Shown here piece after piece: positions 1-36,244 of a stretch of DNA of 36,244 nucleotides; within the stretch, counting starts at the first letter, position 1; every line of letters begins with the position of its first letter. The stretch is from an uncultured Clostridia bacterium (GTDB lineage: Bacteria; Bacillota; Clostridia; Oscillospirales; Ruminococcaceae). A model generated the notes under the pieces. That model saw only the letters and a list, made by a program, of their open reading frames with translations. It made no database searches and was not told the DNA's origin. The DNA lies in the NCBI GenBank assembly GCA_945876755.1, contig CAMCPM010000018.1, positions 1 through 36,244 of the forward strand, given 5' to 3'. Position numbers and translations under genes: made by a program.

Positions 1-2
1 GT

Positions 3-54
3 GTAGTCTCGAATTTTTGTTTTTTCGAGTGTCTACTCTAAGGGGATTATATCA
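3..54 (-). promoter_or_regulatory. Possible promoter for a gene beyond the left edge
   Basis: On the minus strand there is a TATAAT hexamer (46-51) preceded by TGA (52-54), which fits an extended -10 promoter. No convincing -35 lies 16-18 bases upstream. Just downstream is an inverted repeat (GTAG 3-6 with CTAC 33-36, CTCGAA 8-13 with TTCGAG 24-29) that would form a hairpin at the 5' end of such a transcript. The gene it would serve is outside the window, so this remains tentative. Confidence 0.3.
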
Positions 55-91
55 CAATTTTGCTGTTTCCGCCTTTTTATTATACCAAAAC

Positions 92-121
92 AAAAAGGGT
101 ACCCAAACGGGTACCCTTTAA
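92..121 (-). terminator. Intrinsic terminator of the first surface-protein gene
   Basis: A perfect 11-base stem (94-104 with 109-119) with a four-base loop is followed on the minus strand by a T-rich run (TTTTTGTTTT). It lies about 20 bases past the stop codon of the gene at 140-1153. Confidence 0.88.
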
Positions 122-139
122 AATTGCTTTATGTAGAAA

Positions 140-1153
140 TTACTTTCTCTTCTTAGCAACGATAGCAGCAGCGCCAGCAACAGCCATTACAGCAGCGATA
201 GAAGCAACTGCAACGTTACCTGTAGCAACAGGATTTGTTGTTGTGTCAGCAGCAGGAGCTGTTTCAGCAGGAGCAGCCTCTGTCTCAGCAGGAGCAGCCT
301 CTGTTTCAGCGGGAGCAGCCTCTGTTTCAGCAGGTGCAGCGTCATCAGCAGGAGCAGCCTCTGTCTCAGCAGGAGCAGCCTCTGTTTCAGCAGGAGCAGC
401 TGTTGTCTCAGCAGGAGCAGCCTCTGTTTCAGCAGGAGCAGCCTCTGTCTCAGCAGGAGCAGCAGCTGTTACGCCAACAGCAAGAGCATTGCCCTTAGCA
501 TCAAAGAACTTAATGTTATCAAGATAAATTGCATAGCTACCAACTCTTCCTTCGCCTGTGCCCGGATTGATCATAACGCAGAAGAAAGGATTTGTGCCGG
601 TTAATGTATACTTCTCAGGCTTCATAAGGAACTTCTTAGTAGCCTTACCGGTAGCAGCAGCACCTGGTACAGGTGAGCCAAAATCATCATAAGAAACAGC
701 AAGATCAAATGTAGAGGAAGACCAATTAGGATCAGCCTGTGAAGGCTGAATGTTATCCTTATCAAATCCGCCTGCTGCACCCATCTGACCGCCGATCCAA
801 TTTCCTACAACACCATCTGCGGTTGTAGGAACAACTGCAACATCAAGCTCGATCTTAGCGATCTCAACAGTAGTAGTTCTGTCCATGATCTTGTCAAGGT
901 CAAACCAAATCTTTGAATAAAGATCGCACTTTTCGGGAGTGATCTTAAGCTGCTTAGAACCGTTGTAATCCTCAACAGAAATAGTAGCCTTTGAACCGCC
1001 ATCGTAATCATTCATATAAACGAATGATGCGTCGCCGTCCTCAAAGTCAAGGGAAGTTGCACCTGCTGTTAAAGCAGAAGCAGAGATAGCAGCCATGCTG
1101 GAAACTGCCATTGCAGCAGCAGCAACGCTTGCAATAAACTTTTTCATTTTCAT
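140..1153 (-). CDS. Secreted surface protein with AAPAETE repeats and NPxTG-like anchor tail
   Basis: A 337-residue exported protein of unknown ligand. Residues 1-28 form a signal peptide (MKMKK, a hydrophobic Ala-rich core, then SASA). Residues 30-225 look like a beta-rich, carbohydrate-binding-like globular domain (DFEDGDASFVY near the start, YAIYLDNIKFFDA at the end); this resemblance is by eye only. Residues 231-298 are ten tandem AAPAET(E/T)-type units, one shortened to AAPADD. The C terminus has NPVATGN at 307-313, a 20-residue hydrophobic stretch and KKRK, the layout of a sortase sorting signal; the motif is NPxxTG rather than NPxTG. ATG at 1153 has GGAGG nine bases upstream; a second ATG at 1147 is possible. 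It is monocistronic, with its own promoter and terminator. Surface anchoring is inferred. Confidence 0.85.
   Translation of the reverse strand: MKMKKFIASVAAAAMAVSSMAAISASALTAGATSLDFEDGDASFVYMNDYDGGSKATISVEDYNGSKQLKITPEKCDLYSKIWFDLDKIMDRTTTVEIAKIELDVAVVPTTADGVVGNWIGGQMGAAGGFDKDNIQPSQADPNWSSSTFDLAVSYDDFGSPVPGAAATGKATKKFLMKPEKYTLTGTNPFFCVMINPGTGEGRVGSYAIYLDNIKFFDAKGNALAVGVTAAAPAETEAAPAETEAAPAETTAAPAETEAAPAETEAAPADDAAPAETEAAPAETEAAPAETEAAPAETAPAADTTTNPVATGNVAVASIAAVMAVAGAAAIVAKKRK
260..463 (-). repeat. 21-bp tandem repeats encoding AAPAETE
   Basis: Ten in-frame units of about 21 bases, with one unit of 18 bases. On the plus strand they read as variants of gcaggagcagcctctgtctc. They encode the Pro/Ala/Glu/Thr-rich stalk between the globular domain and the anchor tail. 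Several units are identical at the DNA level, so the copy number could change by slippage or recombination without breaking the frame. Confidence 0.92.
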
Positions 1154-1211
1154 TGTTTGTTTCCTCCAATTCTATTTGTGGGTATATATCTCCCCACCAT
1201 TGATATAGTAA

Positions 1212-1240
1212 ATTATATCATTATAATTTCATTTTAACAA
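1212..1240 (-). promoter_or_regulatory. Sigma-A promoter of the gene at 140-1153
   Basis: Minus strand: TTGTTA (1235-1240), a 17-base spacer, then TATAAT (1212-1217). The start codon is about 55 bases downstream. The surrounding DNA is very AT-rich. Confidence 0.8.
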
Positions 1241-1300
1241 TATCTTTTTTTTATAATAATTATTGTATTTTTTTGTTCAATTTAGAGAAAATACCGGTAA

Positions 1301-1332
1301 AAAAATCCGCCTCGTTAAACGAAGCGGATTTT
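1301..1332 (-). terminator. Intrinsic terminator of the second surface-protein gene
   Basis: AAATCCGC (1303-1310) pairs with GCGGATTT (1324-1331), with an inner TCG/CGA extension across one mismatch. A T-run follows on the minus strand. It sits just past the stop of the gene at 1349-2083. Confidence 0.83.
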
Positions 1333-1348
1333 ATACATTATGTAGAAA

Positions 1349-2083
1349 TTACTTTCTCTTCTTAGAAGCGATAGCAGCAGCACCTGCAACAGCCATTACG
1401 GAAACCATAACAGCAACGGGAGCATTGCCTGTAGCAGCAGGAGTTGTTGTAGTATCAGCCTCAGGAGCAGCCTCTGTTGTTTCAGCAGGAGCAGCATCTT
1501 CAGCAGGAGCAGCAGCGCCTGTAGCTTCTTCATAAGACTTACCATCCATGATATCGCCGCTCTGTACTTCTGTTACACGTCTGATATCACCCTGTGCGCC
1601 GTCAGCAGGAGAAAGCTCAGCAGACTTGATGATAACGTCGCAAATCTGGAATGCAAGACCTGCACTAGCCTCATCCTCTACACCGTCGTTAACATAGCCC
1701 TTGAAAGAAGTCCAAACAGACTCGGGAACGATAAATTCGAGAGTAGTCTGACCCTCAGCAAATACGAAGAAGCCGTCTTCCTTAGCGATAGCTGTGTCAC
1801 TCTTAAGAGTGTCTGTGATCTGATCCCATGAAACACCAATGTTCATAGGCTTTGCAACGTGGTTGTGAGTACCGATAAGGGGGTCCTTTACCTCAACGTT
1901 AAGAACTACCTTAACGTCGCCGCCTACAGCAGCAAATTCAGACTTAGGAATAGTCTTGCTTGCGCCCCAAGCGCCGGCATATTCGGTATCAAGCTCAACT
2001 GTTGCTGCGAATGCGTTGATAGCTGTCATAGAAACAGCCATTGCTGCAGCTGCGAGAGCAGCTACGATCTTTTTAAGTTTCAT
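1349..2083 (-). CDS. Secreted surface protein with ATGN-type anchor tail
   Basis: A 244-residue exported protein. Residues 1-27 are a signal peptide (MKLKK, hydrophobic core, NAFA cleavage region). The middle, about residues 28-190, is an acidic domain without a family I can name; it is rich in beta-type patterns such as DVKVVLNVEVKD and TTLEFIVPESVW. A short Ala/Pro/Glu/Thr linker leads to TPAATGN, a hydrophobic segment and KKRK, a probable cell-wall sorting tail. A longer reading frame begins at a TTG at 2104, but that TTG lies upstream of the ribosome binding site. ATG at 2083 has GGAGG nine bases before it and restores the MKLKK start shared with its neighbours. The last 85 or so bases match the gene at 2262-2891 almost exactly, which suggests duplication or gene conversion of the anchor. 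Confidence 0.85.
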   Translation of the reverse strand: MKLKKIVAALAAAAMAVSMTAINAFAATVELDTEYAGAWGASKTIPKSEFAAVGGDVKVVLNVEVKDPLIGTHNHVAKPMNIGVSWDQITDTLKSDTAIAKEDGFFVFAEGQTTLEFIVPESVWTSFKGYVNDGVEDEASAGLAFQICDVIIKSAELSPADGAQGDIRRVTEVQSGDIMDGKSYEEATGAAAPAEDAAPAETTEAAPEADTTTTPAATGNAPVAVMVSVMAVAGAAAIASKKRK

Positions 2084-2136
2084 TGTAGTTTTCCTCCAAT
2101 TCAAATTGCAGATAATCTGCTTTTATTAACAAGTTA

Positions 2137-2165
2137 ATTATATCATCATTATGCAAAATTGACAA
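2137..2165 (-). promoter_or_regulatory. Sigma-A promoter of the gene at 1349-2083
   Basis: Minus strand: TTGTCA (2160-2165), a 17-base spacer, TATAAT (2137-2142). Both hexamers are near consensus. The start codon is about 50 bases downstream. Confidence 0.85.
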
Positions 2166-2211
2166 CTTATTTTTTCAATAATTATTATGGCACTTTTTTG
2201 TTTAAAACAAC

Positions 2212-2242
2212 AAAAAGCAAGGATACCTCGGTATCCTTGCTT
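2212..2242 (-). terminator. Intrinsic terminator of the third surface-protein gene
   Basis: A perfect 13-base stem (2215-2227 with 2230-2242, apex TC) is followed on the minus strand by TTTTTG and further T-rich sequence. It lies about 20 bases past the stop of the gene at 2262-2891. Confidence 0.88.
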
Positions 2243-2261
2243 CTGATCTTGAAGTAAAAGC

Positions 2262-2891
2262 TTACTTTCTCTTCTTAGCAGCGATAGCAGCAGCACCAGC
2301 AACAGCCATTACGGAAACCATAACAGCAACAGGAGCATTGCCTGTAGCAGGAGCGTCTGTTGTTGCTTCAACAGCAGGAGCCTCTGCTGTTTCAGCAGGA
2401 GCAGCATCTTCAGCAGCACCGCCAAGACCGGAAACTGTGAAGGTTACCTTGAGGTCAGTTGTGATAGGAGTAGCCTGGTTTACGCCGGGGTTATCCTTTG
2501 TTGTACCGTAAGTATTGAAGATTTCGATTCTGTAGTTGCCCTTTTCCTCAACGTCGCCGTAAACGATCTTTGAAGCGTCGAAGGAAAGCTCAGCGCCGTC
2601 AACCTCGATCTTGTCGAGAACAGCTGTAGCCTCGGGAGAACCTGCGAACATACCCTCGATGTCGATTACAAATACGCCGAAATCAGCAGCGCCTGCAACG
2701 AGAGTAGATTCAATTGTGTACTGACCGTCACCTGTAACGGTTGTGTTAGCTTCCCAGTCCTGGAAAGTCCATGCTGTATCAGCAAAGCCGAGCTTAGCTG
2801 TGTATTCCTCAGCAGCAAAAGCGTTGATAGCCATTGTAGAAACAGCAACTGCAGCAGCTGCAACAGCAGCAATGATCTTCTTGAGCTTCAT
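2262..2891 (-). CDS. Secreted surface protein with APATGN anchor tail
   Basis: A 209-residue exported protein. Residues 1-27 are a signal peptide (MKLKK, Ala/Val core, NAFA). Residues 28-165 form a beta-rich domain with aromatic patches (AWTFQDWEANTTVTG, DFGVFVIDIEG, NYRIEIFNTYG), reminiscent of small carbohydrate-binding modules; this is a visual impression only. A short Ala/Pro/Glu linker precedes DAPATGN, a hydrophobic helix and KKRK. The N-terminally longer frame (to 2948) is unlikely because GGAGG lies eight bases before ATG 2891. The anchor is almost identical to that of the gene at 1349-2083 (one residue differs), while the globular domains are unrelated by eye. It is a single-gene transcription unit. 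Confidence 0.85.
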   Translation of the reverse strand: MKLKKIIAAVAAAAVAVSTMAINAFAAEEYTAKLGFADTAWTFQDWEANTTVTGDGQYTIESTLVAGAADFGVFVIDIEGMFAGSPEATAVLDKIEVDGAELSFDASKIVYGDVEEKGNYRIEIFNTYGTTKDNPGVNQATPITTDLKVTFTVSGLGGAAEDAAPAETAEAPAVEATTDAPATGNAPVAVMVSVMAVAGAAAIAAKKRK

Positions 2892-2952
2892 AAAAAATTC
2901 CTCCAAAAATTCATTTTCTCGTTTTCCGACTTGGAAATAAGAATGCACACTT

Positions 2953-2980
2953 ATTATACAATAGAGATTTCAAAAAATCT
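2953..2980 (-). promoter_or_regulatory. Probable promoter of the gene at 2262-2891, with a dyad at the -35 position
   Basis: A TATAAT hexamer (2953-2958) lies about 60 bases before the start codon. There is no good -35 hexamer. Instead a small perfect dyad, AGATTT (2965-2970) and AAATCT (2975-2980), covers the spacer and -35 area. Dependence on an activator or repression at this dyad is possible but only inferred. Confidence 0.6.
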
Positions 2981-3033
2981 ATATTCATTCTGCAACAAAT
3001 AATAACGATTACATTGTGCATTTTTAGCAAAAT

Positions 3034-3063
3034 AAAAGAGTCCGCCCAAAAAGGCGGACTCTT
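3034..3063 (-). terminator. Intrinsic terminator of the fourth surface-protein gene
   Basis: A perfect 11-base GC-rich stem (3036-3046 with 3053-3063, loop CAAAAA) is followed on the minus strand by TTTTATTTT. It lies just past the stop of the gene at 3082-3390. Confidence 0.88.
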
Positions 3064-3081
3064 AGTCAAGCAATAAATAAA

Positions 3082-3390
3082 TTACTTAGCCTTCTTTGCA
3101 ACAACTGCAGCAGCAGCAAGAGCAACAGGGATTACTGCGAGAGCGATAGGAGAGTTACCTGTTGTAGGGTTAGTAGCCTCAGGAACAGCAGGAGTCTCGT
3201 CAGCAGGCTCGTCAGCAGGCTCATCAGCGGGCTCATCAGCAGGATCTTCTGTTGTGATCTCTGTTTCAGCAGGATTCTCATCAAGAGTATCCTCATCACC
3301 TGTAGTACCTGCAGCGGAAACAGTCATAGCGAGCATAGCGGAAGCCATAGCGCAAGCAGCGATAGCAGCAAGAATCTTCTTAAGTTTCAT
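3082..3390 (-). CDS. Very small secreted NPxTG-anchored stalk protein
   Basis: A 102-residue exported protein that is nearly all signal peptide, acidic linker and anchor. Residues 1-27 are a signal peptide (MKLKK, then an Ala-rich core ending in VSAA). The middle is a Thr/Glu/Asp/Pro-rich stretch containing ADEP repeats and no recognisable domain. The tail is NPTTGN, a hydrophobic segment and KKAK, the clearest NPxTG-type sorting signal in the window. ATG at 3390 has GGAGG eight bases upstream; an upstream in-frame ATG at 3405 overlaps the ribosome binding site and is unlikely. With no globular domain, it may act as a charged surface spacer. Its function is unknown. Confidence 0.83.
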   Translation of the reverse strand: MKLKKILAAIAACAMASAMLAMTVSAAGTTGDEDTLDENPAETEITTEDPADEPADEPADEPADETPAVPEATNPTTGNSPIALAVIPVALAAAAVVAKKAK

Positions 3391-3443
3391 TGTAATTTCC
3401 TCCATTCAGATATTTATATATAGTTTATCTTAACTATGCTGTA

Positions 3444-3472
3444 ATTATAACACAATCGGTTGTTAAATCCAA
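3444..3472 (-). promoter_or_regulatory. Sigma-A promoter of the gene at 3082-3390
   Basis: Minus strand: TTGGAT (3467-3472), a 17-base spacer, TATAAT (3444-3449). The start codon is about 54 bases downstream. Confidence 0.78.
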
Positions 3473-3815
3473 TTGCCAATGTAACAGTTTTTCAAACTAT
3501 TTAGAAATATTATTTGCGCATTATCCACAAAACCCAAGAAATTTTTCACTGATTAATGAAATTTTGGTTACAGTTTTTGTTACTTTTTTCATTAGGAAAT
3601 CGCCGGCAGATTCCGTGCCGTCCCAAACCGCCTGCCGTATAATTTGACACTAAGTCGAAACGCTCCTGCAAAATCCTGGATTTCTTACTCTTTTTTTGCG
3701 TATACCGATTCATAAAGCCGGGAGTTATGTCATAATATAAAAAGTGCTGAATATTTATTCGGACGGAAATACTTTACACAAATATAAAAAAAGAAGAAAG
3801 GACGGCCGTTAATAT
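3473..3815. other. Intergenic region upstream of the XRE gene
   Basis: No gene is visible in this 343-base stretch. It must hold the plus-strand promoter of the gene at 3816, but no -35/-10 pair convinced me. It contains one sequence identical to the DnaA-box consensus (TTATCCACA, 3521-3529) and an inverted repeat with CGGCAG and CTGCCG arms near 3604-3637. Confidence 0.5.
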
Positions 3816-4052
3816 ATGAATATCAGAATTCGTGAAATGCGTGAAAACAGCCACTTATATCAGCGTCAGCTTGCAGAATATCTCCACTGTACTCAGCAAA
3901 CCTACTCCAGATATGAAACAGGCGAGCTTCAGCCGTCGCTTCTCGTAATGGAGCGCCTTGCTGATTTTTACGACACCAGTGTAGATTTCCTTATGGGACT
4001 GACCGACGAAAAAAAGCCTCATAAGCGCAGCCACAAGCGTATGGACCTGTAA
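3816..4052 (+). CDS. Small XRE-family transcriptional regulator
   Basis: A 78-residue DNA-binding protein made of one Cro/C1-type helix-turn-helix (about residues 4-60) and a basic tail (KKPHKRSHKRMDL). The motif fits the family: IREMRENSHLYQRQLAEYL for helices 1-2, QQTYSRYETGELQPS for the recognition region, then LADFYDTSVDFLMG. Length is typical of stand-alone single-domain members. The AAAGGA element sits 13 bases before the ATG, a little far, but the MNIRIREMRE start is the usual one. It is the only convincing plus-strand gene here and converges on rplQ across a shared terminator. Its target is unknown; the divergent small surface-protein gene at 3082-3390 is a candidate by position only. 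Confidence 0.88.
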   Translation: MNIRIREMRENSHLYQRQLAEYLHCTQQTYSRYETGELQPSLLVMERLADFYDTSVDFLMGLTDEKKPHKRSHKRMDL

Positions 4053-4072
4053 TATTTCCAAGGAAATAATAT

Positions 4073-4108
4073 AAAAATCCCCCTGATTTTTTCAGGGGGA
4101 TTTATTTT
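4073..4108. terminator. Bidirectional terminator between the XRE gene and rplQ
   Basis: A 12-base stem, 4075-4086 (AAATCCCCCTGA) with 4092-4103, has A/T runs on both sides, so both strands present a hairpin followed by a T-run. It can end the plus-strand XRE transcript and the whole minus-strand ribosomal operon. Confidence 0.92.
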
Positions 4109-4115
4109 TGTTAAA

Positions 4116-4460
4116 TTAGTCAACCAGTGAAATGATAGCCATTTCAGCAGCGTCGCCGCGTCTGGGTCCGATCTTGATGATTCTTGTATAGCCGCCGTTT
4201 CTGTCAGCGTACTTAGGTGCAATCTCATCAAAAAGCTTCTTGACAACGTCTTCCTTAGTGACGTAAGCAAGAACCTGACGCTTGGAGTGCAGGTCGTTTG
4301 TCTTAGCGGTAGTGATCATCTTCTCCGCCATAGCACGAACCTCTTTAGCTCTGGTTACTGTTGTTTCGATTTTGCCGTTTTCAAGCAGATATGTTACCAT
4401 AGCTCTGAGCATAGCCTTTCTATGGTCGCTTGTGCGGCCCAGTTTTCTGGTTCCCGGCAT
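4116..4460 (-). CDS. rplQ: 50S ribosomal protein L17
   Basis: L17 is a large-subunit protein near the exit-tunnel side of the ribosome. The 114-residue sequence is the normal bacterial length and has the hallmark start [19 protein letters not shown], the helix [16 protein letters not shown] and the C-terminal [20 protein letters not shown]. It is the last gene of the alpha operon, 46 bases after rpoA, and a strong terminator follows within 15 bases. The truA/ecf genes often found downstream in other Firmicutes are absent here. Confidence 0.98.
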
Positions 4461-4506
4461 TTATATTCACTCCTTACCTTATCAATAGTTTACGGTGTAC
4501 CGTTTG

Positions 4507-5460
4507 TTATTCCTCTTCCGAGCTGAGGTCAAAGCCCAGTGACTGGAGCTTCTCCTTAACCTCGTCGAAGGATTTCTTACCAAGGTTTCTAACCTTCATC
4601 ATTTCCTCTTCGGACTTATTGATGAGGTCGTCAACCGTATTGATTCCGGCTCTCTTCAGGCAGTTGAAGGAACGTACCGACAAGTCAAGTTCCTCAATGG
4701 TCATCTCAAGGATCTTCTCCTTGCCCTTATCGTCCTTTTCGATCATTATCTCAGTGATCGCGGACTCGTCTGAAAGCTCTGTGAAAGGCTTCAGATGCTC
4801 AATGAGGAGATTGGCTGCCTGTGAAACAGCCTCTTTAGCGGAAACAACGCCGTCGGTCCAGACCTCAAGAATGAGCTTGTCATAGTCTGTTACCTGACCG
4901 AGACGGGTATCCTCAACAGAGTAGTTCACCTTCAGTACAGGGGTATATATGGAATCCACAGCAATAACATCGATGCCGAAGTTGAAAAGCTGCTTATTCT
5001 TTTCGGCAGGAACATAACCGCGTCCCTTGTCGATAGTGATCTCCATATAAAGCTTAGCGTCCTTGCCGAGAGTAGCAATATGCATTTCCGGAACAAGAAT
5101 ATCCACTTCGGAGTCGGTTTTAATGTCACCCGCAGTTACTTCGCACTCGTCCTCCGCCTCGATATAAACTGTCTTCGGACCCTCGCCGTGAAGCTTAGCG
5201 GTAAGACCTTTAAGGTTCAGGACGATCTCAGTAACGTCCTCCTTAACGCCGGGAACTGTAGACAGTTCGTGGTGAACTCCGTCGATCTTGACGGAAGTAA
5301 CAGCCACGCCGGGGAGAGAAGAGAGCAGAACGCGTCTCAGGCTGTTGCCGAGAGTATGTCCGTATCCGCGCTCCAGCGGAGCAACAGTAAATTTGCCGTA
5401 GGTTCCGTTGCTTTTAAGTTCGACGGTTTCGATTTCCGCCTTCTGAATTGGTTCAAGCAT
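4507..5460 (-). CDS. rpoA: RNA polymerase alpha subunit
   Basis: Alpha forms the dimer on which RNA polymerase assembles and binds UP elements and activators. At 317 residues it has the usual length. The N-terminal dimerisation domain (about 1-230) includes [19 protein letters not shown], the classic assembly motif. The C-terminal DNA-binding domain (about 250-317) includes [19 protein letters not shown] and [16 protein letters not shown], the helix-hairpin-helix-like fold. It lies between rpsD and rplQ, the standard alpha-operon position, so polymerase and ribosome components are made from one transcript. Confidence 0.98.
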
Positions 5461-5505
5461 GATAAAACCCTCCTATTTCGTGTTGCGGATAACGTATTCT
5501 GCTTA

Positions 5506-6132
5506 TTACTTGGAGTACAGCTCGACGATCAGTGTTTCCTCAACCTCAAGGTCGATCTCCTCACGGTTAGGGAGTCTCTCAACCTTTGCGGAAAGATTAG
5601 CCTTATCCATATCAAGCCACATCGGAACAGGACGTCCGCTGTTTGCCTCAACGATAGTCTTGAAGCTGTCAGTTGTCTTGCTCTTATCGCTGAGAGCAAC
5701 TACCTGACCCTCTTTAACGAGGTATGAAGGAATGTTTACCTTCTTGCCGTCAACGGTGTAGTGACCGTGAACAACGAACTGACGAGCCTGAGCTCTTGAA
5801 GAAGCAAGACCCATTCTGTAAACAACGTTATCAAGACGGGATTCAAGGATCTTGAGAAGGTTCTCACCGGTCTGACCCTGCTTCTTTTCAGCAAGCTCAA
5901 AGTAGTGATAGAACTGACCCTCGAGAACGCCGTAGTAACGTCTTGTCTTCATCTTAGCTCTGTGCTGTAAACCATATTCAGATATTTTTTTGCGGTTCTG
6001 GCCGTGCTGACCGGGAGCGTATTCTCTCTTGCTGATAGGGCACTTATCGGTTGTGCACTTCTCACCCTTTAAGAAAAGCTTCTGACCCTCACGTCTGCAC
6101 TGTCTGCAAACCGCTTCGGTATATCTTGCCAT
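5506..6132 (-). CDS. rpsD: 30S ribosomal protein S4, zinc-binding form
   Basis: S4 is a primary 16S rRNA-binding protein that starts 30S assembly and helps decoding fidelity. The 208-residue protein has its N-terminal S4 domain followed by the RNA-binding S4 fold ([19 protein letters not shown], with [20 protein letters not shown]). Cysteines at residues 9, 12, 26 and 31 form the zinc-binding motif of the C+ form. The protein starts at ATG 6132 with GGAGG upstream. The 84-base spacer after rpsK contains a small hairpin (GCGGA/TCCGC, 6161-6173); S4 autoregulates in some bacteria, but no known S4 site could be matched here. Confidence 0.97.
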
Positions 6133-6216
6133 TTAATTACACCTCCGTTGGTATTTTGGTGCGGAATATCCGCAGTAATTTTCTTTTGTCCAAAAAACGT
6201 GCAGTAAAGCGTTCTG

Positions 6217-6618
6217 TTATACGCGGCGTCTCTTGGGAGGACGGCATCCGTTGTGGGGGATAGGAGTAACGTCCTTGATGAGCTTAACTTCAAGACCGAC
6301 AGTCTGAAGAGCTCTGATAGCAGCCTCACGACCAGCGCCGGGACCCTTAACATAAACCTCAACAGTCTTGAGGCCGTGCTCCATAGCAGCCTTAGCAGCT
6401 GTTTCAGCAGCAGTCTGAGCAGCAAACGGAGTAGACTTCTTGGAACCTCTGAAACCGAGTCCGCCTGCGGAAGCCCATGAGATTGCATTACCCTGAATAT
6501 CAGTAATAGTTACGATAGTGTTGTTGAAAGTGGACTGGATATGAACAGCGCCATTTTCAATGTTTTTACGCTCGCGGCGTCTTCTAACAACGGTCTTTTT
6601 GCCTTTAACCTGAGCCAT
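6217..6618 (-). CDS. rpsK: 30S ribosomal protein S11
   Basis: S11 lies on the 30S platform and contacts mRNA near the E site. The 133-residue protein shows [38 protein letters not shown] and the C-terminal [18 protein letters not shown], all standard. It follows rpsM by 14 bases with a good ribosome binding site. Confidence 0.98.
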
Positions 6619-6632
6619 TGTTCATTCCCTCC

Positions 6633-7001
6633 TTACTTCTTCTTGTTAGCGATGGTCTTTACGGGACCCTTGCGTGTTCTTGCGTTAGTCTTAGTTCTCT
6701 GACCTCTAACGGGGAGACCCTTTCTGTGACGAACGCCTCTGTAGCAGCCGATCTCAACCAGTCTCTTAATGTTAAGAGCAACATTTCTTCTGAGGTCGCC
6801 CTCTACCATAAAGTTGTGGTCAATGTAATCACGGAGCTTAGCTACATCATCCTCTGACAGATCCTTAACTCTTGTATCGGGGTCAACGCCTGTATTGGCA
6901 AGGATGATCTCAGCAGATTTACGACCGATACCGTAGATATAAGTGAGGCCGATCTCGACTCTCTTATTCTTGGGAAGGTCAACGCCTGCAATACGTGCCA
7001 T
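6633..7001 (-). CDS. rpsM: 30S ribosomal protein S13
   Basis: S13 sits in the 30S head and bridges to the large subunit. The 122-residue protein has the start [20 protein letters not shown], the helix-two-turn-helix region [14 protein letters not shown], and the basic tail RGLP-type segment ([19 protein letters not shown]) that reaches toward P-site tRNA. It follows rpmJ by 45 bases in the alpha operon. Confidence 0.98.
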
Positions 7002-7046
7002 TTACAATACACCTCCATATTGGATTTGAATACGAATTTTGTTTAA

Positions 7047-7160
7047 TCAGCCCTGACGCTGCTTGTGCTTGGGGTTTTCGCAGATGATCATTATTTTGCC
7101 TTTTCTCTTGATAACCTTGCATTTTTCACAGATAGGCTTAACTGAAGGTCTAACTTTCAT
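7047..7160 (-). CDS. rpmJ: 50S ribosomal protein L36, zinc-binding form
   Basis: This very short gene encodes 37 residues. The translation starts [20 protein letters not shown] and ends [11 protein letters not shown]36 is the smallest large-subunit protein. It has a zinc ribbon: CEKC at 11-14, Cys27 (in MIICENP) and His32, the C+ form. It lies between infA and rpsM, its normal place in Firmicutes. The start ATG at 7160 is preceded by an AAAGGTGG element. Confidence 0.96.
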
Positions 7161-7193
7161 TAAAATTACCACCTTTCTGATTGAATAACTTTA

Positions 7194-7412
7194 TTATTTC
7201 GCTCTCCAAGTGATTCTGCCCTTTGTGAGGTCGTAAGGCGACATCTCAACGGTAACCTTATCGCCCGGAACTATTCTGATGTAGTTCATTCTGAGCTTTC
7301 CGGAAACATGGGCAAGAATTTTGTGTCCATTTGCAAGTTCGACCTGGAACATTGCGTTAGGCAGAGCTTCTATGACTGTACCCTCAATCTCAATAACATC
7401 TTCCTTAGACAA
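7194..7412 (-). CDS. infA: Translation initiation factor IF-1
   Basis: IF-1 binds the 30S A site and helps IF-2 and IF-3 select the initiator tRNA. The 72-residue S1-like OB fold is complete: [41 protein letters not shown], then [20 protein letters not shown]. The start codon is TTG at 7412, with AAAGGAGG seven bases upstream and no alternative ATG in reach. Use of a non-ATG start fits an initiation factor that could feel initiation stringency, but that is speculation. It lies 37 bases after the KOW gene. Confidence 0.97.
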
Positions 7413-7449
7413 GTAAATGCCTCCTTTGGATATTTCGATTTCGGAAGGA

Positions 7450-7698
7450 CTAAGCGTCTTGTCCGCCCTGAAAATTCTGCAAAGCGGTCCTCAGTCCCCT
7501 GTCTGTCAGATTGCTTATGTCTATAACGGTTTTTGTCGGAGCGATATGCTTTTCGTTTTTCTTTTTAGGCGAAGCGAGCTTGCGCTCTTTTCCGTCGGCA
7601 AGGAAAACGAAGCCGTCCGAAGCGGAAACAACGGCTAAGAATCTGCCCTTGTCTCTTCCCGCCAAAGACCTTACAATCATTCCGGGTTTTGCCTCCAC
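7450..7698 (-). CDS. KOW-domain RNA-binding protein, L14e-like
   Basis: An 82-residue protein with an N-terminal KOW motif ([21 protein letters not shown]), a basic middle ([14 protein letters not shown]) and a short helical tail ([14 protein letters not shown]). Small L14e/KOW proteins between map and infA are common in Clostridia and are presumed to bind rRNA; their exact role is not settled. The start is GTG at 7698 with AAGGGGG seven bases upstream. It follows map by 12 bases, so it is co-transcribed. Confidence 0.9.
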
Positions 7699-7710
7699 AG
7701 CATTACCCCC

Positions 7711-8466
7711 TTAGAGTGTGGGCTTTGTAAGCAGCACAGGCCCATCGGGTGTAACTGCGACTGTATGCTCAAAATGAGCTGATATCGAGCCTGACTTCGT
7801 CAGTACGGTCCAGCCGTCGGGGAGAACTCTTACATCCTCGCCTACCGCGTTGATCATCGGCTCGATAGCGATCGTCATACCGGCAACAAGCCTCGGACCG
7901 TGCCCGGCCTTTCCGTAATTGGGAACCTCCGGGGACTCGTGGAGCTGTCTGCCCACGCCGTGACCTATATACTTTTTGACGACGCCGTATCCATAAGAAA
8001 CACAGTGTTCCTCAACGGCATGACCGATATCACCGATCCTGTTGCCGGCGACTGCCTGCTCAATGCCCTTGTAAAGGCTTTCCTCGGTGACTCTGAGGAG
8101 CTGCTTTGCTTCTTCTGAAATTTTACCTACGGCAAAGGTAAAAGCGGTATCTCCGTGAAAGCCGTCGATAAACGCACCCACGTCTATGCTGACAATATCG
8201 CCCTCGTGTATTCTTACCTTTTTGGAGGGAATACCGTGAATGACCTGATCGTTGATGCTGATACACGCCGAAGCGGGAAACCCGCCGTAACCCAGAAAGG
8301 AAGGCTTTGCACCGTGCTTCACGATATAGTCGTGAATGATTTTGTCCAGTTCATAGGTAGTCATACCGTCTTTTATTGCCTGACCGCCGAAGTGCAGCGC
8401 GTTACCGGCGATAATACCGGCTTTGCGCATTTTCTCCAGCTCTGATTTGGATTTCACACTAATCAT
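7711..8466 (-). CDS. map: Type I methionine aminopeptidase
   Basis: This cytosolic metalloprotease removes the N-terminal methionine from new proteins. The 251-residue sequence has the pita-bread fold and the metal ligands in order: Asp in VSIDVGAFIDG, Asp in FHGDTAF, His in GHGVGRQLHE, Glu in IAIEPMIN and Glu in AHFEHTVAV. The length is that of the simple type Ia enzyme without an N-terminal zinc finger. ATG 8466 has only a weak ribosome binding site, 14 bases after adk, so translational coupling is likely. Confidence 0.97.
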   Translation of the reverse strand: MISVKSKSELEKMRKAGIIAGNALHFGGQAIKDGMTTYELDKIIHDYIVKHGAKPSFLGYGGFPASACISINDQVIHGIPSKKVRIHEGDIVSIDVGAFIDGFHGDTAFTFAVGKISEEAKQLLRVTEESLYKGIEQAVAGNRIGDIGHAVEEHCVSYGYGVVKKYIGHGVGRQLHESPEVPNYGKAGHGPRLVAGMTIAIEPMINAVGEDVRVLPDGWTVLTKSGSISAHFEHTVAVTPDGPVLLTKPTL

Positions 8467-8480
8467 TTTATCACGCTTCT

Positions 8481-9113
8481 TTAAGCGTTGACCGCTTTTA
8501 ATACAAGTTCGGAAGTTTTCTTAACTTCCTCCTGTCCCTGAACTCTTACAAGCTTGCCTCTCTTGTCATAGAAAGCAGCAAGAGGAGCCGTCTGCTCATG
8601 GTATGTGCGGAGTCTTTCGATAACAGTCTCGGGAGCGTCGTCCTTGCGCTGAACAGCATTTCCACCGCACTTGTCGCAAATACCCTCAACCTTGGGAGGG
8701 TTAAATTCGATGTGGTAGGAAGCACCGCACTTTTCGCAAACTCTTCTGCCGGAAAGTCTGCCCTGAATGGTCTCATCGGGAACATCAATGGAAATTACCT
8801 TGTCGATGTTGATACCCATGCTCTCCAGAGCCTCCGCCTGAGGAACGGTTCTTGGGAAGCCGTCAAGGATGTATCCGTTTTTGCAGTCGTCCTCAGCGAT
8901 CCTGTCTTTAAGGATGCCGATAACGACCTCGTCGGGAACGAGAGCACCGCTCTCCATGAAACTTTTAGCTTTAAGACCGCATTCAGTACCGTTCTTAACA
9001 GCCTCACGCAGAATATTTCCGGTAGAGATCTGGGGGATGCCGAGCTTTTCGCTGATGACCTCAGCCTGTGTACCTTTGCCTGCGCCGGGAGCGCCCAATA
9101 AAATCAGGTTCAT
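8481..9113 (-). CDS. adk: Adenylate kinase, zinc lid form
   Basis: Adenylate kinase interconverts ATP plus AMP and two ADP, keeping the adenylate pool balanced. The 210-residue protein has the P-loop GAPGAGKGTQ at 7-16, the AMP-binding region ISTGNILREAV, the DGFPRT motif, and a long-form lid carrying CEKC and CDKC, a structural zinc site typical of many Gram-positive enzymes. It is in the usual secY-adk-map order, 40 bases after secY. Confidence 0.98.
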   Translation of the reverse strand: MNLILLGAPGAGKGTQAEVISEKLGIPQISTGNILREAVKNGTECGLKAKSFMESGALVPDEVVIGILKDRIAEDDCKNGYILDGFPRTVPQAEALESMGINIDKVISIDVPDETIQGRLSGRRVCEKCGASYHIEFNPPKVEGICDKCGGNAVQRKDDAPETVIERLRTYHEQTAPLAAFYDKRGKLVRVQGQEEVKKTSELVLKAVNA

Positions 9114-9153
9114 AAATAAATCCTCCTTGTTAAAGTTTCACATTTCGGTTTTC

Positions 9154-10455
9154 TTATTCCAGGAAGCCCTTGTGATGACGCATCATCATCTGGGACTCAA
9201 GCGTTCTTACAGTTTCCAGAACAACGCTTACAACGATAAGGATTGACGTACCGCCCATTGCGATTCCCAGCTGAGGGAACGCCATGTTTGTAAAGATAGG
9301 GAATATAGCGATAACACCGAGGAAGAAAGCGCCCACAAGAGTGATCTTGCCGAGAACTCTCTGGATGAAATCGCTTGTCGGCTTACCGGGACGGATACCC
9401 GGGATACCGCCGTTATTCTGACGGAGATTGTTAGCGATCTCTATCGGATTATACTGCATTGAAACATAGAAATAGTTAAATGCAATAATCAGCAGGAAAT
9501 AAAGAATTGCGTACCAGGGGCTCTGGTAGCTGAAGAAGTTCAGAAATCCAACATAGAACTTCTGCCAGAAGGTTTCGGGAACAGCCGCAGGCTTGATGAA
9601 CATAGCCAGCGTAGACGGCAGCGACATGATCGCCATCGCAAAGATGATAGGCATAACACCGCTCATAGCGACCTTGATCGGAATGTGCGTATTCTGACCG
9701 CCGTACTGTTTTCTGCCCACAACGCGCTTAGCGTACTGAATGGGAATACGTCTTTCGGACTCGTTCATAAAAACGATAAATCCGATCATCAGCACAAATA
9801 CAAGGAGAACTATCGGGATAGCGATATAAAGCTTCTTGTTTGTTTCTGCATTGACGAACATTTTTAAGATAGCTTCGGGGCCTCTTGAAACGATACCGGC
9901 AAAAAGTATCATCGAGATACCGTTGCCTATACCCTTTTCATTGATCCTGTTTCCGAGCCATACCACAAGGCTTGCGCCGGCAGTAAATGCAAGAACGATA
10001 ACAGCGCCGGTAAATACGCCCTTTGCGCCGCCGGTATAATTCAGTGCGCCGTTGTTTCTCAGAGTAAGGTAATAAGCATAGGACATTACCAGTGCAATAC
10101 CAAGAGAAACAAAGCTTGTGATCTTCTGAAGTTTCTTTCTTCCGGATTCGCCTTCCTTCTGGAGATTTTCCAGAGGAGGAAGAGCATATGTCAAAAGCTG
10201 AACGATGATGGAAGCGTTGATATAAGGCTGGATCGACAGCGAGAACAGCGTACACTGCTGAAGCGCGCCGCCCGAAAGGATGTTCATATAGCTGAAGAAG
10301 TTACCGTCAGCGAACATATTCGAGATCGCACCCGAGTCCATAAACGGAACGGGAACGTGACAGCCGATTCTGAAAATAAGAATAATGAGTAATGTGTAAA
10401 GGATTTTTTTCCTTAACTCAGGAACCTTCCAGGCATTTCTGAAGGTCTTAAACAC
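9154..10455 (-). CDS. secY: Protein translocase subunit SecY
   Basis: SecY is the channel of the Sec translocon in the cytoplasmic membrane. It would export every signal-peptide protein in this window. The 433-residue protein has ten expected membrane helices, the early VPFMDSGA plug region, the first cytoplasmic loops (PPLENLQKEGESGRKK) and the C-terminal loops with ERRIPIQYAKR and GIRPGKPTSDFI that contact SecA and the ribosome. It begins one base after rplO, so translation is coupled. Confidence 0.98.
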   Translation of the reverse strand: MFKTFRNAWKVPELRKKILYTLLIILIFRIGCHVPVPFMDSGAISNMFADGNFFSYMNILSGGALQQCTLFSLSIQPYINASIIVQLLTYALPPLENLQKEGESGRKKLQKITSFVSLGIALVMSYAYYLTLRNNGALNYTGGAKGVFTGAVIVLAFTAGASLVVWLGNRINEKGIGNGISMILFAGIVSRGPEAILKMFVNAETNKKLYIAIPIVLLVFVLMIGFIVFMNESERRIPIQYAKRVVGRKQYGGQNTHIPIKVAMSGVMPIIFAMAIMSLPSTLAMFIKPAAVPETFWQKFYVGFLNFFSYQSPWYAILYFLLIIAFNYFYVSMQYNPIEIANNLRQNNGGIPGIRPGKPTSDFIQRVLGKITLVGAFFLGVIAIFPIFTNMAFPQLGIAMGGTSILIVVSVVLETVRTLESQMMMRHHKGFLE

Positions 10456-10456
10456 A

Positions 10457-10897
10457 TTACATCACCTCAGCCTTCCCGCCTGCCTTCTCGATTTTCTCCT
10501 TAGCCGATGCCGAGAAAGCAGCAGCCTTAACTGTAATGTTAACGTTGATCTCGCCCTTGCCGAGAACCTTAACACCGTTATCAGCCTTCTTGATGATACC
10601 GGCAGCCTTGAGCAGCTCAGTATCAACAACAGTACCTTCCTTGAACTTAGCAAGGTCGGAAACGTTGATAACCGTCATTTTTTCTGCAAAAATGTTATTG
10701 AAACCTCTCTTAGGGATTCTTCTTGCGAGAGGCATCTGACCGCCCTCAAAGCCCGGTCTTACACCGCCGCCGGAGCGAGCGTTCTGACCCTTGTGACCCT
10801 TGCCGGCAGTTTTGCCGTTACCCGAGCCGTGACCTCTGCCGATTCTCTTCACATCTTTGTTTGAACCTGCAGCAGGGGATAATTCGTGAATTTTCAT
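10457..10897 (-). CDS. rplO: 50S ribosomal protein L15
   Basis: L15 is a late-assembly large-subunit protein that threads into 23S rRNA. The 146-residue sequence has the Gly-rich basic N-terminal extension ([20 protein letters not shown]), [17 protein letters not shown] and the globular C-terminal part ending in [13 protein letters not shown]. It lies between rpmD and secY, its normal place. Confidence 0.98.
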
Positions 10898-10921
10898 AGC
10901 TTTCGCACCTCCTTGCAGTAA

Positions 10922-11098
10922 TTATGCTTCGGTAACCTCTACGAGGTGAGCAATCTTGTTGATTTTGCCCTTAGTAGCGTCGTTGTCGGGCTGTACTGTA
11001 ACATCGCCGATCTTGCGGAGTCCGAGAGAATTTGCAGTAGCAGCCTGAGGCTTCTTAACGCTGTTAAGGCTTCTGACAAGCTTAATTTTAAGTGCCAT
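10922..11098 (-). CDS. rpmD: 50S ribosomal protein L30
   Basis: L30 is a small globular large-subunit protein. The 58-residue sequence MALKIKLVRSLNSVKKPQ, then TANSLGLRKIGDVTVQPDND, is standard. A longer frame starts at TTG 11104, but the AGGAGG element is only four bases from that TTG and ten bases from ATG 11098, so ATG 11098 is chosen. It follows rpsE by 15 bases. Confidence 0.96.
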   Translation of the reverse strand: MALKIKLVRSLNSVKKPQAATANSLGLRKIGDVTVQPDNDATKGKINKIAHLVEVTEA

Positions 11099-11113
11099 AG
11101 TCAAACGTCCTCC

Positions 11114-11620
11114 TTAACCCAAGATTTCCTTAACGGACTTGCCTCTGATCTCAGCAACTTCCTTAGCGCTTCTGCACTGAGCAAGACCGTTGATAGTAGC
11201 TCTTACAACGTTGCAGGCGTTGTTGGAACGAAGAGACTTAGTTCTGATGTCCTTGATGCCTGCCATTTCGATTACCGCACGAACAGGACCGCCTGCGATA
11301 ACACCTGTACCGGGAGCAGCGGGCTTCATAAGAACTCTGCCTGCGCCGAAAGTACCGATAATTTCGTGGGGAATAGTGGAACCCTTGAGGGATACCTTAA
11401 TTAAATTCTTCTTAGCGTCCTCGATACCCTTGCGGATAGCGTCGGGAACTTCGCCCGATTTGCCCATACCGAAGCCAACGGTACCGTTGCCGTCACCGAC
11501 TACCACGAGGGCAGCAAACTTGAAGATACGTCCGCCCTTAACAGTCTTTGAAACTCTGTTAATAGCAACTACCTTTTCTGAAAGCTCCATGGTAGAAGCG
11601 TCTATCTTAGCATTTGCCAA
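11114..11620 (-). CDS. rpsE: 30S ribosomal protein S5
   Basis: S5 lies at the mRNA entry tunnel and affects decoding accuracy and mRNA unwinding. The 168-residue protein has the double-stranded-RNA-binding-like S5 domain ([19 protein letters not shown], then [20 protein letters not shown]) and the C-terminal domain ([18 protein letters not shown]). It follows rplR by 32 bases with a strong AAGGAGG site. Confidence 0.98.
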
Positions 11621-11652
11621 AAGTATTACCTCCTTGTTTGTTAATAGCCTGA

Positions 11653-12012
11653 TTAGAAGTTCAGGCCGCCTTTTCTGGCGCCCTCTGCAAGCTCAGCAAC
11701 TCTGCCGTGGTAGAGATAGCCTGCACGATCGAATACAACGTCCTTGATACCCTTTTCAGCAGCCTTTGCAGCGATCATCTCGCCGACCTTGAAAGCGCCT
11801 TCCTTGTTGCCGCCGTTGCCCTCGAAGCCCTTATCCTTGGAGGAAGCAGCGCAAAGAGTTACGCCTGCAACGTCATCAATGATCTGAGCATAGATGTTCT
11901 TGGAAGAACGGAAAACGTTCAGTCTTGGGCACTCAGCAGTACCGCTGATCTTAGCGCGGACGCGGATCTGTCTCTTAGCTCTTGCAGCTTTTCTGTTAAT
12001 CTGCTTTACCAT
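11653..12012 (-). CDS. rplR: 50S ribosomal protein L18
   Basis: L18 binds 5S rRNA and brings it to the large subunit with L5. The 119-residue protein has the basic N terminus ([19 protein letters not shown]), [19 protein letters not shown] and the C-terminal [19 protein letters not shown]. It follows rplF after a 107-base spacer, long for this operon. The spacer has an inverted repeat (GAGAAT 12036-12041, ATTCTC 12082-12087) of unknown purpose. Confidence 0.98.
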
Positions 12013-12119
12013 TTGAATTCAACTCCTTTTCTGACGAGAATAGTAGCTCATGTCATGCCGCAGCAGCAGGGGAGCTGTCCCATTCTCTGATAACAGGATT
12101 TATTACGAACAGCAGGGGA

Positions 12120-12665
12120 TTACTTCTTACCCTTACCTGCCTTACCTTCCTTGCGGATGATTCTCTCGCCTGTGTAGCGGATACCCTTGCCCTTGTAAGG
12201 TTCGGGAAGTCTCTTTTCGCGGATCTCAGCAGCGAACTGACCTACCTTCTGCTTGTCAATGCCGTGAACGACAATGTTAGTAGCATTGGGAACCTCGATA
12301 GTGATACCGTCAGCCTCGGGAACGATAACCTGATGTGAGTAACCGAGGTTCATAACAAGGTTCTTGCCCTGCTTAGCAGCACGGTAACCGATACCCTCGA
12401 TGTCGAGAGACTTGGAAAAACCGTTTGTAACACCCTCAACCATGTTGTTGATAAGTGTTCTTGTAAGACCGTGGAGAGACTTGTGAGTCTTGTTCTCTGA
12501 AGGACGGTCTACGATGATTTCATTGCCCTCATGCTTGATGATCATATCAGAGTTGAAGGTGTTTGTGAGCGTACCCTTAGGTCCCTTTACCGTAACAGTA
12601 GTACCGTCAACCTTAACGTCAACGCCGGCAGGAACAACAATGGGCTTTTTACCGATTCTGGACAT
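12120..12665 (-). CDS. rplF: 50S ribosomal protein L6
   Basis: L6 lies near the factor-binding site and the sarcin-ricin loop. The 181-residue protein has two tandem L6 domains: [20 protein letters not shown] in the first, and [20 protein letters not shown] plus [18 protein letters not shown] in the second. It follows rpsH by 14 bases. Confidence 0.98.
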
Positions 12666-12679
12666 TTACTTGTTCCTCC

Positions 12680-13078
12680 TTACCATACGAATGCAAGGAC
12701 TTCGCCGCCGACATTAAGCTCTCTAGCCTTCTTGTCGGTCATAACGCCCTTTGAAGTGGAAACGATAGCAATACCGAGACCCTTCATAACCTTGGGCATA
12801 TCCTCGCAGCTTGAATAAATACGAAGACCGGGCTTAGAAACTCTTCTCAGACCTGTGATTACCTGAGACTTGTTCTCGCCGTACTTCAGTGTGATTCTGA
12901 TGATGCCCTGCTTGCCGTCGTCAATAATCTGATAGCTCTTGATGTAACCCTCGTCAACAAGGATCTGAGTGATAGCCTTCTTCATATTGGAAGCAGGAAC
13001 GTCAACTGTGTCGTGCTTTGCAGAATTGGCATTACGGATTCTGGTAAGAATATCTGCAATAGTATCTGTAATTTGCAT
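12680..13078 (-). CDS. rpsH: 30S ribosomal protein S8
   Basis: S8 is a primary 16S rRNA binder. In Escherichia coli it represses the spc operon by binding mRNA around rplE; no such site was identified here. The 132-residue protein has the start [20 protein letters not shown] and the C-terminal [20 protein letters not shown] core that binds rRNA. It follows the S14 gene by 51 bases; a 14-base palindrome (13121-13134) overlaps the S14 stop codon. Confidence 0.98.
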
Positions 13079-13129
13079 AACGGTTAACCTCCTTATATTA
13101 CTTAAAAACAGCGTTCAAGCGGTAAAATT

Positions 13130-13315
13130 TTACCAGCTTGCCTTCTTCACGCCGGGGATCTGACCGTCGTGAGCAAGCTCTCTGAAGCAGATACGGCAGA
13201 TGCCGAATTTTCTCATATAAGCGTGAGGTCTGCCGCAGATTTTGCATCTGTTGTAAGCTCTTGTGCTGTACTTAGGAGTTCTCTGCTGCTTAACTTTCAT
13301 TGATGTTTTAGCCAT
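13130..13315 (-). CDS. rpsN: 30S ribosomal protein S14, zinc-binding short form (type Z)
   Basis: S14 is a 30S head protein needed for late assembly. This is the 61-residue form found in most Gram-positives. It has two CxxC pairs, CKIC (24-27) and CRIC (40-43), that bind zinc, and the end [15 protein letters not shown]. It lies between rplE and rpsH. A zinc-free paralogue for zinc starvation, common in Firmicutes, is not in the window. Confidence 0.97.
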
Positions 13316-13337
13316 TTTTGATTTTCCCTCCTAAAAA

Positions 13338-13880
13338 TTACTTAGCGAACGGAGCGCCCATCAGCTCGAGAAGAGCCTTAGCCTCTTCGTCGGTATTTGC
13401 GGTAGTGATGATGTTGATATCCATACCGCGAACCTTGTCGATCTTATCATACTCGATCTCAGGGAAAATAAGCTGCTCCTTGATACCTGTGGAGTAGTTG
13501 CCTCTTCCGTCGAAGGAGTTGCCGTTGATTCCTCTGAAGTCACGAACACGGGGGAACGCAACATTGAAGAGTCTGTCGAGGAATTCGTACATTTTCTCGC
13601 TTCTGAGTGTTACCTTAACACCGATAGGCATACCCTCACGGAGCTTAAAGTTAGCGACAGATTTCTTAGCGCGGCAAACAACAGGCTTCTGACCTGTGAT
13701 AGCAGCGAGATCTGTCATAATAGCGTCTATGACCTTAGCGTTTTCCTTAGCTTCGCCTGCGCCGACGTTGATAACAACCTTGTCAATCTTAGGGATCTGC
13801 ATTACGCTCTTATAGCCGAACTTCTTCATTAAAGCAGGAGCCACAGTGCTGACATAGAGTTCCTTCAAATTAGATGCCAT
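13338..13880 (-). CDS. rplE: 50S ribosomal protein L5
   Basis: L5 binds 5S rRNA and contacts P-site tRNA in the large-subunit central protuberance. The 180-residue protein shows [59 protein letters not shown] and the C-terminal [20 protein letters not shown]. It follows rplX by 17 bases. Confidence 0.98.
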
Positions 13881-13897
13881 TTCGTTTACTCCTTTCC

Positions 13898-14221
13898 TTA
13901 ATAAGACTTTCCGCAGTCTGCGTGCTTGCAGACTCTAACCTTAGTGCCGTCAGCCTCGATCTTGTGAGCAAGTCTTGTGGGCTTGCCGCACTTGGGGCAT
14001 ACAGCCATAACCTTTGAAGCATAAAGGGGAGCCTCGCACTTAACGATACCGCCCTGCTGACCCATCTGTCTGGGCTTAACATGCTTGGTAACGATGTTGA
14101 GACCCTCAACGATTACCTTCTTTTCCTTGGGTGAAACCTCAAGTACCTTGCCCTGCTTGCCCTTGTCCTTACCGGAAAGGATAACGACGGTGTCACCTGT
14201 TTTAACGTGTAAGCTATTCAT
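13898..14221 (-). CDS. rplX: 50S ribosomal protein L24 with C-terminal CxxC pair
   Basis: L24 starts large-subunit assembly and lines the tunnel exit. The 107-residue sequence has the KOW motif ([20 protein letters not shown]), [19 protein letters not shown] and a C-terminal extension with CPKC and a second pair (CKHADC) that could bind zinc. Such an extension is common in Clostridia. It begins at ATG 14221 with GGAGG nine bases upstream. Confidence 0.97.
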
Positions 14222-14236
14222 GTTGTGGCACCTCCA

Positions 14237-14605
14237 TTAAAGTACTTCGGGAGCAAGTGACAGGATCTTCATGTAGTCCTTGTCTCTCAGCTCACGAGCA
14301 ACTGGTCCGAAAATACGAGTACCCTTAGGGTTCTTGTCTTCCTTGATGATAACAGCAGCGTTTTCATCAAAACGGATGTAAGTTCCGTCCTCGCGGCGAA
14401 GGCCCTTAGCGGAACGGACAATAACTGCCTTAACAACGTCGCCCTTCTTAACAACGCCGCCTGGTGTTGCTTTCTTAACGGAAGCAACAACTACATCGCC
14501 GATGTTTGCATATCTTCTGCGGGTGCCGCCGAGAACTCTGATACACATGAGTTCCTTTGCACCTGTGTTATCAGCGACCTTTAAATAAGTCTGCATCTGA
14601 ATCAC
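14237..14605 (-). CDS. rplN: 50S ribosomal protein L14
   Basis: L14 lies at the subunit interface and forms an intersubunit bridge. The 122-residue protein has the conserved [40 protein letters not shown] and the C-terminal [20 protein letters not shown]. The start is GTG at 14605, nine bases after AAGGAG; the in-frame ATG three codons later would shorten the normal N terminus. It is the first gene of the classical spc operon and is separated from rpsQ by 163 bases, the longest spacer in the cluster. Confidence 0.97.
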
Positions 14606-14768
14606 AGCGATTAACTCCTTCCATTAGAAGCTCCGGGTCAGAGGCTTTGCATTTAAGCCCCTGCCGTTTCTTCTTGTTGATTTTAATTAATAACCACGTT
14701 TATATTCACAGCGGAAACGTCACACGCCTCCGTGTGTATCGTGCTTAGCAAATAACTCCGCAGAGGAA
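14606..14768 (-). promoter_or_regulatory. Long structured rpsQ-rplN spacer (S10/spc boundary)
   Basis: No gene is present. Minus-strand RNA would hold two hairpins. The first is ACACG-GAGG-CGTGT at 14722-14737, an exact 16-base copy of a hairpin in the rpsJ leader. The second pairs GGGGCTT with AAGCCTC around 14641-14661, with one G-U pair. A TATAAA hexamer is present but has no fitting -35, so an internal promoter is not supported. Regulation or processing of the polycistronic mRNA here is inferred. Confidence 0.6.
14722..14737 (-). repeat. 16-bp hairpin repeat, copy 1 (spc boundary)
   Basis: The plus-strand sequence acacgcctccgtgtgt is identical to 20214-20229. In minus-strand RNA the five-base ACACG/CGUGU stem would close a GAGG loop, so the loop resembles a Shine-Dalgarno site. 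It is followed by a GTG and an immediate stop (TGA). Confidence 0.85.
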
Positions 14769-15026
14769 TTACTTAGCCTGCTCGATAACCTTTACAAGAC
14801 GCCATCTCTTATCCTTTGAGATAGGACGGGTCTCCATGATCTCAACGCGGTCACCGATGTTGCAAGTATTGTTCTCGTCGTGAGCTTTAAGCTTGATTGT
14901 TCTCTTGACGATCTTCTTGTACAGGGGGTGCTGTACGTTATCAACGATTGCAACAACAATGGTCTTATCCATCTTGTTGGAAACTACCTTGCCAACTCTT
15001 GTTTTTCTAAGATTTCTTTCAGCCAT
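14769..15026 (-). CDS. rpsQ: 30S ribosomal protein S17
   Basis: S17 is an early-binding 16S rRNA protein with an OB fold. The 85-residue protein has [37 protein letters not shown] and [20 protein letters not shown]. It follows rpmC by 19 bases and is the last gene of the classical S10 operon. Confidence 0.98.
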
Positions 15027-15045
15027 TTTTGTTTCCTCCCTTCAC

Positions 15046-15243
15046 TTACTGTTCGGAACCGGAACGCTCGCGGAGAATAGTCTTGATTCTTGCGATGTCC
15101 TTCTTCACAGCCTTGAGACGTGTAGGGTTGTCGAGCTGATTAACAGCGTGCTGAAAGCGGAGAGCGAAAAGCTCCTTCTTCAGATCGGCAAGCTTGTTGT
15201 CCAGCTCAAGAGTGGTCATATCTCTAACTTCTGCAGCCTTCAT
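15046..15243 (-). CDS. rpmC: 50S ribosomal protein L29
   Basis: L29 sits beside the exit tunnel, where it takes part in docking of signal recognition particle and trigger factor. The 65-residue helical hairpin has [40 protein letters not shown] and [13 protein letters not shown]. Its start overlaps the rplP stop by one base (TAATG), so translation is coupled. Confidence 0.98.
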
Positions 15244-15662
15244 TATTCGCCCGCCTCCTCTTTCTTAACAAACTTACACTTGATAGGAAGCTTATGCATA
15301 GCAAGACGCATAGCCTCTCTTGCGATTTCCTCGGAAACGCCGGCGATCTCGAACATAACTCTGCCCGGCTTAACAACAGCTACCCAGTACTCAGGTGAAC
15401 CTTTACCGGAACCCATTCGAGTTTCAGCAGGCTTCTCAGTGATAGGCTTGTCGGGGAAAATCTTGATCCAAACCTGACCGCCACGCTTGATATAACGAGT
15501 CATAGCGATACGGGCAGCCTCGATCTGGTTGGAAGTAATCCATGCAGGCTCAAGTGCCTGAAGACCGAACTCGCCGTTGGAAACAGTGTTTCCGCGGTAA
15601 GCCTTACCTGTAAGGCGGCCTCTGTGTACTCTTCTGTACTTAACTCTCTTTGGAAGCAGCAT
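15243..15662 (-). CDS. rplP: 50S ribosomal protein L16
   Basis: L16 helps shape the A site of the large subunit. The 139-residue protein has [20 protein letters not shown], the basic [19 protein letters not shown] segment and [20 protein letters not shown] near the catalytic centre. Its start overlaps the rpsC stop by one base. Confidence 0.98.
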
Positions 15663-16411
15663 TACTGATTACCTCCTTCTCTTCTTCTGTTGCCGCGGTT
15701 CTCACCATTGCGGCGGTTGTCGCCCTGACGACGGGGCTTCTTTTCGGTTCTTTCAGTCATAGCTCTTGCCTTAGCAACGTCGCCCTTGAGAACCTCACCC
15801 TTGTAGATCCAAACCTTAACACCGATACGGCCATAGGTTGTGCTTGCCTCAGCAAAACCGTAGTCAATGTCAGCACGGATTGTCTGAAGGGGAATAGTAC
15901 CCTCGTGATAAGACTCTGAACGAGCGATCTCAGCGCCGCCGATACGGCCGCTTACCATAACCTTGATACCCTTAGCACCAAGCTTCATAGCTCTGCCGAT
16001 AGCCTGCTTCATAGCTCTTCTGTAGGAAACACGGTTTTCGAGCTGAGCAGCAATGCTCTCAGCAACGAGCTGTGAGTCCATATCGGGTGATTTAACTTCA
16101 ACGATGTTGATAGCAACTGACTTTTTCATCATTTTTTCAACATCAAGACGAAGCTTTTCAATGTTCTCGCCGCCTCTGCCGATAACGATACCGGGCTTAG
16201 CGCAGTGAACGTGGATTCTTACCTTGTCTGCAAATCTTTCGATTTCGATCTTGGGAACGCCTGCTGCATAAAGGTTCTTCTTGATATAGTTACGAACGTT
16301 ATAGTCCTCAACCAGTGTATCGCCGAAAGTTGCCTTGTTTGCAAACCAGCGGGAATCCCAATCCTTAATAACGCCTACACGCAGACCGTGCGGATTAACC
16401 TTCTGTCCCAT
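15662..16411 (-). CDS. rpsC: 30S ribosomal protein S3
   Basis: S3 forms the mRNA entry ring and takes part in mRNA unwinding. At 249 residues it is about 30 longer than the usual bacterial protein. The KH domain ([19 protein letters not shown]) and the C-terminal domain ([40 protein letters not shown]) are normal. The extra length is a basic, low-complexity tail rich in Arg, Asn and Gly ([17 protein letters not shown]), likely disordered and near the mRNA path. It follows rplV by 22 bases. Confidence 0.98.
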
Positions 16412-16433
16412 TTAGTTTACCTCCTCTTTCGAC

Positions 16434-16769
16434 TTATTCTTTTTCCTTTACCACAAGAGTAACATGGGAAGTTCTCTTGAGGATGCGGAAAGCTCTGCCC
16501 TGTGCTCTAGGCATAATTCTCTTCATGATAGGACCGGGGCAAACGAAGCATTCGGAAACGTAAAGGTTATCCTTATCCATTCCAAAGTTATTTTCAGCGT
16601 TTGCGATAGCGGACTTCAGAAGCTTCTCCAGGTATTCACAGGCAGATTTAGGTGTGTGCTGCAGAATCGCCATAGCGGTTTCTGTATCCTTTCCTCTGAT
16701 GAGGTCGAGAACGATCTGAACCTTTCTGGGTGCGATTCGAGCATTTTTAAGATATGCTCTTGCTTCCAT
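16434..16769 (-). CDS. rplV: 50S ribosomal protein L22
   Basis: L22 lines the exit tunnel with a long beta hairpin that can interact with the nascent chain. The 111-residue protein has the start [40 protein letters not shown] and the hairpin region [20 protein letters not shown]. Changes in that hairpin give macrolide resistance in other species; nothing unusual is seen here. It follows rpsS by 20 bases. Confidence 0.98.
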
Positions 16770-16789
16770 TTTAATTTCTCCTCTCTGCC

Positions 16790-17074
16790 TTATTTCTTAC
16801 CATTATTGGATACTTTGGAGCCTGCATGGCCCTTGTAGGTTCTTGTGGGAGCGAATTCGCCCAGCTTGTGACCTACCATATCTTCCGTAACGTATACGGG
16901 AACGTGCTTTCTGCCGTCGTGAACAGCAAATGTATGACCTACGAAGTCAGGGAAAATAGTAGAAGAACGGCTCCAGGTCTTGAGAACCTTCTTTTCGCCT
17001 GCTTCGTTCATAGCGATAACTCTTTTCAGGAGAACCTCTTGTACATAAGGTCCCTTCTTAACGCTTCTGCTCAT
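16790..17074 (-). CDS. rpsS: 30S ribosomal protein S19
   Basis: S19 is in the 30S head and pairs with S13 near the A-site finger bridge. The 94-residue protein has [39 protein letters not shown] and [20 protein letters not shown]. It is separated from rplB by a 153-base spacer rather than the usual short gap. Confidence 0.98.
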
Positions 17075-17227
17075 TGGTTTTCCTCCCCTCTTGATTTACG
17101 AGGCAAGATGCACGGGAGAATAAGCTCCCGAACATTCCTCTTTATGATTCAATGAGCCAGCCCCAGGGGCTGGACGCATATCCGCCGGATTGCTCCTGTA
17201 CGGATACACATTAATAAATTTGAAATA
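17075..17227 (-). promoter_or_regulatory. Structured rplB-rpsS spacer with stable hairpins
   Basis: No gene is present. Two strong inverted repeats are visible: CGGGAG (17113-17118) with CTCCCG (17125-17130), and CCAGCCCC (17157-17164) with GGGGCTGG (17166-17173). A weaker ATCCG/CGGAT pair lies between 17178 and 17205. No T-run follows on the minus strand, so these are not clear terminators. They may mark mRNA processing or binding of a ribosomal protein, which is inference. Confidence 0.6.
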
Positions 17228-18061
17228 TTACTTGCCGTTTCTGCGCTTAACAATGAACTTGTCGGTTCTGTTGTGCTGCTTTCTGGTCTTGTAACCGAGA
17301 GCAGGCTTGCCCCAAGGAGTAACAGGTCCGGGACGACCAACAGGAGACTTACCTTCACCACCACCGTGAGGGTGATCGCAGGGGTTCATGACAGAACCAC
17401 GAACGGTAGGTCTGATACCAAGGTGACGAGTTCTGCCGGCTTTACCGAGGCTTACGTTCTCGTGGTCGATGTTTGAAACCTGACCGATAGAAGCCATACA
17501 GTTAGCAGGGATCTTTCTCATTTCGCCGGAAGGAAGTCTTACGAGAACGTAATTGTCTTCCTTACCCATCAGCTGAGCCATGTTGCCGGCTGCACGAACG
17601 AGCTGAGCGCCCTTGCCGGGATAAAGCTCGATGTTGTGGATGAAAGTACCCACAGGGATATCGGAAAGTGCAAGTGCATTACCGGGCTTGATGTCTGCGT
17701 GAGCGCCGCTTGTAACAACGTCGCCGACTGCAAGACCGTTAGGAGCGATAATGTATCTCTTTTCGCCGTCCTCGTACTGAACGAGAGCGATGAAAGCGCT
17801 TCTGTTAGGATCGTACTCAAGAGTAAGAACAGTAGCGTTCATGCCCTGCTTGTCTCTCTTGAAGTCGATAATTCTGTATTTTCTTCTGTTTCCGCCGCCT
17901 CTGTGACGAACGGTGATTCTGCCGTAGCTGTTTCTGCCGGCTGTCTTTTTCATGGGAGCGAGAAGGCTCTTCTCAGGCTCAACCTTAGAAAGGCAGCTGA
18001 AATCAGTAACAGTCATCTGACGTCTTGAAGGCGTCGTAGGCTTATATGATTTAATTGCCAT
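17228..18061 (-). CDS. rplB: 50S ribosomal protein L2
   Basis: L2 is essential for subunit association and peptidyl-transferase activity. The 277-residue protein has the start [17 protein letters not shown], the RNA-binding [20 protein letters not shown], and the C-terminal [20 protein letters not shown] segment with the conserved His near the catalytic centre. It follows rplW after a 95-base spacer containing a small hairpin (ACGC AAAA GCGT, 18129-18140). Confidence 0.98.
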
Positions 18062-18156
18062 TGCAGTTCATCTCCTTATAATATTTTGCGATGTTTTGCG
18101 GAAGCTGTCCCTTCCATACTTACCCGTTACGCAAAAGCGTATTATACGGAGTAAAC

Positions 18157-18447
18157 TTACATCATGCCGTCGAAGAATTCGATGGTCTTTGAACCCTCAG
18201 CAAGAGTAACAACAGCCTTTTTCCAGTTGGGAGTGAAGCCTCTGTTCATACCCATTCTCTTAGCGCGTCCTCTTACATTCATGGTATTTACCTTAGCAAC
18301 CTTAACGCCGAAAAGCTCTTCAACAGCCTTAGCGATCTCGATCTTGTTAGCGTTCTTGGCAACCTTAAAGGTGTACTTGTTTTCCTGAAGGCCTTCCATG
18401 CTCTTTTCGGTGATGATAGGCTTGATTACAATATCCTGTGCAATCAT
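18157..18447 (-). CDS. rplW: 50S ribosomal protein L23
   Basis: L23 is the main docking site for trigger factor and signal recognition particle at the tunnel exit. The 96-residue protein has [40 protein letters not shown] and a basic loop [20 protein letters not shown]. Its start overlaps the rplD stop by one base. Confidence 0.98.
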
Positions 18448-19073
18448 TATGCGTACACCTCCTCAATTTTAGCAACTGCATCCTTAACAACGATGAACTT
18501 GTCATAGTTGAGGATGTCGTATACATTGATCGTATTTACAAGAGCTGTCTTAACGCCGGGGATGTTAGCAGCGCTCTTGATAACGAAGCTGTTAACTTCA
18601 GGCATTACGATGAGAGCCTTGCTGCCCTCAGCCTCAACAGCCTTGAGCATTGCAGTGATAGTCTTAGTCTTGTACTCGTTCATTGTGATGGAGTCGAGAA
18701 CAATAAGATTGTTGTCGAGAACCTTTGTAGAAAGAGCAGACTTCATAGCAAGTCTCTTGAGCTTCTTGTTAACTGTGAAACGGTAGCTTCTGGGCTTAGG
18801 TCCGAGAGCGATACCGCCGTGTGTCCACTGAGGAGCGCGTGTAGAACCCTGTCTTGCGTGGCCTGTGCCCTTCTGTCTCCAGGGCTTTCTGCCGCCGCCG
18901 CTTACCTCTGTGCGTGTAAGAGTGGACTGTGTACCCTGTCTCTGATTAGCGAGATAGTTTACAACCATAGTGTGCATAGCAGACTCGTTTGGAGTGATAC
19001 CGAAAACAGCGTCGGACAGCTCAATGCTGGAAACCTCTTTACCTGCCATATCCAGAACTTTAATATTAGGCAT
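18447..19073 (-). CDS. rplD: 50S ribosomal protein L4
   Basis: L4 lines the exit tunnel. In Escherichia coli it also represses the S10 operon by acting on the leader mRNA; the leader here is a candidate for a similar but unproven control. The 208-residue protein has the long loop [20 protein letters not shown] that reaches into the tunnel, then [17 protein letters not shown] and the C-terminal helix region. It follows rplC by 18 bases. Confidence 0.98.
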
Positions 19074-19091
19074 TACTGCTTCCTCCTTCCA

Positions 19092-19733
19092 TTAAGCCTT
19101 TTTCTTTACGCAGTCGCAAATGGTAACGATACCGTTCTTAGGACCGGGAATAGCGCCCTTGACTGCGATAAGATTGTTTTCTGCGTCAACCTTGACAACC
19201 TCAAGATTCTGCACGGTAACCTTCTCATTACCCATCTGACCGGGAAGAGCCTTACCCTTGAAAATACGGGAAGGTGAGGAGCAAGCGCCCATGGAGCCTG
19301 CGTGTCTGTGAACAGGACCAGTACCGTGAGTTTCCTTCAGTCTTGCATTGTTGTTTCTCTTGATCGTACCCTGGAAGCCCTTACCCTTTGAAGTACCGGA
19401 AACATCAACGATGTCACCTACTTCAAAAGTGTCAGCCTTCAGAACAGTGCCGACCTCCATAGCCTCAGCGCCGTCGAGTCTGAACTCCTTGAGAGTTCTC
19501 TTAACTGCAACGTCAGCCTTAGCGAAATGACCCTTGATAGGCTTGTTAGCAAGCTTCTCTCTCAGGTCGCCGAAGCCGAGCTGAACTGCGCTGTAGCCGT
19601 CGTTCTCAACAGTTTTCTTCTGAACGACAACGCAGGGGCCGACTTCTACAACAGTCAAGGGAATAACCTTGTTTGTTGCTTCATCGAAAATCTGTGTCAT
19701 ACCGATTTTCTTGCCGATGAGTGCCTTTGTCAT
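19092..19733 (-). CDS. rplC: 50S ribosomal protein L3
   Basis: L3 is an early-assembly protein whose loop reaches the peptidyl-transferase centre. The 213-residue protein has [39 protein letters not shown] and [19 protein letters not shown]. It follows rpsJ after 84 bases containing a perfect GTTGCG/CGCAAC hairpin (19757-19772). Confidence 0.98.
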
Positions 19734-19817
19734 ACTTTTTCCTCCTTTGGTTATTGGTTGCGTTTCCGCAACATGACCTGCCGGTTTCCGTTTTTGGGAA
19801 ATGGTAAGCGTTTAATC

Positions 19818-20132
19818 TTACTTGATTTCCATTACAACGTCAACGCCCGCAGGAAGTTCAAGACCCTGCAGTGCCTCAACAGACTTGTCAGACGGTCTGA
19901 TAACGTCGATAAGTCTCTTGTGGGTTCTGAGCTCAAACTGCTCACGGCTGTCCTTATACTTGTGTACAGCACGGAGAATAGTGATGATCTCCTTGTCTGT
20001 AGGAAGTGGGATAGGACCGCTTACTCTTGCACCGCTGCGCTTAGCTGCCTCAACGATTTTAGCTGCTGCTGCATCAACGACTGCATGGTCGTAACCTTTG
20101 ATTCTGATTCTGATTTTTTCATTGACTGCCAT
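19818..20132 (-). CDS. rpsJ: 30S ribosomal protein S10
   Basis: S10 is in the 30S head; with NusB it also serves in transcription antitermination. The 104-residue protein has [40 protein letters not shown] and [20 protein letters not shown]. It is the first gene of the cluster. AGGAGG lies eight bases before ATG 20132. It is preceded by a leader of about 370 bases and a strong promoter. Confidence 0.98.
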
Positions 20133-20213
20133 TTAAATCGCCTCCTAATTGATCTCTGATGATGTTTTCGGGGACGAGGTTCGTGATAACTGTATTTAAG
20201 GACTTTCCGCTTT

Positions 20214-20229
20214 ACACGCCTCCGTGTGT
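20214..20229 (-). repeat. 16-bp hairpin repeat, copy 2 (S10 leader)
   Basis: Identical to 14722-14737, with similar flanks (CGA then A or T before ACACAC on the minus strand). It lies just downstream of the leader attenuator and about 80 bases before rpsJ. It is followed by GTG and an immediate stop codon (TAA). Confidence 0.85.
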
Positions 20230-20246
20230 TTCGCATCAAGCCTATT

Positions 20247-20277
20247 AAAAAACCCGAAAAACAAGCTGTTTTCCGAG
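20247..20277 (-). terminator. Candidate attenuator in the S10 leader
   Basis: Minus-strand RNA pairs 20277-20267 (CUCGGAAAACA) with 20263-20253 (UGUUUUUCGGG), an 11-base stem including two G-U pairs, followed directly by six U (20252-20247). It sits about 230 bases into the leader and 115 bases before rpsJ, so it would stop transcription before the operon unless overridden. Confidence 0.7.
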
Positions 20278-20509
20278 TACGTCCAAACACAAAGCTTACC
20301 TTTGGGAAGACACAGGACTCCCCACGGTTTAAGCACACACAGTGTCCGATATCACAGCCGCCCGGCTCGAAGCCGAACATACTCCACGGAAATTCCCTTA
20401 CAAACCGTAAGCAACCTTCCGCTTCCTCGCAAAAACATATATAAAGCGCGGCGAAATCAGCCGCCGCACTAACAGTTAAATATATAACTGCCGCAGTCAC
20501 GCAAGTAAT

Positions 20510-20538
20510 ATTATAACATCAACCCCCTGCAATTGCAA
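20510..20538 (-). promoter_or_regulatory. Strong promoter of the S10-spc-alpha cluster
   Basis: Minus strand: TTGCAA (20533-20538), a 17-base spacer, TATAAT (20510-20515). Directly upstream is an A/T-rich tract (20546-20590) suited to an UP element bound by the alpha C-terminal domain. A 24-base near-perfect palindrome (20521-20544, 11 of 12 pairs) covers the -35 and most of the spacer, so an operator is possible. Confidence 0.82.
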
Positions 20539-20672
20539 GGGGTTGAGAAAATTTTTATAAAATTTCGGCATAGAATTTAAAAGAATTTTTATCCGCATTT
20601 TTGTGCATTTTCACAATACTTCAAATCTGCCGTATAAACCGCTTAAAACGGGGTATACTATATAAAATATGG

Positions 20673-21896
20673 TCAGCTTTCATACTCGATAATAAACGTC
20701 AGTATGCGGTACTGCGCATAATATCCTGTCCAGCTCAGCTTAATGTTCTCACCGCATTCCGACCTGACCTTCTCAATTACCGGAGTAAACAGCTCCTCAT
20801 TTTCTAAGTCTGCCTCCGAAGCCAGATACAGGTCCGTAGTATCAAACTTCACCATCGCACCGGAGCTGCGGCTTTTCACCGCACTTATAATAGCATTTTC
20901 CGAAGCAGTAAGAAGTTCTTCTCTGCTGCTTACGTCAGCACCCTCGCGCACGAAGTAATTCTCCTCAATACCGTAAGCCTTAGGCGCTTCGGCAGGATAA
21001 TTCCATATCTTGTGATTATTTTCAATAACGGAATCCGTCACCATAAAATACTGATAAAGAATAACATCGGGATAAAGCTTGTGCAGCTCGTCATCCGACT
21101 TGTCCCAGGTCACATCCACATGATACCAGTTTCCGCCCAGCTTGACCATGTTCCATGTGTGAGGTACATAAGTCTCACCTGTAACAATAACATTTTCAAT
21201 GCCGACAAGATTGCACAGATAAGAAAACGCCTTTGTGTAGCCCTCGCACAGCGCCTTTTTACGGACAAGCGCACCATAGACCGTGTCCGCGTAGTCATAG
21301 GAAGCGTCAGTCTCACAGTTGAGAATAAGATAATCATGAAAAAATTTCAGCTTTTCATAATCGTCCATCTCCGGAGTAAGCTGCGCAATTATCTCCTTGG
21401 CAGCCTTTTCGGCAGCCATATTCATGCTGCTTATCTCATCTGCCGAAAGACGGTAAGTAAAAAGCACCTCAAACTCCTGCGCCGAACCGTTATAATCAAG
21501 ACTCCTTCCCGAAACATGGGGATAAGCAAGCTGCTCAAGGCGTATAGTCTCAAGTATCTTCTGATATACCGCCGAATCCACCAGCAGGGGAGCCTTTGAC
21601 TTCAGTCTGCCCAGACTTTCCTTTACAGAATCATATACCTCACGCTCTTCATCGCTGAGTTCATATCTGCTGTAATAATCCGTCACCATTCCTTCGGGAA
21701 TATAGAAATCCGCATAATCGTAGCTGTTTTTTTCGGGAACATCAAGATTTTCCTCCGAAATACACACTCCGTTTGAAAAGACCCTGTATTCGCCGTCAGT
21801 ACCGTCTTTAACGCCGGAGCTGTCCGAACCGTTACGGGAGCAGCCTGTCAGCAGAAGCGCCGCCATAACCGCCGCCATAAAACCGCGCCTATGCAA
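20673..21896 (-). CDS. Transglutaminase-like lipoprotein 1
   Basis: A probable exported lipoprotein of 407 residues with a transglutaminase-core (papain-like) domain. The signal is short and ends in LLLTGC, lipidated Cys at residue 19. The triad is Cys217 (CEGYTKAF), His246 (HTWN) and Asp261 (VDVTW), so it is probably catalytic: either protein crosslinking or, as in many bacterial members, peptide hydrolysis. Upstream of the core is the YELSDEEREVYD module shared with its four paralogues; downstream is the shared ENYFVREG region. A longer frame starts at GTG 21929, but a promoter predicted at 21921-21949 would begin transcription downstream of it, and AAGGGGG lies eight bases before TTG 21896, so TTG is preferred. 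It is the last gene of the array and the most diverged. Confidence 0.85.
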   Translation of the reverse strand: MHRRGFMAAVMAALLLTGCSRNGSDSSGVKDGTDGEYRVFSNGVCISEENLDVPEKNSYDYADFYIPEGMVTDYYSRYELSDEEREVYDSVKESLGRLKSKAPLLVDSAVYQKILETIRLEQLAYPHVSGRSLDYNGSAQEFEVLFTYRLSADEISSMNMAAEKAAKEIIAQLTPEMDDYEKLKFFHDYLILNCETDASYDYADTVYGALVRKKALCEGYTKAFSYLCNLVGIENVIVTGETYVPHTWNMVKLGGNWYHVDVTWDKSDDELHKLYPDVILYQYFMVTDSVIENNHKIWNYPAEAPKAYGIEENYFVREGADVSSREELLTASENAIISAVKSRSSGAMVKFDTTDLYLASEADLENEELFTPVIEKVRSECGENIKLSWTGYYAQYRILTFIIEYES

Positions 21897-21920
21897 TTTC
21901 CATACCCCCTTCCGGAGAAC

Positions 21921-21949
21921 ATTATACACTGTTAATCAATATACTTCAA
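21921..21949 (-). promoter_or_regulatory. Internal promoter before the last transglutaminase-like gene
   Basis: Minus strand: TTGAAG (21944-21949), a 17-base spacer, TATAAT (21921-21926). It overlaps the 3' end of the preceding gene, with the predicted transcription start only about 18 bases before the TTG start at 21896. It suggests this gene can be expressed separately. Confidence 0.6.
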
Positions 21950-23503
21950 AAACAGCTTTATAACCATCGAGGTATCGTCCTGACTGTAATTTATCGCATT
22001 GCAGTCATATTTGTTTGCCGCCTCGGAAAGAGTCTCCTCAAAAATACCGATAGCCTGCTTTTCGGCAGCCCCGAAAAGCCTTGCCGTAGCGTCCTCATAA
22101 AGCTCTCTGTTAGAGCATTTGACCTGAATGACCATTTCCTTGTTCTGAGAGCATTTGATTATCTGATTTTTAATCATCTGTCTTACATCGTCCCAGCTGT
22201 CAGCAACAAGACCGTTTTTAACATAGTAGCTGCAATCCTCCGAAATAGCCTTCGGATAGGAATATATCTGGGGATAAACCGTCCTTGTAGAAGAAAGCAT
22301 TTCGTCGGGAACACAGAAATAATCATATCTTACATAGCTTCCCACAACCGAATCGGTGACTGCATAGGTAACATCAATATTATACCACTGACCGTCTATT
22401 TTCACCATATTCCACATATGTGGCTGACCGTCAGCGTCGCCGGTAACGGTTATCGTCTCAATGCCGACCTTGTCACACAGATAAGAAAACGCCTTAGAAT
22501 ATCCGCCGCAGATAGCCCTTTTGTCCGCAAAAACACCGTAAATGTCACGGCAGTTTTTGGCGCTTTCATCGTAAACGACATTTTCCGCAAGATAGTCATA
22601 AAAAAGCTTGACCTTGTCGTAATCCGTCATTTCGGGAGTTATCATGCCGATTATCTTGTCAGTCTCGGCGTCGATCTCCTTCTGCATCTTCAAGGTTTCC
22701 GCCTCGCTGTACTTATAAAAGATGACAGCCGAAGCGATATGTTTTGTCGCCGAATTAACAGCATACTGCATTTTCGTATCAATATAGAAAAGAGAGTGTT
22801 CATCGTTGTATATCTGCTGATAAACCTCGCAGTAATCCTCCGCTTTGACCTCCATAAGAGTCGAGATAGGCACATTGGTATTGTAATGTTCAACGGCAGT
22901 TATTATTGCATCATAGATATAAAGCTGCTTTTCGTTGAGCTGATTATAGCTGTAAGGCCGTTCTATCTCTCTTTCACCGGAAAGCTTGACGACCTCATAT
23001 TCCGGCTCTTCCTCATCGTCAACGGTACTGTCCGATTCCTTGCTCAGAACGCTTTCCGACTTTTTATCCGTACCGGAAGAAGAGCTGTCCGTACTTTTAT
23101 CCGAAGAGGAAGAAGCCGTGACTGTCGTTGTCTCTGATACCGAAGCCGACGGTTCAAGAGCCGTAGTGCTTGTAAATTCCGATATAGGAACATTGGGAAC
23201 GTCCGGAACGGTAGAAACTTCCGATTCCGCAGACTGATCCGAACTCATCGTAGTCGTGGTGGCAAGCTCGGGAGTAGTCTCCGAAGCAGCCGTGCGCTTG
23301 GTTTTCTCGGTAGTAACAATAGTTACGGGAGCAGTGCTTTCCGTTGTTTCCTCCGTCTCATAAGAAACGGTAGGGGAGGAAGCACCGGTCGCAGGCATCG
23401 GCAGACCTTCGTCAGGAAGCCGTCCGTCGTCTCTGCACCCCGATGTAACAGCCGCAGTGAAAAGGATTGCCGCCGTAAAAATTATCTGCTTGAATTTATT
23501 CAT
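21932..23503 (-). CDS. Transglutaminase-like lipoprotein 2 with long Ser/Thr linker
   Basis: A 523-residue probable lipoprotein. The signal ends in VTSGC, lipidated Cys at residue 23. Residues 30-165 are a Ser/Thr/Glu-rich low-complexity linker that would extend the enzyme away from the membrane. The common YSYNQLNEKQLYIYDAI module starts near residue 184. The transglutaminase core has Cys332 (CGGYSKAF), His362 (HMWN) and Asp377 (IDVTY; Tyr replaces the usual Trp). The post-core SYYVKNGL element is present. ATG 23503 is chosen over TTG 23512 because GGAG lies 11 bases before the ATG but only two before the TTG. Substrate is unknown. Confidence 0.88.
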   Translation of the reverse strand: MNKFKQIIFTAAILFTAAVTSGCRDDGRLPDEGLPMPATGASSPTVSYETEETTESTAPVTIVTTEKTKRTAASETTPELATTTTMSSDQSAESEVSTVPDVPNVPISEFTSTTALEPSASVSETTTVTASSSSDKSTDSSSSGTDKKSESVLSKESDSTVDDEEEPEYEVVKLSGEREIERPYSYNQLNEKQLYIYDAIITAVEHYNTNVPISTLMEVKAEDYCEVYQQIYNDEHSLFYIDTKMQYAVNSATKHIASAVIFYKYSEAETLKMQKEIDAETDKIIGMITPEMTDYDKVKLFYDYLAENVVYDESAKNCRDIYGVFADKRAICGGYSKAFSYLCDKVGIETITVTGDADGQPHMWNMVKIDGQWYNIDVTYAVTDSVVGSYVRYDYFCVPDEMLSSTRTVYPQIYSYPKAISEDCSYYVKNGLVADSWDDVRQMIKNQIIKCSQNKEMVIQVKCSNRELYEDATARLFGAAEKQAIGIFEETLSEAANKYDCNAINYSQDDTSMVIKLFLKYID

Positions 23504-23538
23504 TATAAGCAATTCTCCTTCTGCGCCTAAACAGAGCG

Positions 23539-24690
23539 TTATTCATCATCATATTCGTATATCAGCGAGATATGCACAATATGCATATCATCGTTATTAT
23601 GCTTGTACGCCGAGCGTATTTTCGTTCCGTATTTGCCGTTGATGTCCTCGATTATCTTTTTCATTTCGCCGCTGTCGAAAAGTCTTGCCATAGCGGCAAA
23701 ATAAGCGTCCTCATCAGAAAAGCGTATCTCAGCCTCACGCCGACCCGAAAGCCCTGCGGATTTTATCTGTTCCGCAATAGCCTCAGTACCCTCGGCAGGA
23801 CTGTCAAAAAGCAACCCATTTGCGGCAAAATAATTAAGCTTGTCCGAATCGCAAACGGGGACTCCGCTGTAAAGCGGATCTGTAAAATGTGTCTTGCCCT
23901 CGATCTCGCTGTCCATTACCAGCAGATAATCGTGACGCACAAAATCGGGATTGTTCTGCTTTATAATAGGGTCATCCCAGGTACAGTCAGCATTGTACCA
24001 TTTTCCGTCAAGCATTATCTTGTTCCATGCATGGGTATCACCTGCGGAATTTGTTCCGCAGACGGTGTAATTCGGTATCCCTGCCTTGTCGCAGAGCAGC
24101 GACATAGCCGCCGCATAGCCCTCGCACTGACCGTATCCCTTTACAAGCACCCCGTAAGCGGAGCTGACGTGTTCTTTTTCGGTTGAAAACGTACAGCCCG
24201 TAACAATCTTATCGTGAAAGAATACCGCCTTTTCAAAATCGTCTGCGTCATCTGGGAGTTCGCCGATTATAGTCGAAGCGGCAAGATCCAGCTCAGCCCG
24301 TTTGACTTCGGCGTCCTCTCTTTCATAAAGATAGTTCAGCCTAAGCACGGTTATCTCCTTGTCGGGAGCGTAAAAAAGGTTGCTCAGCCAGAAATATTTT
24401 CTTTCCTGAGTATACACAAGACTGTATATCCGCCTTGCGTCCTCCCGTGATACAGGAGTGTCAAAGGTAACAAAATCCTCGAAATTCACAACAGCGTCCC
24501 GAAGCTTGTCATAAAGCGCCTTGTCTGGATCCGAAAGCGCCTCGTATACGGGAGAGACAAAATTCTCAAACTGCGGATTTCCGGGAGCTATCACGGAAAC
24601 CTCCGTATCAGCAGGTTCTTCGGAAACTCTCGCACAAGCCGACGCCCCGACAGCAGTACAAAGGAGCAATACCGTAAAAAGCCTTTTCAT
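23539..24690 (-). CDS. Transglutaminase-like lipoprotein 3
   Basis: A 383-residue probable lipoprotein, the most compact of the five. The signal MKRLFTVLLLCTAVGASAC places the lipidated Cys at residue 19 (SAC is a permissive lipobox). There is almost no linker. The shared YEALSDPDKALYDKLRDAV module is followed by the transglutaminase core with Cys189 (CEGYAAAM), His220 (HAWN) and Asp235 (ADCTWDD). The post-core NYFAANGLLFD element is kept. The ribosome binding site is weak, 11 bases after the preceding gene, so translational coupling is likely. Extra cysteines (160s and 211) distinguish it from its neighbours. Confidence 0.88.
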   Translation of the reverse strand: MKRLFTVLLLCTAVGASACARVSEEPADTEVSVIAPGNPQFENFVSPVYEALSDPDKALYDKLRDAVVNFEDFVTFDTPVSREDARRIYSLVYTQERKYFWLSNLFYAPDKEITVLRLNYLYEREDAEVKRAELDLAASTIIGELPDDADDFEKAVFFHDKIVTGCTFSTEKEHVSSAYGVLVKGYGQCEGYAAAMSLLCDKAGIPNYTVCGTNSAGDTHAWNKIMLDGKWYNADCTWDDPIIKQNNPDFVRHDYLLVMDSEIEGKTHFTDPLYSGVPVCDSDKLNYFAANGLLFDSPAEGTEAIAEQIKSAGLSGRREAEIRFSDEDAYFAAMARLFDSGEMKKIIEDINGKYGTKIRSAYKHNNDDMHIVHISLIYEYDDE

Positions 24691-24701
24691 AAAATGACCG
24701 C

Positions 24702-26060
24702 TTATTCGTAAATTACGTTAAATTCAATAAGCATAAGACTTTCGCTGCATTCGTCGCTTACGCCCTTAACGCCGGCAAAGCTCTTTGCATAAGTGTTGTA
24801 ATCCATTCTTGCGGCATAGACCTTGTCATATACATCCTTAGAAGAAACCATTATCTGAGCAGCTCTTGTGCCGTCCTTTGCAGCGCTCTCTATTTCAGCT
24901 CTGATAGCCTTGTCTGCGGACTCAAAATCGCTGTAAACAAGACCGTTCTTCACGAAGTAGTTCTGAGCCGTATCGGTGCAGGCAGGAGGAGTGAAATACT
25001 TGATATACTTTCCGCTTGAAAGCTTCTTTTCGCTGACGTGCATATGAGTAATGTTGTGTATCTGATTGTCTGGCACAAGGAAGAAATTATAGCGAATGTA
25101 CTTGTAGTTGGGGGTTTTGAGAATAGGGTCGTCCCAGGTAGCGTCAAGATTGTACCATGCGCCGTCGACATTTACAACATTCCACGCATGGGACTGACCG
25201 GAAGTTGTTTCGCCGGTTACGACCATGCTTGTAATGCCTGCCTTGTCGCAAAGATACTGCATAGCCTTGGCATAACCTGCGCACTGGATATTTCCCTGCG
25301 CCTCGCCGCTGCCGAAAGCATTATAAATAGTAGCGTTATAGTTGGTTATCTCGTCCTTCAGCTCAAAAGTAGAGTTCAGAACAAGATAATCGTGAAAGAC
25401 CTTGAGCTTTTCAAAGGTAGTAGCTTTGCCGTTAGCCTCGGCAACAAGCTTGTCCGCAACCGCGTCAATAGACTTCTGCATCTCATTGATAGCGTCAGCG
25501 TCCTTGGTAAGATAGAAAAGCTTTCCGACCTTGAGCTTTGCGTTCATATAGAAAAGCTGAGGCTCCTGATTATAAACAAGACCGTATATCTTTGCCCATT
25601 CCTCAAGAGTATAAGCGTCCTCGTCGCATATTTTGTAGCGGAGTCCCTCAATACCTGCAACGATATCGTCATAAAGCTTCTTTTCCTCATCGGTAAGCGT
25701 GGAATAAGCATAGCGCTCACCGTTATTCTGGCTGATATTAAGCTGCGGAGGCGGAGTAGTTCCGGTCATTGCCGCCAGAAGCTCCTCCTCGCTGAGCGTC
25801 TGAGCAGGATCTATCGAAGTTGTTGCAGCAGGTTCTGTAAGAACATCGCCGTTTACGCCTGTAACAGCCTCTCCGTTGTCGTCAGTGACCACAAATGTTC
25901 CGTCGGCAGCAGCGTTTCCGCCGTCCTGACCGCCGATGACGTTTACAGAAGCCGTCGTACCCTCGGCTGAATCGCCTTCATTTTTTCCGCAGCCTGCCGC
26001 AAGCATAGATACTGCCGCAAGCATAGCCACAACAGAATAAAATTTTCTTGTTTTCTTCAT
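24702..26060 (-). CDS. Transglutaminase-like lipoprotein 4
   Basis: A 452-residue probable lipoprotein. The signal ends MLAAGC, lipidated Cys at residue 24. A Gly/Ala/Thr-rich linker spans about 25-105. The shared YAYSTLTDEEKKLYDDI module is followed by NQEPQLFYMN and then the transglutaminase core with Cys260 (CAGYAKAM), His291 (HAWN) and Asp306 (LDATWDD). The NYFVKNGLVYSD post-core element is a clear match to paralogue 2. ATG 26060 with AAAGGA ten bases upstream is preferred over ATG 26069, which is one base from the binding site. The 81-base gap after the preceding gene holds a GC-rich hairpin. Confidence 0.88.
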   Translation of the reverse strand: MKKTRKFYSVVAMLAAVSMLAAGCGKNEGDSAEGTTASVNVIGGQDGGNAAADGTFVVTDDNGEAVTGVNGDVLTEPAATTSIDPAQTLSEEELLAAMTGTTPPPQLNISQNNGERYAYSTLTDEEKKLYDDIVAGIEGLRYKICDEDAYTLEEWAKIYGLVYNQEPQLFYMNAKLKVGKLFYLTKDADAINEMQKSIDAVADKLVAEANGKATTFEKLKVFHDYLVLNSTFELKDEITNYNATIYNAFGSGEAQGNIQCAGYAKAMQYLCDKAGITSMVVTGETTSGQSHAWNVVNVDGAWYNLDATWDDPILKTPNYKYIRYNFFLVPDNQIHNITHMHVSEKKLSSGKYIKYFTPPACTDTAQNYFVKNGLVYSDFESADKAIRAEIESAAKDGTRAAQIMVSSKDVYDKVYAARMDYNTYAKSFAGVKGVSDECSESLMLIEFNVIYE

Positions 26061-26104
26061 AATAAACATATCCTTTCAAGGTATGGAGTTTGCCTGTATG
26101 CGCA

Positions 26105-26133
26105 GGGGCAGGGTGAAAAAATCTCCCCGCCCC
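26105..26133 (-). other. GC-rich intercistronic hairpin
   Basis: GGGGCAGGG (26105-26113) pairs with CCCCGCCCC (26125-26133) apart from one A/C mismatch. No T-run follows on the minus strand, so it is more likely an mRNA stability or processing element than a terminator. Confidence 0.5.
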
Positions 26134-26138
26134 GTTAA

Positions 26139-26167
26139 ATTTTATTTATATACTACGTCGTACTCAA
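26139..26167 (-). promoter_or_regulatory. Possible internal promoter before transglutaminase-like gene 4
   Basis: Minus strand: TTGAGT (26162-26167), a 17-base spacer, TAAAAT (26139-26144), overlapping the end of the preceding gene. The hexamers are only fair, so this is tentative. Confidence 0.35.
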
Positions 26168-27797
26168 CAACAAGGACATCCTCGGTAAGCGTTTTCTGAC
26201 GCTTGATCTCGGTTACATTGCTGCTCTTGCTCTTAGCATAATCCTGGAATATCTTCCAGTATTTCTTATCGGTAAGGGTCTCCCAGAGGTCATGATCAGT
26301 TACTCTGATATGAGCAACGTTCTTGCCCGACTCAATAGCAGCGTCAAGCTCTGCATACATAGCCGCAACAGCAGAGTCGAGGTCGCTGTATTCCTTATTG
26401 TACGCCTTGAAGTAATAGCAAGCTGTCTTTGTGCAGGCAGGAGGATTATAAAGCTTGATCCTTTCACCGGTAGACTTTCTTGTCATAGTGCTTACATTAA
26501 GGTGAGTATTCTTTATCATTTCGTCGTTAGCAAGGAAGAACAGATAACGCACATAGCTGCTCTTACCGTAGCTGATTATCGGGTCGCCCCAAGTAGAGTC
26601 GAGAATGTAGTAGCCGTTGTCGCAGTAAACCACGTTCCATGCATGAGTGCTGCCCTCGGTGTTGTTTCCGTTAACGACCATACACTCGATACCTGCAATG
26701 TCGCAGAGATAAAGAACAGTCTTTGCATAGCCCTGGCACTGAAGCTCGCCGCCATCGGTAAGACCATTGTAAATACCGCAGGTCTCAAAAGTACCCTGAA
26801 GGCTGAAGGTGTTGTGTGTGATAACCCAGTCGTAAATTACCTTGAGCTTGCTTACCGTACTGGAATAGCCGCCGACCTTAGCCATAACGTCCTTGACATT
26901 TGCGTCTATCTCAGCCTGAACAGCCTCCGCCTCATCGCGGGTAAGGTCAAATTCAAGATCTATCATGCCGCCCAGAGAAATAGGCACTGAAGGGGAGAGC
27001 CAGAAAAGCTGCGGCTCCTGATTAAATACGATACAGTAAACCTTGAATACATCGTTGGAAGTAAATCCTTTAGGTATCTCTACCTGAGTCTCAAAGTTCT
27101 CTGCAGCCTGAACAATGTCAGCATAAAGCTTCTGTTCGTCCTTTGTCAGCTGCTGATAGGGATATCTGTCCTTATAGCTCTTTTTATAGGATGAGCTGAT
27201 GGGCTTTGAAGAAGTAGTCTTGTTATCGTCGGGATCGCTTTCCTGCTTCTTTTTGGTAGTAGTTGCCTCCGTACCCTGAGAAGGCTTTTCATCGGTAACA
27301 TAATCCGAGTGGATAAAAGTACCGTCAGCCAGCTTGTAGTAACCGGTATCGGTAGCAGCAACAATGTTGATCTTAGTGCCTGCCTCATATTTCTTAACAG
27401 ACTCCGAACCAACGATAGCTTCCTTTCTGGAATAGCATGAAGTCTTTATGTAGAGAGTCTCGCTGATCTCGGTCTCGTTCCAGGACTTCTCCTTTGTAGT
27501 AACGGTAGCAGACTCAGTCTCGCTTGTCTCTGAAGGAGCAGTTGTCGTGCTTTCCTCAGTCTCAGAAACAGTCGTCTCTTCGGTGGTCTCCGACGTATCC
27601 TCAGTCTCCGACTCGGTAGTAACCTCAGGAACAGTCGTTTCCTCGGTAGCTTCGGTCGTCATCTGTGTAAGCGACACAGTTTCGGACGGAGTGCCTGCTT
27701 CGGGAAGACCTGCGGACTCCTCATCGGTTTTCTTACATCCCGCAAGCATTGAAGCCGCCATAAGAAATGCAAGAATAAGACTAATTTTCTTCTTCAT
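26142..27797 (-). CDS. Transglutaminase-like lipoprotein 5 with SH3-like domain
   Basis: A 551-residue probable lipoprotein, first of the five in transcription order. The signal ends SMLAGC, lipidated Cys at residue 21. Residues 30-105 are a Thr/Glu/Ser-rich linker. Residues about 110-168 resemble a bacterial SH3 domain (SETLYIKTSCYSRKEA, then TGYYKLADGTFIHSDYV), a fold that often binds cell-wall peptides. A second basic Ser/Lys linker leads to YPYQQLTKDEQKLYADIV. The transglutaminase core has Cys354 (CQGYAKTV), His385 (HAWN) and Asp400 (LDSTWGD). The start overlaps the end of the DUF21/CBS gene by 17 bases, with GGAG ten bases upstream, so it belongs to the same operon. The SH3-like part hints at peptidoglycan as the site of action. 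Confidence 0.88.
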   Translation of the reverse strand: MKKKISLILAFLMAASMLAGCKKTDEESAGLPEAGTPSETVSLTQMTTEATEETTVPEVTTESETEDTSETTEETTVSETEESTTTAPSETSETESATVTTKEKSWNETEISETLYIKTSCYSRKEAIVGSESVKKYEAGTKINIVAATDTGYYKLADGTFIHSDYVTDEKPSQGTEATTTKKKQESDPDDNKTTSSKPISSSYKKSYKDRYPYQQLTKDEQKLYADIVQAAENFETQVEIPKGFTSNDVFKVYCIVFNQEPQLFWLSPSVPISLGGMIDLEFDLTRDEAEAVQAEIDANVKDVMAKVGGYSSTVSKLKVIYDWVITHNTFSLQGTFETCGIYNGLTDGGELQCQGYAKTVLYLCDIAGIECMVVNGNNTEGSTHAWNVVYCDNGYYILDSTWGDPIISYGKSSYVRYLFFLANDEMIKNTHLNVSTMTRKSTGERIKLYNPPACTKTACYYFKAYNKEYSDLDSAVAAMYAELDAAIESGKNVAHIRVTDHDLWETLTDKKYWKIFQDYAKSKSSNVTEIKRQKTLTEDVLVVEYDVVYK

Positions 27798-29157
27798 TTT
27801 TCATGCTCTCCTTTGTTATATTTTCATTTGTATTTTTCTCAAGTATCTGCGCTTTGATCTTTGAAATACGCTTATCCTCTGTCACAAGAACGGTAAAAAG
27901 CACGTTTTCATATTCAATCGAAGGATTTTCATTTTCCTCCGGGATACGTCCCAGAAGCTCAACGATAAATCCGCTCATAGTGTCAAAACCGTTTTCTTCG
28001 GGAAGCTTTATGCCGAAAACGGGAAGTATCTCTTCCGGGTCAGCAGTTCCGTCAATAGTATAGGTATCGTCGGAAATTTTGATAAGCTCTTCTTCCTCTT
28101 CGTCATATTCATCCTGAATATTTCCCACGATCTCCTCAACGATATCCTCCATAGTCACCAGACCTGCCGTACCGCCGTATTCGTCGATGACAACAGCCAT
28201 CTGCATTTTCTCTGCCGTAAGCCGCTTGAACGCCTCTCCGCAGGAAACCGATTCGGGAAGATATATAGTATCTCTGACAAAGCTTTTGGCGCCGGCATTT
28301 TCAGCCGCCTCCGAACCCACAAGGCAAAGCAGGTCTTTTACGCAGATGATACCCGATATCCTGTCGATAGTTTCCTCATAAACGGGAATACGGGAAAAAC
28401 CGCTGCTTATCGCCGCATTGACCACCTCTGAAACATCAGCGGATATCTCTACCGCCACAATGTCGGTACGGTGAGTCATAATGTCCGAAACGGTAATATC
28501 GTCGAACTCGAACACATTGTTTATCATTTCGCGCTGAGATTCCTCAATAACGCCAGTTTCGTTGCCTGCGTCCACCATCATGAGGATCTCCTCCTCGGTG
28601 ACCACATCCTGCTCCGAAGAACCCTTGGCTCCGAACAGCGGAGCAAGCAGCTTCGTAAGCAGGGAAGAAAGCGCCGTCAGCGGAGTAAGCATAATAACAA
28701 GGTATTTAACGAACGGCGCACAGAAATAAGCAAACTTCTCGCTTTTCGCCGCCGGCAGCCTTTTGGGTATTCCCTCGCAGAAGACCGTCAGCACAAGCAC
28801 CGCAGCAAGCAATATTATGACCGCCGCAGCAGCATAAGCAAGCGCACCGCCGCCGTTATTTGTATTCACACCGAAGAGCCGAGCCAAAGCACCGCCCAAA
28901 GGCGCCGAATAGGAAAACAGAGCTATGTAAGAAGCCAGCACCGCAAAAAGAATACGGTTCACAGCAAAAGCGGTCATAAGCCTCGACGGCTTTTCGAGCA
29001 GCGCTGCAAGAACAGCAGCTTTTTTGCTTTTATCGGAGCTGTTTCTGACCTTTCGATCATCAATTTCGGTCACAGCGGTCTCGCAGACCGTGCAAAAGCC
29101 TTTATACAGTATCACCGCAAGAATAATAATACTTCCGGCAAACCCGTCAGATTCCAT
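27781..29157 (-). CDS. DUF21/CBS membrane protein of the CorC/HlyC type
   Basis: A 458-residue inner-membrane protein. The N-terminal DUF21 (CNNM-like) part, about residues 1-190, has an acidic cytoplasmic loop (TEIDDRKVRNSS) and several helices, with EGIPKRLPAAKSEKFAY between them. Two CBS domains follow (DIMTHRTDIVAVEISADVSE and TIYLPESVSCGEAFKRL, with VVIDEYGGTAGLVTMEDI), then the CorC/HlyC C-terminal domain. Family members are linked to magnesium/cobalt or sodium transport; which ion applies here cannot be told. ATG 29157 with AAGGAA upstream is preferred over the longer frame to 29193. It is the first gene of the transglutaminase-like operon. Confidence 0.93.
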   Translation of the reverse strand: MESDGFAGSIIILAVILYKGFCTVCETAVTEIDDRKVRNSSDKSKKAAVLAALLEKPSRLMTAFAVNRILFAVLASYIALFSYSAPLGGALARLFGVNTNNGGGALAYAAAAVIILLAAVLVLTVFCEGIPKRLPAAKSEKFAYFCAPFVKYLVIMLTPLTALSSLLTKLLAPLFGAKGSSEQDVVTEEEILMMVDAGNETGVIEESQREMINNVFEFDDITVSDIMTHRTDIVAVEISADVSEVVNAAISSGFSRIPVYEETIDRISGIICVKDLLCLVGSEAAENAGAKSFVRDTIYLPESVSCGEAFKRLTAEKMQMAVVIDEYGGTAGLVTMEDIVEEIVGNIQDEYDEEEEELIKISDDTYTIDGTADPEEILPVFGIKLPEENGFDTMSGFIVELLGRIPEENENPSIEYENVLFTVLVTEDKRISKIKAQILEKNTNENITKESMKNEEEN

Positions 29158-29243
29158 AATCAACTTCCTTCCGGATATAATTGCAAAATTCACAAAATGC
29201 AGATGCGGTTTTCGATATCACCGCACAAACTGACACATTAAAA

Positions 29244-29272
29244 ATTATACAACAAAACCGTCAAAAAGTCAA
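29244..29272 (-). promoter_or_regulatory. Promoter of the CBS/transglutaminase-like operon
   Basis: Minus strand: TTGACT (29267-29272), a 17-base spacer, TATAAT (29244-29249), about 80 bases before the start codon at 29157. Near-consensus, so expression of the operon is probably substantial. Confidence 0.82.
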
Positions 29273-29301
29273 GGCATGTGATTCAGCCAAATATTATGAA
29301 A

Positions 29302-29346
29302 AAGCCGCACAAAAAGGGCCGTTTTTTGGCTTATCTGTGCGGTTTT
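29302..29346 (-). terminator. Terminator of the XRE-membrane gene
   Basis: CCGCACA (29305-29311) pairs with TGTGCGG (29336-29342), with an inner GGCC/GGC-type stem. On the minus strand a CTTTTTC run follows; the plus strand also has TTTT. It lies about 145 bases past the stop at 29490 and just before the operon promoter at 29244-29272. Confidence 0.7.
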
Positions 29347-29367
29347 ATAGTATTTATGAGATTTTGC

Positions 29368-29410
29368 TGTAACCAAAGCTTTTAAAAACTGTAAACGCTT
29401 TGTAACCAAA
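29368..29410. repeat. Phased TGTAA direct repeats
   Basis: TGTAACCAAA occurs at 29368-29377 and again at 29401-29410, with a third partial copy (TGTAAACGCT) at 29390-29399. The starts are 22 and 11 bases apart, about two and one helical turns. The spacing would suit a protein that binds one face of the DNA. They lie in a gene-free stretch downstream of the gene at 29490-30761. Confidence 0.45.
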
Positions 29411-29489
29411 ATAGATTAGGGTCAGGAGAGTGAAGCTGTAAAGGAGATTGATATATACCATTTAAAATTTTATATATAATTTATACCAT

Positions 29490-30761
29490 TCACAAATTCT
29501 TTTTCTTGCGGCAATGAGACAATACAATATAATAAACAGGTATCGACAGAAAAATCGGCGCCCACATTATTGAAAGCCACCAAGCGCCCACAAATTCCCA
29601 GAGCATATCAAGGAAGATCCCCACTCCCAGATAAACCAGTACGCAAAGCACAGGATAGCAGAAAATCAGCGGATTGCGTTTTTTTACTGCAGGGTACGCA
29701 GTATAGAAAAGCGGTATCGTCAGGAATATCAGCCACATAAGACCATACCAGTTGTCGCTGAGACCCGGAATAAATACGTCCAAAAAACCACCTATAGCAC
29801 AGTAAAACCACACGCAGAATACCGGATAGCAGAAAATCATAGGATTGCGCTTTCTGACAGCTTCCTTAGTGGTGTAATAAAGCGGTATCAGCAGGAAAAG
29901 CGTCCAGCCGGGGTGAGCAAGATTTAAAGGTATCGAACATAAAAACAAAAACGTAATAAGCACAGGAAACAGCTTGTCAAGCAAGGTAGCAGGCTCATTT
30001 TTATCCTTGTGCTTTTTGTGAATATGCACATCTTCTTCATGCTTGTCGGCAAAAGCTGCATTTACCTTTCGGTCGATATCCTCGCCCATCTTGTTCATGG
30101 ACTCGCCGAACTGCTCCATTTTCGCCTCAAATTTCTTCATACCCTGCTCAAATTTTTCTTCCCATTCGCCGGAATTGCTGCCGGATCTCCGTTCATCTCC
30201 GAAATTATTAGCGTCAGCCTTGCGTTTTTCTTCATCAGCCTTTTTCAGACCCTCTTCAACCTTTTTGCCTGCCGCATTGATAACATCGCCGATAGCCCTG
30301 CCGGCTCTTTCAAGAGTCTTGGCAAAGTCCTCTGCTTCGGGCTTGACGTCAGAGTCTTTCTTCTCCTCATCGTCTATATCTGCGCCGAAAGGCGACCCCT
30401 GCGGAATGGAATTATTGGTTTCAATATCCTGTGCCGACCTGCCGGGGTATATCTCTTCATCGGTATAATTTTCGGGAATTACCTCTTTAACAGGTTCCTC
30501 GGTATAGCCGTAATCGTCCTTTTTAAGAGAAATTCCCTGACTTTCGGTTTCGGGCTGATTATCTGTTCTGACGAGCTCGTCAAGAGAAATCCCGTAAAGC
30601 TTTGCCAGCAGAATAAGATTGTCGGTATCGGGAGAAGCCTCAGCGCGCTCCCATTTTGAAACCGCCTGCCGTGAAACGCCGATTTTTGCCGCCAGTTCTT
30701 CCTGAGAAAGATTATTTTTCTTTCTCATCTGCTGAAGGCGGTTTGCAATCTCAATATTCAT
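29490..30761 (-). CDS. XRE-type HTH regulator with coiled coil and duplicated membrane module
   Basis: A 423-residue protein joining a DNA-binding head to a membrane tail. Residues 1-61 are a Cro/C1 helix-turn-helix (NNLSQEELAAKIGVSRQAVS, KWERAEASPDTDNLI). Residues 65-185 are acidic and likely disordered. Residues about 195-245 look like a coiled coil (EEKFEQGMKKFEAKMEQFGE). The last 165 residues hold about six membrane helices in a repeated unit: PLYYTTKEAVRKRNPMIFCY recurs as PLFYTAYPAVKKRNPLIFCY, each followed by a hydrophobic helix and GGFLD or GIFLD. It could sense membrane state and repress genes while tethered. ATG 30761 has AAAGGA nine bases upstream. Target genes are unknown; autoregulation is possible. 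Confidence 0.88.
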   Translation of the reverse strand: MNIEIANRLQQMRKKNNLSQEELAAKIGVSRQAVSKWERAEASPDTDNLILLAKLYGISLDELVRTDNQPETESQGISLKKDDYGYTEEPVKEVIPENYTDEEIYPGRSAQDIETNNSIPQGSPFGADIDDEEKKDSDVKPEAEDFAKTLERAGRAIGDVINAAGKKVEEGLKKADEEKRKADANNFGDERRSGSNSGEWEEKFEQGMKKFEAKMEQFGESMNKMGEDIDRKVNAAFADKHEEDVHIHKKHKDKNEPATLLDKLFPVLITFLFLCSIPLNLAHPGWTLFLLIPLYYTTKEAVRKRNPMIFCYPVFCVWFYCAIGGFLDVFIPGLSDNWYGLMWLIFLTIPLFYTAYPAVKKRNPLIFCYPVLCVLVYLGVGIFLDMLWEFVGAWWLSIMWAPIFLSIPVYYIVLSHCRKKKNL

Positions 30762-30802
30762 AAACAGTCTTCCTTTCGCACTGTAACTTTTGCTATGACA
30801 AT

Positions 30803-30831
30803 ATTATATCACATATATTATTATAATGCAA
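30803..30831 (-). promoter_or_regulatory. Promoter of the XRE-membrane gene
   Basis: Minus strand: TTGCAT (30826-30831), a 17-base spacer, TATAAT (30803-30808), 42 bases before the start codon. A perfect dyad, GCAACC AAA GGTTGC (30867-30881), and another GGTTGC (30841-30846) lie just upstream; one or more could be operators for the XRE protein, by position only. Confidence 0.8.
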
Positions 30832-30866
30832 GAGTTTTTTGGTTGCATTTTAAAATTTTATAAAAA

Positions 30867-30881
30867 GCAACCAAAGGTTGC
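30867..30881. repeat. GCAACC-AAA-GGTTGC dyad upstream of the XRE-membrane gene
   Basis: A perfect six-base inverted repeat with a three-base spacer, the size of a typical XRE dimer site. Its left arm also pairs with GGTTGC at 30841-30846, so a larger hairpin is possible. It sits about 36 bases upstream of the -35 hexamer. Confidence 0.5.
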
Positions 30882-30902
30882 GGCTCAGTGCATAATTTTC
30901 TG

Positions 30903-30927
30903 TAGAGGCGGATATCATCCGCCCCTA
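30903..30927. repeat. Short palindromic intergenic repeat, copy 1
   Basis: TAG-a-GGCGGAT, a three-base loop, ATCCGCC-c-CTA: an 11-base stem with one mismatch. A similar palindrome with the same outer and inner bases is at 31582-31608. No gene lies between 30882 and 31003. Confidence 0.6.
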
Positions 30928-30958
30928 AAGCAGGCATATTTATTCGGGCGGCTGATAT

Positions 30959-30973
30959 TAACGTTACCGAGCC
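30959..30973. repeat. 15-bp repeat shared with 36052-36066 (inverted)
   Basis: TAACGTTACCGAGCC here is the exact reverse complement of GGCTCGGTAACGTTA at 36052-36066, with further partial matches on the flanks. Both copies are intergenic. Confidence 0.6.
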
Positions 30974-31003
30974 GCAATTTTTAATTTTCCTTTTCATACT
31001 AAG

Positions 31004-31090
31004 AACCAATTAAAAACTGTACAAAAAATCTTCGCATAATCTTGCGTATATGGATTATGCGAAGATTTTTTGTCTACAGTTTTATTGGTT
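31004..31090 (-). terminator. Very long inverted repeat, probable terminator of the GNAT gene
   Basis: The core is a perfect 21-base stem (31021-31041 with 31053-31073, 11-base loop). Beyond a two-base bulge it continues with AAACTGT/ACAGTTT and ends in AACCAAT (31004-31010) with ATTGGTT (31084-31090), giving arms of about 38 bases. T-runs are present on both strands. The right end overlaps the stop codon of the GNAT gene (31082-31084). It may be a terminator alone or a small mobile inverted-repeat element reused as one. Confidence 0.85.
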
Positions 31091-31546
31091 ATTAGTATCA
31101 GATTCCGTATTCAGGTCTCTTACCATCTGAGCGTAGGGCAGAACACGGAAGCCGTTCTTTTTATAAAGATGAACAGCGTGTTCGTTGTCCTCCTCTACCT
31201 CAAGACGAAAACGGCCGAACCTGTCTGCATAATTCTTTTCAAGATAAGCGAACAGCTCGCCGCCAAGACCTTTCCCACGGTACTGTTCAAGAATGTAAAT
31301 ATCCTCTATCCATAAGGTCATCCCTGCCTCCGTGTGAAAGGTCTTTGTCATCAGACAATACCCCGCACGCTCTCCGTCATATTCAAAAATAAGTCCCTCA
31401 AGATAAACGTCCGAGCGCATGACCTCGTCGAAATCCGCCTCAAGACGTGACAACGGCAGCGGCTTTTCCACCGCGTCCGAATGATAGAACTCATCGGCAG
31501 CCTTCAGAAAAAATTCCCTGTCGGACTCATTCATTTTCCTCAGCAA
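31082..31546 (-). CDS. GNAT-family N-acetyltransferase
   Basis: A 154-residue acetyltransferase of the GCN5-related family, moving an acetyl group from acetyl-CoA to an unknown amine. The CoA-binding motif A is clear: IEDIYILEQYRGKGLGGELF, with the RGKGLG loop near residue 91. Motif B follows (RLEVEEDNEHAVHLYKKNGF). The start is TTG at 31546, with AAAGGTG seven bases upstream; the in-frame ATG four codons later is too close to its GAGG, and the LRKMNESDRE start matches the usual family beginning. It lies 68 bases after the membrane-protein gene; that gap contains a palindrome. Confidence 0.9.
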   Translation of the reverse strand: MLRKMNESDREFFLKAADEFYHSDAVEKPLPLSRLEADFDEVMRSDVYLEGLIFEYDGERAGYCLMTKTFHTEAGMTLWIEDIYILEQYRGKGLGGELFAYLEKNYADRFGRFRLEVEEDNEHAVHLYKKNGFRVLPYAQMVRDLNTESDTNNQ

Positions 31547-31581
31547 TTTTCTTCACCTTTCTTTTATCATATATAATTTTA

Positions 31582-31608
31582 TAGGGACGGAATCAATTTC
31601 CGCCCCTA
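31582..31608. repeat. Short palindromic intergenic repeat, copy 2
   Basis: TAGGGACGGAA (31582-31592) pairs with TTCCGCCCCTA (31598-31608), with one G-U pair in minus-strand RNA. It resembles the palindrome at 30903-30927. It lies six bases past the stop of the membrane-protein gene and has no T-run. A weak promoter for the GNAT gene (TTGATT 31591-31596, TATATG 31568-31573, 17-base spacer) overlaps it. Confidence 0.6.
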
Positions 31609-31614
31609 AAATTT

Positions 31615-32529
31615 CTAATTTCCAATTACCATCAGCGCCGCCGCAGGCTCGCTCTCTTTACTTTCCGAAAGCTTGTCGGTGATAACCTTTTTGAACTTAT
31701 CAATAATTTCAATTATCGGGTAATCCACCTCAAAATAAGTGTGCGTCCAGAAGCCCTCCGAGAAATCATAAGTCAGCTCGCCGCTTTCTGTCTCGGTAAG
31801 ATAGTCCGACTCGTCAAAATACTCCTCACCGTTAATAAACAGCTTTTCGCCCTCCCAGTGTACATCATAGTTGAGAGCGTCGTCTCTGTTCTCCTTGTTT
31901 GCCTGCTTGACAAGCCTTTTTATGGTAGTTCTGAGAGTGATTACATCCTTTATATTTTTGTCCAGCTTGTTAGGCTCGATATAAACCGCCACCTTGCCCG
32001 AGGACTTGTTCTGCACATCCAGAACATAGCATCTGAAATTCTCCGACGGCGAAACGATACCGCCCTCAGGGGTAAGCAGAGTATCAACGGTAGTTACCCT
32101 GAAAACGTTCATTACAAGGAAAAAAGCAATACCTCCGAGAATATACAGCAGCAGGAATATCGTACCGAAAACAGTCTTGACCGTATCGTTCATTTTGCAG
32201 CAGAAGAAACCAAAAAGCGTTACCATAGCCGCAGGAACGAGCAGCGGCCAGTTTCCCCAATCCAGCAGAAGCGTCGGGAAGAACACCGCCATATTCACCA
32301 TACCGATAATGCAGGTAATGAACGAACGCCTTGTATAGAAAAAAAACAGCGCAAATATAAACGAAAACGCCGCATAGACCACAGCAAACGTCACCTTGTC
32401 GGTATATTCGATATCATAGAAAAAAACCGCATATGCAAAGTAGATCAGGCATATTGTGTAAATCGAACAAAGCAGGCTCGCCGCAAGAATAAACCACTTG
32501 TTAGTAAGTATCTTTTTAATTTTTCCCAT
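31615..32529 (-). CDS. Five-helix membrane protein with extracytoplasmic C-terminal domain
   Basis: A 304-residue protein I cannot assign to a family. Five hydrophobic segments are visible, at about residues 12-37, 43-63, 68-88, 94-111 and 120-143 (FGTIFLLLYILGGIAFFLVM the last). The remaining 160 residues are soluble, with TLLTPEGGIVSPSENFRCYV, a Lys-rich middle and FDESDYLTETESGELTY. With the N terminus inside, an odd number of helices puts this domain outside. ATG 32529 is chosen; an upstream GTG is only two bases from the GGAG. Its own promoter lies upstream. Confidence 0.8.
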   Translation of the reverse strand: MGKIKKILTNKWFILAASLLCSIYTICLIYFAYAVFFYDIEYTDKVTFAVVYAAFSFIFALFFFYTRRSFITCIIGMVNMAVFFPTLLLDWGNWPLLVPAAMVTLFGFFCCKMNDTVKTVFGTIFLLLYILGGIAFFLVMNVFRVTTVDTLLTPEGGIVSPSENFRCYVLDVQNKSSGKVAVYIEPNKLDKNIKDVITLRTTIKRLVKQANKENRDDALNYDVHWEGEKLFINGEEYFDESDYLTETESGELTYDFSEGFWTHTYFEVDYPIIEIIDKFKKVITDKLSESKESEPAAALMVIGN

Positions 32530-32585
32530 ATAGGACACTGCTCCTTTATCTTTTTTTGCAGGTATAACGGGTATGCCTTTGTATT

Positions 32586-32614
32586 ATAATAACCCTTTAT
32601 CCGCAATAAATCAA
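32586..32614 (-). promoter_or_regulatory. Promoter of the five-helix membrane protein gene
   Basis: Minus strand: TTGATT (32609-32614), a 17-base spacer, TATTAT (32586-32591), about 57 bases before the start codon. An overlapping TATAAT shifted by three bases lacks a matching -35. Confidence 0.65.
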
Positions 32615-32658
32615 GAACAATTTTATTTCACTGCGGTTACAATTTGAATACGCATAGA

Positions 32659-32701
32659 AAATCCCCCGAAGTGCCGCAGGTACGGTTACCCCGGGGGATT
32701 T
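32659..32701 (-). terminator. Terminator of the secreted anchor protein gene
   Basis: AAATCCCCCG (32659-32668) pairs perfectly with CGGGGGATTT (32692-32701), closing a 23-base loop. A short T-rich stretch follows on the minus strand. It lies 24 bases past the stop of the gene at 32726-33457. Confidence 0.78.
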
Positions 32702-32725
32702 GATTGCTGAAAACAGAGCAGCTTA

Positions 32726-33457
32726 TCAGGTAAAGCGTCTGATAGCCGCCGAAACGATAAGACCGATACCGCCGACGATAGCAAGGATAAGCACAACGAG
32801 AAGAATAGTCAGAGCAACGTTTGTACCTGTTGAAACAGCGTCCTCGCTTTTTACCTTTCTTGCTTCATAGTCGCCTCTGTTTGAAATTACAGTACCGTCG
32901 GGCTTAGTCACCGAAACGTCGTCGATATAAACGATATCGCCTGTATACGCATTAAATGTAGGAATAGTAAAACCGATCTTTGTGTTGTCCGCATTTTCGG
33001 GAAGAGTCATAGTAACAGTGGTCCACTCGGTAGTGCTGAGGTTTTCAGCAGGCTGAGTAAGCCAGATGATACCGTCGCTGTAAATCGAAAGATTATCATA
33101 GAAACCTTCCGCACCCTCGCAGAGCAGCATACTCATTTCAATAGTACATCCTCTGAAATCGTCAATGCCGAGAGCATCCGCTGAAATATATGCGCCGCCG
33201 AATTTATTTTCGATATCGCCAGCCGAGCTTTCGGATATAAGTATGCAGCCGTTGCCGTTTTTTGAAATAAGGTTTTCATGGCTGATCTTAAAGCCTGTTT
33301 CCTTTGTCGAACCGTAGGTCTGCCAGTCGGAAAGCTTAGAGGTGTTGTCAAAGCAGTAAGCAGCTTCACCGTCACCGGCAGCAAAAGCAGTCATAACGGA
33401 AGTTCCTGCAACGACCGCAGCAGCAAGTATCGCGGATAAGATCTTCTTCAGTTTCAT
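32726..33457 (-). CDS. Secreted single-anchor protein with carbohydrate-binding-like domain
   Basis: A 243-residue exported protein. The signal peptide (1-26, MKLKKILSAIL then TAFA) is the same type as in the four surface proteins at the left end. Residues 30-195 look like a beta-sandwich: YCFDNTSKLSDWQTYGSTKE at the start, TEWTTVTMTLPENADNTKIG in the middle and DIVYIDDVSVTKPDG at the end, a pattern common in carbohydrate-binding modules. The C terminus has VSTGTN, a 21-residue hydrophobic helix and RRFT. This resembles a sorting tail without the NP and without KKRK, so it may be a plain membrane anchor. AAAGGA lies 11 bases before the ATG. Confidence 0.83.
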   Translation of the reverse strand: MKLKKILSAILAAAVVAGTSVMTAFAAGDGEAAYCFDNTSKLSDWQTYGSTKETGFKISHENLISKNGNGCILISESSAGDIENKFGGAYISADALGIDDFRGCTIEMSMLLCEGAEGFYDNLSIYSDGIIWLTQPAENLSTTEWTTVTMTLPENADNTKIGFTIPTFNAYTGDIVYIDDVSVTKPDGTVISNRGDYEARKVKSEDAVSTGTNVALTILLVVLILAIVGGIGLIVSAAIRRFT

Positions 33458-33561
33458 TATGGATTCAATCCTTTCGGTTTATGTAAACTTGTGAAATGCT
33501 CATAAAGAGAACACCTTTTACTCATACAAATATCTGTACGCATAAAAAGAGTTATACTATT

Positions 33562-33590
33562 ATTTTATAATACAAAACAAAATTTGTCAA
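33562..33590 (-). promoter_or_regulatory. Promoter of the secreted anchor protein gene, inside a terminator
   Basis: Minus strand: TTGACA (33585-33590, full consensus), a 17-base spacer, TAAAAT (33562-33567). The -35 hexamer lies in the 3' arm of the terminator hairpin at 33580-33621. Confidence 0.78.
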
Positions 33591-33621
33591 TATGTTTGCG
33601 GATAAACATATTGACAAATTT
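33580..33621 (-). terminator. Terminator of the EF-G-like gene
   Basis: A perfect 18-base inverted repeat (33580-33597 with 33604-33621, loop GCGGAT) followed on the minus strand by a T-rich run (TTTTGTTTTG). It lies eight bases past the EF-G-like stop codon. The stem is AT-rich, so it may be less efficient than the GC-rich terminators elsewhere in the window. Confidence 0.75.
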
Positions 33622-33629
33622 ATAAACAA

Positions 33630-35717
33630 TTATTCGTTGTTATTGTCAACGCTCAGGATAACCTCGCTTACGAGATTGCCCGGGAGCTGTTCATAGCGGA
33701 GATGTTCAAGGGAGAATGATCCGCGTCCGCGTGTTATCTGGCGGAGCTGTGTGGTAAAGCTCTGCATTTCTCTCATGGGCACTTCGGCTTCAATAACGGT
33801 AAGACCCTTTTTAGCTGCCGGATTCATACCGATAACTCTGCCGCGGCGCTTGTTAAGGTCGCCCATAATGTCGCCTGTGTTGTCGTCGGGAGCAGTAACG
33901 GTAAGCTTTCCTATTGGTTCGAGAATAGTAGGCTCAGCCTGCTTCAGACCTTCCTTAAAGGCAATTGAAGCCGCCGTTTTGAACGCCATTTCGGAGCTGT
34001 CTACCGGGTGATAAGAACCGTCCACAAGGATAGCCTTAAGACCTGTTACGGGACAGCCTGCCAGCACACCCTTCTTCATGCAGTCCTGCAAGCCCTTTTC
34101 AACTGCCGGGAAGAAATTCTTCGGAACAGCACCGCCGAAAACCTTTTCCTCGAAAACAAGCTCATCCGAAAGACAAGGCTCAAATTCGATCCATACATGA
34201 CCGTACTGACCGTGACCGCCGCTCTGTTTCTTGTGCTTGCCCTCAACTTTTACCTTTTTGCGTATAGTCTCGCGGTAAGCGATCTTCGGTTCTTTAAGGA
34301 CAACGTCCGCACCGAATTTTGCTTTCAGCTTAGCAGCAGCAACGTCAAGATGCTGCTCGCCCAGACCGCTGAGTATCTGCTCTTTTGTAAAAGGATCCAT
34401 ACCGTACCAAAGAGTCCTGTCCTCCTCGGTAAGACGCTGAATGCCTGTGCTTATCTTGCTTTCGTCGCCCTGAGCCTTTGCGGAAACAGCCATACGGTAG
34501 CAGGGCTTGGGGAACTCTATCGCAGGGAAAACGACCTTTCTTGAAGCGTCGCATATGGTGTCGGAAGTACCTGCATTTATCTTCACCGCAACAACAATAT
34601 CTCCGGCATACGCCTCGGTGACCTCGGTCTGCTTTTTGCCGCAGAGGGTGTAAAGCTTGCCTGTCTTTTCGGGAGCGCCCGAAACAGTGTTCACATAATC
34701 GGTATTAGCTTTAAGTACGCCGCTTATCACCTTTATAAAGGACATCTTGCCCACAAACGGGTCGGCAACAGTCTTGAATACAAATGCGGAAAGAGGAGCA
34801 GTCTCATCATAAGCGACCTCAACAGGCTCGCCGTTCATATCCTCGGCAATAGCAGGCTTGTTGTCGCAGGGTGCGGGAAGCAGCAGCTCAATTTCCTTAA
34901 GAAGCATATCAACGCCTGCGGTAGTAGTCGAAGAGCAGCACACAACGGGAGTGATGATACCCTCGTTCATACCCTTGTGAATACCGTGAACAAGCTCCTT
35001 CTGAGTGAAAGGCTCACCCTCGAAGAACTTTTCCATAAGCTCGTCATCGGTTTCGGCAACAGCCTCGGAGAACGCCGCAACAAGACCGTCCATGCGGTAT
35101 TCCATCTTCTCAGAAATTTCGGCAGTAGGCATATCGGTTTCAACAGCCGTGCCGTTTTCGTCGTATGTATAAGCCTTCATTTCGATAAGATTAACGAAAG
35201 AAACAACCTTGCGGTCCTTGATAACGGGTACAACAACAGGGCATACAGTAGGACCAAACTTTGTTTTCAGGTCGGTAAGAACATTATAGAAATTAGCGTC
35301 AGGGTCATCTACCTTGGTAACAACAAACATTTTCGGCTTGTCAAGCTCACAAGCAAGGTCATAAGCCTTTTCCGTACCGACCTTAACGCCGGACTTTGCA
35401 GAAACGGTTATCATAACCGTACCCGAAGCAGTCACACCCTCATACATACCTCCGGCGAAGTCGAAAAGACCGGGAGTATCCAGCAGATTTACCTTTATAT
35501 CGTTATATTCAAAAGAAGCGAGAGAAGTACCGAGAGAAGCCTTGCGCTTGATCTCCTCTGGGTCGAAATCGCAGACAGTGTTGCCATCGGCAGTCTTGCC
35601 GAGTCTGTCCGAAGCACCGGCTCTGAACAGCAGAGCCTCGGCAAGTGAAGTCTTGCCCGAACCGGAATGTCCTGCTATAGCGATATTCTTGATTGTTTCA
35701 GCTCCGTAGTGTTTCAT
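33630..35717 (-). CDS. EF-G-like translational GTPase
   Basis: A 695-residue GTPase with the full five-domain EF-G architecture. The P loop is GHSGSGKTSL (residues 16-25) rather than the AHIDAGKTT of ordinary EF-G; G3 is DTPG; G4 is TKVD in place of NKxD. Domain II onward includes DPFVGKMSFIKVISGVLKAN, and domain IV holds QSGGHGQYGHVWIEFEP; the C terminus has MREMQSFTTQLRQITRGRGS. These features mark the EF-G2-like paralogue found in many bacteria, not the main elongation factor; its role is uncertain, possibly a specialised ribosome step. It stands alone with its own promoter, away from any rpsL/rpsG/tuf genes. Confidence 0.92.
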   Translation of the reverse strand: MKHYGAETIKNIAIAGHSGSGKTSLAEALLFRAGASDRLGKTADGNTVCDFDPEEIKRKASLGTSLASFEYNDIKVNLLDTPGLFDFAGGMYEGVTASGTVMITVSAKSGVKVGTEKAYDLACELDKPKMFVVTKVDDPDANFYNVLTDLKTKFGPTVCPVVVPVIKDRKVVSFVNLIEMKAYTYDENGTAVETDMPTAEISEKMEYRMDGLVAAFSEAVAETDDELMEKFFEGEPFTQKELVHGIHKGMNEGIITPVVCCSSTTTAGVDMLLKEIELLLPAPCDNKPAIAEDMNGEPVEVAYDETAPLSAFVFKTVADPFVGKMSFIKVISGVLKANTDYVNTVSGAPEKTGKLYTLCGKKQTEVTEAYAGDIVVAVKINAGTSDTICDASRKVVFPAIEFPKPCYRMAVSAKAQGDESKISTGIQRLTEEDRTLWYGMDPFTKEQILSGLGEQHLDVAAAKLKAKFGADVVLKEPKIAYRETIRKKVKVEGKHKKQSGGHGQYGHVWIEFEPCLSDELVFEEKVFGGAVPKNFFPAVEKGLQDCMKKGVLAGCPVTGLKAILVDGSYHPVDSSEMAFKTAASIAFKEGLKQAEPTILEPIGKLTVTAPDDNTGDIMGDLNKRRGRVIGMNPAAKKGLTVIEAEVPMREMQSFTTQLRQITRGRGSFSLEHLRYEQLPGNLVSEVILSVDNNNE

Positions 35718-35781
35718 ATGGTTTATCTCCTATCTGTAATATTGTAACAAATAAACAAAAAAGTGTTTATCAACAATTAAT

Positions 35782-35810
35782 ATTATAGACTCTTTGCTTA
35801 GAAAAAGCAA
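35782..35810 (-). promoter_or_regulatory. Promoter of the EF-G-like gene
   Basis: Minus strand: TTGCTT (35805-35810), a 17-base spacer, TATAAT (35782-35787), about 65 bases before the ATG at 35717, which has AGGAG nine bases upstream. Confidence 0.8.
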
Positions 35811-36051
35811 TACAAAAACGACAATTTCAACAAACTACATTATAAAATGTTGAAACTATTGTATATTTTATACAAATGTGTAAGAATTTCCGAATAGTTA
35901 TGATATATTATATAGTACAAATAGGAGCAATATTCAAAAAGCGCAAGGTTGTTTTGTACGATTAATAAAGATGATTTAATGCTAAATTATAGTTTGCAGG
36001 CTGAGCCTGCACCCTTTCCGTAATTTACTTTTGAGAAATTTTCTAATTTGT

Positions 36052-36066
36052 GGCTCGGTAACGTTA
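36052..36066. repeat. 15-bp repeat shared with 30959-30973 (inverted)
   Basis: GGCTCGGTAACGTTA is the exact reverse complement of the sequence at 30959-30973, about 5 kb away. Both are intergenic. Confidence 0.6.
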
Positions 36067-36101
36067 GTATTATATAAACGAGAATTTATCGTATTATGCA
36101 A

Positions 36102-36184
36102 AGGGACAACCTTCAGGGGAAGGGGGAGCACTCATTGAATGTCAGCGCCGTTGCCGTCTCCCCCTTCCCCTTGCGGTTTTCCCT
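36102..36184. repeat. Large GC-rich inverted repeat at the right end
   Basis: GGGGAAGGGGGAG (36116-36128) pairs perfectly with 36158-36170. Outside a four-base interruption, AACC (36108-36111) pairs with GGTT (36175-36178), and AGGGA (36102-36106) with TCCCT (36180-36184). The loop is 29 bases. There is no clear T-run, so it looks more like an element end than a terminator. Confidence 0.7.
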
Positions 36185-36244
36185 CTGCGCTCTCTTTCCC
36201 TAAACCCTAACCCCCTCCGGCTACCGATGTCATTTTGCAGGAAA

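Follow-up and report, generated by a model that had tools for sequence, protein, structure and literature searches.

The window, a stretch of 36,244 nucleotides, is contig C18 of a genome of 2.34 Mb and contains five consecutive genes for divergent lipoproteins with a transglutaminase (TG)-type core, directly behind a gene for a CNNM/CorB-type membrane protein. The array is not a product of chance, since it is conserved across the genus, across the family and position by position. The arrangement is real, widely conserved and assembled from known kinds of proteins, and it is apparently undescribed within the open-licence literature that we searched; no description of such an operon was found there (an absence that is itself weak evidence), in keeping with the original prediction from the DNA, which had named no system of this layout. 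We tentatively read it, with a confidence that falls a little short of even, as a conserved cell-envelope operon combining five tethered thiol enzymes with a CNNM-derived nucleotide sensor that is not a Mg2+ exporter.

Gene layout of the locus and domains of its products

All six genes lie on the minus strand in the order CNNM gene, T1, T2, T3, T4 and T5. The CNNM gene (27781..29157, minus strand; protein P0006) encodes a protein with the DUF21, paired CBS and CorC_HlyC domains all present (Pfam PF01595, PF00571, PF03471). The TG-fold lipoproteins, likewise on the minus strand, are T1 (551 aa; 26142..27797), with a long Thr/Glu-rich linker that includes an SH3-like segment, T2 (455 aa; 24702..26069), with a medium linker, T3 (383 aa; 23539..24690), with the shortest linker, T4 (526 aa; 21932..23512), with a long Thr/Ser-rich linker, and T5 (418 aa; 20673..21929), with a short one. 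T1 and the CNNM gene share 17 bases, and the gaps T1/T2, T2/T3, T3/T4 and T4/T5 measure 72, 11, 26 and 2 bases. Sequences resembling ribosome-binding sites make it more likely that T4 starts at the ATG at 23503 instead of at 23512, and T5 at the TTG at 21896 instead of at 21929. A promoter-like site (TTGACT-17-TATAAT, 11/12) lies 5' of the CNNM gene at 29244..29272 on the minus strand; as the region has 27 such sites where shuffling would lead one to expect 15.5, it is weak evidence for a promoter.

Directly 3' of T1 lies a predicted intercistronic hairpin (26105..26133, minus strand). Of the 30 five-gene loci, 24 have a strong fold (z of -2.8 or lower against mononucleotide shuffles) in the gap that separates T1 from T2, and an alignment of 18 loci from the own genus has two-sided changes in 2 of 10 pairs. 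It was rejected as an intrinsic terminator, given that it has no U-tract, and as a dispersed repeat, given that its pattern has a single match in the own genome. A link of the locus to the S10 ribosomal operon was likewise rejected, as within the fetched stretches S10 and L3 neighbors stand only beside the array of the window; an ordinary Rfam leader of the S10 neighbor lies at 20355-20435. A phage or plasmid origin was also rejected: T2 matches 11 phage records (26-28% identity in the five listed) and 7 plasmid records (25-33% among the plasmid matches listed), with all matches below 60% identity and none covering 80% of T2.

The five TG proteins have a common layout of an N-terminal module, the core, a post-core element and then a C-terminal module. 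In a Pfam search all five exceed the PF01841 cut-off of 23 bits (T1 to T5 scoring 31.1, 32.1, 48.3, 50.5 and 43.3 bits), and the Cys-His-Asp triad is aligned in every one of them. A sub-threshold Gln_amidase match was also recovered in T2. A family profile built from T1-T5 and 11 relatives (A2) aligned with the solved chain 9crn_A over most of its length (profile 91-414 of 443, chain 13-357 of 379, E 1.2e-43) and with 4xz7 over the core (E 2.6e-5), so that a papain-like fold is predicted by homology to solved chains. The accessible part of PMC10318531 refers to 4xz7 as a transglutaminase from Streptococcus; 9crn yielded no mention in the open-licence literature. A signal peptide with a lipobox Cys, as expected of bacterial lipoproteins, is indicated by pattern matching alone, and across the five-gene arrays 147 of 150 proteins match a loose lipobox-type pattern (one of the misses being cut) and 134 of 150 a stricter one.

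These observations bear out most of what had been read from the DNA: the row of five TG lipoprotein genes behind a DUF21/CBS gene was recovered with all its open reading frames in place on the minus strand, as were the 17-base overlap of the first TG gene with that gene, the three-part layout of N-terminal module, core and post-core element (to which the C-terminal module can be added), the intact triad, the Tyr in place of Trp after the Asp of one member, which is T4, and the Pfam assignment that had been proposed as a check. The SH3-like domain claimed for one member fared less evenly. The segment (27282..27461, minus strand), which we regard as putatively wall-binding, carries a motif present in 27 of 30 T1 proteins; of the three without it, one is truncated at a contig end. 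Its scores stay below the Pfam cut-offs (in the window DUF5776 at E 0.0032, with 18 bits against a cut-off of 27, and PSA_CBD at E 0.078; in the T1 orthologue of locus L058 SH3_3 at E 0.065), and a profile of the segment recovered no useful chain from the PDB.

Conservation of the array and distinctness of its positions

Matches were obtained in all 21 genomes of the genus that were searched, in 129 of 198 genomes of the family (at least 90% completeness, E 1e-20), and proteins with a TG core of this type in 299 of 395 genomes of the order (E 1e-20). The array set comprises 44 loci after removal of four duplicates (L020, L021, L022 and L048, which equal L035, L044, L026 and the window), drawn from nine genus codes (g1, g2, g18, g57, g65, g66, g83, g90 and g92). 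A CNNM gene is directly upstream in 40 of the 44, and in the other four (L032, L034, L066 and L072) the contig begins within the array. Rows of five TG genes are found in 30 fetched loci from six genera, 19 from the own genus and 11 from five others; in 29 of these the contig also includes the CNNM gene, and in the L034 array T1 is cut by the contig end. The arrays seen in g57, g65 and g90 are either four genes long or cut. The triad is kept in 193 of 195 TG proteins from the 44 array loci and a solo paralogue, the other two being cut before the triad residues. The order that the original prediction proposed to look for in related genomes is thus present well beyond one strain, and the decay of triads elsewhere that would have spoken against it is not seen.

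An unrooted phylogenetic tree, made with a quick method from 97 proteins of selected loci, grouped T1-T5 by position, with T1 and T2 pairing and joined by T3 on one side and T4 and T5 on the other. The tree accounts for each position of five-gene arrays with 2-4 changes, whereas shuffled labels take about 15 (none as low in 500 shuffles), a test in which near-copies also cluster. A few loci depart from this picture. Genes one and two of the g83 array (L067) both group with T2 and lack the SH3-like motif, gene four of L071 forms a long branch that falls outside T4, and T2 is missing from L062 (g90); g57 and g65, with their four-gene arrays, have duplications of their own. Within a position, the cores of the genus have identities of 0.65-0.78, versus 0.27-0.44 between positions of one genome. 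Thus, the positions are largely orthologous between genera, which answers the question that a tree of the cores had been proposed to settle.

The positions also differ in traits of their own. Measured from the lipobox Cys to the LYD tyrosine, the median linkers of T1-T5 are 210, 115, 42, 172 and 60 residues in the own genus and 204, 121, 44, 166 and 62 in other genera; the spread is smallest in T3, and T1, T2 and T4 are more variable in other genera (T4 from 26 to 193). The differences in linker length that had been pointed out among the members are therefore kept by position. Around the triad, a Gln precedes the Cys in T1 (29/30), T2 (30/30) and T3 (27/30), with a mostly hydrophobic residue there in T4 and T5; the His is followed by Ala in T1 (29/30), T2 (30/30) and T3 (26/30) and by Met in T4 (30/30) and T5 (27/30); and a Glu follows the Cys in T3 (27/30) and T5 (30/30). 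Trp follows the Asp in 30 of 30 copies of each of T1, T2, T3 and T5. Orthologous positions, each with its own active-site neighbors and its own linker length, give good support to the division of labor among five enzymes with intact triads that had been suggested at the outset, and such position-specific traits fit five separately maintained functions better than redundancy.

Beyond the original prediction, we found in other genera a simpler arrangement of a CNNM gene with a single TG gene. Among 20 non-array regions, selected from the best non-array matches of the family search, 13 have the CNNM gene directly upstream of the TG gene and 7 have a TG gene without it; the triad is intact in all 21 of their TG proteins. 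A further 52 relatives from searches of the order and class (39 outside the family, of which 35 have at least 300 bases upstream and 4 fewer, and 13 inside it) include none with a CNNM gene upstream, i.e. 0 of 52 overall and 0 of the 39 outside the family. This count leaves out L099-L103, which lie in arrays or at the linked L088 place. Two of the 13 inside the family, L110 and L112, coincide with L084 and L090, leaving 11 further family loci with a TG gene and no CNNM, and hence 13 of 31 distinct non-array places in the family are CNNM-linked. The CNNM with one TG enzyme looks like the starting form, although the tree is unrooted and the direction is conjectural.

Cation and nucleotide sites of the linked CNNM proteins

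The accessible part of PMC8242095 describes CNNM/CorB proteins as Mg2+ transporters, with human members linked to disease, and provides the Mg2+ ligands and ATP contacts that we used for comparison. In TtCorB numbering the window CNNM (L136 in our site list) has Lys26, Thr30 and Arg76 and keeps Glu118, thereby departing from the conserved ligands (Ser, Ser, Asn/Ser, Glu); it also keeps Pro121 and Lys122. A profile alignment, used as a check on position 76, places the Arg of the family on MtCorB Ser71, a ligand that is Asn in bacteria. In our estimate the altered ligands lower the claim of transporter function and not that of CNNM/CorB descent.

The window CNNM is a member of a subfamily in which the cation site is charged, something that the original prediction had not foreseen. 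Position 76 is Arg/Lys in 48 of 50 distinct full-length TG-linked CNNMs (L236 among the linked) versus 0 of 30 canonical ones, in which Ser26, Ser30, Asn76, Asn80 and Glu118 are present in 30 of 30, the canonical set being the best matches to the own-genome paralogue, located at C5, a choice that favors canonical residues. It is also Arg/Lys in 5 of 20 other CNNMs that have at least 900 bases downstream and no TG gene. Six more with fewer than 900 bases were not counted, five of them with Arg/Lys76; the CNNMs of L149, L154 and L157 stand at contig ends, where a downstream gene cannot be seen. Among the 50 linked copies 37 have Lys/Arg26, one has Ser30, one (L064) has Asn80, and position 118 is Glu in 15 and Asp in 24. 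These counts omit open reading frames below 380 aa (six, two of them contig-edge fragments) and near-identical sequences.

The nucleotide site presents a different picture. Thr207, Ser234, Arg235 and Asp316 are invariant among the 49 linked copies; Thr313 is T in 47 and S in 2, and Phe233 is F in 40 and Y in 5. Thr207 is less constant in canonical CNNMs, where T is found in 15 of 30. Sequence identities are 0.33 in the membrane part versus 0.584 in the cytosolic part of linked CNNMs (n=49), and 0.475 versus 0.46 in canonical ones (n=30). Moreover, four linked CNNMs of 276-314 aa (L061, L077, L088 and L092, from g18, g55 and g47) lack DUF21, its absence upstream having been judged from three-frame translations by eye and from profile ranges; full-length CNNMs are also present in g18 and g47. 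Similar soluble proteins without DUF21 occur elsewhere in the family, and the four may therefore be replacements instead of deletions. From these residue patterns we read the TG-linked CNNM as a putative nucleotide sensor and not a pump.

Proposed function, alternatives and relation to known systems

In the explanation that we favor, the CNNM and the enzymes would be co-produced, as predicted from the gene overlap and order, with the hairpin after T1 possibly setting a dose step between CNNM-T1 and T2-T5. The enzymes would be lipid-anchored, going by the lipobox-type patterns, and the triad points to thiol chemistry, most likely on amide, peptide or isopeptide bonds. Given that each enzyme has kept its own triad, active-site surroundings and tether length, each would most likely have an envelope substrate of its own or work at its own depth in the wall, with the putative wall-binding segment as an extra part of T1. 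The crosslinking or cleaving of wall peptides or of surface proteins that the original prediction had named as examples would be candidate reactions. The CNNM-derived protein, its Mg2+-binding cavity having gained Lys/Arg and its CBS ATP site being intact, would most likely act at the cytoplasmic face as a sensor of Mg2+-ATP or some other adenine nucleotide and set the amount or activity of the enzymes instead of exporting Mg2+. The array would have arisen from an older form with a CNNM and one enzyme by tandem duplication, apparently before the genera split. A bolder version, a ruler-like system of surface maturation in which a transport-dead nucleotide sensor governs five graded thiol transpeptidases or isopeptidases, each specific to a depth of the wall, strikes us as rather doubtful; its parts so far carry general family names only.

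Several facts weigh against the favored explanation. Loss of transport is putative, since the TtCorB ligand mutants Asn76Ala, Ser26Ala and Ser30Ala had increased Mg2+ transport (accessible part of PMC8242095) and the window CNNM keeps Glu118. The two kinds of protein are also not obligate partners, because five Arg/Lys76 CNNMs have no TG gene downstream, and TG genes stand without a CNNM in 7 of the 20 non-array regions and at 11 more places in the family. Further, a CNNM without DUF21 would be cytosolic, so that it could not touch the lipoproteins directly. The CNNM might still be a transporter, its selectivity changed to a polyamine, an anion or some other cation. What it exports might then be used by the enzymes at the surface or activate them, e.g. 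an amine as acyl acceptor. Known CNNM/CorB transport and the retained Glu118, Pro121 and Lys122 are in line with this, as is a partial match of P0006 to the NCBIfam model of PaeA (183 bits against a cut-off of 500), named a polyamine exporter in the accessible part of PMC12421838. The positive charges at ligand positions, the lower conservation of the membrane domain relative to the cytosolic part and the four linked copies with no membrane domain at all nevertheless make us regard this transporter as quite unlikely.

It is unlikely, too, that the enzymes are surface proteases or deamidases directed at external proteins from diet, host or competitors, with the array widening their range and the CNNM as a co-expressed neighbor. 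The inclusion of proteases and deamidases in the papain-like superfamily (accessible part of PMC10318531), the Gln_amidase match of T2 and the diversity of active-site neighbors would agree with such a role, but position-kept tethers together with a fixed order of the genes speak for a constant internal target more than for a diet that changes, and the CNNM adjacency in arrays is too regular for a casual neighbor. That regularity could be inherited synteny devoid of functional meaning, the array being an ordinary expansion of paralogues, given that all linked cases found are within one family and that some TG genes of the family have no adjoining CNNM. We consider this decidedly improbable, as CNNM-TG linkage persists where the S10 and L3 neighbors, seen among the fetched stretches in the window only, do not, and as Arg/Lys76 is found in 48 of 50 linked versus 5 of 50 unlinked CNNMs, a contrast that relatedness inflates. 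It is scarcely credible that part of the set, T4 in particular, serves as binding scaffolds whose triad is a relic: the residue after the Asp of T4 does vary (Tyr in 20, Trp in 4 and others in 6 of 30) and most T4 copies lack the DDP motif, but Cys, His and Asp are kept in all 30 T4 proteins of five-gene arrays.

Regarding known systems, no assigned role was found for TG-core proteins of this lineage in the open-licence literature searched, even though proteins of this type are widespread in the order. A likeness to the MAG6410 lipoprotein (NF045980), which we take to be a mycoplasma family, extends to a TG-type lipoprotein with a partial profile match; membership was rejected, as the T proteins score 52-94 bits, far under the cut-off of 450, and match within positions 139-358 of 622. 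The accessible part of PMC2721979 describes dockerin-linked, cellulosome-attached transglutaminase modules in Ruminococcus flavefaciens FD-1. Those modules, like the proteins studied here, are secreted, of TG type and from a gut bacterium, but they are attached to the cellulosome, whereas the window proteins are predicted lipoproteins, and a search of the own genome for dockerins gave none at E 0.001. With PF01841 and papain-like thiol enzymes such as 9crn and 4xz7, T1-T5 share the core by homology and the Cys-His-Asp triad; they differ in being five orthologous lipoproteins encoded in a set order, with a tether particular to each position and a tie to a CNNM gene. Such a set makes the specialization of one fold by reach and by active-site surroundings testable. 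With CNNM/CorB (CorC, HlyC) Mg2+ transporters, e.g. MtCorB (7m1u), the linked proteins share the DUF21-CBS-CorC_HlyC layout, the ATP-contact residues and the profile match. They differ from them in the Arg/Lys at a Mg2+ ligand, in the loss of most Ser ligands and in a membrane domain that is weakly conserved or absent, and a CNNM subfamily with a seemingly lost cation site and a kept ATP site would thus offer a natural experiment on the CBS/CorC part alone.

Structured elements in and beside the array

The gap between T1 and T2, two of the five transglutaminase-fold (TG) lipoprotein genes of the array, carries an intercistronic hairpin 3' of T1 (26105-26133, minus strand) without a U-tract, and a pattern search across the own genome returned one match. 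A strong fold was found in this gap in 24 of the 30 loci with five TG genes, with the hairpin sequence differing in other genera. Between T5 and rpsJ lies an ordinary S10-Clostridia ribosomal protein leader (Rfam RF03136; 20355-20435, minus strand).

Variants of the CNNM-type protein and of array number

Certain TG-linked CNNM-type proteins, i.e. those with a TG gene directly downstream, lack the DUF21 membrane domain while keeping the CBS and CorC domains (L061, L077, L088 and L092). An additional CNNM class within the Ruminococcaceae (L191-L193, L196, L197, L201 and L202) displays Asn26, Ala/Ser30, Ile/Val76 and Glu118 at the cation site (TtCorB numbering); no downstream TG gene was seen for its members, save that L197 is cut downstream. 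One same-genus genome contains the CNNM-TG array twice on separate contigs (L023, G001:C5; L024, G001:C97), one copy being cut by a contig end; these might represent duplication, strain mixture or contamination.

TG genes and sortase-type matches apart from the array

The own genome also encodes a solo sixth TG relative of 404 aa apart from the array (L045 ORF 2635-3849; G000:C10:14634-15848), with no CNNM found within the fetched 6 kb. Elsewhere it has four consecutive sortase-type matches (G000:C2:57534-62137), and no dockerin was detected at E 0.001. L205 (G144:C42) is a TG of the array's clade without an upstream CNNM, while another species under the same genus code does have one upstream of its TG. 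Within the Ruminococcaceae, genomes of genus code g33 possess two adjacent TG genes with no upstream CNNM (L106-L108, L111, L113, L119 and L127), a tandem distinct from the array.
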